From the NCBI GenBank assembly GCA_023145965.1, contig JAGLDC010000017.1, positions 1 through 47,625 on the forward strand: 47,625 nucleotides of DNA. Direction: 5' to 3'. The number at the start of each line of letters is the position of its first letter. Within the stretch, counting starts at the first letter, position 1. Below, piece by piece: positions 1 to 47,625 of this stretch. The notes beneath the pieces are model-generated. The model did no database searches. It was not told the DNA's origin and was given only the letters and a program-made list of their open reading frames with translations. Origin of the DNA: a bacterium (GTDB lineage: Bacteria > UBP14 > UBA6098). The position numbers were made by a program, and so were the translations under genes.

Positions 1-333
1 AACATCCATTTTGCCTTCTTCAAGGTTTTTCAAGATATCAATCCTATCATTTGATTCGATAGGTATCTCATCGAGGCCAAGTGCGATATTTATCTCTCGA
101 AGACGGGTTTTTACTGTCGGATAACTAAGTCCAAGGCGCGCCTCCATTTGCTTAATATTTCCTCCGGATGCCAAAAAAGCCCCCACTATCCCTACTTGCT
201 CTCGATTCAAATTATCAAAAGGTCCCGCCTCAAATTTACCGCGAACAGTAATATCACATTTAGGACAATAGTATTCTGTGACAATTACCTCGCCATTACA
301 AGATGGGCACCCTTTTAGTTTTTTCAGTTCCAT
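1..333 (-). CDS. DUF2089-family zinc-ribbon/HTH protein (3' end cut by window edge)
   Basis: The reading frame starts at the ATG at 333, behind an AGAGG ribosome site, and stays open to the left edge, giving 111 residues without the C-terminus. The first 35 residues hold two CxxC pairs (GCPSCNG and YYCPKCD), a zinc ribbon. The next part, with QVGIVGAFLASGGNIKQMEA followed by LGLSYPTVKTRLREI, looks like a helix-turn-helix. This layout is that of the DUF2089 family, small proteins thought to be DNA-binding regulators; the actual target is unknown. It is transcribed away from the inverted-repeat region at 434-662. I am confident in the family but make no functional claim beyond likely DNA binding. 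Confidence 0.8.
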   Translation of the reverse strand, partial: MELKKLKGCPSCNGEVIVTEYYCPKCDITVRGKFEAGPFDNLNREQVGIVGAFLASGGNIKQMEARLGLSYPTVKTRLREINIALGLDEIPIESNDRIDILKNLEEGKMDV

Positions 334-357
334 AATAAACCTCTTTCATTTGAATTA

Positions 358-385
358 AACATAATCATCATTTTAATTATTTCAA
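358..385 (-). promoter_or_regulatory. Likely sigma-70-type promoter of the DUF2089 gene
   Basis: On the minus strand a TTGAAA box and a TATGTT box are separated by 16 bases. They lie about 25 bases upstream of the start codon at 333, in a very AT-rich stretch. Judged by eye only. Confidence 0.45.
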
Positions 386-433
386 GTCTTTTTTTAAATA
401 TATTAATATTTATATTAAATATATTAAGATTAA

Positions 434-484
434 GCTGTATTTTATTAATATACAGCAACTTATGACCATGTGGTCATAAGTTGC
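434..484. repeat. Two overlapping inverted repeats upstream of the DUF2089 promoter
   Basis: The first is GCTGTAT (434-440) with ATACAGC (450-456), 7-base arms. The second is GCAACTTATGACCA (455-468) with its exact reverse complement (471-484), 14-base arms around a 2-base centre. Neither is followed by a good T-run, so a protein-binding operator or cruciform is more likely than a terminator. They share two bases, so both hairpins cannot form fully together. Confidence 0.6.
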
Positions 485-513
485 ACTGCTTTTAATCTCA
501 AATACCCCTTCTC

Positions 514-662
514 GGGCGGCATCGCGCAGAATGATATAATCATTCTGCCAACGGCAGGCCGATTAATCATTTAATACAAATTGCAATATCTCGCTCCGGC
601 CTGCCGAACTTTAGCTTTATCGGAAAGCTAGCTTTCCGATAAAGCTAAACGCGACGCCGCCC
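514..662. repeat. Cloverleaf-like element of nested inverted repeats
   Basis: An outer stem pairs 514-526 with 650-662 (13 bases, one mismatch). Inside it lie three further inverted repeats: 527-535 with 539-547 (9-base arms, 3-base loop), 552-561 with 597-606 (10-base arms, 35-base loop) and a perfect 40-base palindrome at 610-649. On one strand this folds as a closed four-way junction. No open reading frame of note is present. It could be a small non-autonomous mobile element, a REP-type element or a structured RNA. Confidence 0.65.
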
Positions 663-941
663 TTTTGAAGAACACTGGAAAGTAATACTAATCACTATAT
701 TAAGTATATAAAAAGAAGACAAAATTCTTTGAAACTGGCTGTTGCTGATTATTGCACTCTTTGGAACTGTGGTAGCGTAGCAATAAATGGGTCTATTTGT
801 TTGTAGTTAGTTGACATATTATCTACTTACTTGCTTTCATTGAATGGACATTGAACCAGAATTTAAGGAACGCCCTACACGATTCATCCGTTTGGAACCC
901 ATACATATTCTTCAATTTGCGCTCTAATGTCCTTTACAGGC

Positions 942-1041
942 CTCGGTTGCCGTTGAAACCCTCTCCCGACGCTTCGCGTCAAATATGACGCAAAGCAATA
1001 AAAAGAGCGCCTCCATGCAGGAGTTTGGGAGCGAAGAAAAA
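942..1041. repeat. 100-bp direct repeat, copy A
   Basis: This copy aligns without gaps to 2491-2590 with 8 differences in 100 bases. It abuts the stop codon of the glycosyltransferase gene at 1042. Read on the minus strand it contains a hairpin built on TTTGCGTCA and its complement, and a weaker CTCC/GGAG hairpin followed by a T-run, so it may act as a terminator for the gene. Confidence 0.85.
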
Positions 1042-2463
1042 CTAATCCCAGTTGTGTTTGTATAAATAAACCGGCGGAGCCGATTCCGCCGAATCCTCGA
1101 CATATATCAATTTGGATTGTGGCGGGATTTCATGTTCGCCCGCGCGTATGCTATAATCAGGGTGCATCATTACATCGAATTCACTGCGACTTATCTTGCC
1201 GCTTCTAACCTCCAAACCCTCACGCGTGGCTATACCAGCCGGATCGATGATTTTCCTATCGGTAACATATCCCGCCAGTCCAATGCGGCCTATCTCTATA
1301 GTTGCATCGTCGGGTGTATTCTTGTCCACATATGCGACCATTCTGTCAAGATTTGAGTCAATCTTGCTTCGACGAATGGTTCTCGTTATATAAGCCGCAG
1401 TCTGCAATGCAAGAAGTAGGATTGAGATTATTGTGATTAACAAAATCACATTTCGTTTTGAACATCTACCCAGATATTTCAAGATTACCGACGCACTCCA
1501 AGCTCCTAGTACCGCGATAAAAGGCCCGTAGGTTACAGTATATCTACTGGAAAAATTCCACTCTTTCAGGCCGAGAAAATAAAAAGCTAGCATACCCAAC
1601 ACCCAAGCTATTTCCAAATCGCGCTTCATAAAAGCGTTACCTAGCCTTTTTTCTTTATATGCGATAAAAATCCCACCTAAAGAGATAACAATCGGTATTA
1701 AAAAGCCGCGTAAGATCATAAATATCAACCTTATGCGATGATGAATTATTCTGGAAAGCGGCCAATTTGCGGATGATTTTGCGATTATTGTAATAGGAAC
1801 GATAGTGCCATATGTTTTTTGCGCATAGACTATCCATGGAGAATAAACAAGAAGCGCAACCAACAATGCCAATAAGCCCTTCAAACTTCTTTCTCGCCAC
1901 ACTCTATGAACGACAAACAATAAAATTAAGGGAATCCCTTCTGGCCGTGTCAATGCCGTCAGAGCCATTAAAATACCAGACGCGATAGGAAGCCGCTTCC
2001 TCTCTATTTCCGCCCTGTGGACAAGGAAAAGCGAAGCCGTTAGTAAAAGGAAAAGGCTCATCTCCATGGCCATATTGTAGGAGAAATAAACATCCCCCGA
2101 AAGCAAAGCCAGCCCGATTACCATTGCGTAATCATCGCCTCGCTTGCGGATTAATTTTGATAAAAGTATTATTGCAAAAACACCGCAAAGCCAGCTTAAA
2201 ATTCGTCCTATCCATAGAAAATCCAGGCCGGTTAAATAACCTATCGAACCTAAAAGGAGAGACCATAAGGGCGAGGTGCTCGAGTAGGTCGGGAGTTCCA
2301 CATTGAACGACAGGACGCCGTAGCGCGCAAAATTACGCGCTGTTTGCATGTGAATCCAGGTGTCGTCGCATGGAAACCCGATACTCGCTAGGTTATAAAG
2401 AGAAAATAGCGATAGAAATATGATGAAAAGCAATAGCTTCTGTTTATGAGAAAAAGTCTCCAA
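1042..2463 (-). CDS. GT-C type membrane glycosyltransferase (family 39-like)
   Basis: This 473-residue integral membrane protein has about ten hydrophobic segments. Its first extracytoplasmic loop carries an acidic pair at D33-D34 (CDDTWIHMQTARNFARYG), the arrangement seen in GT-C enzymes of the ArnT/PMT type, which transfer sugars from polyprenyl phosphate. The C-terminal 100 residues form a soluble domain after the last membrane segment (about 335-360). The start is a TTG at 2463 with AAAGGA seven bases upstream; no better ATG is in frame. The gene stands alone and is flanked by two near-identical 100-bp direct repeats, which suggests it was inserted or can be lost as a unit. Donor and acceptor cannot be told from sequence. 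Confidence 0.75.
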   Translation of the reverse strand: METFSHKQKLLLFIIFLSLFSLYNLASIGFPCDDTWIHMQTARNFARYGVLSFNVELPTYSSTSPLWSLLLGSIGYLTGLDFLWIGRILSWLCGVFAIILLSKLIRKRGDDYAMVIGLALLSGDVYFSYNMAMEMSLFLLLTASLFLVHRAEIERKRLPIASGILMALTALTRPEGIPLILLFVVHRVWRERSLKGLLALLVALLVYSPWIVYAQKTYGTIVPITIIAKSSANWPLSRIIHHRIRLIFMILRGFLIPIVISLGGIFIAYKEKRLGNAFMKRDLEIAWVLGMLAFYFLGLKEWNFSSRYTVTYGPFIAVLGAWSASVILKYLGRCSKRNVILLITIISILLLALQTAAYITRTIRRSKIDSNLDRMVAYVDKNTPDDATIEIGRIGLAGYVTDRKIIDPAGIATREGLEVRSGKISRSEFDVMMHPDYSIRAGEHEIPPQSKLIYVEDSAESAPPVYLYKHNWD

Positions 2464-2490
2464 ATCATCATCCTTTCATTATCTTATTCG

Positions 2491-2590
2491 CTCGGTTGCC
2501 ATTGAAACCCTCTTCCATCGCTTTGCGTCAAATATGACGCAAAGCGATAAAAAGAGCGCCTCCATACAGGAGTCTGGGAGCGAAGAAAAA
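2491..2590. repeat. 100-bp direct repeat, copy B
   Basis: This is the partner of 942-1041 (92 of 100 bases equal) and ends 27 bases before the start codon of the glycosyltransferase gene. The TTTGCGTCA hairpin is perfect in this copy. Confidence 0.85.
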
Positions 2591-2622
2591 TCCCTAAATT
2601 TTTCGTTTTGACACGCCTTCGG

Positions 2623-2672
2623 CTACTTAACGACCGGTCGGTATAAGTAGGGAAGCACCTATGTGGGCTTCC
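2623..2672. repeat. Two adjacent hairpins
   Basis: CTACTTA (2623-2629) pairs with TAAGTAG (2644-2650) around the palindrome CGACCGGTCG (2631-2640). Directly after it, GGAAGC (2651-2656) pairs with GCTTCC (2667-2672). They lie in a non-coding stretch and look like a small REP-type structured repeat. Confidence 0.5.
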
Positions 2673-2700
2673 GCGTTTCCGCGTCCCTTTATTGCACCAT

Positions 2701-2730
2701 AAAAAAAGGCGACTCACCGGCGCGCCTTTT
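2701..2730 (-). terminator. Rho-independent terminator with no intact gene in front
   Basis: AAAAGGCG (2704-2711) pairs with CGCCTTTT (2723-2730). On the minus strand the stem runs into a seven-T tract. No intact minus-strand gene lies between it and the leuS terminator, which fits the decayed gene at 2928-3030. Confidence 0.6.
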
Positions 2731-2927
2731 GCTCCTTCGGCATGCTGTCGGCAAGGGCTAAATCTGTCGTATTTCCGTTCACCTTAAACATCCTAAAAAG
2801 CAATCTATAGCATTCATTACCCAAACACAAGAGGATTTTACTAAAACATAAGCTGTCTTTTGGCATGGCGTGACCCATCGCACATTTCACTAAATATTGA
2901 TCGCTCCATTTTCATCCGTTTGCGCTC

Positions 2928-3030
2928 CTATTTTAGATAAAGGATTCGTTTCGTGATATTGTTAACCCCGCCCGTTGCGCGAACGAGATAAACGCCGGAA
3001 CCAAGGGAGGGAGAGGAATTCGGGCATTGT
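2928..3030 (-). pseudogene. C-terminal remnant of a secreted protein with a sorting-tail-like end
   Basis: Reading the minus strand to the TAG at 2928-2930 gives about 30 residues ending in GSGVYLVRATGGVNNITKR and then ILYLK. This is the pattern of the C-terminal beta-strand tails (G-x-Y-x-V-R ... K-x-x-x-x-K-stop) used for type 9-like secretion or FlgD-type folds in FCB-group bacteria. No matching upstream coding sequence survives, and the region up to 3240 does not read as one protein. I interpret it as the end of a deleted gene. The orphan terminator at 2701-2730 would have belonged to it. Confidence is limited because the piece is so short. Confidence 0.45.
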
Positions 3031-3136
3031 AGGCAGACGCATATGTCGGCCCGTGCAATGGGTGTTTCGTAGAATCCGGGAATTTTTTTACGACAATTTT
3101 CCTACCGATACTTGGAAGCCTGTCCCCTCCGACTGG

Positions 3137-3158
3137 ATTCCCAATCGAAATCGGGAAT
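3137..3158. repeat. Dispersed ATTCCC...GGGAAT inverted repeat, copy 1
   Basis: ATTCCC (3137-3142) pairs with GGGAAT (3153-3158) and is preceded by GACTGG. A second copy with the same arms and a similar flank is at 28759-28778. Both are intergenic, as expected for a small genome-wide repeat family. Confidence 0.5.
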
Positions 3159-3244
3159 AACATAAGAATGACGCAATGCATCAAACCAGTGCAACCGGGG
3201 CAGCCACACAAAATGAAGCGAGAGTGCGAAAAATGCTGGGTGTT

Positions 3245-3277
3245 ATAAAAAAAGCGGCCTCCATCCGGAGGCCGCTT
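3245..3277 (-). terminator. Rho-independent terminator of leuS
   Basis: AAGCGGCCTCC (3252-3262) pairs perfectly with GGAGGCCGCTT (3267-3277) around a 4-base loop. On the minus strand it is followed by seven Ts, and it lies a few bases past the leuS stop. Confidence 0.9.
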
Positions 3278-3283
3278 ATTTGT

Positions 3284-5734
3284 TTATTTCGCGATTATGT
3301 TCAATATTCGGCCTTTTACATAGATCACCTTAAGTATCTTTTTGCCTTCAAGATTGCGTTGAACATTAGCAACCTCCATCGCTGATTTAATCGCCGTGTC
3401 CTGATCGGCATCGGGCGAGATATTTATTGTGCCTCGGAGTTTACCGCTTACCTGAACGCCTATCTCCACCGTGTCAAGCGCGATAACCGATTCATCCCAG
3501 GTCGGCCATTGCCTTTCGACAATAAACTCGTCATATCCGAGACGCTCATTGAGTTCCTCCGCAAGGTGCGGCGCAAACGGCGCGATCATGCGCGCTAGGC
3601 TGTCGGCTATCGAATACGCGATGCGCGAACCGGCCATATCTTCAGGCGAAACGATATTGATGAACTCCATAAGGCGCGCGATGGCGGTGTTGTAGGACAT
3701 CCCTTCTATGTCATCTGTGACGGCCTTTATTGTGCGATGAAGAGTTTTATAAAGCTCCATATCTCGCTCGTTCAAACCATCGACCGAATCGGCAACCGCG
3801 CTCTTGTCTATGTTACCACTGACGAGCGAATCAATTCGGCGAAGGAAGCGCTCTGCCCCTTTCATGCCATCCTCATTCCACGATATCTCGTGCCCCGGAG
3901 GCGCGAAAAAGAACATCGCCGTGCGCGAAACATCGACACCGTGCTTATCCGCAATCTCGATCGGGCTAATCACATTGCCCTTGGATTTGGACATCTTGTC
4001 GCCTTGCTCGTCGCAGACCATACCGTGGTTGAACATTTTCACCACCGGTTCATCCACCGGCAGAAGCCCCATATCGAAAAGAACCTTTGTAATCCAACGA
4101 AAATACAGAAGATGGCTGGTTGCATGCTCGATACCGCCTATGTATAAATCAACCGGGAACCATTTCTTGGCTTCTTCGACCGAAAAGGCAGCGCTATCGT
4201 TATTAGGATCGAGATAGCGTAGTTCATACCAACTGCTACAAACATAGGTGTCCATGGTATCAGGGTCGCGGCGCGCGGGGCCTCCGCAGACCGGGCAGGT
4301 TGTATTCATAAACTCTGGAACATCGGACAGAGGGCTTCTTCCTCTTGGAAGAAAATCCTCGACATGAGGTAATATAACCGGCAAGTCTTCCTCCGGAACC
4401 GGCACTATCCCGCATTTCTCGCAATGGACAACCGGGATAGGCGCGCCCCAATATCGTTGCCTACTTATAAGCCAGTCGCGAAGCCGGAACTGTATCGTTG
4501 GTTCTGCGTGATGCTCCACCGCACCAAACTCGACAATGCGCTTCTTGGCTTCGAGCGACTCCATCCCGTTGAACTGCGCCGAATTGACAATAAAACCCGG
4601 TTCGGTGAACGCCTCGGTCATCGCACCGGGGTCGAGGTTTACGCCCTTCGGGTTGATGACTACCTCGATCTTTATATCATATTTCTTGGCAAATTCGAAA
4701 TCGCGCTGGTCGTGCGCCGGGACTGCCATCACCGCACCAGAACCGTAGCCCGCGAGCACATAATCCGCGACAAACAGCGGCACATTGTCGCCGTTGAAGG
4801 GATTGTGCACATGAAGGCCGGTGAAAACGCCGTCCTTCTCGCGGTCTTCGGCCATGCGTTCGATCTCGCTCTTCAAAGCTGTTTTTTGAATATACTCCTC
4901 GACGGCCTCGCGGTTCGGGCAGATGCCGACGAGTTTTTTCATAAGTTCAGCCTCTGGCGCAATTGCCATAAAGGTTACGCCATAGACTGTGTCCGGTCGA
5001 GTAGTGAACACCGGAAGGTCATCGCCGGTTTCAACCACTGAAAATAAAACATTTGCGCCTTCTGAACGACCTATCCAATATCGCTGAATACCCTTGAGTG
5101 TGTCCGACCAATGTTCGAGTTTGTCGAGATCATCGAGCAATCGCTGAGCATAGTCTGTAATTTTGAAAAACCACTGCTTGAGCGATTTCCGTTGAACCGG
5201 TGTGTTCTCATGGCGCCAGCAACATCCGCCAGTAACCTGTTCGTTCGCCAGAACGGTGTTACATTCCGGGCACCAATTCACCATGGCCTCTTTTTGATAT
5301 GCGAGGCCCCTTTTATATAGCTGAACAAACACCCATTGTGTCCATTTATAGTATTCAGGTCTGCTAGTGGCTATCTCGCGCTCCCAATCGAATGAAACAC
5401 CGAGCGCTTGAAGCGTGCTCTTTCCGGTAGCAATATTTCTCTCAGTCCATTCGCCCGGATGAACTCCTCGTTTTATGGCGGCTTGTTCGGCGGGTAGTCC
5501 GAAAGAATCCCAACCAAAAGGATGGAGCATTTTTTTGCCGCGCATACGCATATACCGCCAGACCAAATCACCAATAGAGTAATTACGGAAGTGCCCCATG
5601 TGAACATCCCCGCTTGGGTATGCAAACATCTCCAATAGATAGAACTTATCCTCACCGGGATTTTCCGGGGTTTTAAAAACCTCGGCTTCGCGCCATCGGG
5701 TTTGCCATTTTTTTTCTATATCTTCGAAAGGCAT
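3284..5734 (-). CDS. leuS: Leucyl-tRNA synthetase
   Basis: This 816-residue class I aminoacyl-tRNA synthetase charges tRNA-Leu. The nucleotide-binding HIGH signature is present as HMGH at residues 45-48, and the KMSKS loop is intact (GDKMSKSKGNV, about residue 580). Between them lie the CP1 editing domain, with its threonine-rich TTRPDT motif, and zinc-binding cysteine pairs (HCEKCG, CPVCGG). The C-terminal anticodon-binding and tRNA-contact domains follow. Length is normal for bacterial LeuRS. The ATG at 5734 follows GGAAGGA. The gene has its own promoter at 5911-5939, a leader of about 170 bases and a strong terminator, so it is a single-gene unit. Confidence 0.98.
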   Translation of the reverse strand: MPFEDIEKKWQTRWREAEVFKTPENPGEDKFYLLEMFAYPSGDVHMGHFRNYSIGDLVWRYMRMRGKKMLHPFGWDSFGLPAEQAAIKRGVHPGEWTERNIATGKSTLQALGVSFDWEREIATSRPEYYKWTQWVFVQLYKRGLAYQKEAMVNWCPECNTVLANEQVTGGCCWRHENTPVQRKSLKQWFFKITDYAQRLLDDLDKLEHWSDTLKGIQRYWIGRSEGANVLFSVVETGDDLPVFTTRPDTVYGVTFMAIAPEAELMKKLVGICPNREAVEEYIQKTALKSEIERMAEDREKDGVFTGLHVHNPFNGDNVPLFVADYVLAGYGSGAVMAVPAHDQRDFEFAKKYDIKIEVVINPKGVNLDPGAMTEAFTEPGFIVNSAQFNGMESLEAKKRIVEFGAVEHHAEPTIQFRLRDWLISRQRYWGAPIPVVHCEKCGIVPVPEEDLPVILPHVEDFLPRGRSPLSDVPEFMNTTCPVCGGPARRDPDTMDTYVCSSWYELRYLDPNNDSAAFSVEEAKKWFPVDLYIGGIEHATSHLLYFRWITKVLFDMGLLPVDEPVVKMFNHGMVCDEQGDKMSKSKGNVISPIEIADKHGVDVSRTAMFFFAPPGHEISWNEDGMKGAERFLRRIDSLVSGNIDKSAVADSVDGLNERDMELYKTLHRTIKAVTDDIEGMSYNTAIARLMEFINIVSPEDMAGSRIAYSIADSLARMIAPFAPHLAEELNERLGYDEFIVERQWPTWDESVIALDTVEIGVQVSGKLRGTINISPDADQDTAIKSAMEVANVQRNLEGKKILKVIYVKGRILNIIAK

Positions 5735-5910
5735 GATTCCTTCCTTCGTTTTAACTCAATAATATTTTTTCTATTAAAAAAACAGATTCTGAAAAAGCAA
5801 ACATAAATAGTTTGCCTGATTCGAAGGATTATGATTAAAGGCCTCGGTTGGCCGATATAATGGCCACCGGTAGCACCTCCATAATTATTGGTCTCTTCTT
5901 CTTGGCGGAA

Positions 5911-5939
5911 AATATAGTTATCAAATTGTCATTCGTCAA
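5911..5939 (-). promoter_or_regulatory. Promoter of leuS
   Basis: On the minus strand TTGACG and TATATT are 17 bases apart. Transcription would start near 5904, leaving a leader of about 170 bases. The leader contains three GGCC segments (5840-5843, 5850-5853, 5862-5865) that can pair in two exclusive ways, a possible but weak attenuator. Confidence 0.6.
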
Positions 5940-6219
5940 GGGATTTTGGCAACCACAAATCGAAGAAAGATTAAGGGCTAAGAAATTCTTTGCAACTCAT
6001 TTGTAACCAACTCATTAGGCCTCATTAGAGACCCACTTATTGCAACGCAGCACTAATTCTTAATAAAGCCAATATTATATTCAAGTATACAAGTTCAAAA
6101 CTCCGGATGATAATATCGTCATCTCTTTTATGTTGCTATAATAGCCCTATAACGATATAATGATTCTAACCTACCTCAATATAGATCCCCCTGTAAATAA
6201 AAGAACTCTTATATTCACC

Positions 6220-6247
6220 TTGACCTCAATCTTACAATCTATATTAT
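6220..6247 (+). promoter_or_regulatory. Promoter of the HD-domain gene
   Basis: TTGACC and TATTAT are separated by 16 bases. The expected start near 6254 lies about 20 bases before the start codon at 6275, which has a strong GGAGG site. Confidence 0.6.
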
Positions 6248-6274
6248 TTTGCTTAACTAGACTGGAGGTAATAA

Positions 6275-6814
6275 ATGAAAAAACTTTGGCAAAAATTATC
6301 GATCATCGAGGAAATATCAGACGCGGCGCTGCGTGAGAAAGTCCGCAAAACCATGGAATCAGCCATCCAGACGGCAGGATGGACAGAGAAGCAAGCGCTC
6401 GATATACCTTTTACTCTGCTAATTCCCAAAACAAAAGTCTCGCTGATCGAGCACACAAAACAAGTTACACTGATGGCTCTTGAAAACGCGGAACGCATGG
6501 CTGAAGCCTATGATGGTTACAAATTCGACCGCGATGTTCTAATCGCTGGCGGCATTCTCCACGATGTTGGCAAATTTCTCGAATATAAATTTGAAAACGG
6601 CAAATATGTCAAATCCCAAATTGGTAAATTCTTAAGACATCCATTCAGTGGCTGCGCTTTTGCATATAAAATGGGACTTCCCCCCGAGATATGCCATTGT
6701 ATTGCGGTCCATGCCCACGAAGGCGACGGCGGGTGGCGAAGCCTCGAGGCAATCGCCATAAACAAAGCCGATTTCACAAATTTCAATTCGCTTCAGGAAG
6801 TAGAATTGGCATGA
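6275..6814 (+). CDS. HD-domain metal-dependent phosphohydrolase
   Basis: This 179-residue soluble protein has the HD-superfamily metal ligands in order: H60, the H96-D97 doublet in ILHDVGKF, further histidines at 122, 146 and 148 (AVHAHEGD), and D166 in NKADF. The family hydrolyses phosphate esters, often of nucleotides or cyclic dinucleotides. The extra histidines resemble those of small HD proteins acting on nucleotides or in RNA metabolism, but the substrate cannot be named. It is a single gene with its own promoter and a shared bidirectional terminator at 6844-6880. The ATG at 6275 follows GGAGG by seven bases. Confidence 0.85.
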   Translation: MKKLWQKLSIIEEISDAALREKVRKTMESAIQTAGWTEKQALDIPFTLLIPKTKVSLIEHTKQVTLMALENAERMAEAYDGYKFDRDVLIAGGILHDVGKFLEYKFENGKYVKSQIGKFLRHPFSGCAFAYKMGLPPEICHCIAVHAHEGDGGWRSLEAIAINKADFTNFNSLQEVELA

Positions 6815-6843
6815 CCTTCTTTATTAAGAATTGATTCAGACAT

Positions 6844-6880
6844 AAGGAAGGCGGGTTTAAGACTAAAACCCGCCCTCCTT
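6844..6880. terminator. Bidirectional terminator between converging genes
   Basis: AAGGAAGGCGGGTTT (6844-6858) pairs with AAACCCGCCCTCCTT (6866-6880), 15-base arms with one wobble pair. It lies between the HD-domain gene and the last gene of the large minus-strand cluster and can serve both. Confidence 0.85.
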
Positions 6881-6900
6881 ATTAAGGTTTAAATTTAAGG

Positions 6901-7392
6901 CTATACAGCAACCTCTTGAAACACACCAAGTTCCTTGTTTTTCTTGACATTATCCCATTTAAACACCCTGCCGTTCATAACAATAAATACACCCGGCGGA
7001 AGCAGTTGAATCGCCATTACAGCGCATCCGAGATTGAAAAGCGCATCTGATTGGCTGAAACTGTAGGGCACCATCGAACCGGTGATAACAATTGTCTTCT
7101 CGAGATTAGCTTTACCTATAAGTTCCGCAGTTTCAGACATGGTATCGGTGCCATGAGTAATAATTAATTTTTCTTCATCTGACCACCTGCACGATTCGAG
7201 TATCTTCATTCGGTTAGAGTCTTTGAATTGAAGGCTATCCAATAATTGATTGATCTCGATCTCAATTGGGACAGTGCATCGAACATATTTTAGTATTTCT
7301 GGAAGGTGGGAATCTTTAAAGGTTAGTTCTCCTTTTAACTCATCGTAATGCTTGTCGAAAGTCCCGCCTGTAATAATAATTCTTATCTTCAT
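6901..7392 (-). CDS. Short asparaginase-family protein (N-terminal catalytic domain only)
   Basis: The 163 residues match the N-terminal half of type I/II L-asparaginases. TGGTFDK at 8-14 supplies the first catalytic threonine (T11) and THGTDTM at 79-85 the second Thr and Asp. The normal enzyme has about 330 residues, and the C-terminal domain is absent here. The protein ends cleanly and is followed by a terminator, so this is a stand-alone short form rather than an obvious truncation. It lies 207 bases after the PLP-enzyme gene on the same strand and may be the last gene of the purine cluster. Amide hydrolysis of a small ureide or asparagine-like product is a reasonable guess. The ATG at 7392 follows AAAGG. 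Confidence 0.8.
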   Translation of the reverse strand: MKIRIIITGGTFDKHYDELKGELTFKDSHLPEILKYVRCTVPIEIEINQLLDSLQFKDSNRMKILESCRWSDEEKLIITHGTDTMSETAELIGKANLEKTIVITGSMVPYSFSQSDALFNLGCAVMAIQLLPPGVFIVMNGRVFKWDNVKKNKELGVFQEVAV

Positions 7393-7599
7393 TGTTTTAC
7401 CTTTGCTACCTTGAATTTGATAGATTGAGATTCATATATGAATTTGAAAGAATAATTCAAGGGAATTTTACACCAAAAACAAAGATATTCATATTATCTT
7501 GTTTCTGGAATTCACAACCCAATTGAAATCTTTTAAATTCGAGACGGATTGTTCCTTAGGCAGCAATTGTAGTTTCGCAGTTTTCTTGATTTTTAGGTT

Positions 7600-9051
7600 T
7601 TACATCAGCCTTTTATTGAAATCTGTTATTACGCTATCGATATCATCGACCATATTGTGTATTCTGTTCCAATAATCGTGGTCATACCATTGTGCATTAA
7701 GCTCTGAAAGCTCACGATTCTGTTGCTCAATCCATGTATAATATTTCAAATTATGAATTCGCTTCTTTTCGGAATAGGTCAACTCTTTAAGCCAATCGAT
7801 TCCAATATCTTGCAAGAGACCGAAATCACGCGAAGCATCCACCTCGGTATATTCGGGTTTTTTTATTTTGAGTTCGGCCATACGAGAGTTGTAAAGCTCC
7901 ATCGAATCAGTGAAAACTGTTATCACAACATCGTTTTCGTCGAGTTCATAATATTTAGCCATCTTTATGGCCCCGATAACATTTGCAATCGACGAAATCC
8001 CGAGAAGATCGAGGTTTGCGACAATATCTTCCGGCACACCTTGTTTTACAATGAAGTCTTTTCCGGCTGATTCGTTGAAAAGCCGCATAAGGCGTATGGT
8101 ATGTTCATCATCGATATCAATGACCATATCCGAATTGCGAACATTGTGTATCCATGGCACATGCTTATCGCCGATACCTTCTATGCGGTGGCCTCCGAAA
8201 CCATTATTCAAGAGTGTCGGGCATTGGAGGGCTTCACCCACAGCAATTTTCGAGTTTGGATATACTTCTTTAAGATAATCGCCACACCCAAGTGTGCCTG
8301 CCGAGCCGGAGTTAGAGACCAAGCCGGCAAATCGCCCATGTTCACCCAGTTCCTTCTGCAAAACCTCCTCCATTGCACTACCAGTAACATAGTAGTGCCA
8401 AAGGTGGTTCCCGAATTCATCGAATTGATTGAAAATAACGATGTCATCGCGCACTTTTTTTAGCTCCCAGCATTTATCAAAAATTTCTTTTACATTGCTC
8501 TCACATCCGGGAGTAGCGATGATCTCACCTGCCACAATTTTCAGCCACTCGAAGCGTTCTTGCGACATCTCCTCGGGAAGAATAGCGATTGATTCACATG
8601 CAAGTAGCGAGGAAACATAAGCACCCCCTCGGCAATAATTCCCAGTAGAAGGCCACACCGCTTTTTGTTTCGTGGGTTCGAACTGGCCTGTAACAAGCCT
8701 AGGAGCAATACATCCATAAGTCGCACCAACCTTGTGTGCGCCGGTGGGAAACCACTTACCAACAAGCGCTATTATGCGCGCGCGAACACCTGTAAGTTCT
8801 TGCGGCAATTCCATATAATTGACTCCACTATAGCCACCACCGGTCTTAACAGGCTCATTTTTCCAGGTAATTCTAAAAAGATTGCGAGGATGTATATCCC
8901 AAAGCCCAACAGTTTTAAGATCGTCTTTGATCTTTTGCGGAACAAGACTGGGATCACGCATCTGCGCAAAAGTAGGAAGTAATATTCCGCGCTCCTTGCA
9001 GTGCTTAGCTGAACGCTCTATCTGCTTTTCATCGATTGTTAAATCTATCAT
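7600..9051 (-). CDS. Fold-type II PLP-dependent enzyme, cysteine synthase/ammonia-lyase superfamily
   Basis: This 483-residue protein of the tryptophan-synthase-beta fold has the Schiff-base lysine K107 in TGAHKVGATYG and the substrate loop STGNYCRGG. A later NSGSAGT segment fits the phosphate-binding loop. The long C-terminal extension (past residue 400) is charged and helical. Superfamily members do beta-eliminations or replacements on amino acids. In related clusters 2,3-diaminopropionate ammonia-lyase (YgeX) fills this role, but this protein is about 85 residues longer and is not a close match. I chose the ATG at 9051, behind GGAGG, over an upstream ATG at 9078. It overlaps the preceding NTPase gene by 23 bases. 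Confidence 0.8.
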   Translation of the reverse strand: MIDLTIDEKQIERSAKHCKERGILLPTFAQMRDPSLVPQKIKDDLKTVGLWDIHPRNLFRITWKNEPVKTGGGYSGVNYMELPQELTGVRARIIALVGKWFPTGAHKVGATYGCIAPRLVTGQFEPTKQKAVWPSTGNYCRGGAYVSSLLACESIAILPEEMSQERFEWLKIVAGEIIATPGCESNVKEIFDKCWELKKVRDDIVIFNQFDEFGNHLWHYYVTGSAMEEVLQKELGEHGRFAGLVSNSGSAGTLGCGDYLKEVYPNSKIAVGEALQCPTLLNNGFGGHRIEGIGDKHVPWIHNVRNSDMVIDIDDEHTIRLMRLFNESAGKDFIVKQGVPEDIVANLDLLGISSIANVIGAIKMAKYYELDENDVVITVFTDSMELYNSRMAELKIKKPEYTEVDASRDFGLLQDIGIDWLKELTYSEKKRIHNLKYYTWIEQQNRELSELNAQWYDHDYWNRIHNMVDDIDSVITDFNKRLM

Positions 9052-9529
9052 TGTTTTCCTCCATCGGAAGATATTCAATCCTTACATTTTTCAATAAATA
9101 TTTATCGATAACGCTTTCGATACAATCGCGCCGAATAGCCATTATTATATCGATTCCCGAATCGATAAGCACTCGAATTATCTTGTCCCATCCTCCACCA
9201 GCAAGTTCGATAGGACCTATCTCGTCCAAATATATCGGAGTTTTATCCTTTTCAATTATCCAACTAAGTGTCTTTTTAGCCGACTCGAAGGCTTTTATCG
9301 AGAAACGAAATCTACCATAAATATAATCTCCGAACTGCTGAGCTGATTCCGCCAATCTCGCAAAAGGTGTCTTTTCACCGGTAGAAAGGCGTTTGAGATC
9401 ATAGCCTATGAAGTCGCCATCCTCGAACACCTTAATTGATAGAAATCCATCACCACCGTGAGCAACGTAATATTCGGCCATCGCTGTTGTTTTACCAGAA
9501 TCTATGTCTCCGGAAAAAATAGTAATCAT
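9029..9529 (-). CDS. P-loop NTPase of the THEP1 (DUF265) type
   Basis: This 166-residue protein has a Walker A motif near its start (GDIDSGKTT, residues 7-15) and a Walker B-like strand (PIYLDEIGPIEL). The YLDEIG signature is typical of THEP1 nucleoside-triphosphatases, whose cellular role is poorly known. Small P-loop proteins often sit beside molybdenum-hydroxylase genes. Here it follows XdhC with an ATGA overlap at 9526-9529, so a part in cofactor insertion or sulfuration is plausible but inferred. Confidence 0.8.
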   Translation of the reverse strand: MITIFSGDIDSGKTTAMAEYYVAHGGDGFLSIKVFEDGDFIGYDLKRLSTGEKTPFARLAESAQQFGDYIYGRFRFSIKAFESAKKTLSWIIEKDKTPIYLDEIGPIELAGGGWDKIIRVLIDSGIDIIMAIRRDCIESVIDKYLLKNVRIEYLPMEENNDRFNNR

Positions 9530-10335
9530 TGGTCTCTAAGATGTTTTTGGCCTTCGATACAATTGCGAACCACCTGAATCTCCGCAACTATTGAAAGAGC
9601 GATTTCCGTTGGGGTATCACCACCGAGGTAAATACCCGCCGGTGTGTATAGACATGACAAATCGGCTTTTTCGCCTAAATCAGATTTAAGTTTACCGAGA
9701 ATAAGCTCGCGCTTTTTTCTCGACGAAACGAGACCAACATATCTTGGATTATCGCATTCCCTGAAAATCCTATTTAGAACCTTATAATCATGATCGTGGG
9801 CGTGGGTCACTACAACATGGAAAGAGCCTTCCGTAATAACCTCTCCAATATTCACACTTTCGAAATCGCCGATAAATATTCTAAATCCAGCTTTGATGGT
9901 TTCCTTCATCTCCGGTCTGTCATCAATTAGAATTAATTCAAATCCAAGGCTGGATAACATTTCCGCTAGTAATTTCCCAATGTGCCCTGCACCCCATACA
10001 TAGACCTTTTCCGCCGGTTTAAAATATTCAAAGAAAAGCGTTACCTCACCACCGCAAGCCATGCCCAAGGATTTTGCGCCTTCTGTGGCTTCGTCGTCCA
10101 AATTATATGTAATTAACGAATGTTCTTTAGTGGAAAGCGTCTCGCGCGCCTTATCTATCGCTACCTTCTCTAACATGCCACCGCCGACTGTTCCAACCAA
10201 CACCTCATGCGACACCACAAGCCTTGCGCCAGGCTTACCGGGTGAAGACCCTTTAGCGGAAACTACAGTTATCATCACAAACTCGACGCCTGATTTTCGG
10301 CACTCAAGTGCTTTATCCAAAGGATTTTCGTGCAT
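9526..10335 (-). CDS. xdhC: XdhC/CoxI-family molybdenum-hydroxylase maturation factor
   Basis: This 269-residue protein has an N-terminal XdhC/CoxI domain, with GTVGGGMLE and a conserved MACGGEV cysteine motif. It is followed by a C-terminal Rossmann domain with VWGAGHIGKLLAEML and DDRPE. XdhC proteins bind molybdenum cofactor, promote its sulfuration and hand it to xanthine-dehydrogenase-type enzymes. Both target enzymes are encoded in this cluster. I chose the ATG at 10335, with AAGGAAG upstream, over an ORF start at 10371; this leaves a 23-base overlap with the DUF364 gene. The name refers to the maturation chaperone, not to the Fe-S subunit that E. coli also calls XdhC. Confidence 0.9.
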   Translation of the reverse strand: MHENPLDKALECRKSGVEFVMITVVSAKGSSPGKPGARLVVSHEVLVGTVGGGMLEKVAIDKARETLSTKEHSLITYNLDDEATEGAKSLGMACGGEVTLFFEYFKPAEKVYVWGAGHIGKLLAEMLSSLGFELILIDDRPEMKETIKAGFRIFIGDFESVNIGEVITEGSFHVVVTHAHDHDYKVLNRIFRECDNPRYVGLVSSRKKRELILGKLKSDLGEKADLSCLYTPAGIYLGGDTPTEIALSIVAEIQVVRNCIEGQKHLRDQ

Positions 10336-11050
10336 AATCTTCCTTAAATAAAGTAACCTTGTCCGTTCCACCGATGTTTTTGAATGATATCCCCTCTTTT
10401 ACTTGCCGCTTAACCAGCACTCGATCTCTTACTATCGAACCAGAAATAGCGTCGATTCCATAATCGAAGAGAATAGGCGAAAGCGGTGTTGTCGGGCCAA
10501 GAACAATTTTATAACTTCCACCTTTACAATGGGTTAGAATATCCTCGAAGGTGTGGTTTGGTATAGATGTCGCGGTTATTGCGACCACATCGGCTTTATT
10601 TAGCAAAAAAGGTATATCTTGCTCACGAAGGTCTCCCTCTGTGGGAAATTTCTCGAAAACCATTAATTCTTTGAATTCATGAGAATTCTCGACAAAGGGA
10701 AAATGGCCAATTAAAGCAACTATTTTCCCCACACCCTTCTTGTATATCAGATTTTTTGCGTTTAAAATAGGCGTATTAGAGTCTATTCGAGGTAAAGACG
10801 CGTTAATCGCAGCCATACCTATACCTGCCTCGATGAGGTAATCTGAAAACAAGAATTTTGCCAGTTGACCAGTCGATTTTCCCGTCAATTCTCCGCAATC
10901 CTCGACAGGTCTGTGAGGTCGGATGCCATATCGAAGCGTGCTGGACAGCCCACACTCTCCAGCGCATATAAGGGTTGCATATATACCTATGATAATATCA
11001 TCCACAGGCTCATCAGAAATAGTTTTTATAAGGTCTTCAAGAATTGGCAT
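10313..11050 (-). CDS. DUF364/DUF4213 putative metal-chelation protein
   Basis: This 245-residue protein has an N-terminal enolase-like DUF4213 part (with CAGECGLSSTLR) and a Rossmann-like C-terminal part. The latter runs from VALIGHFPFVE through DVVAITATSIPNHT to VLGPTTPLSP, where TPLSP is the hallmark of DUF364. The family is annotated as putative heavy-metal chelation and has no proven reaction. It is translationally coupled to xdhC, so a link to molybdenum or molybdopterin handling fits, but this is inference. A gap of 120 bases to the membrane protein gene upstream is the largest inside the cluster apart from the one before the asparaginase. Confidence 0.8.
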   Translation of the reverse strand: MPILEDLIKTISDEPVDDIIIGIYATLICAGECGLSSTLRYGIRPHRPVEDCGELTGKSTGQLAKFLFSDYLIEAGIGMAAINASLPRIDSNTPILNAKNLIYKKGVGKIVALIGHFPFVENSHEFKELMVFEKFPTEGDLREQDIPFLLNKADVVAITATSIPNHTFEDILTHCKGGSYKIVLGPTTPLSPILFDYGIDAISGSIVRDRVLVKRQVKEGISFKNIGGTDKVTLFKEDYARKSFG

Positions 11051-11170
11051 TTTACTTCTTTAAATATCGATTTATAATTCTTATTTTTTTCCCGCCATAT
11101 CGGGAAAAGTATTTTACAGACTGTAATCCAGCTTTCTAGAAATTAAGCTGATCGCCCATAAACCTAAGCC

Positions 11171-11806
11171 TTATATCAACTTGACCCCAAATTGGATAAT
11201 CACTGCTAAAACTAGAGTGAGAATAGAAACAGCCGGTTGAATTCTAATATTCGATCCTCCTAATTCAGCTTTTCTACTCGAAACAATCAAATAAGCACTA
11301 ATTAAAAGCGAATTCAGAATCATATCTACTACTAAAAATTTGGCAATACTCCATGTTCCAACAGAGAGTAGGCCAGTATTGGAAGCTACAACAGCAAGAT
11401 AGCCTACAAACAGCACTCTCCATCCAAGACTCATGACCAATACGGGAATAGTAACGAACGCTGGTTTTTTCATATCTACAAATCTATAGACCAAAGCTAC
11501 GGATGCCCCTTCTAGCATAATTGCAATAGTCGGGTTTATCGTGCTAACAGGGGATAATCCCGGCACCACGAGGTTAACGAGCTTTATTGCTGAAGCAATA
11601 ACAGCTACTCCAAACATTGAATGTATTTTGCCCGTCTTTGTAAAAGCTAGATGCATAAAATAGAATCCAATAGGAAACATCACTGCACCGGAAATCCACG
11701 GCCCAAGAGGTTTTATTGCATGAAAAAATAGACCGAGTGTCGCCTCGGCTATTCCCCAAAGGGCGCCCCAAAAAATCACAGGGAAAATTCTGTTTTCTTT
11801 TATCAT
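11171..11806 (-). CDS. Orphan polytopic membrane protein in the purine cluster
   Basis: This 211-residue protein has six or seven hydrophobic helices (about 8-30, 37-55, 63-85, 90-108, 114-138, 150-172, 189-209) and almost no soluble loops. I do not recognise the family with confidence. The compact form and the WGIAEATLG motif in helix 1 resemble substrate-binding (S) components of ECF transporters, but no ECF ATPase or T component is nearby. Its ATG shares an ATGA overlap with the stop of the FAD-subunit gene and has AAGGAG upstream, so it is co-translated with a molybdenum hydroxylase. Uptake of a purine, ureide or cofactor precursor is a guess; no other transporter exists in the cluster. 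Confidence 0.7.
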   Translation of the reverse strand: MIKENRIFPVIFWGALWGIAEATLGLFFHAIKPLGPWISGAVMFPIGFYFMHLAFTKTGKIHSMFGVAVIASAIKLVNLVVPGLSPVSTINPTIAIMLEGASVALVYRFVDMKKPAFVTIPVLVMSLGWRVLFVGYLAVVASNTGLLSVGTWSIAKFLVVDMILNSLLISAYLIVSSRKAELGGSNIRIQPAVSILTLVLAVIIQFGVKLI

Positions 11807-12645
11807 ATTAACTCCTTAAGATAATTTCTTAAAAGCCTTAGACATACTGTTTTACGGTATTCTGCAGTCGATCGTTGGTCATTTATAGGTCTTATTTTTT
11901 GGGAATAAGAATTTATTATTTCATCTTCCATTAGAGCAAGTGATTTAGCATCTGCACCAATGATAGTAAGCTCGGTCTCTCTAGAGCGGACTACTTTCGG
12001 TGCCACAGCACCAAAGGCAATGCGTATATCTTCTATATGCTCTTCGCAAACTCGGGCCAATCCCACAAATGACAACTTAGATAGTGCAGTTGCACGCCTT
12101 GTGCCAGCTTTATGATATGAAATGCAATCAAAATTTACTTTTGGTATAATTACCGCTTCTAATATTTCGTCATCCTTGAGATCAACAAGGCAGGGACCAA
12201 TAATGAAATCCCCGATGGGAAGAATGCGTTCATCGGAAGCGCTTATCAGGTGGAGTTTCGCGTCCAAGACATAGAGTGGTGGAAGTGTGTCACCTGCTGG
12301 AGAGGCGTTACAAATATTTCCTCCTATGGTCGCTATATTACGCGTCGCGACAGAAGCCATCCGTGAGATAGCCATTTTCAAGAGCTTGGGCGTAAGTTTA
12401 TGTTCTAGTATCTCGGTAAGAGTGCATGCTCCTCCAAAATAGATATTCTCATTATCGGAGGTCACGACACGAAGCTCTTTTAGATGCCCAATATGCAAGA
12501 CCGGCTTATCGAAGCTTGGAAGGGAACAAAGGCACTGCTTGTGCTTGACCATAAGGTCAGTGCCACCTGCAAACGGAATTGCGGCCTTGTCGTATCGTAT
12601 TCTCAGTGCTTCGTCTAAATCTTTCGGTCTGAATACTATCGCCAT
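11803..12645 (-). CDS. Molybdenum hydroxylase FAD-binding (medium) subunit, set 1
   Basis: This 280-residue subunit has the FAD motifs FAGGTDLM near residue 27 and ATIGGNICNASPAGD near residue 105, both typical of the medium subunit of the xanthine dehydrogenase family. It carries electrons from the Fe-S subunit to NAD or another acceptor. The start is the ATG at 12645 with a GGGAGG site, so residues before it in the longer open frame are not part of the protein. It overlaps the Fe-S subunit gene by 10 bases. With the two genes upstream it forms one complete three-subunit hydroxylase. Confidence 0.92.
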   Translation of the reverse strand: MAIVFRPKDLDEALRIRYDKAAIPFAGGTDLMVKHKQCLCSLPSFDKPVLHIGHLKELRVVTSDNENIYFGGACTLTEILEHKLTPKLLKMAISRMASVATRNIATIGGNICNASPAGDTLPPLYVLDAKLHLISASDERILPIGDFIIGPCLVDLKDDEILEAVIIPKVNFDCISYHKAGTRRATALSKLSFVGLARVCEEHIEDIRIAFGAVAPKVVRSRETELTIIGADAKSLALMEDEIINSYSQKIRPINDQRSTAEYRKTVCLRLLRNYLKELI

Positions 12646-13109
12646 ATTAAGCCTCCCTTCACAGAGGCCATTTGAACCGCTTCTATTATCATGTTCATGC
12701 CGGTGCAACGGCAGAGATTACCAGATAGCCACTCTCGTATCTCGTATCGAGTGGGCTTTGCGTTCTTTCGGAGAAGAGCGACAGTCGAAATTATCATCCC
12801 CGGTGTGCAAAAACCACATTGCACCGCACCAGCCTCCGCAAAACAATTCGATATAAGCTTAAACTCTTCGCTGTTTCTAAGCCCCTCGATAGTAACAATC
12901 TCCTCGCCCTCGACAGCACTGATCGGAATAAGGCATGAATTGACATTTTTTCCGTTAAGCAATACCGAACATGCGCCACATTCACCCTCACCACAACCTT
13001 CTTTTGAAGCAGTGAGATTAAGATCCTCGCGAAGAACATCGAGAAGGCGACGCATTGGATCACATTCGACCGTAGTTTCAGCGCCATTGAGTATAAACCT
13101 AAATTTCAT
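12636..13109 (-). CDS. Molybdenum hydroxylase [2Fe-2S] (small) subunit, set 1
   Basis: The 157 residues carry two [2Fe-2S] sites. The plant-ferredoxin type uses C39, C44, C47 and C59 (GCGEGECGAC). The second uses C98, C101, C133 and C135 (CGFCTPG and NLCRCTG). Length and motif spacing are those of the small subunit of xanthine dehydrogenase-like enzymes, which passes electrons from the molybdenum centre to FAD. The ATG at 13109 overlaps the end of the large-subunit gene by 11 bases. Confidence 0.95.
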   Translation of the reverse strand: MKFRFILNGAETTVECDPMRRLLDVLREDLNLTASKEGCGEGECGACSVLLNGKNVNSCLIPISAVEGEEIVTIEGLRNSEEFKLISNCFAEAGAVQCGFCTPGMIISTVALLRKNAKPTRYEIREWLSGNLCRCTGMNMIIEAVQMASVKGGLIWR

Positions 13110-15237
13110 GAATAAACTTTCTCATAAGTTTCTCCGGTGTAACCGGAATTTCGTCGATATCAATATCAAGTGCATCTGAGAGAGCAAGGGCAAGAGCAGG
13201 AGCACCGCCAACCAATGTGAGCTCTCCGGCACACTTTGCTCCAAAAGGCCCCATTTCATATGGGTTTTCGATAAGCACGCTTTCTATTGGTGGTGCATCA
13301 AGCGCTGTAGGGATCATGTAATCCGTGACGCATCCTTGATGAAGTTTTCCATTAATAGCGCGCATTACCTCTATCGAACCATAACCGAGACCCTGTAATA
13401 TTCCGCCGTCTATCTGGCCTCGCATCATTCTTTCGTCTATAGCGACCCCTACATCGAATACCGCCCATACTTTCTTCAGTTCAATCTCAAAAGTGACAGT
13501 ATCGACTACAACCTCGACCACATTGACCCCCCACGAGTATTCGGGATAGGCATCGCCAGAAAGAGTTTTTTGGTCCCAATTTACCCATGCAGGGTGTTTA
13601 TATGTTTTTGAAATTTCGACAGTCTCGCCCTGAGTCCATTTTTCTTTGAGCTCGAGGGCGGCTTTTTCGAGAAGTCCTCCAGCTATCATGGTTGTCCGTG
13701 AAGCAACAGTGGGGCCAGTATCCGGCACGCGATCTGTGTCCGGATTAATACAGATAATATCCTCGATTGGTAATTTCAATGTTCCAGCAACTATTTTGCG
13801 CATGGTCGTAGCCTCACCCTGACCCATCTCTGTATTCGAGATAAGTATCTCGACCTTGCCATCAGGAGTTCTTTGGAGTGTGGCTACACCGCTAATAATC
13901 TGTTCGCCCATACCTGTGAATCCGCAACCATGAATGAGATTCGATAAACCAATACCACGCCTAAATCTACCCTTATCACCCGAAAATTCTTCCTTCTTAA
14001 TTTGATAACCGGACATTTCAATCGCCTTATCCATCATTTCGGTGATTTTTGTTTCACCATGGATTATCCCCCCGGTGCAGGTTTTATCACCCTTTTTTAG
14101 GCAATACCTTTTTTTAAACTCAGAAGGCTCTATATCGAATTCGAGAGCTATCTTCGCCATGTGCATCTCTAGTGCAAAAAGCGTTTGAGGAGCTCCGAAA
14201 CCCCGGAATGCACCGCAAGGCACTGTATTCGTAGCATAAGCGCATCCTCGGATGCGAACATTGGGGATGTTATAAACACCGGTCGAGGTAAAAAGACCAC
14301 GCTGAAGAACGACGTCAGAGAGGCCGGCATAAGCCCCGCCGTCGAAGCTAACTTCTATGTCCATCGCTAGGATATCACCCCGTGAATCATGAGCAGTGCG
14401 GTATTTAATGATAGATGGATGGCGCTTGGTGGTTACATTGATATCTTCGGTTCGTTCGAGGATAAGACGAACAGGTTTCCCCGTCTTGTATGCCGCAAAC
14501 GCTGCCTGCCCAGCTAATATCGATGGATACTCCTCCTTGCCTCCAAACGCCCCACCCGTTGTCGATTGAATTACTTGAATTCGAGAGCCGTCCCAGCCAA
14601 AAGCCTCTGCAAGGGCGTTCTTAACGTAATAAGGGCATTGCATCGAACCATGGACTGTAATCCGATCGTTTTCAAAGATACCAATTACACCGTTGGTTTC
14701 GATATACATCTGCTCCTGATAGCCAGTGCGATATTCCCCCTCAACTATCCTTGCAGCTCCTTCAAAAACGGATTGGACATCTCCCACACCGCAAATATAA
14801 TCGGCAAATAGATTATCTTCACCGAATATGGGTGGCTTTTCACCGGATAGAGCATCCTCCAGCGTGAAAATTGGATCTATATCCTCGTAGTTTATGACCA
14901 CCTGCGAAGCAATTTCTGCCAAAACCTCTCTATCTGGTCCAACGACGAGCATTATCGGTTCTCCGATATAATTGACTACACCATCGGCAAAAAAAGGCTG
15001 GTCATAGATTAGCATTCGCACGCGGTTCTTCGAGAGCACATCATCCTTGTCAACAATATAATATCCCTCGGGCAAATCGGGAACAGTGATATTCAATATT
15101 CTTGCGCGTGGGCGTGTCGATCGAACGGTTACAGCCTCGATCATTCCATCTAACCGATAATCGGCTATATATTTGGCTTTTCCGGCACATTTATCGAGCG
15201 CATCGACGCGAATAATTGGCTGACTGATATTACCCAT
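13099..15237 (-). CDS. Molybdenum hydroxylase molybdopterin-binding (large) subunit, set 1
   Basis: This 712-residue catalytic subunit belongs to the xanthine dehydrogenase/aldehyde oxidase family. Visible cofactor motifs are GGAFGG at 228-233, CGAFRGFGAPQ near 335, the EMGQGE loop, and GPFGAKCAGE at 663-672, where E672 is the expected catalytic base. The arginine in FRGFGAP matches the purine-contacting arginine of xanthine dehydrogenases. The MGQGE and PDTGPTVASRTT segments recall the selenium-associated hydroxylases (XdhD type) of anaerobes. A purine substrate is likely from context. It is only about 40 percent like the second large subunit here by eye, so the two probably act on different positions or compounds. 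Confidence 0.92.
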   Translation of the reverse strand: MGNISQPIIRVDALDKCAGKAKYIADYRLDGMIEAVTVRSTRPRARILNITVPDLPEGYYIVDKDDVLSKNRVRMLIYDQPFFADGVVNYIGEPIMLVVGPDREVLAEIASQVVINYEDIDPIFTLEDALSGEKPPIFGEDNLFADYICGVGDVQSVFEGAARIVEGEYRTGYQEQMYIETNGVIGIFENDRITVHGSMQCPYYVKNALAEAFGWDGSRIQVIQSTTGGAFGGKEEYPSILAGQAAFAAYKTGKPVRLILERTEDINVTTKRHPSIIKYRTAHDSRGDILAMDIEVSFDGGAYAGLSDVVLQRGLFTSTGVYNIPNVRIRGCAYATNTVPCGAFRGFGAPQTLFALEMHMAKIALEFDIEPSEFKKRYCLKKGDKTCTGGIIHGETKITEMMDKAIEMSGYQIKKEEFSGDKGRFRRGIGLSNLIHGCGFTGMGEQIISGVATLQRTPDGKVEILISNTEMGQGEATTMRKIVAGTLKLPIEDIICINPDTDRVPDTGPTVASRTTMIAGGLLEKAALELKEKWTQGETVEISKTYKHPAWVNWDQKTLSGDAYPEYSWGVNVVEVVVDTVTFEIELKKVWAVFDVGVAIDERMMRGQIDGGILQGLGYGSIEVMRAINGKLHQGCVTDYMIPTALDAPPIESVLIENPYEMGPFGAKCAGELTLVGGAPALALALSDALDIDIDEIPVTPEKLMRKFIHEI

Positions 15238-15796
15238 AATTTCTTCTTAGTTTTTCATAATCCAAGGGCGAATCGATATCTATTAATATTCCTCCATCTT
15301 CCACTTCGATGAAAAAAGGAGATTTTTTATGTATAAAGACTCGAAGATTCGATTCGTCAGATTCGGCAAGTATATCCGAAATCAAGCTTGAATCAAATAG
15401 AACCGGATGGCCTTTTCTGCCATGGTATTTTGGTATGATTATTTTATCTTTATGTTCGAGCATATTTAACATCGTCGAAGATTTTACCGAGGGAATATCC
15501 CCGGGCAATAGGAAAAATCTCTCAGCGGAGACTTCCGCTATTCCAATCTTCACAGATGTGAACATACCCATTTCAAATTTGGTATTACAAATAAGCTCAA
15601 CTTTTGGTATATCACAAACCAACTGGGTCAATTCTTTAAAATTGTATCCTCCAACAAGAATAATTCTATCCGCCAGAGAAGCTACAGACTCGATAGTTCT
15701 TATTATAACCGGCTTGCCACCCAAATCGAGACCCGGTTTGAACGCTCCCATCCGGCTCGAATAACCTGCAGCCAGTATTACGGAATCCACACTCAA
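15230..15796 (-). CDS. mocA: MocA/MobA-like nucleotidyltransferase for molybdenum cofactor
   Basis: This 188-residue protein begins with the nucleotidyltransferase signature LAAGYSSRMGAFKP and continues with the LPGDIP metal-binding motif. That is the NTP_transf_3 pattern of MocA and MobA, which attach CMP or GMP to molybdopterin. MocA-type enzymes serve xanthine dehydrogenase-family proteins, and this gene overlaps the large-subunit gene by 8 bases. The start is TTG at 15796, overlapping the stop of the threonine-synthase-like gene, with GAGGAG five bases before it; a GTG two codons on is the alternative. CTP rather than GTP is expected but not provable here. Confidence 0.82.
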   Translation of the reverse strand: MSVDSVILAAGYSSRMGAFKPGLDLGGKPVIIRTIESVASLADRIILVGGYNFKELTQLVCDIPKVELICNTKFEMGMFTSVKIGIAEVSAERFFLLPGDIPSVKSSTMLNMLEHKDKIIIPKYHGRKGHPVLFDSSLISDILAESDESNLRVFIHKKSPFFIEVEDGGILIDIDSPLDYEKLRRNYG

Positions 15797-16977
15797 ACTA
15801 TCTCCTCGATGCTAGTAATCGGCTCTATGCCGAATTCGACTATTCTCTGTGCCGAATCTATATCTTTAAGACCGTTACCTGTAATAAGCAGAACAACGGT
15901 TTCCGATTTATCCAATCGATCTTTGATTTTAAGGAACCCCGCAAATGACGCCGATGCTGCCGGTTCGGCGAATACTCCTGTTTTCCTAGCCAATTCATGC
16001 TGTGCAGAGAGTATCTCTTCATCGGAAACACGAACACAAACACCCCTGTGTTTTATCAGATATGAAAGCGCGCGCAATCCCGCGCGCGGAGCATCGACGC
16101 AAATAGAATCGGCGACGGTTGTCGAAGGTTTAAACTCATCAAAATCGCCGCTTTCTGATGCGCGGCTAATAGCATCGCTACCCTCGGCTTGAATAGCGTA
16201 TATCATTGGCATTTTGTTCATTATGCCGCAAGATATTAAGTCTTCGAAGCCCTTGTAAACACCCGATAAGATAACACCATCGCCTACCGGCACGAAAAGC
16301 ACATCGGGCGCGCGTCCTAATTGAAAGAAACATTCAATAGCCACCGTCTTCTTGCCTTCGATAGTCATAGGATTGAATGCAGTGTTTCTGCAAAGAGAGC
16401 CTGTAATACGAGAATACTCGAGTGAGAGCTCGAAAGCTCGATCATAATTGCCATCGACTCGAATGACGCGCGCACCATATTGAAGCGCCTGGACTAACTT
16501 GGCCTCGGGGGCCTTTTTCGGCACAAAAACGGTTACTGAAAGGCCTGCCGAAGCGCCTATACCCGCCATCGAAGAACCAGCATTACCAGTCGAGGCAACC
16601 GAAATATCTTTTAATCCAAATTTACGCGCGAAACCAGCGACCAGATATGAAGCTCGGTCCTTTAAAGAACCGGTAGGATTGAGCGAATCGTTTTTTAAAA
16701 ATAGTCTCTCAAAACCTGTTTCCTCATTTAAAATAGATGGCTGCCAAAGCGGCGTGTCTCCGACAGGTATCTCCGGCAAAAAAGCGCTTTCTATAGGAAG
16801 AAAATCCCAAATAGACTTTGCTGAAAAAGCCTTGGGGAAAACCATTTTGACATCGAGAATGCCCTTTAATGGTTTGTTAGGCAATTGCTCTCGCGAACAT
16901 AAATCGCAAACCATATTCTCAGAAGTTATTGGGAATTCCTTGCCGCACTCTGAACATATATATTTTGCTTCTAAAAT
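15793..16977 (-). CDS. Threonine-synthase-like PLP enzyme with zinc ribbon, probable ATT start
   Basis: The fold-type II PLP enzyme has its Schiff-base lysine in NPTGSLKDRAS (K106) and STGNAGSS as the substrate loop. The frame upstream of the first ATG (16914) keeps coding: residues YICSECGKEF complete a two-CxxC zinc ribbon with VCDLC, the N-terminal module of many threonine synthases. The only plausible start for this full form is ATT at 16975-16977, five bases after AAAGGTG; no ATG, GTG or TTG exists between there and the upstream stop. The protein would have 394 residues. In this cluster it probably acts on a diaminopropionate- or threonine-like intermediate rather than making threonine. 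A sequencing error at the start is possible. Confidence 0.8.
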   Translation of the reverse strand: MLEAKYICSECGKEFPITSENMVCDLCSREQLPNKPLKGILDVKMVFPKAFSAKSIWDFLPIESAFLPEIPVGDTPLWQPSILNEETGFERLFLKNDSLNPTGSLKDRASYLVAGFARKFGLKDISVASTGNAGSSMAGIGASAGLSVTVFVPKKAPEAKLVQALQYGARVIRVDGNYDRAFELSLEYSRITGSLCRNTAFNPMTIEGKKTVAIECFFQLGRAPDVLFVPVGDGVILSGVYKGFEDLISCGIMNKMPMIYAIQAEGSDAISRASESGDFDEFKPSTTVADSICVDAPRAGLRALSYLIKHRGVCVRVSDEEILSAQHELARKTGVFAEPAASASFAGFLKIKDRLDKSETVVLLITGNGLKDIDSAQRIVEFGIEPITSIEEIV

Positions 16978-17984
16978 CCGGTCACCTTTCCCATAGTAAG
17001 TGTGAGAATAGCTTTCGAAGTATGAAGACGATTCTCCGCTTCATCGTATATAATTGAATTAACACTATCTAGAACATCGTCGGTAACTTCCTTGCCCCTA
17101 TCGGCCGGAAGCGCGTGCATGACCTTAGCATCAGGCCTTGCCAGAGAGAAGCGTTTAGCATCGCATATCCAATCCTTGTGTCGCTCGAGATTTGCCTTCA
17201 TAGCTTTAGAATGTTTATCATCGTCGATATATTCGTCAAAACCACCGAAACCTCCCCAATTCTTGGGAATAACTACATCCGCGTCTCGTATGGCTTCCTC
17301 CATGTCATTATAAACTGTGATCTTACCGCCATTCTCGCTTGCGTTATTTGCCGATCTTTTCAGAATATCTTCCATTAATGGAAATTCTGGAGGATTTGCG
17401 ATTGCGACATCCATGCCGAAGCGCGGAAAGAGCAACGCCTGTGATTGTGGGACTGACAGTGGTTTGGCGTGTGATGTTGCATAAGCCCAAGTAACAGCGA
17501 CCTTCAGGCCAGACAGGTTTTCGCCAAATTTTTCCTTAATCGTCAACAAATCGGCGATAGCCTGAAGTGGGTGATAGATGTCATCCTGCATCGAGATAAG
17601 TGGCACGCTAGATTCTGCGGCAATTTCCGAAAGGTATTTATTCCCGATACCATAAAAGCAGTTTCGTATCGCAATGGCCTCGCCCATTCGCGAGAGCACC
17701 TGTCCTGTGTCGCGAGCGGTTTCACCATGTGATATTTGCATCTTATCTGCATTCAAGTCATGCGCATGTCCGCCCAACTGGGTCATCGCAGCTTCCATAG
17801 AATTTCGCGTCCGAGTGGATTGCTCGAAAAAGATCATGAAAAGGGTTTTATTCTTAATGTAATCCGTGATTACACCCTTTTTACGGAGTTCTTTCAATTC
17901 CATAGAGAGAGAAAGCGTTTCTTCTATTTCGTCTTTCGACCAGTTATCGAAAGTAATCAGGTGTTTTCCTACAAGTTCGCTCAT
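16971..17984 (-). CDS. ygeW: YgeW-like carbamoyltransferase
   Basis: This 337-residue aspartate/ornithine carbamoyltransferase-fold protein has the carbamoyl-phosphate motif STRTR at 56-60 and HPLQ at 138-141. HALPADRG replaces the usual HCLP, and TWAYATSHAKPLSVPQ is a signature shared with YgeW proteins. YgeW members are knotted carbamoyltransferases of uncertain acceptor, found with ygeX, ygeY and ssnA in purine-degrading anaerobes. It is shorter than the roughly 395-residue E. coli form. Working backwards it could move a carbamoyl group from a ureido compound to phosphate, but no carbamate kinase gene lies in the window. The ATG at 17984 follows AAGGAG. Confidence 0.85.
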   Translation of the reverse strand: MSELVGKHLITFDNWSKDEIEETLSLSMELKELRKKGVITDYIKNKTLFMIFFEQSTRTRNSMEAAMTQLGGHAHDLNADKMQISHGETARDTGQVLSRMGEAIAIRNCFYGIGNKYLSEIAAESSVPLISMQDDIYHPLQAIADLLTIKEKFGENLSGLKVAVTWAYATSHAKPLSVPQSQALLFPRFGMDVAIANPPEFPLMEDILKRSANNASENGGKITVYNDMEEAIRDADVVIPKNWGGFGGFDEYIDDDKHSKAMKANLERHKDWICDAKRFSLARPDAKVMHALPADRGKEVTDDVLDSVNSIIYDEAENRLHTSKAILTLTMGKVTGF

Positions 17985-17986
17985 TG

Positions 17987-19174
17987 TTAAAGCTCCTTCG
18001 TAAGATGAAATGGCAGTTCGGCGTAAAAGGCAGCCGCAATGTTAAGATGTTCCCGAGATGTGGTCTCATTCGGTGCGTGAGCAGCTGTTTCGTTGCCCGG
18101 CCCGAATCCAATAGTCGGAATTCCATGCCTCCCGGCTATGGATACACCATTTGTAGAAAATACCCATTTATCCACTATGGGTAAATGGCCAAGAACCACC
18201 GAAGCCGCCGAGATTCCGCCTTTAGTAAGTGGGTGGTCGATTGGTGTTTTCCAAGAAGGGAAATATGCCAAAATTGGATGTGAGACACCCGTGTAACTCT
18301 TTTTATTATACAATGGGACTTCGACTGAAGCCTCCTTCGGCAACAACTCGCTCACTTCACTCAACGCTGACTTTTTCGTTTCACCCCAGGTAATTCGACG
18401 GTCGAGGTGCATTCTGCAAATATCCGGCACAGCACATAGCGATGGAGACTCCGATCGGATTTGAGTAACAGCAACAGTTCCTTTACCGAGGAAATTATCC
18501 GTAGCAAGCCTTTCATTGAGTTTCTCGATATCAAGAGCAATTTTAGATGCGATATAAGCTGCATTCACACCGCGTTCCGGCGCTGAGCCGTGTGCAGAGA
18601 TACCTTTTATCAGTATTTCCATCTCCATTCGCCCACGATGCCCTCTATATAGGGCTAAATTTGTGGGTTCCGTAATAACCGCGAAATCTGGAATTAGCCC
18701 CTCTTTCTCTATCATATAATCCCAACACAAACCGTCGCAATCCTCCTCCATAACAGTGAAAGTAAATACCATCTTGAACGGCAATTCGTCCTCGACCTCG
18801 GCCAGCATACGCGCGGCTGTTACCATAGATGCAGCCCCGCCTTTTTGATCCGTAGTTCCTCGGCCACGCACCTGAGAATCTGTTATCTCCCCCGAAAAGG
18901 GGTCCCAGTTCCATTGGCATAAATTCCCCGTATCGACAGTATCGATATGTGCATCGATGGCAATAATTCGTGGGCCGTGTCCCATACAAGCTACTAGATT
19001 ACCCAAGCCGTCAATTTTACAATTGCACACACCCGAGGCCTCGAGTATGTCTTTAAGTTCGCGAATAACATGTTCTTCTCCGCAACTTAAGGATTTTATT
19101 TTTACTATTCTTGAAAGCGTTTCAGCAGTGAAATCCGCCAGCCGACTAGCTTCGGCAACATAATTCTTTCTCAT
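17987..19174 (-). CDS. ygeY: YgeY-like M20-family metallohydrolase
   Basis: The 395 residues follow the M20 peptidase/deacylase plan. The first metal motif is DAHIDTVD. The bridging Asp lies in GRGTTDQKGG, the catalytic glutamate pair in MEEDCDG, a dimerisation-domain histidine in SAHGSAPERG, and a C-terminal histidine in AHAPNE. YgeY proteins are the selenium- and purine-linked subgroup of M20 and probably cleave an amide of a ring-opened purine product. The ATG shares an ATGA overlap with the stop of the flavoprotein gene upstream and is followed three bases after its own stop by ygeW, a pairing also seen in E. coli and Clostridia. Confidence 0.88.
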   Translation of the reverse strand: MRKNYVAEASRLADFTAETLSRIVKIKSLSCGEEHVIRELKDILEASGVCNCKIDGLGNLVACMGHGPRIIAIDAHIDTVDTGNLCQWNWDPFSGEITDSQVRGRGTTDQKGGAASMVTAARMLAEVEDELPFKMVFTFTVMEEDCDGLCWDYMIEKEGLIPDFAVITEPTNLALYRGHRGRMEMEILIKGISAHGSAPERGVNAAYIASKIALDIEKLNERLATDNFLGKGTVAVTQIRSESPSLCAVPDICRMHLDRRITWGETKKSALSEVSELLPKEASVEVPLYNKKSYTGVSHPILAYFPSWKTPIDHPLTKGGISAASVVLGHLPIVDKWVFSTNGVSIAGRHGIPTIGFGPGNETAAHAPNETTSREHLNIAAAFYAELPFHLTKEL

Positions 19175-20268
19175 CTTTCCTTCAGTTCTAAAGCCGAAAA
19201 TTTACAGAAACTCGCACAAAAACCGCATCCGATACATTTTGTTAGATCGACACAGCATTTTCGGTCGATGACCGCAAGCGCGCCCTGCACGCATCTTTTT
19301 ACACAAGCGCCACATGCCTCACATTTCTCGGGATCAACACTCATTCGGACATCACGTGATAGCCGTGCAGCAGATTTTATTTCATTATCGTAAAGGCCGA
19401 TAATCTCGTTTACAGAAGTGAAATCGTGTGCATCGAGCCAACTGTCTATCTCGCCCACGATTTTACCATATATACTGTGCCCCTCGCGAATAGCCGCAGA
19501 ACATACCTGCACCGCCGAAGCTCCGGCCATTAAAAATTTAACAGCATCCTCGCCCGAACTCACACCCCCAACACCGATGACCGGTTTATCCTGAACCTGA
19601 GTAAGTGTATTGACTATGCGAAGTGCAATAGGGGTTATAGGCGGGCCGGACATCCAACCATAGCCAGTTTGAGAACCAAGAAAAGGCACCCGTTTTTCTA
19701 TATCGAAATCCAGTGTTGGCCCAAAGGAATTAACCGCGACAAAACCATCGACATGAGGAGATACAGCTTCGGCAAGTCGTTCTATCTCTGGAAAATTCGG
19801 AGATACTTTCATGAATATCGGTAAAGATACGGCCGCTTTAAGCCTCGAAGCAATCTCCACAATCGGATCGACAGAACTCCCGACATAATGTGTAGAAAAC
19901 TCGATAGCATCGGGTGAAAGCTCGCGTTCGAGCATTGGACCCAACAATTCAACCTCATCGGCTCTGTATCCAATGGAAGCAATTATGGGCACACCCAACG
20001 ATCTGATTTTCTGGCAATCAAATATAAAATCCTCGGCGGGTATCTCTGACCAGGTTTCGCAATTAACCAAACCCCGACATTCGGTATTGTGTATTGTAGG
20101 TCTTGGATCTTCAGCGGGTTTTACTGAAATCGTTTTTGTAACTATGGCACCGACACCGCTTTCCGCTGCCGCGAGCATTTGCGTCGCAGTTCGAACATTC
20201 GGCCCTGCCGCCGGCATAACCGGATTCTTAAACTCTATCCCACATATTCTCGTCGATAAATCAGCCAT
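19171..20268 (-). CDS. PreA/YgfK-like dihydropyrimidine dehydrogenase-type flavoprotein with two [4Fe-4S]
   Basis: The 365 residues split into a TIM-barrel FMN domain like class 1B dihydroorotate or dihydropyrimidine dehydrogenase (KNPVMPAAG, VSPNFPEIE, VNSFGPT, GVGGVSSGEDA) and a C-terminal ferredoxin domain with CEACGACVKRC and CIGCGFCASFC. Such proteins reduce or oxidise pyrimidine-like rings using electrons from Fe-S clusters. In the purine clusters of E. coli and gut anaerobes a related protein, YgfK, occupies this slot. The ATG at 20268, with GAGAGG upstream, is preferred over a start at 20313; it overlaps ssnA by 8 bases. Confidence 0.85.
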   Translation of the reverse strand: MADLSTRICGIEFKNPVMPAAGPNVRTATQMLAAAESGVGAIVTKTISVKPAEDPRPTIHNTECRGLVNCETWSEIPAEDFIFDCQKIRSLGVPIIASIGYRADEVELLGPMLERELSPDAIEFSTHYVGSSVDPIVEIASRLKAAVSLPIFMKVSPNFPEIERLAEAVSPHVDGFVAVNSFGPTLDFDIEKRVPFLGSQTGYGWMSGPPITPIALRIVNTLTQVQDKPVIGVGGVSSGEDAVKFLMAGASAVQVCSAAIREGHSIYGKIVGEIDSWLDAHDFTSVNEIIGLYDNEIKSAARLSRDVRMSVDPEKCEACGACVKRCVQGALAVIDRKCCVDLTKCIGCGFCASFCKFSALELKER

Positions 20269-21562
20269 AAAACCTCTCGTGTAATTTTTTAGCAACTTTC
20301 CGGGCGGAAACAACTATCTCAAACTCATCGATACCTGTCAATTCACCCTCTTTTAGAATTATTCTTCCGTTTGCTATAGTCCAATAAGCCCTTGCATTTT
20401 TCGCGCCGAAAATCAGATGAGCAACGACATTGTCGCTATTTATCGGTGTTACCGGTCTATAATCGAGCACTGCAATATCCGCCGGCGAACCGATAGTTAG
20501 ACCGCCACAATTCGGGAAGAATTTCTGAACCAGTAATCTTCGATTTTTAAAAATTGCGTAACCAAGCTCATCAAATACCGACTCCTCATTACTTCCATGA
20601 AGAAATTGGAAGCGCGCCTGTGAGATAATATCGCCAGACATGCCATCGGTACCGAATAAATAATCGGGTATGCGCTCTCGGTTCATCGCACCAACCCGGT
20701 TATTCCAATTAGATTCCGGGTTTGTCACTATTAAGGGTTTTGTATCATTGATAATCTGATAATCCTCCTCAGATAAATGGACACAATGAGCTAAAATTGA
20801 GCGGTTATCTAAAAGACCAAATTTGGCTATTCTTTGCACGGGACCATCGTAACCCAGTGAACGGCAATATTTAAAATCGTCTTTAGCTTCGCCGCAGTGT
20901 ATGTGAATAGGCATATCAGAAGGTTTGCAACCAGCAATTCGAGCGAGAGACTTATCACAGAGTGTGAAGTTAGCATGAAGCCCAAACATCCCTTTAATAT
21001 TATCTGAATCTCTGTGTTTTTCGAAAAAATCTATGTTTTCGGCAATATGGTCTGAAATATCGATTGTGCCATCACGCTCAGAGGTCTCGAAGCAAAGGAC
21101 TCCACGAATACCAAATTCCTCGAAAACACTCTCGATAGTTTCTAGGCTTCCGCGTACGAAACCCATCGAAGCATGGTGGTCGAAAATCGTGGTTACACCA
21201 TGTTTAATCGAATCGATAATCCCGATTCTCGCCGAAACAGCGATAGCTTCTTCATCGAGGATAGAATCGAGTCGCCACCAGAGATTATTCAGAATTCCAG
21301 CAAATGTCGAGGTTTCGCCGCGAGGGACAAGAGCGGTCGCCAACGCTGAATAAAGATGAGTATGAGCATTTGCCAACCCTGGGATTATAAGCCTTCCACC
21401 CACATCTATGGAATAGTCGGCAAGGGCGGAGATTTCGTCCGAAAAGCCAATACGCGCTATTTTTCCGCTTTCGATAAGCATACCACCATTTTCCACGAAT
21501 ATGCCTTCGCAATCTGTAACAACACCATTAATAAGCGCATATTTTTTCCTTTGTTGCATCAT
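20261..21562 (-). CDS. ssnA: SsnA-type aminohydrolase
   Basis: This 433-residue amidohydrolase-superfamily protein has metal motifs HTHLYS near the start of the barrel, HIHCGEA, and GTDGMSGD near the end. The segments NNLWWRLD, DHHAS and CFETSERDG match E. coli SsnA closely. SsnA is related to chlorohydrolases and guanine deaminases and is one of the constant members of anaerobic purine clusters; it is believed to deaminate or hydrolyse a purine-derived compound. The ATG at 21562 overlaps the TGA of the preceding gene (ATGA); upstream in-frame GTG at 21571 is less likely because it would leave almost no room for its ribosome site. Confidence 0.88.
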   Translation of the reverse strand: MMQQRKKYALINGVVTDCEGIFVENGGMLIESGKIARIGFSDEISALADYSIDVGGRLIIPGLANAHTHLYSALATALVPRGETSTFAGILNNLWWRLDSILDEEAIAVSARIGIIDSIKHGVTTIFDHHASMGFVRGSLETIESVFEEFGIRGVLCFETSERDGTIDISDHIAENIDFFEKHRDSDNIKGMFGLHANFTLCDKSLARIAGCKPSDMPIHIHCGEAKDDFKYCRSLGYDGPVQRIAKFGLLDNRSILAHCVHLSEEDYQIINDTKPLIVTNPESNWNNRVGAMNRERIPDYLFGTDGMSGDIISQARFQFLHGSNEESVFDELGYAIFKNRRLLVQKFFPNCGGLTIGSPADIAVLDYRPVTPINSDNVVAHLIFGAKNARAYWTIANGRIILKEGELTGIDEFEIVVSARKVAKKLHERFYG

Positions 21563-22902
21563 GTTCCGCACGACCTCATTAAATATCGCCCGAAACCCCT
21601 CTGCACCTCAATACCCGAATCACAGTCAAAAATAATCTTTCCGCGAAGCATCGTTTTTACAAGTTTCCCTTTAAACTCTTTTCCTTCGAATGGTGTAACC
21701 TTGCCCTTAGATAAGAAATTTTCACCCCTTACTTTCCAACTGGAACCCAAGTCAAAAAGCGCAAAATCGGCATCCTTTCCAACCTCGATGGAACCTTTCC
21801 GGTCAGATATACCGTAGCGCCGAGCCGCCGCTGTGGAAGTTACCTCGACGAGTCTGCTTAATCTGATTTTTCCTGCTAAATATCCCTCAGAGACCATAAA
21901 AGGTAACATAGTGCCGCTTCCCGGTATGCCTGAGTAGTCGGTCCATATTGAGCCGGTTTTCTTTTCGGATGTGGGACACGGGGCATGGTCGGATGCCACA
22001 AAAGAAATCTTCCCTTCTGCTAGAGCTTGCCAAAGAGCAGCTATATTCCCCTCGGATTTAACTGGCGGTGTTACTTTTAGAGCCGAACCAAGGAGTGAGA
22101 AATCATCGAGTTCGAAGGCCAGATAATGAGGTGCAGTCTCGCCGCTAATATCACCCTCACCGACCATAGAAGCACATGAACCCGCACTAAGGTGAACTAT
22201 ATGTAATTGAGCACCAACATAATGTGCTATAGCCACAGCACTGGAAACCGCGATTTCCTCGGCAATTTCTGGCCTGGAAAAGTAAAAGGCCTCTGGGCCA
22301 TCATCGAGCTTGCTTATCTGCTTAGTTGCCGATTCTATATAATCGAAATCCTCCGCATGGAGCAAAACCGGGATACCCAACACTTTAGCCTCTTCGAGCA
22401 CACACTCGAATCTAAAATGATCCAGTCGTCCAAAAGATTCCATCCCTGAGATAAAATAGGTCTTGAACCCAAGAACATAACGCGCGAGCTTCCTCATATT
22501 CAGGGGGAAATCCTCGTCGAAAGACTGCATGGATACACCGCCGAAGAGGCCGTAATCGATTATAGCTTTGGGGCTTATCACGTCAAGTTTCTTCGTGAGG
22601 TTTGCAACTGAGGTGACCGGTGGAATAGATGTGCAGGGCATATCTATTACTGTTGTTATACCTCCAGATGCAGAAAAGCAGGTAGCAGTGAAAAAATCCT
22701 CACGTTCGGTGAAACCCGGGTCGTTGAAATGGACATGCGGATCAATCCCCCCGGGAAGAACAAGTAACCCGTCGGCATCAACAATGACATCACCATCGAT
22801 GAACTTCCCTATCTCCACAACAATTCCATCCACGATACGAATATCCGCACGCACCGGTTCATCATAATCCGGTAAAGCCAGCATTCCTCCGCGAATTATC
22901 AA
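21559..22902 (-). CDS. Allantoinase/hydantoinase-type cyclic amidohydrolase
   Basis: This 447-residue member of the dihydroorotase/allantoinase/hydantoinase group has metal ligands HVH at 56-58 (DPHVHFNDPG), a lysine for carboxylation at K148 (GFKTYF), the later histidines in HAED and HLSAG, and the SDHAPC aspartate. These enzymes open cyclic amide rings such as allantoin, hydantoin or dihydropyrimidine, so it probably opens a ring in the purine pathway, the slot held by HyuA in E. coli. The start is TTG at 22902, overlapping the upstream TGA, with a strong GAGGAGG site six bases before; the first ATG (MLAL) lies six codons in and has no site. Confidence 0.88.
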   Translation of the reverse strand: MIIRGGMLALPDYDEPVRADIRIVDGIVVEIGKFIDGDVIVDADGLLVLPGGIDPHVHFNDPGFTEREDFFTATCFSASGGITTVIDMPCTSIPPVTSVANLTKKLDVISPKAIIDYGLFGGVSMQSFDEDFPLNMRKLARYVLGFKTYFISGMESFGRLDHFRFECVLEEAKVLGIPVLLHAEDFDYIESATKQISKLDDGPEAFYFSRPEIAEEIAVSSAVAIAHYVGAQLHIVHLSAGSCASMVGEGDISGETAPHYLAFELDDFSLLGSALKVTPPVKSEGNIAALWQALAEGKISFVASDHAPCPTSEKKTGSIWTDYSGIPGSGTMLPFMVSEGYLAGKIRLSRLVEVTSTAAARRYGISDRKGSIEVGKDADFALFDLGSSWKVRGENFLSKGKVTPFEGKEFKGKLVKTMLRGKIIFDCDSGIEVQRGFGRYLMRSCGT

Positions 22903-25223
22903 ATCACGCCCTCCTCAACCATCCTACGATAGACACGCTCTTGAGTAAAAGGCATTTCTAGCATGCGAACACCAATAGCATCGAAGATAGCGTTTGCTAT
23001 AGCCGGTCCTGGGCCATTAATCGCAATCTCACCTGCGGATTTTGCCCCGAAGGGACCCGTTTTCTCGTAAGAATCGGCAATTATGGTTACCATTTCCGGA
23101 AGATCACGGGTGTTATATATCTTATAATCCCAGAAACTCGGATTTGTCATCTTACCAGAGGAGTTGAATATATACTCTTCGCAAAGGGCATAGCTTATCC
23201 CGTTGAGCGTTGCGCCCTCGACCTGGCCTTCGGCCAGTTTAGGATTAATTGGTTGACCGCAATCGATTGCCGACACGAATTTTATTACATCAACCTTACC
23301 AGTTTTAATATCAACTTCGACTTCGGCGAATTGAGCAATAAAAGGTGGAGGTGATTCTGTGCCAAAATAAGAGGCCGATGCTTGAATCTGAAATTGGTTT
23401 GTCTCGTAAAACGCGCGAGTGCATATATCACTATAAGTGACAAACTCATCCCCACCAAAACGGCGAACCCGGTCATGATGGAGGTAAAGTTCAACCGCTG
23501 AACATTTCAGTATCTCCCCCGCAACCTGAAGTATCTGATCACGCACCTTTTCAGCACACAGCCTAACTGCATTACCAGAAACATATGTGGTGGAAGAGGC
23601 ATAAGCGCCTACATCGAAAGGAGTGAGATCGGTATCTGAAGAACGAACAATTAATTTTTCTACAGAAATGGAAAGCACCTCGGCTGCAATTTGGGCTAGG
23701 ACGGTGTCCGAACCGGTGCCTAAATCGGTCGCGCCCATATGAAGATTGAACGAACCATCCTCGTTCATTTTCATATGCGCACTTGCCATATCTACACGCG
23801 GAATACCGGAACCTTGCATCGAGACAGAAAGCCCTACACCCTTAACCTTGTCTCCGACTCGAATACGCTTATCCCGTATTTTATACCAGTCGATGGCCTT
23901 TGCCCCTCTATCTATACATTCTGTGAGGCTACAGGAGTTAATATATTGCCCGACTCCCTCTTTTCCCTCTCCGAGGGCCGCAAAAACGGGTGAGGTTTCA
24001 CCTATTTTAATAGTCCTATTCTTGCAATACTCAAGTATGTCCTGATTAATTCCCCTTGTGATCATATCGATAATCTGGCAATATGCGAAATAGCCCTGTG
24101 TTGCGCCATAACCGCGATAGGCCCCCCCAATCGGTAAATTAGAATAAACCGAAGTCCCTTCGAAATGAATATTCTTAATTTTGTTGAACAAGGGAAGCAC
24201 CTTAGAACCGGCGTTCGAAAGGACAGTCAAAGCGTGACTACCATATGCGCCAGTGTTCATAAGTGCCTTCATTTCGAGCGCGGTTATCTTGCCGGAATTC
24301 TTAACGCCAGCGCGTATCGTCACACGCATGGGGTGCCTTGTGCGCGAAGAAATAAATACTTCTGAACGATTAAAAATAGCCTTTGATGGTCGGTGCGTCT
24401 TCCATGTTGTAAAGGCAACCACTTGCTCTAAAAACACCTCCTGCTTGCCTCCAAAACCACCACCTATTCGAGGTTTTATAACTCTTATAGCGCCAATTGG
24501 AATACCTAGTGTATGTGATACTATACGCCTAGCATGAAATGGAACCTGTGTTGCTGTAATGATCACTAATCTGCCGCGCTCATCAATATAGGCTAAGGCT
24601 GAATGCGGTTCTATAGCACAGTGGCTCGCATACTGCGTTCGAAAAGTTCCATCGACAATGAATTCAGCTGACTCGAAACCTTTTTGCATATCCCCAAATT
24701 TAATCTCAGCCTTGGCGGCGATATTTTTTTCGGGAATAAAGGCAGTCGGGATAGGCATATATTCCTCACCAAAATGAAGCCTTGGGGCATCGTCGTCCAT
24801 CGCCTTTTCGTAGTCAAAAAGTGGGTCCATCTTTTCGTATTCAACCTCGATGGCATTAACTGCTCTCGTCGCTATTTCCGGCGAATCGGCTGCAACAGCC
24901 GCTACCCTGTCACCCACAAAACGGACTATATCTTCGAAAATATAGGTATCATATGGTGAGGGCTCGGGGTAACCCTGTCCTGCTGTGGTGTGCAACTTGC
25001 CCTTGGCGTTACCGTAATGCATGATTTCAGCCACTCCGGCAATCTTGCTTGCATTGCTCGAGTCTATTTTTATTATCCTTGCAAAAGCGTGGGGTGAGTA
25101 TTTAAAGGCTATAAAAAGCGGATTTGTAAGAGGAAAATCATCCACAAAACGCTCATTACCCGTTGCGAGAGCAAGAGAGTCAATCTTTTTAACCGATTTA
25201 CCGATGCTATTAAAATCATTCAT
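22899..25223 (-). CDS. xdhA: Xanthine dehydrogenase-type molybdopterin-binding (large) subunit, set 2
   Basis: This 774-residue catalytic subunit resembles E. coli XdhA. GGGFGGK lies at 254-260, GGAYRGYGATQG near 365, the ATDLGTGSDTVLAQ segment corresponds to the GQGxxT loop, and GPFGAKSAGE at 723-732 places the catalytic glutamate at 732. It hydroxylates a purine or similar heterocycle, with electrons going to the Fe-S and FAD subunits encoded just upstream. The RGYG motif, in place of the RGFG of set 1, suggests a somewhat different pocket. The ATG at 25223 overlaps the end of the Fe-S gene by 8 bases, with AAGGATG in front. Confidence 0.92.
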   Translation of the reverse strand: MNDFNSIGKSVKKIDSLALATGNERFVDDFPLTNPLFIAFKYSPHAFARIIKIDSSNASKIAGVAEIMHYGNAKGKLHTTAGQGYPEPSPYDTYIFEDIVRFVGDRVAAVAADSPEIATRAVNAIEVEYEKMDPLFDYEKAMDDDAPRLHFGEEYMPIPTAFIPEKNIAAKAEIKFGDMQKGFESAEFIVDGTFRTQYASHCAIEPHSALAYIDERGRLVIITATQVPFHARRIVSHTLGIPIGAIRVIKPRIGGGFGGKQEVFLEQVVAFTTWKTHRPSKAIFNRSEVFISSRTRHPMRVTIRAGVKNSGKITALEMKALMNTGAYGSHALTVLSNAGSKVLPLFNKIKNIHFEGTSVYSNLPIGGAYRGYGATQGYFAYCQIIDMITRGINQDILEYCKNRTIKIGETSPVFAALGEGKEGVGQYINSCSLTECIDRGAKAIDWYKIRDKRIRVGDKVKGVGLSVSMQGSGIPRVDMASAHMKMNEDGSFNLHMGATDLGTGSDTVLAQIAAEVLSISVEKLIVRSSDTDLTPFDVGAYASSTTYVSGNAVRLCAEKVRDQILQVAGEILKCSAVELYLHHDRVRRFGGDEFVTYSDICTRAFYETNQFQIQASASYFGTESPPPFIAQFAEVEVDIKTGKVDVIKFVSAIDCGQPINPKLAEGQVEGATLNGISYALCEEYIFNSSGKMTNPSFWDYKIYNTRDLPEMVTIIADSYEKTGPFGAKSAGEIAINGPGPAIANAIFDAIGVRMLEMPFTQERVYRRMVEEGVI

Positions 25224-25683
25224 TTTCGTTCATCCTTTTCGCGGCAAGTTTAACAGCATCGATTATCTTTGAATAACCGGTGCAGCGGCATAGATTGCCA
25301 TCGAGGGCTGTTTTTATTTCCTCATCCGATGGATTGGGATTCTTTGTGAGAAGAGCGTGAGTCGAAAGCACCATTCCGGGTGTGCAGAAACCGCATTGAA
25401 CCGCGCCGGCATCTACAAAGGCTACTTGAATGGGGTGTGGATTATGGATATCCCCTATTCCTTTTACAGTCAATATTTTACGCCCCATGGTCTGCGCAGC
25501 GAAACACTGACACGAATTAACCGGCTTGTCATCGAGTAGAACCAGACACGCACCACAATCTCCCTCTTTACACCCCTCCTTAACCTCTACAAAACCGTTA
25601 TCCCGCAGAACTCTTAGTAGTGTTGCTTGCGAAGCAAATTCTATTTCACACACCGAGCCGTTTATATCGAATGAACCTCTCAT
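25216..25683 (-). CDS. Xanthine dehydrogenase-type [2Fe-2S] (small) subunit, set 2
   Basis: The 155 residues have cysteines 38, 43, 46 and 58 for the ferredoxin-like cluster (GCKEGDCGAC) and 97, 100, 132 and 134 for the second (CGFCTPG and NLCRCTG). Motif spacing is the same as in the set 1 small subunit, and the two are clear paralogues. It lies between the FAD and molybdopterin subunit genes. That FAD/Fe-S/Mo order is the reverse of set 1, so the two sets were not made by a simple tandem duplication. Confidence 0.95.
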   Translation of the reverse strand: MRGSFDINGSVCEIEFASQATLLRVLRDNGFVEVKEGCKEGDCGACLVLLDDKPVNSCQCFAAQTMGRKILTVKGIGDIHNPHPIQVAFVDAGAVQCGFCTPGMVLSTHALLTKNPNPSDEEIKTALDGNLCRCTGYSKIIDAVKLAAKRMNENE

Positions 25684-25686
25684 ATT

Positions 25687-26487
25687 CTATCCTTTTAAAA
25701 TTTTGGCAAGCCCGCGTTCGAGTTCTATCTCGAAGAGCTTTCGAAGGTATTCGGGAGTTCCGAGGGGCTTTTTCCCGAACTTAATATCTGTTTTTTTTCC
25801 TATACCGATGAGATTGATTTTGCTTATGGGCTTATCTCTCAGAATTTTCTCTATTTCGGTTAGCCTCTTGAATTTATTTTTACAACCAACCACAATTATT
25901 CGGCAGTCACCGATTTCATCGCCCTTAATGTCGGCGAGAATCGAAATATTAAACGACGAATAATCGAAATTCGTTCGTTTGGCGGAGTAGAAATAAGATT
26001 TCCAGCCCTTTTCGAGGAATTTTACTCCTAAAATAAGTCTCTGCGTGCGTTCGTTATCCGCGAGATACTGCTCTATTGGAATAGCCCTGGGTTCACCATC
26101 GAAGATAACGACTTCCGCTTCGTGTGCCACCAGCGGCCCGATAACATTCGACCACATCGGGAAAGCAGCTATGCTCCCTCCTATCGTTATATGATTCCTA
26201 AGAGGAGTGGAGGCCGAACTCGTTAACGACTTCACTATAAGCGAGTCCCTACCGAGATACTCGATGACTTGGCTGAATCTCGCCATAGCGCCGATTTTTA
26301 CTATTCCATCATCTATTGTAATTTTCTCCTCTAGCGCTCCATTTAGATCAACCATTTTTTCTATTTTAGATAGATCCCTTTTCAAAAGCCATGTTCCACC
26401 GGCACAAAGGGTCGAGCCACCTTTAAACGCGGCAAGAACTTCCTTTTGCGACGAGGGAAATTCCCATTTCATTTCATTAATATCCAT
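25687..26487 (-). CDS. Xanthine dehydrogenase-type FAD-binding (medium) subunit, set 2
   Basis: This protein of about 266 residues has CAGGTWLL and HITIGGSIAAFP, the two FAD-pyrophosphate motifs of the medium subunit. The usual SPAGD part of the second motif is replaced by MWSNVIGP. That makes it more divergent than the set 1 partner, and FAD binding is likely but less certain. The ATG at 26487, behind GTGGAG, is chosen; an in-frame ATG at 26523 would fall upstream of the start point predicted by the promoter at 26526-26554. It is the first gene of the 19-gene cluster. Confidence 0.85.
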   Translation of the reverse strand: MDINEMKWEFPSSQKEVLAAFKGGSTLCAGGTWLLKRDLSKIEKMVDLNGALEEKITIDDGIVKIGAMARFSQVIEYLGRDSLIVKSLTSSASTPLRNHITIGGSIAAFPMWSNVIGPLVAHEAEVVIFDGEPRAIPIEQYLADNERTQRLILGVKFLEKGWKSYFYSAKRTNFDYSSFNISILADIKGDEIGDCRIIVVGCKNKFKRLTEIEKILRDKPISKINLIGIGKKTDIKFGKKPLGTPEYLRKLFEIELERGLAKILKG

Positions 26488-26525
26488 GCATTCAGCTCCA
26501 CTTGTGATTATCCATTTAATCATGA

Positions 26526-26554
26526 AAAATAATTCTTTGAAAATTCTAAGTCAA
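26526..26554 (-). promoter_or_regulatory. Promoter of the purine/molybdenum-hydroxylase cluster
   Basis: On the minus strand TTGACT and TATTTT are separated by 17 bases. The predicted start near 26519 lies about 30 bases before the first start codon at 26487. It is the only strong promoter I can see for the whole cluster. No clear operator repeat was found next to it. Confidence 0.6.
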
Positions 26555-26774
26555 GGTAAATTGTTTAGTATAATATTTAATTGAATTCATTTAAAGCTAA
26601 CAAATATCAAATATTCTTCTACTACTCAGGCTTGCGCTCACACAATTAATTGGCGGCATTTCCGACTATTATTCACCGTTAAATAGCTTATACTACAATC
26701 TAAAACATATTTCAAAAACCACTTCAAAAAGGACAGTATAATGATTATATAATTTATTGCTTTTAGGAGGTTTA

Positions 26775-27242
26775 ATGTTTGAAATTAAGATATTTAAAGA
26801 AAAAGACCGAACGACGGTAGCGAGAAGATATAATTCGAAAGCCTATCCCGATGTGCCTTGGTTCGATTTTGCTACAGAGCTTACGAAACTTGGACATCTA
26901 AGTAAAGAATGGGGTATAGTCGAGTATCTCTCCGAACGAGAATGGGATCCTGAAGATCACGATTACTATCTTCTTTTGGAAGTTCATGGCGAAATTAAAA
27001 TCGAACCACCGTTTGAGAAACGTATTCTCCACGGGGGTAAGGTAGCATCTATTCTACACAGAGGCGATTTTTCCTGCCTCGAAAAACCATACACTCGTCT
27101 TTTAAATTGGATCGAAGAAAATGGCTACCATATTTCGGGAAATCTGCGTAAAATACATCTTCGCTGCCCACGAAACACAATCGATACCGAGGGCTTTGTA
27201 ACTGAATTACAGATACCTATCGACAAAGAAGTAGGCCAATGA
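26775..27242 (+). CDS. GyrI-like/AraC effector-binding-type protein
   Basis: This 155-residue protein has the alternating strand-helix pattern of GyrI-like small-molecule-binding domains, which occur alone or fused to AraC and MerR regulators. Supporting features are the opening FEIKIFKEKDRTTVARRY, the central LHGGKVASILHRGDFSCLE, which matches the conserved G-G-x-x-A-x-x-x-H-x-G core, and the YTRLLNWIEENGY helix. It has no DNA-binding part. The ATG at 26775 follows AGGAGG by four bases. It is translationally coupled (ATGA) to meaB, so it may sense a ligand linked to B12-dependent metabolism; that is inference. Confidence 0.75.
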   Translation: MFEIKIFKEKDRTTVARRYNSKAYPDVPWFDFATELTKLGHLSKEWGIVEYLSEREWDPEDHDYYLLLEVHGEIKIEPPFEKRILHGGKVASILHRGDFSCLEKPYTRLLNWIEENGYHISGNLRKIHLRCPRNTIDTEGFVTELQIPIDKEVGQ

Positions 27243-28198
27243 AATCTCTGCTTGCTAAGTTCAATGATGGCTCTTCGCGCGCGCTCGCAAAAATTGTCTC
27301 GATAATCGAGAACAGAACCGAGGGCTATGAGAAACTGATGGCCGAACTTTACCATAAGCCCAACCAAAACTCATACCGAGTGGGCATTACTGGCCCTCCC
27401 GGAGCAGGCAAAAGCTCGCTTCTCGATAGAATAGCCCTTACATCGAAGTATTCCGATTACCCCATCGGCATAGTGGCAATCGACCCAAGCAGTTCTTTCA
27501 CCGGTGGAGCGATTCTTGGTGATAGAGTTCGAATGCGGGATCTAGCGACAAAAGAGAATATCTATATTCGTAGCATGGCTTCTCGCGGTTCGATGGGAGG
27601 TTTATCCGAGGCCACAAAGGATGTCCTTGTGGCGCTTGAGGCCTTCGGAAAAGAATTTATACTTCTCGAAACGGTCGGTGTTGGTCAGGTAGAATTGGAT
27701 ATTATCGATGCTTCCGACACGGTTGTAGTCGTCCTGACCCCAGAATCCGGCGACTCGATACAGGCCATGAAAAGCGGTATTATCGAGATCGCTGATATTT
27801 TTGCGGTCAATAAATCGGATAGGGAAGGCGCTGAGTATTTCGCAATGGAACTAAGCACCATTCTCGACTTGAAAGAGCGCACCGATACAAGCTGGATTCC
27901 CCCAATAATAAATACTATAGCATCCACCGGCGAAGGGGTGGACGATCTCGTTTCGGCGATAGAATCTCACAAGAAATTCAAACTCAAAACTGGCCTTTTC
28001 AAGGCACATCGAATCCGGCAAATACAGCAAAAAATCAAAGAAACCATTATTTCGAGAATTGATATATTTATCGAGAATGAAGGCTTATTGGATAACGATT
28101 TGGATCAGATTGCCGAAGATATTATCGTGGGTCAAAACGATCCATATACATTTGTTGACAGCAAATTCCCGATTCGTAAATTCAGACTTATAAAATAA
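27239..28198 (+). CDS. meaB: MeaB/ArgK-type G-protein chaperone for a B12-dependent mutase
   Basis: This 319-residue GTPase has a P-loop at 49-61 (GITGPPGAGKSSL), the DPSSSFTGGAILGDRVRM segment that marks the MeaB family, ETVGVGQ, and NKSD for guanine recognition. MeaB proteins load and protect adenosylcobalamin in methylmalonyl-CoA mutase and related mutases, and use GTP hydrolysis to gate cofactor transfer. The next gene makes adenosylcobalamin. No mutase gene is in the window, so its partner must be encoded elsewhere. It starts inside the stop of the GyrI-like gene. Confidence 0.95.
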   Translation: MKSLLAKFNDGSSRALAKIVSIIENRTEGYEKLMAELYHKPNQNSYRVGITGPPGAGKSSLLDRIALTSKYSDYPIGIVAIDPSSSFTGGAILGDRVRMRDLATKENIYIRSMASRGSMGGLSEATKDVLVALEAFGKEFILLETVGVGQVELDIIDASDTVVVVLTPESGDSIQAMKSGIIEIADIFAVNKSDREGAEYFAMELSTILDLKERTDTSWIPPIINTIASTGEGVDDLVSAIESHKKFKLKTGLFKAHRIRQIQQKIKETIISRIDIFIENEGLLDNDLDQIAEDIIVGQNDPYTFVDSKFPIRKFRLIK

Positions 28199-28232
28199 TC
28201 GAGGATATCAAGAAAGGGCTTTCGGTGCTTCA

Positions 28233-28742
28233 ATGATTCAGGTTTATACAGGCAATGGCAAGGGTAAAACCACAGCAGCACTCGGTTTGGCCTTTAGGGC
28301 TTGTGGCCATAGTAAAAAAGTGATCATGATTCAATTCATGAAAGGTGACATCGAATACGGCGAGATCACCGCATCTAAAAAACTGGATGGTTTCTCAATC
28401 CATCAGTTCGGTTTACCAACCTTCGTTAAAAAGGGAGAACCTTCACCAGAAGACCTTCGCCTTGCAAAAGCCGGTTTCGATTTTGCAAAGAAAACTATCA
28501 CCGAGACTAAACACGATATTGTAATCCTCGATGAGATAAATGTCGCTATTGATTACGGCCTTATCGAACTCGATGATTTGCTTAAGTTACTGAACGATGT
28601 CCCATCAGATATGGAGATAATCCTCACCGGGAGATATGCAAATCCGGCCATTCTCGAAAGGTCGGACTTAGTCACAGAAATGCGAGAGATAAAACACCCT
28701 TATATAAAAGGTGTAGCCGCGCGCGAAGGAATTGAGTTTTAG
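28233..28742 (+). CDS. cobO: Cob(I)alamin adenosyltransferase, CobO/BtuR type
   Basis: This 169-residue P-loop protein transfers adenosyl from ATP to cob(I)alamin. TGNGKGKTTAALGLAFRA (residues 6-23) is the family signature, followed by the MIQFMKG strand and ILDEIN. Length is near that of CobA/CobO. Next to meaB it gives a small cofactor-supply operon for an adenosylcobalamin mutase. The ribosome site before 28233 is weak (AAAGGG, rather far away). Confidence 0.95.
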   Translation: MIQVYTGNGKGKTTAALGLAFRACGHSKKVIMIQFMKGDIEYGEITASKKLDGFSIHQFGLPTFVKKGEPSPEDLRLAKAGFDFAKKTITETKHDIVILDEINVAIDYGLIELDDLLKLLNDVPSDMEIILTGRYANPAILERSDLVTEMREIKHPYIKGVAAREGIEF

Positions 28743-28758
28743 GAATTATCTTACTGTC

Positions 28759-28778
28759 ATTCCCTCAAAAGCGGGAAT
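28759..28778. repeat. Dispersed ATTCCC...GGGAAT inverted repeat, copy 2
   Basis: ATTCCC (28759-28764) pairs with GGGAAT (28773-28778). It lies between the converging cobO and gdt1-like genes. It shares arms and part of the flanks with 3137-3158. Confidence 0.5.
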
Positions 28779-28805
28779 CTAGTCTCGATGAAACAAAGCA
28801 ATTTT

Positions 28806-29061
28806 CTATTTAGCAGAAATAACAACGAATCCACCGCCGGCTATCTTCGATATTATTTGTGCAGGAATTACTTTACCCAAAGCTGACCCAAGAACCACCG
28901 CAAATGCCGAGGATAAAACCAAGGCCAAACCAGAAGCAAAGAAAACTACAAAAGACTTATTGGTTTTACTAGCGAAGAGGAAGCGTTGCAAGTTGCGTTT
29001 TATCGCCTAATTCCGCAAGAAAAATAGTCCCGAATGCTACAAAAAAAGTCTTCCAATACAT
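28806..29061 (-). pseudogene. Gdt1/TMEM165 (UPF0016) family cation transporter, frameshifted
   Basis: The ATG at 29061 opens a frame reading [20 protein letters not shown] and then KTQLATL. It contains the family motif E-x-G-D-K-T, but the frame ends at TAG after the sequence CTTCCTCTTCGC. One base less there joins it to the frame beginning [20 protein letters not shown], which continues through a second hydrophobic helix to the stop at 28806. The repaired protein has about 85 residues, the size of the single-domain bacterial members that pair as dimers to move Mn2+ or Ca2+. It overlaps the stop of the fmdB-like gene by one base. Either a real frameshift or an assembly error. Confidence 0.75.
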
Positions 29062-29360
29062 TATTTGCCTTCAGTTTTCGCCTTCTCTTCAATGGTTTTT
29101 GAATTTTTATCTTCCGGTTTCGTCTCTCCGGTTTCTATTGTTTTTTCGGGCTTGGAGCCAATTGTTGCTGAAGACTTGCCTTTGCCATAATCGGTGACAT
29201 ACCAACCCGAACCTTTGAATATCACTCCAGAACCTCCGTAAATTACTCTTTTGAGTTCACCCCCACACTTAGGGCAAACACAAAGCGGGCTATCGGAGAT
29301 CTTTTGAAATTCCTCGAAAACATAACCACAAGCCTTGCATTTGTATTCATAAGTCGGCAT
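29061..29360 (-). CDS. FmdB-type zinc ribbon protein
   Basis: This 99-residue protein has an N-terminal zinc ribbon: [20 protein letters not shown], then [19 protein letters not shown], with two CxxC pairs. This is the FmdB/CxxC_CXXC_SSSS family, first named near formamidase genes and of unknown general role. The last 35 residues are a charged, low-complexity tail rich in K, E and T. It lies two bases after trmO and one base into the next gene. Confidence 0.9.
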
Positions 29361-29362
29361 AA

Positions 29363-29860
29363 TTACCTTTCTTTTTCGCTATCTCTTCGCCGCTTAACAC
29401 CATCTTTTCTTTCTCCACAGTTTTCGAGCCAACCGCTCCTAATAGCTGTGAGATTTTCTTTCTCGATAAATCCCGGAACATAAGGTTTTATATCAATAAT
29501 CGGGGTTTTATCTAGAATATCCAGACCGCTTACCTCGATAAATCTGCCTTCGATTCCAAGGTTTTGTAAAACCGAAATACCCAGACGATTGGGGCGATAT
29601 GGTGACCTGGTTGCAAACACTCCCCTTTTCTCGTCACCTAAATAAGGATAAGTGAGGAGTTCAAAACCATCCGAGCGGTCGAAAACGAATATTACTGTGA
29701 TGAGTGAAAATCCCTTTACGTCTTTGAGACCTTCCGTAAACTCCGGGAAAACCTCTATTTTGCCCTGAAATTCGGAATATTTAGGCTGTATTGGGGCCTC
29801 GGATTTAGATTTCAAAGGCGAATGGACAACTCCGATGGGTTTTATTTCGAATACTTTCAT
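29363..29860 (-). CDS. trmO: TrmO (YaeB/TsaA) tRNA m6t6A methyltransferase
   Basis: The 165 residues have the TsaA beta-barrel fold motifs: IGVVHSPLKSKSEAPIQP at the start, VFDRSDGFELLTYP, FATRSPYRPNRLGIS (the S-adenosylmethionine site) and LDILDKTPIIDIKPYVP. TrmO methylates t6A37 in tRNA-Thr. The E. coli enzyme has about 235 residues, and this one lacks the C-terminal extension, as in many shorter homologues. It starts with an ATGA overlap to the aminotransferase gene. Confidence 0.92.
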   Translation of the reverse strand: MKVFEIKPIGVVHSPLKSKSEAPIQPKYSEFQGKIEVFPEFTEGLKDVKGFSLITVIFVFDRSDGFELLTYPYLGDEKRGVFATRSPYRPNRLGISVLQNLGIEGRFIEVSGLDILDKTPIIDIKPYVPGFIEKENLTAIRSGWLENCGERKDGVKRRRDSEKER

Positions 29861-31056
29861 TTCAATTTACCAACAGACTCAGCAATACGCGGAACTCCGC
29901 GTCTAATGTTATCCTCGCTACACGCAAAGGAAAACCGCATATAACAATCCGCGCCAAACGAACCGCCGGGCACAGCAGCGATAAGCGCATCGTCCAAAAG
30001 GTAATCCGCAGCATCGAAACAGGATTTAATGGTATCGCCGTTGGGTTTAACCTTTCCCATCCAATTTTTGATATCACAGAACAAATAGAATGCACCATCA
30101 GGCACAAAAGGAATGATGCCGGGAACATCCTTTAGGAGTGAAATAAAAAGGTCTCTTCTACTGGAATACTGTGCGACCCAATCAACCATGAATGAGTCAT
30201 CGCTTTGAAGAGCCACCTCTGCGGCATATTGGCTTATACTCGAGGGACAACTCGTTGTGTGGCTTTGTATTTTACCAGCACGTGAAATCAATTCCGCCGG
30301 GGCTGCAGCCCAACCAATTCGCCAGCCGGTCATCGAAAACGCCTTGCTAACACCATTTACTACAATAGTCCGTTCTGCCATTTCAGGAAATGAGAAAGCT
30401 ATTGAGGAATGTTCTTTTTTATCAAAAATAAGCCTACTATATATTTCATCACTTAATATCCATATATTGGGGTGCTTAAGCAGAACTTCAGCTAACGCCC
30501 GAAGCTCAGATTTGGAATAGACTGTGCCAGTCGGATTATTGGGTGAATTTAGCAGCACCATTCGAGTTTTAGGGGTAATATGAGCTTCGAGGAGCTCTGG
30601 TGTAAGCTTAAAACCCTCTTCGCGACTAGTTTTTACTATCACTGGCACTGCGCTCGCAAATTTAACTATATCGGGATAACTAACCCAATAAGGTGAGGCG
30701 AATATAACCTCCTCTCCCGGATCGACTGAGGTGAGAATAGAAACAGCGATAGCGAATTTTGCACCAGTCGATATTAAAACCTGATTAGGTTTATATTCGA
30801 CACCCACTTCATGAGCCATCCATTTAGCGACGATTTCGCGTAATTTTGGTGTGCCACTACTTGCTGTATATCCGGTAATATTCTTTTCAATTGCTTCAAT
30901 TCCTGCCAACCTAACTGGATTTGGCGTATTGAAATCAGGTTGGCCTGCGGAAAAACTTATTATATCAAGACCTTCGGAAACTAATCTTTTAGCTTTTGCG
31001 GCTATTGCAAGAGTTGGTGAATTGCTCATCTGCGAGCTTAGAAATGAGTATTTCAT
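29857..31056 (-). CDS. Class I aminotransferase, aspartate aminotransferase family
   Basis: This 399-residue fold-type I PLP enzyme is typical of the AspC I-gamma family. It has SAGQPDFNTP near the N-terminus, SPNNPTGTVYS, the DEIYSRL aspartate, the SKAFSMTGWRIGW loop with the Schiff-base lysine, and a C-terminal MRFSFACSE arginine that binds the substrate carboxylate. It probably transfers amino groups between aspartate or a similar amino acid and 2-oxoglutarate. The ATG at 31056 with GGAGG is chosen; the upstream ATG at 31089 lies inside the promoter -10 region. First gene of an operon with trmO, fmdB and the gdt1 remnant. Confidence 0.93.
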   Translation of the reverse strand: MKYSFLSSQMSNSPTLAIAAKAKRLVSEGLDIISFSAGQPDFNTPNPVRLAGIEAIEKNITGYTASSGTPKLREIVAKWMAHEVGVEYKPNQVLISTGAKFAIAVSILTSVDPGEEVIFASPYWVSYPDIVKFASAVPVIVKTSREEGFKLTPELLEAHITPKTRMVLLNSPNNPTGTVYSKSELRALAEVLLKHPNIWILSDEIYSRLIFDKKEHSSIAFSFPEMAERTIVVNGVSKAFSMTGWRIGWAAAPAELISRAGKIQSHTTSCPSSISQYAAEVALQSDDSFMVDWVAQYSSRRDLFISLLKDVPGIIPFVPDGAFYLFCDIKNWMGKVKPNGDTIKSCFDAADYLLDDALIAAVPGGSFGADCYMRFSFACSEDNIRRGVPRIAESVGKLK

Positions 31057-31087
31057 AATTCCTCCATAAATATTTTGTAAGGCATTC

Positions 31088-31115
31088 ATTATATTTATGA
31101 TGTTTGTTCATTCAA
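31088..31115 (-). promoter_or_regulatory. Promoter of the aminotransferase operon
   Basis: On the minus strand TTGAAT and a consensus TATAAT are 16 bases apart, about 30 bases before the start at 31056. Confidence 0.65.
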
Positions 31116-31360
31116 AGGATTATTTTCTATTCATTCGGTTCATTGAGCGAAATATTTGCTGCTCTGATAACTTTACCTTTGGCAGAAGAAACCGCTATTA
31201 TAAAAATTTAACTCTCTATTTATACAAATTGAACCTACAGCCAGTGTAATAGTGATTTATGACTTACACCGGAACATTCAAAAAATTGTCTCGATTAATT
31301 CATTTTACATCTCATTCACACCTCTCTTTTACTGACCGGATTCTTCCCTTCGCTTATTAC
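31116..31360. other. Divergent intergenic region, no gene seen
   Basis: The 354 bases between the divergent aminotransferase and aldehyde dehydrogenase starts hold only the two promoters at their ends. I see no gene or strong hairpin in between. Confidence 0.5.
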
Positions 31361-31388
31361 TTGATTTCCTTCCATAAGAAAGTAAATT
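31361..31388 (+). promoter_or_regulatory. Likely promoter of the aldehyde dehydrogenase gene
   Basis: TTGATT and TAAATT are 16 bases apart, about 20 bases before the start codon at 31411. It is weaker than the divergent promoter. Confidence 0.4.
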
Positions 31389-31410
31389 AAATTTAAACTG
31401 AAAGGATAAC

Positions 31411-32847
31411 ATGGAAAAATACCCTCTTATTATTGGTAACGAAGAGCTTTATATCGAAAATGCGATGACTGTTTACTCGCCATTCGATGGTAAAAAGGTT
31501 GGCGAGGTATGTATAGCCGGCAAAAATGAAATAGAATTAGCGTTGTGTAAAGCACATAGTGCCTTTCCTCTATTCTCGAAAACACATATTAAGTTTCGAG
31601 TATCACTTTTAAACAAGATCGATTCCCTCCTCGAGGAACGATCAGAGGAATTCGCTAAAATGATCACTGCCGAATGCGGAAAACCTATTCGAGATGCACG
31701 AGGCGAGGTTTCCCGCACGCGCGAAACCTTTAGGCTTTCCGCAGTTGCAGCGCAAGAACATATGGGAGGAAAAGTCATACCCTTTTCGCTTGCCTCAAAT
31801 GGCGCTGACAAATGGGGTTTCTATCAAAGATTCCCTGCGGGACCTGTGCTTGCAATAACACCGTTTAACTTCCCGCTTAACCTAGCAGCACACAAGATAG
31901 GCCCAGCTATCGCGGTGGGTAATCCCTTTATATTAAAGCCAGCCGAACAAACACCTATCACCGGTTATTTACTCGGCAAACTGCTTCTCGATGCGGGGCT
32001 TCCGAAGGGAACAGTTTCTGTATTAAACGGCCTCGGTCCCGATGTGGGCGAACCCATGGCTAAAGACGAACGAATAAAGGTTGTCACATTCACCGGTAGC
32101 CCGGTTGTTGGTGCACATTTATCAAAAATATGTGGAATAAAACACACCGCGTTCGAGCTTGGCTCGAACGCGGCCGTCTATGTCCACCACGATGCCGACC
32201 TCATGCGCTCCGCCGACAGGATAATCTCCGGTGGTTTCGCCAATGCCGGCCAGATATGTATCTCGACACAACGAGTTTATGCCGATTCTAATATTTTCGA
32301 CGAGCTTATCGACCTTATTCTCATCGGAACTAAGTCTCTCAAAGTTGGCGATCCGAAGGAAGAACTAACCGCAATTGGACCAATGATCTCCGAGGAAGCT
32401 GCCGAACGCGCAAATCTATGGTTAAAAAAAGCAGTCTCTCTCGGCGCTAAAATTCTAATCGGAGGCAAAAGACGCGGGACGCTTTTTTCGCCCACTGTAA
32501 TCACAGAAATCCCGGACGAATGTGAGCTCGCGCGCGAAGAGGTCTTTGCCCCGATAATAGCCGTGAACTCCGTAGCTTCCGCCGATGAAGGCTTATTCAA
32601 AATTAGCGATACCAAATATGGTCTTCATGCAGCAATCTTCACAAAAGATATAGATTTGGCTCGAAAAGCCTTTGAAAATATCGAGGTTGGCGGAATTATT
32701 ATCAATGATATTCCAACATTTAGAGCCGATCTTATGCCCTACGGCGGCACAAAGCTTTCTGGCATAGGCCGTGAAGGCCCGGAATTCGCCATAGAACATA
32801 TGACATACTGGAAAAACTTTGTCGTCCACAAAAACGAAAATAACTGA
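31411..32847 (+). CDS. NAD(P)-dependent aldehyde dehydrogenase
   Basis: The 478 residues follow the aldehyde dehydrogenase superfamily plan. ITPFNFPLNL and KPAEQTPIT bind the coenzyme, VTFTGSPVVG follows, FELGSNAA holds the general-base glutamate, NAGQICIS the catalytic cysteine, and EEVFAPI the coenzyme-ribose glutamate. It is closest in feel to the succinate-semialdehyde/lactaldehyde/glyceraldehyde-3-phosphate dehydrogenase (non-phosphorylating) branch, and the substrate cannot be fixed. The ATG at 31411 follows GAAAGGA. It is a single gene. The cysteine, glutamate and glycine motifs are intact, so it should be active. Confidence 0.92.
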   Translation: MEKYPLIIGNEELYIENAMTVYSPFDGKKVGEVCIAGKNEIELALCKAHSAFPLFSKTHIKFRVSLLNKIDSLLEERSEEFAKMITAECGKPIRDARGEVSRTRETFRLSAVAAQEHMGGKVIPFSLASNGADKWGFYQRFPAGPVLAITPFNFPLNLAAHKIGPAIAVGNPFILKPAEQTPITGYLLGKLLLDAGLPKGTVSVLNGLGPDVGEPMAKDERIKVVTFTGSPVVGAHLSKICGIKHTAFELGSNAAVYVHHDADLMRSADRIISGGFANAGQICISTQRVYADSNIFDELIDLILIGTKSLKVGDPKEELTAIGPMISEEAAERANLWLKKAVSLGAKILIGGKRRGTLFSPTVITEIPDECELAREEVFAPIIAVNSVASADEGLFKISDTKYGLHAAIFTKDIDLARKAFENIEVGGIIINDIPTFRADLMPYGGTKLSGIGREGPEFAIEHMTYWKNFVVHKNENN

Positions 32848-33049
32848 TAATGACTTAAGAAACCTGAATATATAACAGCTTCTCGACTACCTTTAATACT
32901 TGCGCTGTCTTTATTTCTATAAAAACAAATATCTTTTATGGAAATCGAGAAGATTTTTGAATATAATAAGAAGGATTTTTGAAATTTTTTATTGTTAATA
33001 AAAACACATAGAAATTTTACGAAAGGGATTTAGGCCAAAGGGCCAAATT

Positions 33050-33407
33050 TTGAATCGATTCGGGCGTCCGCCCCAAGTGGGAGGAAAGTCCGGGCTCGTG
33101 AAGCTAGCGTGCCGGGGATAATCCCGGGCTTATAGTAGTTTGCTTTAGGACGGAAAGTGCCACAGAAACTATACCGCCTCAATTATTCGGGGTAAGGGTG
33201 AAAAGTGTGGGATTAAGACCCCACTCGGCTTGTTGAAAAACACTGCCGTGGTAAACCCCGCGTCGAGCAAGGCCAAATAGAAGGATAGGGGTGGCTTCCC
33301 CCTTTGATCCTCGGGTAGGCCGCAGAAGTGTCGAGGTAACTCGGCATACAGATAGATGGACGCCCCCCATTACAGGGGACAAAATCCGGCTTATAGAATC
33401 GGTTCAA
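33050..33407 (+). ncRNA. rnpB: RNase P RNA, bacterial type A
   Basis: The sequence holds the conserved core of bacterial RNase P RNA in order: GAGGAAAGTCCGGGCT near 33081, CCACAGAAACTATACCGCC near 33160, GGTAAGGGTGAAAAGTG near 33191, GTGGTAAACCCCG near 33250, ATAGAAGGATAGGGGTGG near 33278 and ACAAAATCCGGCTTATAGA near 33380. The ends close as helix P1, with TTGAATCGATTC (33050-33061) against GAATCGGTTCAA (33396-33407). About 358 bases, a normal size. It is the catalytic RNA that trims the 5' ends of tRNA precursors. An open frame that begins inside it (33291) belongs to recJ only from 33450 on. Confidence 0.97.
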
Positions 33408-33449
33408 TTCTCGATAAGTTTCTATGATAAATATGAAAGGGGTTCCATA

Positions 33450-35159
33450 ATGAAATGGACCCTATCTGAGCAGGTCAATCCAAGACTCGCAAGAGAGCTT
33501 GCGAAAGAGCTTGAAGTTCCCCGAATAATTAGCCAAATTCTGGTTAATAGAGAGGTTTCCACCGCTGAAGCGATGAAAACCTTTTTTTATCCAACATTAG
33601 AAAATCTTCTCGATCCAATGGAACTTCCGGGCATGGAGAAGGCAGTTAAACGAATTATTTCTGCTTTAGCTAATCGAGAAAAAATAGTTATTTTTGGAGA
33701 TTATGATGTAGATGGAATAACTGCTACCGCACTTCTATATCTCGTCCTCACACGCTTTGGTGGCGATGTCGAATGGTATCTTCCCGACAGAGTCGAAGAG
33801 GGCTATGGCCTCAGCAAAGGTGGCATTGACAACGCAGTGGAGAAGGGCGTTACGCTTCTTGTTTCTGTCGATTGCGGCATTACCGGAATAAAGGAGGTAG
33901 CATACGCTACCTCTGTGGGAGTAGATTGCGTTATTACAGATCACCACGAACCAGCAGAAGTGCTTCCCGATGCTGTTGCACTTGTCGATCCAAAACTTGG
34001 CCCAGAAGACTCTCCTTCAAGGGAATTAGCTGGAGTCGGTGTGGCGTTTAAAGTCGCCGAAGCACTTTTCGATGAGCTTCACGAAGACAAGAGCGCCCTC
34101 TTTGAACACCTCGATCTCGTGGGCCTCGGCACAATAGCAGATATAGTTCCACTTGTAGGGGAAAATCGCATACTCGCCAAGTTTGGGCTTAGGCAAATCG
34201 AATCAACCAAAAAACCCGGTTTGAAAAGCCTTCTTCAGGTTACAAGCCTATGGGGCACAGAGCTTTTTAGCTGGAACATTGTTTTTGTTCTTGCACCACG
34301 CCTTAATGCAGTCGGAAGGATCGGCTCTGCTGCGAGCGCCTTTAAATTGCTTACTACACACGATACAATGCAGGCCGCTCAAATGGCTCGCGTTCTCGAA
34401 GAAGAAAATAAAAAACGAAAAAAACTAGATGAACAGATTTTTGAAAGCGCTGTGGATTTGGTCGAAAACACCGTCGATCTCGAAAACGAAAAGGCTATTG
34501 TAATTGACTCTTCAGATTGGCACGTAGGAGTGATAGGTATCGTAGCTAGCAGACTCGTAGAAAAATATCACAGACCTTCTGTTCTTATCTCCACTGCCGA
34601 GGGCGAGGGACAAGGAAGCGCAAGAACTATATCGAGTTTCCACCTCCTAGATGCTATTAAAGACTCAAGTGAATATCTTGAAAAATTCGGTGGCCACAAA
34701 TATGCAGCCGGTCTATGTATAAAACCAGAAAAAATCGAGGATTTTCGAAGAGAGTTCCTACGTGTAGCTAGAGAGAGACTCACCGATAATGACCTAGAAC
34801 CACAACTGAAAATCGATGCCAAAATCGACGTTTCTGAAATCGATATGCAACTGCTCGATTGGCTGAAACTCTTCTCTCCATACGGCCCAAAAAATATGCG
34901 GCCAATATTCTCAATTACTAACGCCGATCTATTCGAGCAAACACGAACAGTAGGAAAAAACCACCTTCGCTTTAGAGTAAAAACCGGGAAAAAAGCTATC
35001 GATGCTATAGCATTCGGTTACGGTGAAATGAAATATGCAATCGATAACGCTATTGAACCAATAAACTTAGCTTTCGTTATCGAATCAAACGATTACTATG
35101 GATATCCTCAACTCCAACTCAGAATAAAAGATATATTTATCGGGGATTTGCAACTCTAG
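33450..35159 (+). CDS. recJ: Single-stranded-DNA-specific exonuclease RecJ
   Basis: This 569-residue DHH-family nuclease digests single-stranded DNA 5' to 3' in recombination and mismatch repair. It has motif I IFGDYDVDGITATALL, motif II VDCGI, motif III ITDHHEP and motif IV GLGTIADIVPL. The DHHA1 motif GGHKYAAGL and a C-terminal OB fold follow. Length is typical. I place the start at the ATG at 33450 behind AGGGG; the longer frame starts within rnpB and its first 53 codons have no protein character. It lies 43 bases after rnpB and could share its transcript. Confidence 0.95.
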   Translation: MKWTLSEQVNPRLARELAKELEVPRIISQILVNREVSTAEAMKTFFYPTLENLLDPMELPGMEKAVKRIISALANREKIVIFGDYDVDGITATALLYLVLTRFGGDVEWYLPDRVEEGYGLSKGGIDNAVEKGVTLLVSVDCGITGIKEVAYATSVGVDCVITDHHEPAEVLPDAVALVDPKLGPEDSPSRELAGVGVAFKVAEALFDELHEDKSALFEHLDLVGLGTIADIVPLVGENRILAKFGLRQIESTKKPGLKSLLQVTSLWGTELFSWNIVFVLAPRLNAVGRIGSAASAFKLLTTHDTMQAAQMARVLEEENKKRKKLDEQIFESAVDLVENTVDLENEKAIVIDSSDWHVGVIGIVASRLVEKYHRPSVLISTAEGEGQGSARTISSFHLLDAIKDSSEYLEKFGGHKYAAGLCIKPEKIEDFRREFLRVARERLTDNDLEPQLKIDAKIDVSEIDMQLLDWLKLFSPYGPKNMRPIFSITNADLFEQTRTVGKNHLRFRVKTGKKAIDAIAFGYGEMKYAIDNAIEPINLAFVIESNDYYGYPQLQLRIKDIFIGDLQL

Positions 35160-35428
35160 AAATGAATACAAATTAAACCATTTCTAGCAAATAGCTTTAA
35201 GCCAATACAAAAATAAGCTCTGCAAATAATAACCAATATTGAGCACTGGCGCGGGCTGGGACGCTATAATAAAACTTGCCAAAACTTGCAATTTTTATTA
35301 CAGCGAGGAAAAAGGGCGAGGATTTTTGCACAATTATATGATGCTGACAGCGCCATAAAATCGGAATAGCAAAAATCGTGACAGCGCCGTCGTAGGAACA
35401 AAAAAATCTGCTAAAAAATATATCCCGT
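35160..35428. other. Intergenic region between recJ and mnmA ends
   Basis: The genes converge here but I see no strong terminator. A 10-base word, TGACAGCGCC, occurs twice (35345-35354 and 35379-35388). No gene is apparent. Confidence 0.4.
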
Positions 35429-36484
35429 TTATGCGATATATCCGCCCCCGGCAACTCTGTCGCCGCTATAGAATACAGCGGACTGTCCGCGTGCAGGAGC
35501 GAATAAATCCTTTTCAAGGTTGATTATTGAAGCTTCCTCTCCCGTTCGTCTAACATTCCCAAAAATTGTCTCCCCAAGATGGCGTATCTGAATCAAATAC
35601 CTCTTTTCTTCACCAATATCGAGTTTATCGTGGAAGATTGTCCCGGTGGTTATTATTTCTTTACACATCAATGCGGACCGTGGACCGAGTATCACTCTTG
35701 AATCAATTGAATCCACATCGACAACATAAAGCCTACCTTCCGAGGACGCTACTCCCATTCCTCTTCTCTGTCCAGGTGTAAAACCAACCCAACCATTATG
35801 TTGCCCAAGCTTCTCCCCTGTCAAATCAACGAATTCTCCCGGATAGTTCTCGATACCCGACATCGAAAGAAACTCAACTAATTTCCCCTTCTTAAAAAAG
35901 CATACATCATTTGATTCGCGTCTATCTGAGGAAGGTAAGGCCATCCCCCGAGCCAAAATCTGAACATCGCTTTTCAAGAATCCCCCAAGTGGAAATAGAG
36001 TCCTTCTAATCCACTTCTTAGGAACCCGATAAAGAAAGTAAGATTGATCTTTTTTATCATCTAAACCTCGAAAAACAAAACCATCTGATGCCCGCGCAAA
36101 ATGGCCGGTAGCTAATAGTTTAATACCTAAATCTTCAGCAATCTTAACCAGACCACCCCATTTCATCTTAACATTGCATTCGATACATGGATTTGGAGTC
36201 GAACAGTGCGAATAAACCTCGATAAAGTTCCGTATAATAGATTCTTCAAAGTGCCCGCGCATGTCCACTACCAGATGAGGAATATCCAGTAATTCCGCTG
36301 AAGCCTTTGCATCAGAAATAGATTGATTATCGCTTATAAAATCGAATGTTACACCGATAACCTCTGCTCCGCGTTCTTTAAGGAGATATGCTGAAATCGA
36401 TGAGTCTATTCCACCGGACAGAGCAACAAGAACCTTCCGTCCTTTTAAATCTCTGTCCAAAGGGTCGAAATTGAGTGAAGTCAT
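35429..36484 (-). CDS. mnmA: tRNA-uridine 2-sulfurtransferase MnmA
   Basis: The 351 residues have the PP-loop SGGIDSS near residue 25, the first catalytic cysteine in NPCIECN, the second in SNDVCFF, and the central GQRRGMG motif. MnmA adds sulfur to U34 of tRNA-Lys, Glu and Gln. The ATG at 36484 overlaps the iscU stop (ATGA), so sulfur-carrier scaffold and sulfur user are co-translated. No cysteine desulfurase is next to them. Confidence 0.95.
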   Translation of the reverse strand: MTSLNFDPLDRDLKGRKVLVALSGGIDSSISAYLLKERGAEVIGVTFDFISDNQSISDAKASAELLDIPHLVVDMRGHFEESIIRNFIEVYSHCSTPNPCIECNVKMKWGGLVKIAEDLGIKLLATGHFARASDGFVFRGLDDKKDQSYFLYRVPKKWIRRTLFPLGGFLKSDVQILARGMALPSSDRRESNDVCFFKKGKLVEFLSMSGIENYPGEFVDLTGEKLGQHNGWVGFTPGQRRGMGVASSEGRLYVVDVDSIDSRVILGPRSALMCKEIITTGTIFHDKLDIGEEKRYLIQIRHLGETIFGNVRRTGEEASIINLEKDLFAPARGQSAVFYSGDRVAGGGYIA

Positions 36485-36915
36485 TGGGTGAAATTGCGCC
36501 CGAACAGCTTGATACAATCTGGATGCTCTTCAATATTGCCATTTCGTTGCCAGTATTTACATATTGCTCTTCGAAGGGCATCAATGCCTATAATACTACA
36601 ATGAACCTTCATTGGTGGTAGGCCGCCTAGTTCATCCACTACGTCACCTCGAATAATAGCAAAGGCCTCATCTAAGGTCTTGCCTTTTGCCATATCGGTG
36701 ATAACGCTCGACGAAGCGATAGCCGCAGCGCACCCAAAGGTTTTGAATTTTATATCGACGATTATATCGCCTTCGATTTTTAGATCAAAACGCATCATAT
36801 CACCACAAAGTGGATTGCCGGCATTGCCCGTAGTAGAAGCATCTGGGATCTCGCCAACATTGTGGGGGTTGGCAAAATGGTCTATTACCTTTTTTGAATA
36901 CAGATCATTCTTCAT
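36481..36915 (-). CDS. iscU: IscU/NifU-type Fe-S cluster scaffold
   Basis: This 144-residue scaffold has the three cluster cysteines in NPLCGDMM, KTFGCAAAIASSS and KVHCSI, and the aspartate after the first (CGD). It assembles [2Fe-2S] clusters with sulfur from a cysteine desulfurase and passes them on. The LPPMK(V)HCS segment is the HscA-type recognition motif LPPVK with a methionine. It overlaps the TPR gene by 11 bases and mnmA by 4. Confidence 0.93.
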   Translation of the reverse strand: MKNDLYSKKVIDHFANPHNVGEIPDASTTGNAGNPLCGDMMRFDLKIEGDIIVDIKFKTFGCAAAIASSSVITDMAKGKTLDEAFAIIRGDVVDELGGLPPMKVHCSIIGIDALRRAICKYWQRNGNIEEHPDCIKLFGRNFTQ

Positions 36916-38575
36916 TATTGATTTCCTCGAGTCTTTCTCGTGAAATCGTCAAATCGGGATCGAGTTCAAGGGCGCGTCTAAAATACCCCCTAGCTTTTTC
37001 ATCTTCGCCAGTTTCATGCAAAACAACGCCGATATGCTCCAAAATAACAGGATCCACAATCTTTGAAATTCTCTCGGCCTGAAATAGTTTTTCAAGCGCA
37101 AAGTCATACTGTCCTTTTTTATACAATAGCCAACCATAGCTATCAATAAAAGAAGCATTATTGGGTTCTTGCTTCAAAGCAAGAGATATAAGACTATCCG
37201 CTATCTCAAAATCCTGCTCTTCTTCAATCAGGAGATATCCTAAATAATTTGCACTGAGTGGATCCCCCGGAATAAGCTCTATAAGCTCCTTAAAGGTCGC
37301 AATAGCGGAATCCCGTATCCCGAGTCTCTCGTAAGCGTCCCCGATACCGAAAAATGCCTGCGCGTTTTGAGGCTCGAATTCAACAACATCTTTATAGAGC
37401 TTTATTGCTTTTCCATAATCCTTATCTCGCGAGTAAACGACACCTTTATAAAAAATTAAATCGACGTTATCTGGATAGTTTATCTGGGCTTCTTCGAGTA
37501 TTTCTATCGCTTTTTGTGCGCTATCGATCTGAGAATAGGCCAATGCTAAGTCTATATATAGGCCAGGATTAGTCTCCTTATCGAGGATAATCTTGTATTG
37601 CTCTATGCTTTTACGGGGCATCCCCAATTCAAAGTATGCTCTTCCAAAATAGACCCGTGCATCGTTATCATCTGGAGACGCATTTAAAAATTCCTGAAAA
37701 TATTTTATTGCACCTTCATAATCCTCGTTAGAGAAGGCTAAAAAACCCGCCTGTCTTACAATATCCATATCTTCCGGCGAATAATCGAGATAGCTCTTAG
37801 CCATCTCATAGGCATTATCAAACTTCGCGAGTTCAACATACTTGTTTATAAGTGTTCTACGAAGGTCTATATCTCGGGGATTTTTCCTCAAATATATCTC
37901 TTCGCATTCGATGGATTTCTCGAATTCGCCCATTTTTCCATAAGCTGTCGCAAGCCCAATATAAGCTCGGGAATACGTGGAATCGATCTCAATAGCCTTC
38001 TTGAAGGCTCCAACTGCCTCTTTTTCATTACTATCAGACAAATAAATACTTCCCTTAAGACCGTAAGATTGTGGATTGTCGGGGTATTCTTGGGATATTT
38101 TATCCAATTGTTTAAGAGCTTCTTTTTTCTTATGAATAGTCAATAGAGTAGTCGCATATTGAAGCCGCATGACAAAATCAGCTTTGTCATTCTCAACCAA
38201 CCATTTAAGATTATCATAAGCAAAAATGACTTGGCGTGCTTTAAGCCCTGCTATAGCAGCACCTCGACGATAAGCAGCATTTTCCGGTTCGAGTTTTACT
38301 AGTTTTGCAAACCATACTAAAGCCTGCTCAGATTCTGCAAAATTCATGCACAGCTCGGCTATAGTTAATAAGATAGTGGGTTCATCTTTGGCGTAATTCT
38401 CTGCAATGAGGTAACTTCCAAACGCACGATCAAAATCACCATCAATCTCTGCGGTCATACCGTCGATAAAGTATCTAACCGCAACCGGTGATATTGAACT
38501 ACCTTGGGCAAAAATGATTGCGGCCAAAAAGCAAAAAATGATCAATTTCTTTTTAAATTTTATTACCATAACCAT
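36905..38575 (-). CDS. Exported tetratricopeptide-repeat protein
   Basis: This 556-residue protein starts with a signal peptide (basic KFKKK then a hydrophobic stretch to AQG near residue 25). It continues with some 14 TPR units of 34 residues, recognisable by repeated A-x-x-x-Y/F and P-x-N/D patterns such as YPDNPQSYGLKGSIYL and EPQNAQAFFGIGDAYERLG. It probably forms a periplasmic or outer-membrane-associated scaffold. Co-transcription with iscU and mnmA is puzzling for an exported protein, and no partner can be named. Start codon at 38575; an in-frame ATG two codons later is equally good. The ribosome site is weak. Confidence 0.88.
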   Translation of the reverse strand: MVMVIKFKKKLIIFCFLAAIIFAQGSSISPVAVRYFIDGMTAEIDGDFDRAFGSYLIAENYAKDEPTILLTIAELCMNFAESEQALVWFAKLVKLEPENAAYRRGAAIAGLKARQVIFAYDNLKWLVENDKADFVMRLQYATTLLTIHKKKEALKQLDKISQEYPDNPQSYGLKGSIYLSDSNEKEAVGAFKKAIEIDSTYSRAYIGLATAYGKMGEFEKSIECEEIYLRKNPRDIDLRRTLINKYVELAKFDNAYEMAKSYLDYSPEDMDIVRQAGFLAFSNEDYEGAIKYFQEFLNASPDDNDARVYFGRAYFELGMPRKSIEQYKIILDKETNPGLYIDLALAYSQIDSAQKAIEILEEAQINYPDNVDLIFYKGVVYSRDKDYGKAIKLYKDVVEFEPQNAQAFFGIGDAYERLGIRDSAIATFKELIELIPGDPLSANYLGYLLIEEEQDFEIADSLISLALKQEPNNASFIDSYGWLLYKKGQYDFALEKLFQAERISKIVDPVILEHIGVVLHETGEDEKARGYFRRALELDPDLTISRERLEEINNEE

Positions 38576-38935
38576 TCATACTAAGCAAAATAGAAGCCAG
38601 TTTCAAGGAATGACTTCATCGTATTAAAACCGCACTTTATTTATATAAAATTAAAACCTTTAATTGAAATGCTACTATTCAAAAAATAAGCTTTTTCTGT
38701 CGTTATTTAGTAATAATCCTCTTCCAAATTTAAATATTATAGCAAAACACTTTTATCGAAGGTCTCAGAATTATTTTTTCCATTCAATTAAGAAGATATT
38801 CTAGCTTTTAGGCACTTTTGAGAATGCAATTATCTAAAACAACAAACACCTTGATATTTAAGAAGCATGGATATATATTAATTGTTATTTCGGTCTTTTA
38901 ATCATTATATCAATAATATCTATGGAGGTAAATCA
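38576..38935. other. 360-base divergent intergenic region
   Basis: This region separates the divergent TPR and oxidoreductase operons. It is AT-rich and has the forward promoter at 38851-38879. I find no clear promoter for the TPR gene and no other structure. Confidence 0.5.
38851..38879 (+). promoter_or_regulatory. Promoter of the 2-oxoacid:ferredoxin oxidoreductase operon
   Basis: TTGATA and TATATT are 17 bases apart. The start would lie near 38886, 50 bases before the first gene, which has a strong GGAGG site. Confidence 0.65.
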
Positions 38936-39160
38936 ATGCCGAAGATTGTAGTGCAAATCGATCATTGTAAAGGCTGTGGGTTATGCATCGACGCTTGTCC
39001 ACAACATTGCATTGAGGTCGATAATGAAGTCCTCAACAAATTGGGTTATCACCCCGCCAAATATAAAGGCGAAGGCTGCACAGGCTGTGGAATATGTTTC
39101 TATTCCTGCCCCGAACCGGATGCAATAATCGTCTATAAGAAAGATAAGGAGGTGGAATAA
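38936..39160 (+). CDS. 2-oxoacid:ferredoxin oxidoreductase ferredoxin (delta) subunit
   Basis: The 74-residue ferredoxin has two [4Fe-4S] motifs, [12 protein letters not shown] and [12 protein letters not shown]. It is the electron-transfer subunit of the enzyme made by the next two genes. The ATG at 38936 has GGAGG eight bases before it. The stop TAA and the next start share one base (TAATG). Confidence 0.93.
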
Positions 39161-40227
39161 TGGCGAAAGAGTTAATCAAAGGCAACGTGGCTGTTATTAA
39201 AGGCGCGCTTTTGGCAGGTACAGAATGCTTTTTTGGTTATCCGATTACCCCAGCTAGCGAGATCGCGCAGGCTGCAGCTTTCTACTTTCCACCACTTGGA
39301 AGAACCTTTTTACAGGCAGAAAGCGAAGTTGCGGCGATTCAGATGTGCTACGGTGCCGCAGGTGCAGGTGTTCGAACGATAACCGCATCTAGCGGTCCGG
39401 GAATCAGCCTTAAACAAGAGGGCGTCAGTTACGCTGCAGGCTCCGAGCTACCAATAGTCATAGTGGATATTATGCGCGGCGGTCCGGGACTCGGCAATAT
39501 CGCGCCTGAACAGAGCGATTACAATCAGGTTGTCAAAGGCGGCGGTCACGGTAACTACAAATGCATCGTTCTCGCACCGAACTGCGGTCAAGAGATGTGT
39601 GACCTTACTATCCTCGCGTTCGATTTGGCGGAAAAATACCGCACACCGGTTTACGTCCTTACCGATGGTTTTATCGGCCAGATGATGGAACCGGTCGAAT
39701 TTGGAGAACCCATTAAATTCGACACACAAACCAATGCCGAATGGGCAATCATGGGAACACCCGAAACCAAACACAACCTAATCAATTCGATCTATCTCGA
39801 AGCCGAAGAACTTGAAAAACATAACATCAAGCTTCAAAAAAAATATGCTAAAATAGAAGAAAATGAGGTTCGCACCGAAGAATATAGACTCGACGATGCA
39901 GAGATCATCGTTACAGGTTTCGGAATAGTTAGTCGAATCCTCAGAAGTGCTGTCGATGCCGTTCGCAAGAATGGAATCAAAGCCGGACTTTTAAGGCCTA
40001 TTACACTTTTCCCGTTCCCTAAGAAAGAAATCGTTAAATGTGCTGATCAAGCAAGCGATATCCTTGTCGTTGAACTTAACAACGCCCAGATGTATGAAGA
40101 TGTTTTCATTGCCGTTAGTGGCCACGATGTCAAAACACATTTCTACGGTCGTATGGGTGGTGTTGTGCCAACTGTCGAGGAATTGGTCGAGAAAATTACT
40201 ATGATTTCTAAAGGGGAGGTGATATAA
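39160..40227 (+). CDS. vorB: 2-oxoacid:ferredoxin oxidoreductase alpha subunit (VorB/KorA type)
   Basis: The 355 residues begin with the pyrimidine-binding domain ([16 protein letters not shown] and the activating glutamate in [11 protein letters not shown]). They include [10 protein letters not shown] and end in the transketolase C-terminal-like domain ([13 protein letters not shown]). This is the alpha subunit of branched-chain 2-oxoacid (VOR) or 2-oxoglutarate (KOR) ferredoxin oxidoreductase, enzymes that turn a 2-oxoacid and CoA into acyl-CoA, CO2 and reduced ferredoxin. The two cannot be told apart safely. With the aminotransferase and B12 genes nearby, amino-acid fermentation is a reasonable setting. 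Confidence 0.9.
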
Positions 40228-41649
40228 ATGGCTAAAGACGTTCTCAGAAAACCCACCGGTTTCATGGACACATTTGTTTTTAAACCGGGTCAAGATAAGG
40301 AAAATACTCACTATTGCCCGGGCTGCGGCCACGGAATTCTTCACAAACTGATAGCTGAAGCTATCGAAGATTTTGGCATCGGAGACCGCACTATCATGGT
40401 TTCTCCAGTCGGATGCTCGGTATTTGTTTATTACTACTTTAACACCGGCAACATTCAAGTTGCACACGGACGCGCGCCGGCAGTTGCTACAGGACTCAAA
40501 CGTGCCAATCCGGATAGCATCGTGATTAGCTATCAGGGTGATGGCGATCTCGCCGCTATCGGCGGTAATAACATACTCCAAGCTGCAAACCGTGGCGAGA
40601 GTATCACCGTGTTTTTCGTAAATAATGCAATCTACGGAATGACCGGTGGCCAGATGGCTCCGACAACTTTGATCGGCCAGAAAACAACTACTACGCCTTA
40701 TGGAAGAAAAGTCGAGAATGAGGGCTACCCCCTGAAGATAGTCGAGCTTCTAGCAACACTCGAAGCACCGGCGTATCTCGAGCGCACTTCGCTTCATAAT
40801 GCAAAGAACATTATGAAAACGCGCAAAGCAGTTCGTAAAGCTATTCAGTGCCAGATCGACGGCAAGGGATTTAGCCTTATCGAGTCATTATCTGCCTGCC
40901 CAAGTGGATGGAAAACAACACCTGTCGAATCCAAAAAGTGGATCGAGGAAAAGATGATGCCATACTTCCCGCTTGGAGTTACTAAGGATGTTATTGCGGA
41001 GCGTGAAGGATATTTCCCTCAAAAAACTGAAATCACTAAAATCGAGATAAAGGAAAAACTCGGTTTGATGAAGGATAAACTTTTCCGCGACCGCTTGATG
41101 TCGGATGTCCCAGAAAAATACCGAAATCCGAAGATAAAGATTGCCGGTTTTGGTGGACAGGGCGTTCTGCTTCTCGGTCAGACCCTTGCGGAGGCCGGCA
41201 TGCGCCAAGGTTGGCATGTAAGCTGGATTCCCAGCTATGGGCCGGAGATGCGCGGTGGCACTGCAAATTGTCAGGTTACTATTAGTGAGAATCCCATCGG
41301 TGCCCCCGTTGTTGATTTTCCAACCATCCTTGTGGCTTTGAACAAGCCTTCGCTGGACAAATTCGAGCCAATGGTTCAGCCCGGTGGAGTTATCTTCTAC
41401 AATACCTCTATGATAGACAGAAAACCGACCCGCACAGATGTCGATAGCATCGGATTACCTTTCTCGGATATAGCTGATGAGCTAGGCAATCTTAGATTTG
41501 CAAATATGGTTGTGATTGGGTCCATTCTAGCCAAGACCAAAATCATAAAAATGGATATTGTGAAAGACGCACTTAAAGAGGTTATCCATAACAAAAAATT
41601 CATCGATCAAAATATCGTGGCCCTCCAACGCGGTTACGATGAAGTATAA
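40228..41649 (+). CDS. 2-oxoacid:ferredoxin oxidoreductase, fused beta and gamma subunits
   Basis: In the 473 residues, positions 1 to about 295 form the TPP-binding beta subunit: CPGCGHG at 30-36, YQGDGDLAAIGGNN as the GDG(x)N thiamine motif, and NNAIYGMTGGQ. From about 305 on comes the gamma domain: IAGFGGQGVLLLG, SYGPEMRGGTANC and NKPSLDKF. The two are usually separate genes, and here they are one uninterrupted frame with a short charged linker (about 270-305). It starts directly after the alpha-gene stop with GGGGAGG upstream. A terminator follows at 41692-41722. Confidence 0.92.
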   Translation: MAKDVLRKPTGFMDTFVFKPGQDKENTHYCPGCGHGILHKLIAEAIEDFGIGDRTIMVSPVGCSVFVYYYFNTGNIQVAHGRAPAVATGLKRANPDSIVISYQGDGDLAAIGGNNILQAANRGESITVFFVNNAIYGMTGGQMAPTTLIGQKTTTTPYGRKVENEGYPLKIVELLATLEAPAYLERTSLHNAKNIMKTRKAVRKAIQCQIDGKGFSLIESLSACPSGWKTTPVESKKWIEEKMMPYFPLGVTKDVIAEREGYFPQKTEITKIEIKEKLGLMKDKLFRDRLMSDVPEKYRNPKIKIAGFGGQGVLLLGQTLAEAGMRQGWHVSWIPSYGPEMRGGTANCQVTISENPIGAPVVDFPTILVALNKPSLDKFEPMVQPGGVIFYNTSMIDRKPTRTDVDSIGLPFSDIADELGNLRFANMVVIGSILAKTKIIKMDIVKDALKEVIHNKKFIDQNIVALQRGYDEV

Positions 41650-41691
41650 ATATCCCATTCCCACCTTGTGGTGTGAGTAACTTCTAAATCC

Positions 41692-41722
41692 AAGCCTCCG
41701 CATTTAAGCGGGGGCTTTTTTT
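41692..41722 (+). terminator. Rho-independent terminator of the oxidoreductase operon
   Basis: AAGCCTCCGC (41692-41701) pairs with GCGGGGGCTT (41708-41717), one wobble, followed by a run of seven Ts. Confidence 0.9.
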
Positions 41723-41854
41723 AGAGTGTTTATTTTACTATTCCACAATTTAACCAAAGTAGTTGAAATACTACCCCAGCTTTTAGATTAGTATATTCCT
41801 TAAAACCCAACTCTTCAATTGAACAATTTGTGATTTATTCTTGATATTTTACAA

Positions 41855-41884
41855 AAGTGAAGCCCCTTCTTTCGAAGGGGCTTC
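41855..41884 (-). terminator. Terminator of the large secreted protein gene
   Basis: GAAGCCCCTTC (41859-41869) pairs perfectly with GAAGGGGCTTC (41874-41884) around TTTC. On the minus strand it lies 26 bases past the stop and is followed by ACTTTTG. Confidence 0.8.
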
Positions 41885-41909
41885 GGTCGCGGGATTATAA
41901 GTGAGCGAC

Positions 41910-44900
41910 TTACTCCAAATGCGCTTTTACATAAAGTCGTAATATAATAACACGTGTATGATTAGCGTTATTGCTATTCCTAGGGGCTTTGAATTGCAAC
42001 CACAGTTTTTCAGTGTTATTTGGTTCGGTAACCGGAGGAATATTTTCTCCGCCGGGGCCAAATATTGCCGGTTCAGCGCCGCCTTCGTTAATTGCCCAAT
42101 ATACGGTCTCGATAATAAAATCGCGTGTAAGCCACCAAGTTATTGGTGGTTCGGGATTATCATTGAAACGACCTCGGAGAACGAAGATATTATCATCTGT
42201 AGAACTTCCCGGTGACCAGAAAGTATCCGGTCGCCAACCAATATTCGTATCGATGATCCCGCTGATCATTAACCCAAAATCTACAGGAACATTAGACAGA
42301 TTATGTATATTCATCGAGTCCACAGGACTCATCGTAATTGTTTCTTCCCAATCCAGAGAATCCCGAATATTCCAGAAAACGGAATCGCATGGGTAATGTC
42401 TATGGTGGCCAATCTCGATATGAAGATCGATTTGTATCCCCTCATAAAGTGCAACGAAAGTGTCTGGAGCCATGAAGGGGCCAACCACTCTGAAGGTATC
42501 GATAGGTCCATCTTCCCAAGCGATGAAACGATACAGCGAATCGGCGACAGTATCAAACTTACTTACCGCAACCGGGAAGGAATAACCCTCATCAACCCAT
42601 GCTTCGAACTCTCCAATATCGGGGTAAGCCACGCCATCGAAATATATAGAACCATGATATTCGAGAGGATCTTTAACAACTCTGCATAGATACTGTGTAT
42701 TGTAATTAGCAGATAAAGAATCGTGATGTGTAATCGGTCCGATAGATCTACTGGGTGTAGAAACGCCATCGCTCCATCCATGGAATATATATTTAACCAC
42801 TAGAGATGAATCAACATCCGTAACAGTGATGTCATGTGTGCTTCCTTCACGCCACCATACATCCTGTCTTACAGATGCAATTCCAGTATAACCTATAGCA
42901 TCGATATTTAATACGCCTAGCGTATCCTCGACAGGCGATTTGGTGAGAATATAATGGTAATCCGTGAAATAATCAGCAAAGAATGTCGTATCGGTTATGG
43001 GAGCAACATCTCTAAGGCCCGCTTCTGAAGGCGCATCTCGCCATGCATCAAAAACATATCGAATTGTATCCGTTGAATCCACAACGCTAACCTCGATACT
43101 ATGACGCGACCCAATAGCCCACATAGTGCTGTAGATTCCATCGAATGTTGTATCTCCATCGACGATTATCCAACCCGGTGAGTCGTGCATTGGGGATTTA
43201 ATAATATCTACCAAAACTCCACGCTCATACATAGCGGTAACTGCGTATGCTTCATCCATCAATATCCAGGTATTGTGAGACAGTGTATTCCCGATAGTTG
43301 GACTTTCGTCCCCAGAATCCCAAAACATGAATGCAAAGGGAATGCCCGAATCCCAAATGACACTGTCAGTTACTAAGGTAGCTGTATCGCCATCGTTATA
43401 CCAGCCTTCCACTCCAAGACCAGTCGGGTCAACGCCTCCCGGGAGTCCCACATGATCTAGAGTGAGTTGATATTGATCGCTATATTGCCAATCTAAAGTT
43501 CCATTATCGGTCATAACAATTGACACGCTCGACTCGATTCCAGATGTTGGAACAACAGTTCCATCTCCCAGCCAGCCTGTGCAAATGCTTCTATGATCTG
43601 CATCTTCGTAGAAAGTGTCCACGACTGTAGCAAAAATAACCCTTCCGCGCGGATGATAGCTTCTTCCTATTAGAGGAAATGCATCGGAATAGGCCGGGGC
43701 GGTAACGTCGAGATAAACAACATCGCTATCCCAAATCCAGGTAATGCCACTCGGCTCCGTAATTGTGAAATGAAGACTATCTTCATAACTTGAGTCGGGA
43801 ACACTGCCGTAACCCTCGTAACCCGTGCAGAACCACATTCCATCCGGGCTTGTAACCCAAGCATCGACTTCTGATCCGATTGTATAGTAGTGAATTCCAA
43901 CCGGCGGCTCCGGAGTGTCGTGATCCCCTGGATTCTGAACAACCAAAGGCACAACATCCTCGCCCCACTGCCAAGTAATCGTGCTTGTCTCATCTATAGT
44001 GAAAGTTACCGTATTGGACACGCCCGAAAGCGGCGCGCTTCCGGTTCCTATCCAACCCGAGCAATCATGTCCGGCGGCTGGTGTTGGAACCATAGCAGTC
44101 ACAGAATGCCCGGCAGGATATACATGCATCCCAATGCCCGGGACTGGTTCGCCATAAGGACTGAACACCCAGAGTGTGCAAAGCTCTGCGGGAGAGAATT
44201 CCCATTGCCAATCAATAAATGTCGGAGAGTCGATTATAAAACTTACACTATCCGCGCTCGTAGAAGGCACCGAACCCCAATAATTAGCTTCATAGCCTGT
44301 GCACCACCATAGGCCGTCGGGGTTCGTAACCCATGCGGAGGTAAGAGTCGCATAATCGAGCCAATGAGTGCCGGTGTCAGGAACGGGCGAACCATGATAG
44401 CTCGGTTCCGAACCGACAATAAGCGGCATCCAATCTTCTTCCCATTCCCAAACCAACCAGCATGTTCCGGTAACTCTGATAGCCACCTCGTTATCGGTGC
44501 CTGTAGCCGGAACAATTGCACCATCTCCGCGCCAACCGGTGAGTTCATGCCATGCCCCATCGACATAGGTGCTTTCTTCAACGCTGCAATTTATCATAGT
44601 CCCATTAGGAACTATCCACATGCCATCAGGCGATGGGTGACCATAGGGACTGAATACCCAAAGTGTGCACATCTCGCCAACAGGTGTCCATCTCCACTCG
44701 ATGGAGGAACAATCGTAAATCTCGAACCAGAATTCGCTACCAGCACCGGAAGGTAATGAACCGGTTCCATTATAACCCACAAGAACGCTATCTCCAACTA
44801 TAAGTGGCGTAATAGAACCCTCTACAGTGTCACCTTCGTCACGCCAATAGCTTCCAACAGGTGGGACCGGTGTCCCAAGACCCGATGGGTTGGCAACATC

Positions 44901-46280
44901 GAACTTGAACTCATGATGATAATCTGCTGTAAAAATCGAATCACCGGTAATTGTGACATTTCTAACCGTCGGAGCTGACGGTGAGTCCTCCCAATAGTCG
45001 AAAACCCAAATTTCACAAGCTGAGATCCATACTGTATCTTTAACAGCAATCTCATGGGTTGACATATCGAACCAATCTGTATAATAAGGACTAGGCAGCC
45101 ATGATCCATCGATGCGAACACTGTCGCCCCCAAACGATGTTTGGACTACAATAACATTGCTGGCAGCCATATAATGAATTGTATCGGTAAAGAAGCCGTC
45201 TACATCATGGAAACGAGTAGAATCCCAAGCAACAGCACGAAGTGTCGGGATTCCTGTCGTTGTATCGGTGAACTCGATTATACTACCCCAATCAGTCCAT
45301 TCCTGCCAGGTTTCCCACAAACCGCCCTCGACATGTCCGGGGCCGAACTGCTCATGGTTAAGCGTTGCAACTGTGTGAGTCGGGTCTGTACCATCGAGAA
45401 CTATCATTGGATTCAGCTGATGCCAATATCGAACATTATAATCGGCCTCAGTCCCATCGATAACCCAAATTGTATCATCGGTGGAATTGACCATCCAGCG
45501 TTCTTCGTCGTCAGATGCTGTGGACAATCTTGAAACTTCGGCTTGAGTTCCCGGAACACACCATACTTGTGCACAGTGCCCTTCCCATATATGCTCGACA
45601 ATAGGAACACCGAGATCGTTGTTATAAGAAAGGGTAATATAGTTAAGCTCATCGGTCGGAAGTCCAGGATCGGTATAGACACAGAACTCAACAACATAAT
45701 TAACAATAACCGTATCCTGATCGCCCCATGGTGCTTCGTTACGAGCTAAATCGCGTGCTCTAATACGGAAGTTATAAGTCATTCCGGGGATAACTGCTAC
45801 CGGTAAAGATGGACCGAAGGTCGCAAAGGTGTCGGTAGTGGCATCCCGCCATGGTGTCCACGCTCCACCCCCGATGGAATACTGAACATCATAGTTCCAA
45901 ATTCCCCATCCCCAACCATCTTCAGCCGTTGTATCGATACCACTCCAGGTTAACACCCAGCTTGTATCCGATGCATATTCCACAGCAAATGTGAACCAAC
46001 TGAAGGGATAGCGAAAATCAACATCGATTTTCCTGTGGCCGGAATAAAGGTCGAAACTCGTGCTCGATAAAGGACCATCGGTAACTGGAGTCGATTGCCC
46101 AATCGAAGACGAAAGCCTATAACTCGTCGATGTTACATCGTCGCCCTCATTACCACCACTTTGGATAGATTTCCATTGGAGGTTGTAACTGGTCGAGGAA
46201 CCATATTGGGCAAAAACAGGCAAAGCTATAACTACGATCAACGCAGCAATCAGAATGGTGCAAGATGTTATGCGACCCAT
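41910..46280 (-). CDS. Large secreted protein with InlB-like and FN3-like repeats
   Basis: The 1456 residues start with a signal peptide (ILIAALIVVIALPVFAQ, cut near residue 26). A FN3-like domain (about 75-200) follows. Then come at least six modules of about 75 residues that end in W-x-W (EWRW, WEWE, WQW, WQW, WIW, WQY) and carry SPYG-x-P or GTG/GDG turns. Further modules end in ADY, ATA-Y or ALY, the pattern of InlB-type B repeats. The C-terminus is a beta-rich domain without any anchor I recognise. It is very poor in lysine and rich in W, Y, D, S and T, as expected for a cell-surface or adhesin protein. The start at 46280 follows GAAAGGA; an in-frame ATG at 46313 overlaps the promoter. 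Confidence 0.85.
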   Translation of the reverse strand: MGRITSCTILIAALIVVIALPVFAQYGSSTSYNLQWKSIQSGGNEGDDVTSTSYRLSSSIGQSTPVTDGPLSSTSFDLYSGHRKIDVDFRYPFSWFTFAVEYASDTSWVLTWSGIDTTAEDGWGWGIWNYDVQYSIGGGAWTPWRDATTDTFATFGPSLPVAVIPGMTYNFRIRARDLARNEAPWGDQDTVIVNYVVEFCVYTDPGLPTDELNYITLSYNNDLGVPIVEHIWEGHCAQVWCVPGTQAEVSRLSTASDDEERWMVNSTDDTIWVIDGTEADYNVRYWHQLNPMIVLDGTDPTHTVATLNHEQFGPGHVEGGLWETWQEWTDWGSIIEFTDTTTGIPTLRAVAWDSTRFHDVDGFFTDTIHYMAASNVIVVQTSFGGDSVRIDGSWLPSPYYTDWFDMSTHEIAVKDTVWISACEIWVFDYWEDSPSAPTVRNVTITGDSIFTADYHHEFKFDVANPSGLGTPVPPVGSYWRDEGDTVEGSITPLIVGDSVLVGYNGTGSLPSGAGSEFWFEIYDCSSIEWRWTPVGEMCTLWVFSPYGHPSPDGMWIVPNGTMINCSVEESTYVDGAWHELTGWRGDGAIVPATGTDNEVAIRVTGTCWLVWEWEEDWMPLIVGSEPSYHGSPVPDTGTHWLDYATLTSAWVTNPDGLWWCTGYEANYWGSVPSTSADSVSFIIDSPTFIDWQWEFSPAELCTLWVFSPYGEPVPGIGMHVYPAGHSVTAMVPTPAAGHDCSGWIGTGSAPLSGVSNTVTFTIDETSTITWQWGEDVVPLVVQNPGDHDTPEPPVGIHYYTIGSEVDAWVTSPDGMWFCTGYEGYGSVPDSSYEDSLHFTITEPSGITWIWDSDVVYLDVTAPAYSDAFPLIGRSYHPRGRVIFATVVDTFYEDADHRSICTGWLGDGTVVPTSGIESSVSIVMTDNGTLDWQYSDQYQLTLDHVGLPGGVDPTGLGVEGWYNDGDTATLVTDSVIWDSGIPFAFMFWDSGDESPTIGNTLSHNTWILMDEAYAVTAMYERGVLVDIIKSPMHDSPGWIIVDGDTTFDGIYSTMWAIGSRHSIEVSVVDSTDTIRYVFDAWRDAPSEAGLRDVAPITDTTFFADYFTDYHYILTKSPVEDTLGVLNIDAIGYTGIASVRQDVWWREGSTHDITVTDVDSSLVVKYIFHGWSDGVSTPSRSIGPITHHDSLSANYNTQYLCRVVKDPLEYHGSIYFDGVAYPDIGEFEAWVDEGYSFPVAVSKFDTVADSLYRFIAWEDGPIDTFRVVGPFMAPDTFVALYEGIQIDLHIEIGHHRHYPCDSVFWNIRDSLDWEETITMSPVDSMNIHNLSNVPVDFGLMISGIIDTNIGWRPDTFWSPGSSTDDNIFVLRGRFNDNPEPPITWWLTRDFIIETVYWAINEGGAEPAIFGPGGENIPPVTEPNNTEKLWLQFKAPRNSNNANHTRVIILRLYVKAHLE

Positions 46281-46311
46281 TTTAATCCTTTCAATTAATA
46301 ATCTAATATAC

Positions 46312-46341
46312 ATTATAATGCTTCCTTTTTAAAAAAGCCAA
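46312..46341 (-). promoter_or_regulatory. Promoter of the large secreted protein gene
   Basis: On the minus strand TTGGCT and a consensus TATAAT are separated by 18 bases, about 30 bases before the chosen start codon. Confidence 0.5.
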
Positions 46342-46349
46342 ATCAAAGA

Positions 46350-46564
46350 TTTCAAAATATAGACGGTTTCTCCGGGCCGTCCTTACATTCTTTCGCACGA
46401 AACGTCGATCTCACCCACGACCGGGTAAGGGAAAACCTATATGCCCTCTTACGTTTCGGGAGCAAGCGCAATCCCCTACAATCCTCGTTTTCAATCCATA
46501 GTCGAGGCTTGCCCCGACCACCGCAAACGGGCACGTCGACGCCGTGCCCCCATTACCTCTCGCT
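46350..46564. other. GC-rich intergenic stretch with hairpins
   Basis: This region is visibly richer in G and C than the flanking promoter region. GGGCACG pairs with CGTGCCC near 46530-46550, just after the stop of the fibre-like gene and possibly its terminator. A weaker GACGG/CCGTC hairpin lies near 46364-46383. A 60-codon open frame on the minus strand (46352-46534) has no recognisable features. Confidence 0.4.
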
Positions 46565-47625
46565 TTATGGCGCACCTATCGCCATCCATGTAATCGAAAT
46601 ATTTCTTGTTCCACCACTTTTATTCTCTATACAATAAGACCAAGCTCCACTGCCCCCCGATCTGAACACGGAAACCGACACGCCCGCGGGATGAACCTGC
46701 GAGGAACCGTCGGCGCAATTGTAAAGAGACGCGAGGACTTGATATGCGTTGCTCAGGCCGTGGGGGATGGTTGCCCAATACCGCGCATTATTGCTTAAAT
46801 TCCCATACGTTATTCGACCGTATGTGATTTTGATATTCGTGGCGCTCGCGCCTATCGCATATCCGTTGGCCATATCGACATATCCGTTGACATCGAGCTT
46901 CTGGCTCGGAGTTGTCGTTCCGATGCCGACGTTGCCGCCACCGTTGAAATAGGACGGGTTCGAGGCATGTGCTGTGATTTTGACTCGAGGGGTGCTTTCG
47001 GTTGCATAATAAAGCCCGAGATAGCCCAATCCGGGCGCGGTGTTTTCCGTTCCTATTATTGCGGTCGGGCCAGAATATGAATAGGAACTAAACCTCGCTA
47101 TTTCGCCGCCACCCGATGTTTGAACATGTAATTTTGTGCTCGGGCTGCTCGTTCCGATACCGACATTACTTCCGTTGTCATATATCTGCGAGTTGCCCTG
47201 TGAATAAGCTCCCGTCCATTTAGTGATATAGCCGCTCGCGCCGGAACCGATATGGACATCGGCACCCGTAAGGCTTCCGGTGATATTCACATCGCCGTCG
47301 AAATACCCGGCATATGAGGTTGCGGTGCCCGAATTGTTATCTACACCGATAACACCGGCCACAGCGCCGTTTGCCGGTGTAGTGTTTATCGCCCCGTTAA
47401 CCGCGCCATAGACGCCGCCGATCCAGTATGTTCCAGTGGCATCGAGCGTCAACACCGTTGGTGGCGTTACGTTTCCGCGAACGCCGATGCCCGCACAAAT
47501 CGTAGTTCCGTCGAAATTATCCAGCACTGCCGGATAGGAATAACCATCGACGCCGACCATGCGGCCGGATGAATCGTAGCCTGTGACATAAGCCAAGCGA
47601 CCGGACTCCCTTCCGCTCTGCAGAT
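46565..47625 (-). CDS. Tail-fibre/adhesin-like protein with lectin-like C-terminus (5' end cut by window edge)
   Basis: The frame is open through the right edge, so at least 353 residues are seen and the N-terminus is missing. Two NVGIGT-x-x-PS-x-KL-x-V motifs occur (about 110 residues apart), the phrase common to trimeric fibre and head-trimerisation repeats in phage and FCB-type bacteria. The C-terminal 75 residues, from YWATIPHGLSNAYQVLASLY to ISITWMAIG, resemble an H-type-lectin or phage receptor-binding end. The protein is glycine- and serine-rich. It could be a cell-surface fibre or belong to a prophage or contractile system; no other phage genes are visible. The TTG at 47596 is not a likely start. 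Confidence 0.7.
   Translation of the reverse strand, partial: LQSGRESGRLAYVTGYDSSGRMVGVDGYSYPAVLDNFDGTTICAGIGVRGNVTPPTVLTLDATGTYWIGGVYGAVNGAINTTPANGAVAGVIGVDNNSGTATSYAGYFDGDVNITGSLTGADVHIGSGASGYITKWTGAYSQGNSQIYDNGSNVGIGTSSPSTKLHVQTSGGGEIARFSSYSYSGPTAIIGTENTAPGLGYLGLYYATESTPRVKITAHASNPSYFNGGGNVGIGTTTPSQKLDVNGYVDMANGYAIGASATNIKITYGRITYGNLSNNARYWATIPHGLSNAYQVLASLYNCADGSSQVHPAGVSVSVFRSGGSGAWSYCIENKSGGTRNISITWMAIGAP

Follow-up and report, generated by a model that had tools for sequence, protein, structure and literature searches.

What is the compact nest of inverted repeats that lies near one end of the DNA analysed here, a stretch of 47,625 nucleotides (hereafter the window)? The original prediction described it as four inverted repeats folded like a cloverleaf, and allowed for a miniature mobile element, a REP-type structure, a replication or recombination signal, or an RNA. 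We think it probable (roughly 0.62) that this nest is a single copy of a dispersed, non-autonomous, REPIN-like mobile repeat that is recognised and kept as folded DNA. The family to which this copy belongs consists of repeats of about 150 bases with one shared architecture, arms that are free in sequence and complementary, no wobble or strand bias, and both filled and empty orthologous sites.

The nest is exactly as it had been described (Table 1). The arms of the 13-base outer stem pair at 12 of 13 bases, and the single mismatch is A.C on the plus strand and G.T on the minus strand. Base 526 can pair either in the outer stem or in the short hairpin. The perfect 40-base palindrome can be read directly from the sequence and is the longest perfect hairpin in the 47.6-kb window (arms of at least 10 and loops of at most 8 nt). 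Single-strand folding of positions 505-670 gives a four-way junction. The RNA fold reached -92.2 kcal/mol on the minus strand (z -10.8) and -85.5 kcal/mol on the plus strand (z -11.9), and the DNA fold of the plus strand reached -53.0 kcal/mol (z -10.5). Each of these three folds was better than all 200 dinucleotide shuffles.

Table 1. Positions of the cloverleaf, its parts and the adjoining gene in the window
Feature	Position	Strand	Remark
Gene for DUF2089 zinc-ribbon/HTH protein	1..333	-	continues on contig C15
Whole cloverleaf element	514..662	.	model matches span 512-664
Outer stem, left arm GGGCGGCATCGCG	514..526	.	direct reading
Short hairpin	526..548	.	10-bp arms 526-535/539-548, 3-nt loop
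Middle arm, left strand CGGCAGGCCG	552..561	.	
Middle loop, AT-rich, 35 nt	562..596	.	variable among copies
Middle arm, right strand CGGCCTGCCG	597..606	.	
Long hairpin, perfect 40-base palindrome	610..649	.	610-629/630-649
Outer stem, right arm CGCGACGCCGCCC	650..662	.	direct reading and folds

The DUF2089 gene is cut by the end of the contig. The window contig begins with an overlap of exactly 150 bases with the end of another contig of the assembly, C15, and therefore the two contigs probably join inside this gene. The gene on the other side of the cloverleaf encodes a 473-aa protein that has no Pfam or NCBIfam match. By comparison, a retron ncRNA would be expected next to a reverse transcriptase gene, and an integron attC site would go with core sites and an integron integrase. 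The 473-aa gene is flanked by a second repeat (942-1041 and 2491-2590; 92% identity over 100 bases) with an inner inverted repeat in each copy, which was found only in the window genome among the six genomes searched. A 14-bp inverted repeat, GCAACTTATGACCA/TGGTCATAAGTTGC, occupies 455-484, in the gap that separates the cloverleaf from the DUF2089 gene; by eye, a weaker version of it is present at the same place in the congener G002.

In a blastn search, the window element matched only itself in its own genome (G000) and nothing in 60 relatives. This apparent uniqueness is misleading, since the family is not conserved in sequence. An element lies upstream of the DUF2089 gene both in the window genome and in G002. 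The G002 counterpart is a cloverleaf with similar outer and middle stem cores and unrelated hairpins (fold z -8.5 and -8.7), and it scores 75.8 bits with R1, a covariance model for which the window copy was the only input. The order of the long and short hairpins relative to the gene is swapped between the two copies, which may reflect inversion or exchange of arms. No element was found in the 1.0-1.5 kb examined upstream of the DUF2089 gene in G001, G003 and G004.

Over 17 genomes, R1 detected further copies in G000 and G002 only. Seventeen copies, two of them turned to put the long hairpin first, were aligned (alignment A5) and used to build model R2. In 17 genomes of the class, R2 matched in G000, G001, G002 and G003 and in none of the other 13, including G004, which is of the same family and 80% complete. 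With strands merged, there are at least 100 distinct copies (at least 24, 23, 42 and 11 in G000 to G003, respectively); these are lower bounds, with up to 150 candidates scored per genome. A broader model, R3, derived from 82 strand-level matches in 39 of 91 sources, gave at least 46, 112, 109 and 34 strand-level matches in the same four genomes, many copies being counted on both strands, and none in the other 13 genomes of the class. On its minus strand the window copy scores 194.4, 108.2 and 58.3 bits with R1, R2 and R3, the first of which was built from it, and its plus strand is also matched by R2 and R3. The model E-values are rough. The R2 copies score at least 39.5 bits; as a control, 728 kb of viral DNA (80 loci, among the matches listed, of one loose sequence pattern) yielded three R2 matches with E<=1, the best of 20.5 bits (E 0.11). 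With R3, 1.16 Mb of loci from viruses and bacteria contained no match at that threshold. The exact core pattern was matched in four of eight genomes, and the same pattern read backwards in none of the eight. No match was obtained when one element copy each was compared with phages and plasmids, or when two specific element patterns were searched in viral contigs. The cloverleaf family was not found in the open-licence literature with limited sets of search terms.

The copies share a common anatomy. In the orientation of the models, which is the minus strand of the window, the order is GGCGTCGG, long hairpin, middle arm, short hairpin and CCGACGCC. The long hairpin measures 20-24 bp in many copies of G000 and G002 and has a base of free sequence and the tip GGAAAGC-NN-GCTTTCC, which many copies of these two genomes share with the window palindrome. 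The middle arm has a GGCC-type core and a loop of about 30-40 nt. The short hairpin is CGCGCATGCGCG in many G002 copies, and in other copies its sequence and length vary while pairing is kept. In Watson-Crick-only folds, 96 of 100 copies have exactly three branches inside the outer stem. The exact block GGCGTCG...CGACGCC is present at both ends of 83 of 100 copies, and CGTC is paired in 88 of 100 (minimum-energy Watson-Crick fold). In model orientation, the GGCGTCG columns are invariant in all 17 rows of A5, and two pairs of the middle stem are G-C in all 17. The window copy, with its G.T in the block, reads GGCATCG in the left outer arm where most copies have GGCGTCG, and its right outer arm carries the family block GGCGTCG on the minus strand. 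Outer stems are often extended by copy-specific pairs (z of inverted flank similarity 3.4 in G001, 4.2 in G002 and 0.7 in G000). The flanks were displayed for 90 of 100 copies, ten without an anchor being left out. By eye, several G001 copies (among L212-L231) are preceded at about 20 bases by a GATTTT-like motif and followed at about 14 bases by a GCGAAAA-like one, and similar motifs can be seen at the edges of the middle loop. One G002 record (L128:1501-1641, contig C28) has NN at the centre of its long palindromic hairpin, which may reflect a sequencing stop at the fold or else an operator mask.

Placement was determined for the 89 copies outside G003 relative to mechanically found ORFs of at least 90 aa. 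Ten copies that overlap an ORF of more than 200 aa and four without an ORF on one side dropped out. Of the 75 classified copies, 44 lie between codirectional ORFs, 19 between divergent and 12 between convergent ones. Relative to codirectional ORFs, 23 copies have the same and 21 the opposite orientation; this count is weak because orientation was taken as the better-scoring strand of a near-symmetric model. The distance to a gene 3' end was 30 nt or less in 35 of 68 cases, and that to a gene 5' end was below 50 in 12 of 82.

The arm sequences differ widely between copies, and complementarity stays. In A5, 30 of 40 pairs show a double change, with 136 doubly changed cells against 28-43 when the partner column is slid. 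Thus, a unique, non-conserved sequence without compensatory changes in the stems, which the original prediction had named as its refutation, is the opposite of what was found: at least 100 copies in four of 17 genomes of the class, a corresponding element upstream of the same gene in a congener, and stems that change in pairs. In a second alignment of the 23 G001 copies (A6), 74 cells are changed on both sides and only eight on one side, seven of the eight at one pair; sliding the partner reduces the doubly changed cells from 74 to 6-17. Most of the unpaired cells in A6 (28) are at the four outermost pairs, and further pair types show no excess over shuffles (29 versus 28.7). In the G003 set, 14 of 43 pairs are doubly changed and pairing is kept.

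Covariation is usually read as proof of a functional RNA. The cloverleaf could accordingly be transcribed and act as a terminator, an mRNA 3' stabiliser or a small RNA, and the very stable RNA folds on both strands and the frequent position within 30 nt of gene 3' ends (35 of 68) agree with this. If RNA were selected, G.U should outnumber A.C on the RNA strand. Indeed, 26 tRNAs used as a control show G.U in 59 of 640 pairs in the sense and in 22 of 598 in the antisense direction, and their single mismatches are five G.T and no A.C. The element copies without N have G.U in 251 of 5668 pairs versus 232 of 5600 on the other strand, that is, without a bias of the tRNA type. Folding the 100 copies with Watson-Crick pairs only gave 5415 pairs; the single mismatches were 22 G.T, 24 A.C and 74 of other kinds, and those of codirectional copies, read on the transcribed strand, were 13 G.T and 16 A.C. 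G.T and A.C are thus equally rare, which sets the element apart from tRNAs, and copies are oriented at random to genes; the structure is therefore probably maintained at the DNA level. The 19 of 75 classified copies between divergent ORFs also speak against a transcribed unit, and Rfam gave no match over the element at E<=1; its one sub-threshold match, at 454-485, is outside the element. The RNA option of the original prediction is therefore disfavoured, and we regard a structured RNA as quite improbable; most likely, the structure is kept as DNA rather than RNA.

How can arms change together at the DNA level? Template switching is described as able to create and maintain perfect stems (PMC8794818). 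We propose that switching from arm to arm copies mutations across, which would explain paired changes with few intermediates, and the arms of the cloverleaf probably change together by copying of this kind. Because arm copying could yield it, the covariation seen here is not by itself proof of a selected function. At the extreme, the cloverleaf might be the remains of hairpins that had inserted into one another, its covariation arising from template switching only, with neither function nor present mobility. Nearly all changes are paired with few intermediates, as arm copying predicts, and degenerate copies are present in G000. Yet the same three-arm architecture in 96 of 100 copies and the close similarity of G001 copies (mean 0.81, highest 0.93) indicate propagation as a unit, so that such a relic seems very improbable to us. 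Since about 100 copies covary strongly without wobble bias or strand preference, the family lends itself to testing both DNA-level structure and mutation by arm copying.

The distribution of copies between genomes raises the question of whether the elements move at all. When flanks were matched across genomes, the element was found at the same gene end in 17 of 18 cases (a count without a computed chance expectation), a pattern that speaks for hotspots or for positions fixed long ago and not for free movement. The cloverleaf may thus occupy fixed chromosomal sites, where it would be extruded or form on the lagging strand and be bound by a structure-specific protein, the positions being kept because they are functional. 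The nearly constant junction core amid free sequence and the lack of wobble bias suit such sites as well as the shared gene ends do. Such a protein could be a junction binder or a nucleoid, replication or repair factor. However, R2 detected as few as 11 copies in one genome and as many as 42 in another, nine G003 copies fall within coding sequence, and G004, which is of the same family and 80% complete, yielded none. Moreover, two orthologous sites are filled in G000 and empty in its congener G002: one between genes of 175 and 865 aa, and the other between genes of 209/228 and 541 aa. On this evidence, fixed functional sites are unlikely.

Shared positions do not mean similar copies. Fourteen shared-site pairs, picked by eye, have identities of 0.57-0.66, and random pairs among G000-G002 are no lower (means 0.64-0.65). 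Within genomes, mean identity is 0.65 in G000, 0.69 in G002, 0.78 in G003 and 0.81 in G001, and copies of G000 are no more similar to each other than to those of other genomes. Positions are thus partly shared, and copies are genome-typical in G001 and G003, weakly so in G002 and not in G000. A family with shared positions but dissimilar copies at them would be expected from any of three processes: in-place replacement, fast turnover, or hotspots that receive insertions repeatedly.

In G003, nine of 11 copies are in frame near the 3' end of ORFs. From their sequence, these copies read as sitting inside the C-terminal sorting domain of type IX secretion, and Por_Secre_tail scored below its cut-off in both proteins scanned. 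Of the remaining copies, L241 is intergenic, and no intact ORF of 90 aa surrounds L238. The stretches examined in G000, G002 and G003 also contain sorting-like domains that lack the element. Another in-frame insert (IARSASDEAIS...RPRND type), which presumably resembles the peptide of classic CGTC-REP/RPE repeats, was seen in sorting-like domains of G000 and G002 (L165 and L209). The cloverleaf family thus provides a case of in-frame use within what appear to be secretion sorting domains.

A tentative second reading is that of a mobile or self-maintaining DNA in which the inherited unit is the shape and not the sequence: a four-way junction would be recognised by its geometry and 7-bp core, its arms rewritten by template switching, its copies replaceable in place, and in one lineage it would have become part of sorting signals. 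Under the mobile-repeat reading, which we prefer, the core (GGCGTCG/CGACGCC in the outer stem and a GGCC-type middle stem) would stay nearly fixed and the hairpin arms would be interchangeable. Replication would expose the element as single-stranded DNA and let it fold, an enzyme acting in trans would cut and re-insert the folded element, and the element would have spread mainly through intergenic DNA. Arm-to-arm template switching during replication would probably copy mutations between arms. The within-genome likeness in G001, G003 and, weakly, G002 would fit recent spread or gene conversion.

Genes for Y1/IS200-like proteins were considered as the candidate mobiliser. They are present in 11 of 12 genomes searched, with 1-3 matches per genome and element-free genomes included. 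Up to 1.5 kb on each side of the Y1 loci, there was no R2 match at 13 loci and no R3 match at five; only one 10-bp hairpin was seen, at a distance of about 0.9 kb from a Y1 gene in G002. Three Y1 proteins scored below the NCBIfam IS200 cut-offs and reached 15.8-21.0 bits against the RAYT cut-off of 80. A Y1/RAYT partner was rejected because of the near-universal presence of these genes, the lack of elements within up to 1.5 kb on each side and the low scores. A small IS200-like HUH/tyrosine gene (L248-L252, L255) is kept across the class without adjoining elements and is perhaps a domesticated enzyme.

Of the options originally put forward, a mobile element or REP-type structure fits best: the dispersed, structure-conserved family supports it, although the target-site duplications proposed as a check were not found. 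In G000, G001 and G002, the genomes covered by this test, words shared by left and right flanks are no longer than in shuffled pairings (z 1.8, 1.0 and -0.2, respectively), and direct repeats are not enriched in the flanks. A MITE with target-site duplication was rejected for lack of this signal. Like ERIC, Correia and RUP, the cloverleaf is small and dispersed and has inverted ends and a stable fold; in these MITEs the terminal inverted repeats are of a set length and the target site is duplicated, whereas the cloverleaf outer stem varies beyond its core and shows no duplication signal (PMC2229807). It also resembles the Rickettsia palindromic elements (RPE), palindromic repeats of 105-146 bp found in intergenic regions and in frame in genes. 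However, RPE are modelled as long stem-loops, and the in-frame cloverleaf copies seen are confined to the sorting domains of one genome (PMC2229807).

REPINs are closer relatives in design. They consist of two REPs in inverted orientation around a spacer that pairs, compensatory changes are common in them, and a tyrosine transposase has been proposed to move them (PMC3116915); REPIN/BIME units are inverted doublets of GTAG-tagged REP hairpins with RAYT/TnpA-REP as the proposed mobiliser (PMC3116915, PMC6006769). The cloverleaf is likewise mostly extragenic and dispersed, with two inverted hairpins, pairing spacer ends, compensatory changes and a conserved block 5' of each hairpin foot (PMC3116915, PMC6006769). 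The inverted hairpin doublet with a self-complementary spacer was found in 96 of 100 copies and in A5 and A6. By analogy, the cloverleaf probably works like a REPIN, with its inverted hairpin pair, a conserved block 5' of each foot (each on its own strand) and the self-complementary spacer. It differs in its block, which includes CGTC and forms part of the paired outer stem, whereas that of REPINs is an unpaired GTAG/GTGG, and in its long hairpins (20-24 bp in many copies), free sequence and four-way junction (96 of 100). In the place of an unpaired GTAG/GTGG 5' of each hairpin stands the block GGCGTCG...CGACGCC, exact at both ends in 83 of 100 copies, and no repeat-flanked RAYT gene was found within 1.5 kb on either side of the Y1 loci searched.

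The core CGTCATTGCGAG, which we take to be typical of CGTC REPs, is present in all five genomes of the family (17, 14, 18, 13 and 9 matches in G000 to G004). Because it is also found in G004, in which neither R2 nor R3 gave a match, the cloverleaf is a separate family beside these REPs. CGTC-tagged REPs form dimers with structured spacers near gene ends, apparently without a dedicated transposase (PMC3733652). The cloverleaf matches them in carrying CGTC on the outside of its inverted hairpin pair, in its dimeric layout with a structured spacer, and in being mostly intergenic, near gene 3' ends and without a known dedicated transposase (PMC3733652). CGTC REPs differ in their stems of 8-9 bp opening with A-T pairs, unpaired CGTC and CCA-type tail (PMC3733652); judged by eye, the cloverleaf hairpins are not of this stem type, and their CGTC is paired in 88 of 100 copies rather than unpaired. 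The cloverleaf thus shares the layout of REPINs and CGTC REPs and fails the tests that define either, and as a REPIN-like repeat it would extend this kind of element to a deep bacterial lineage.
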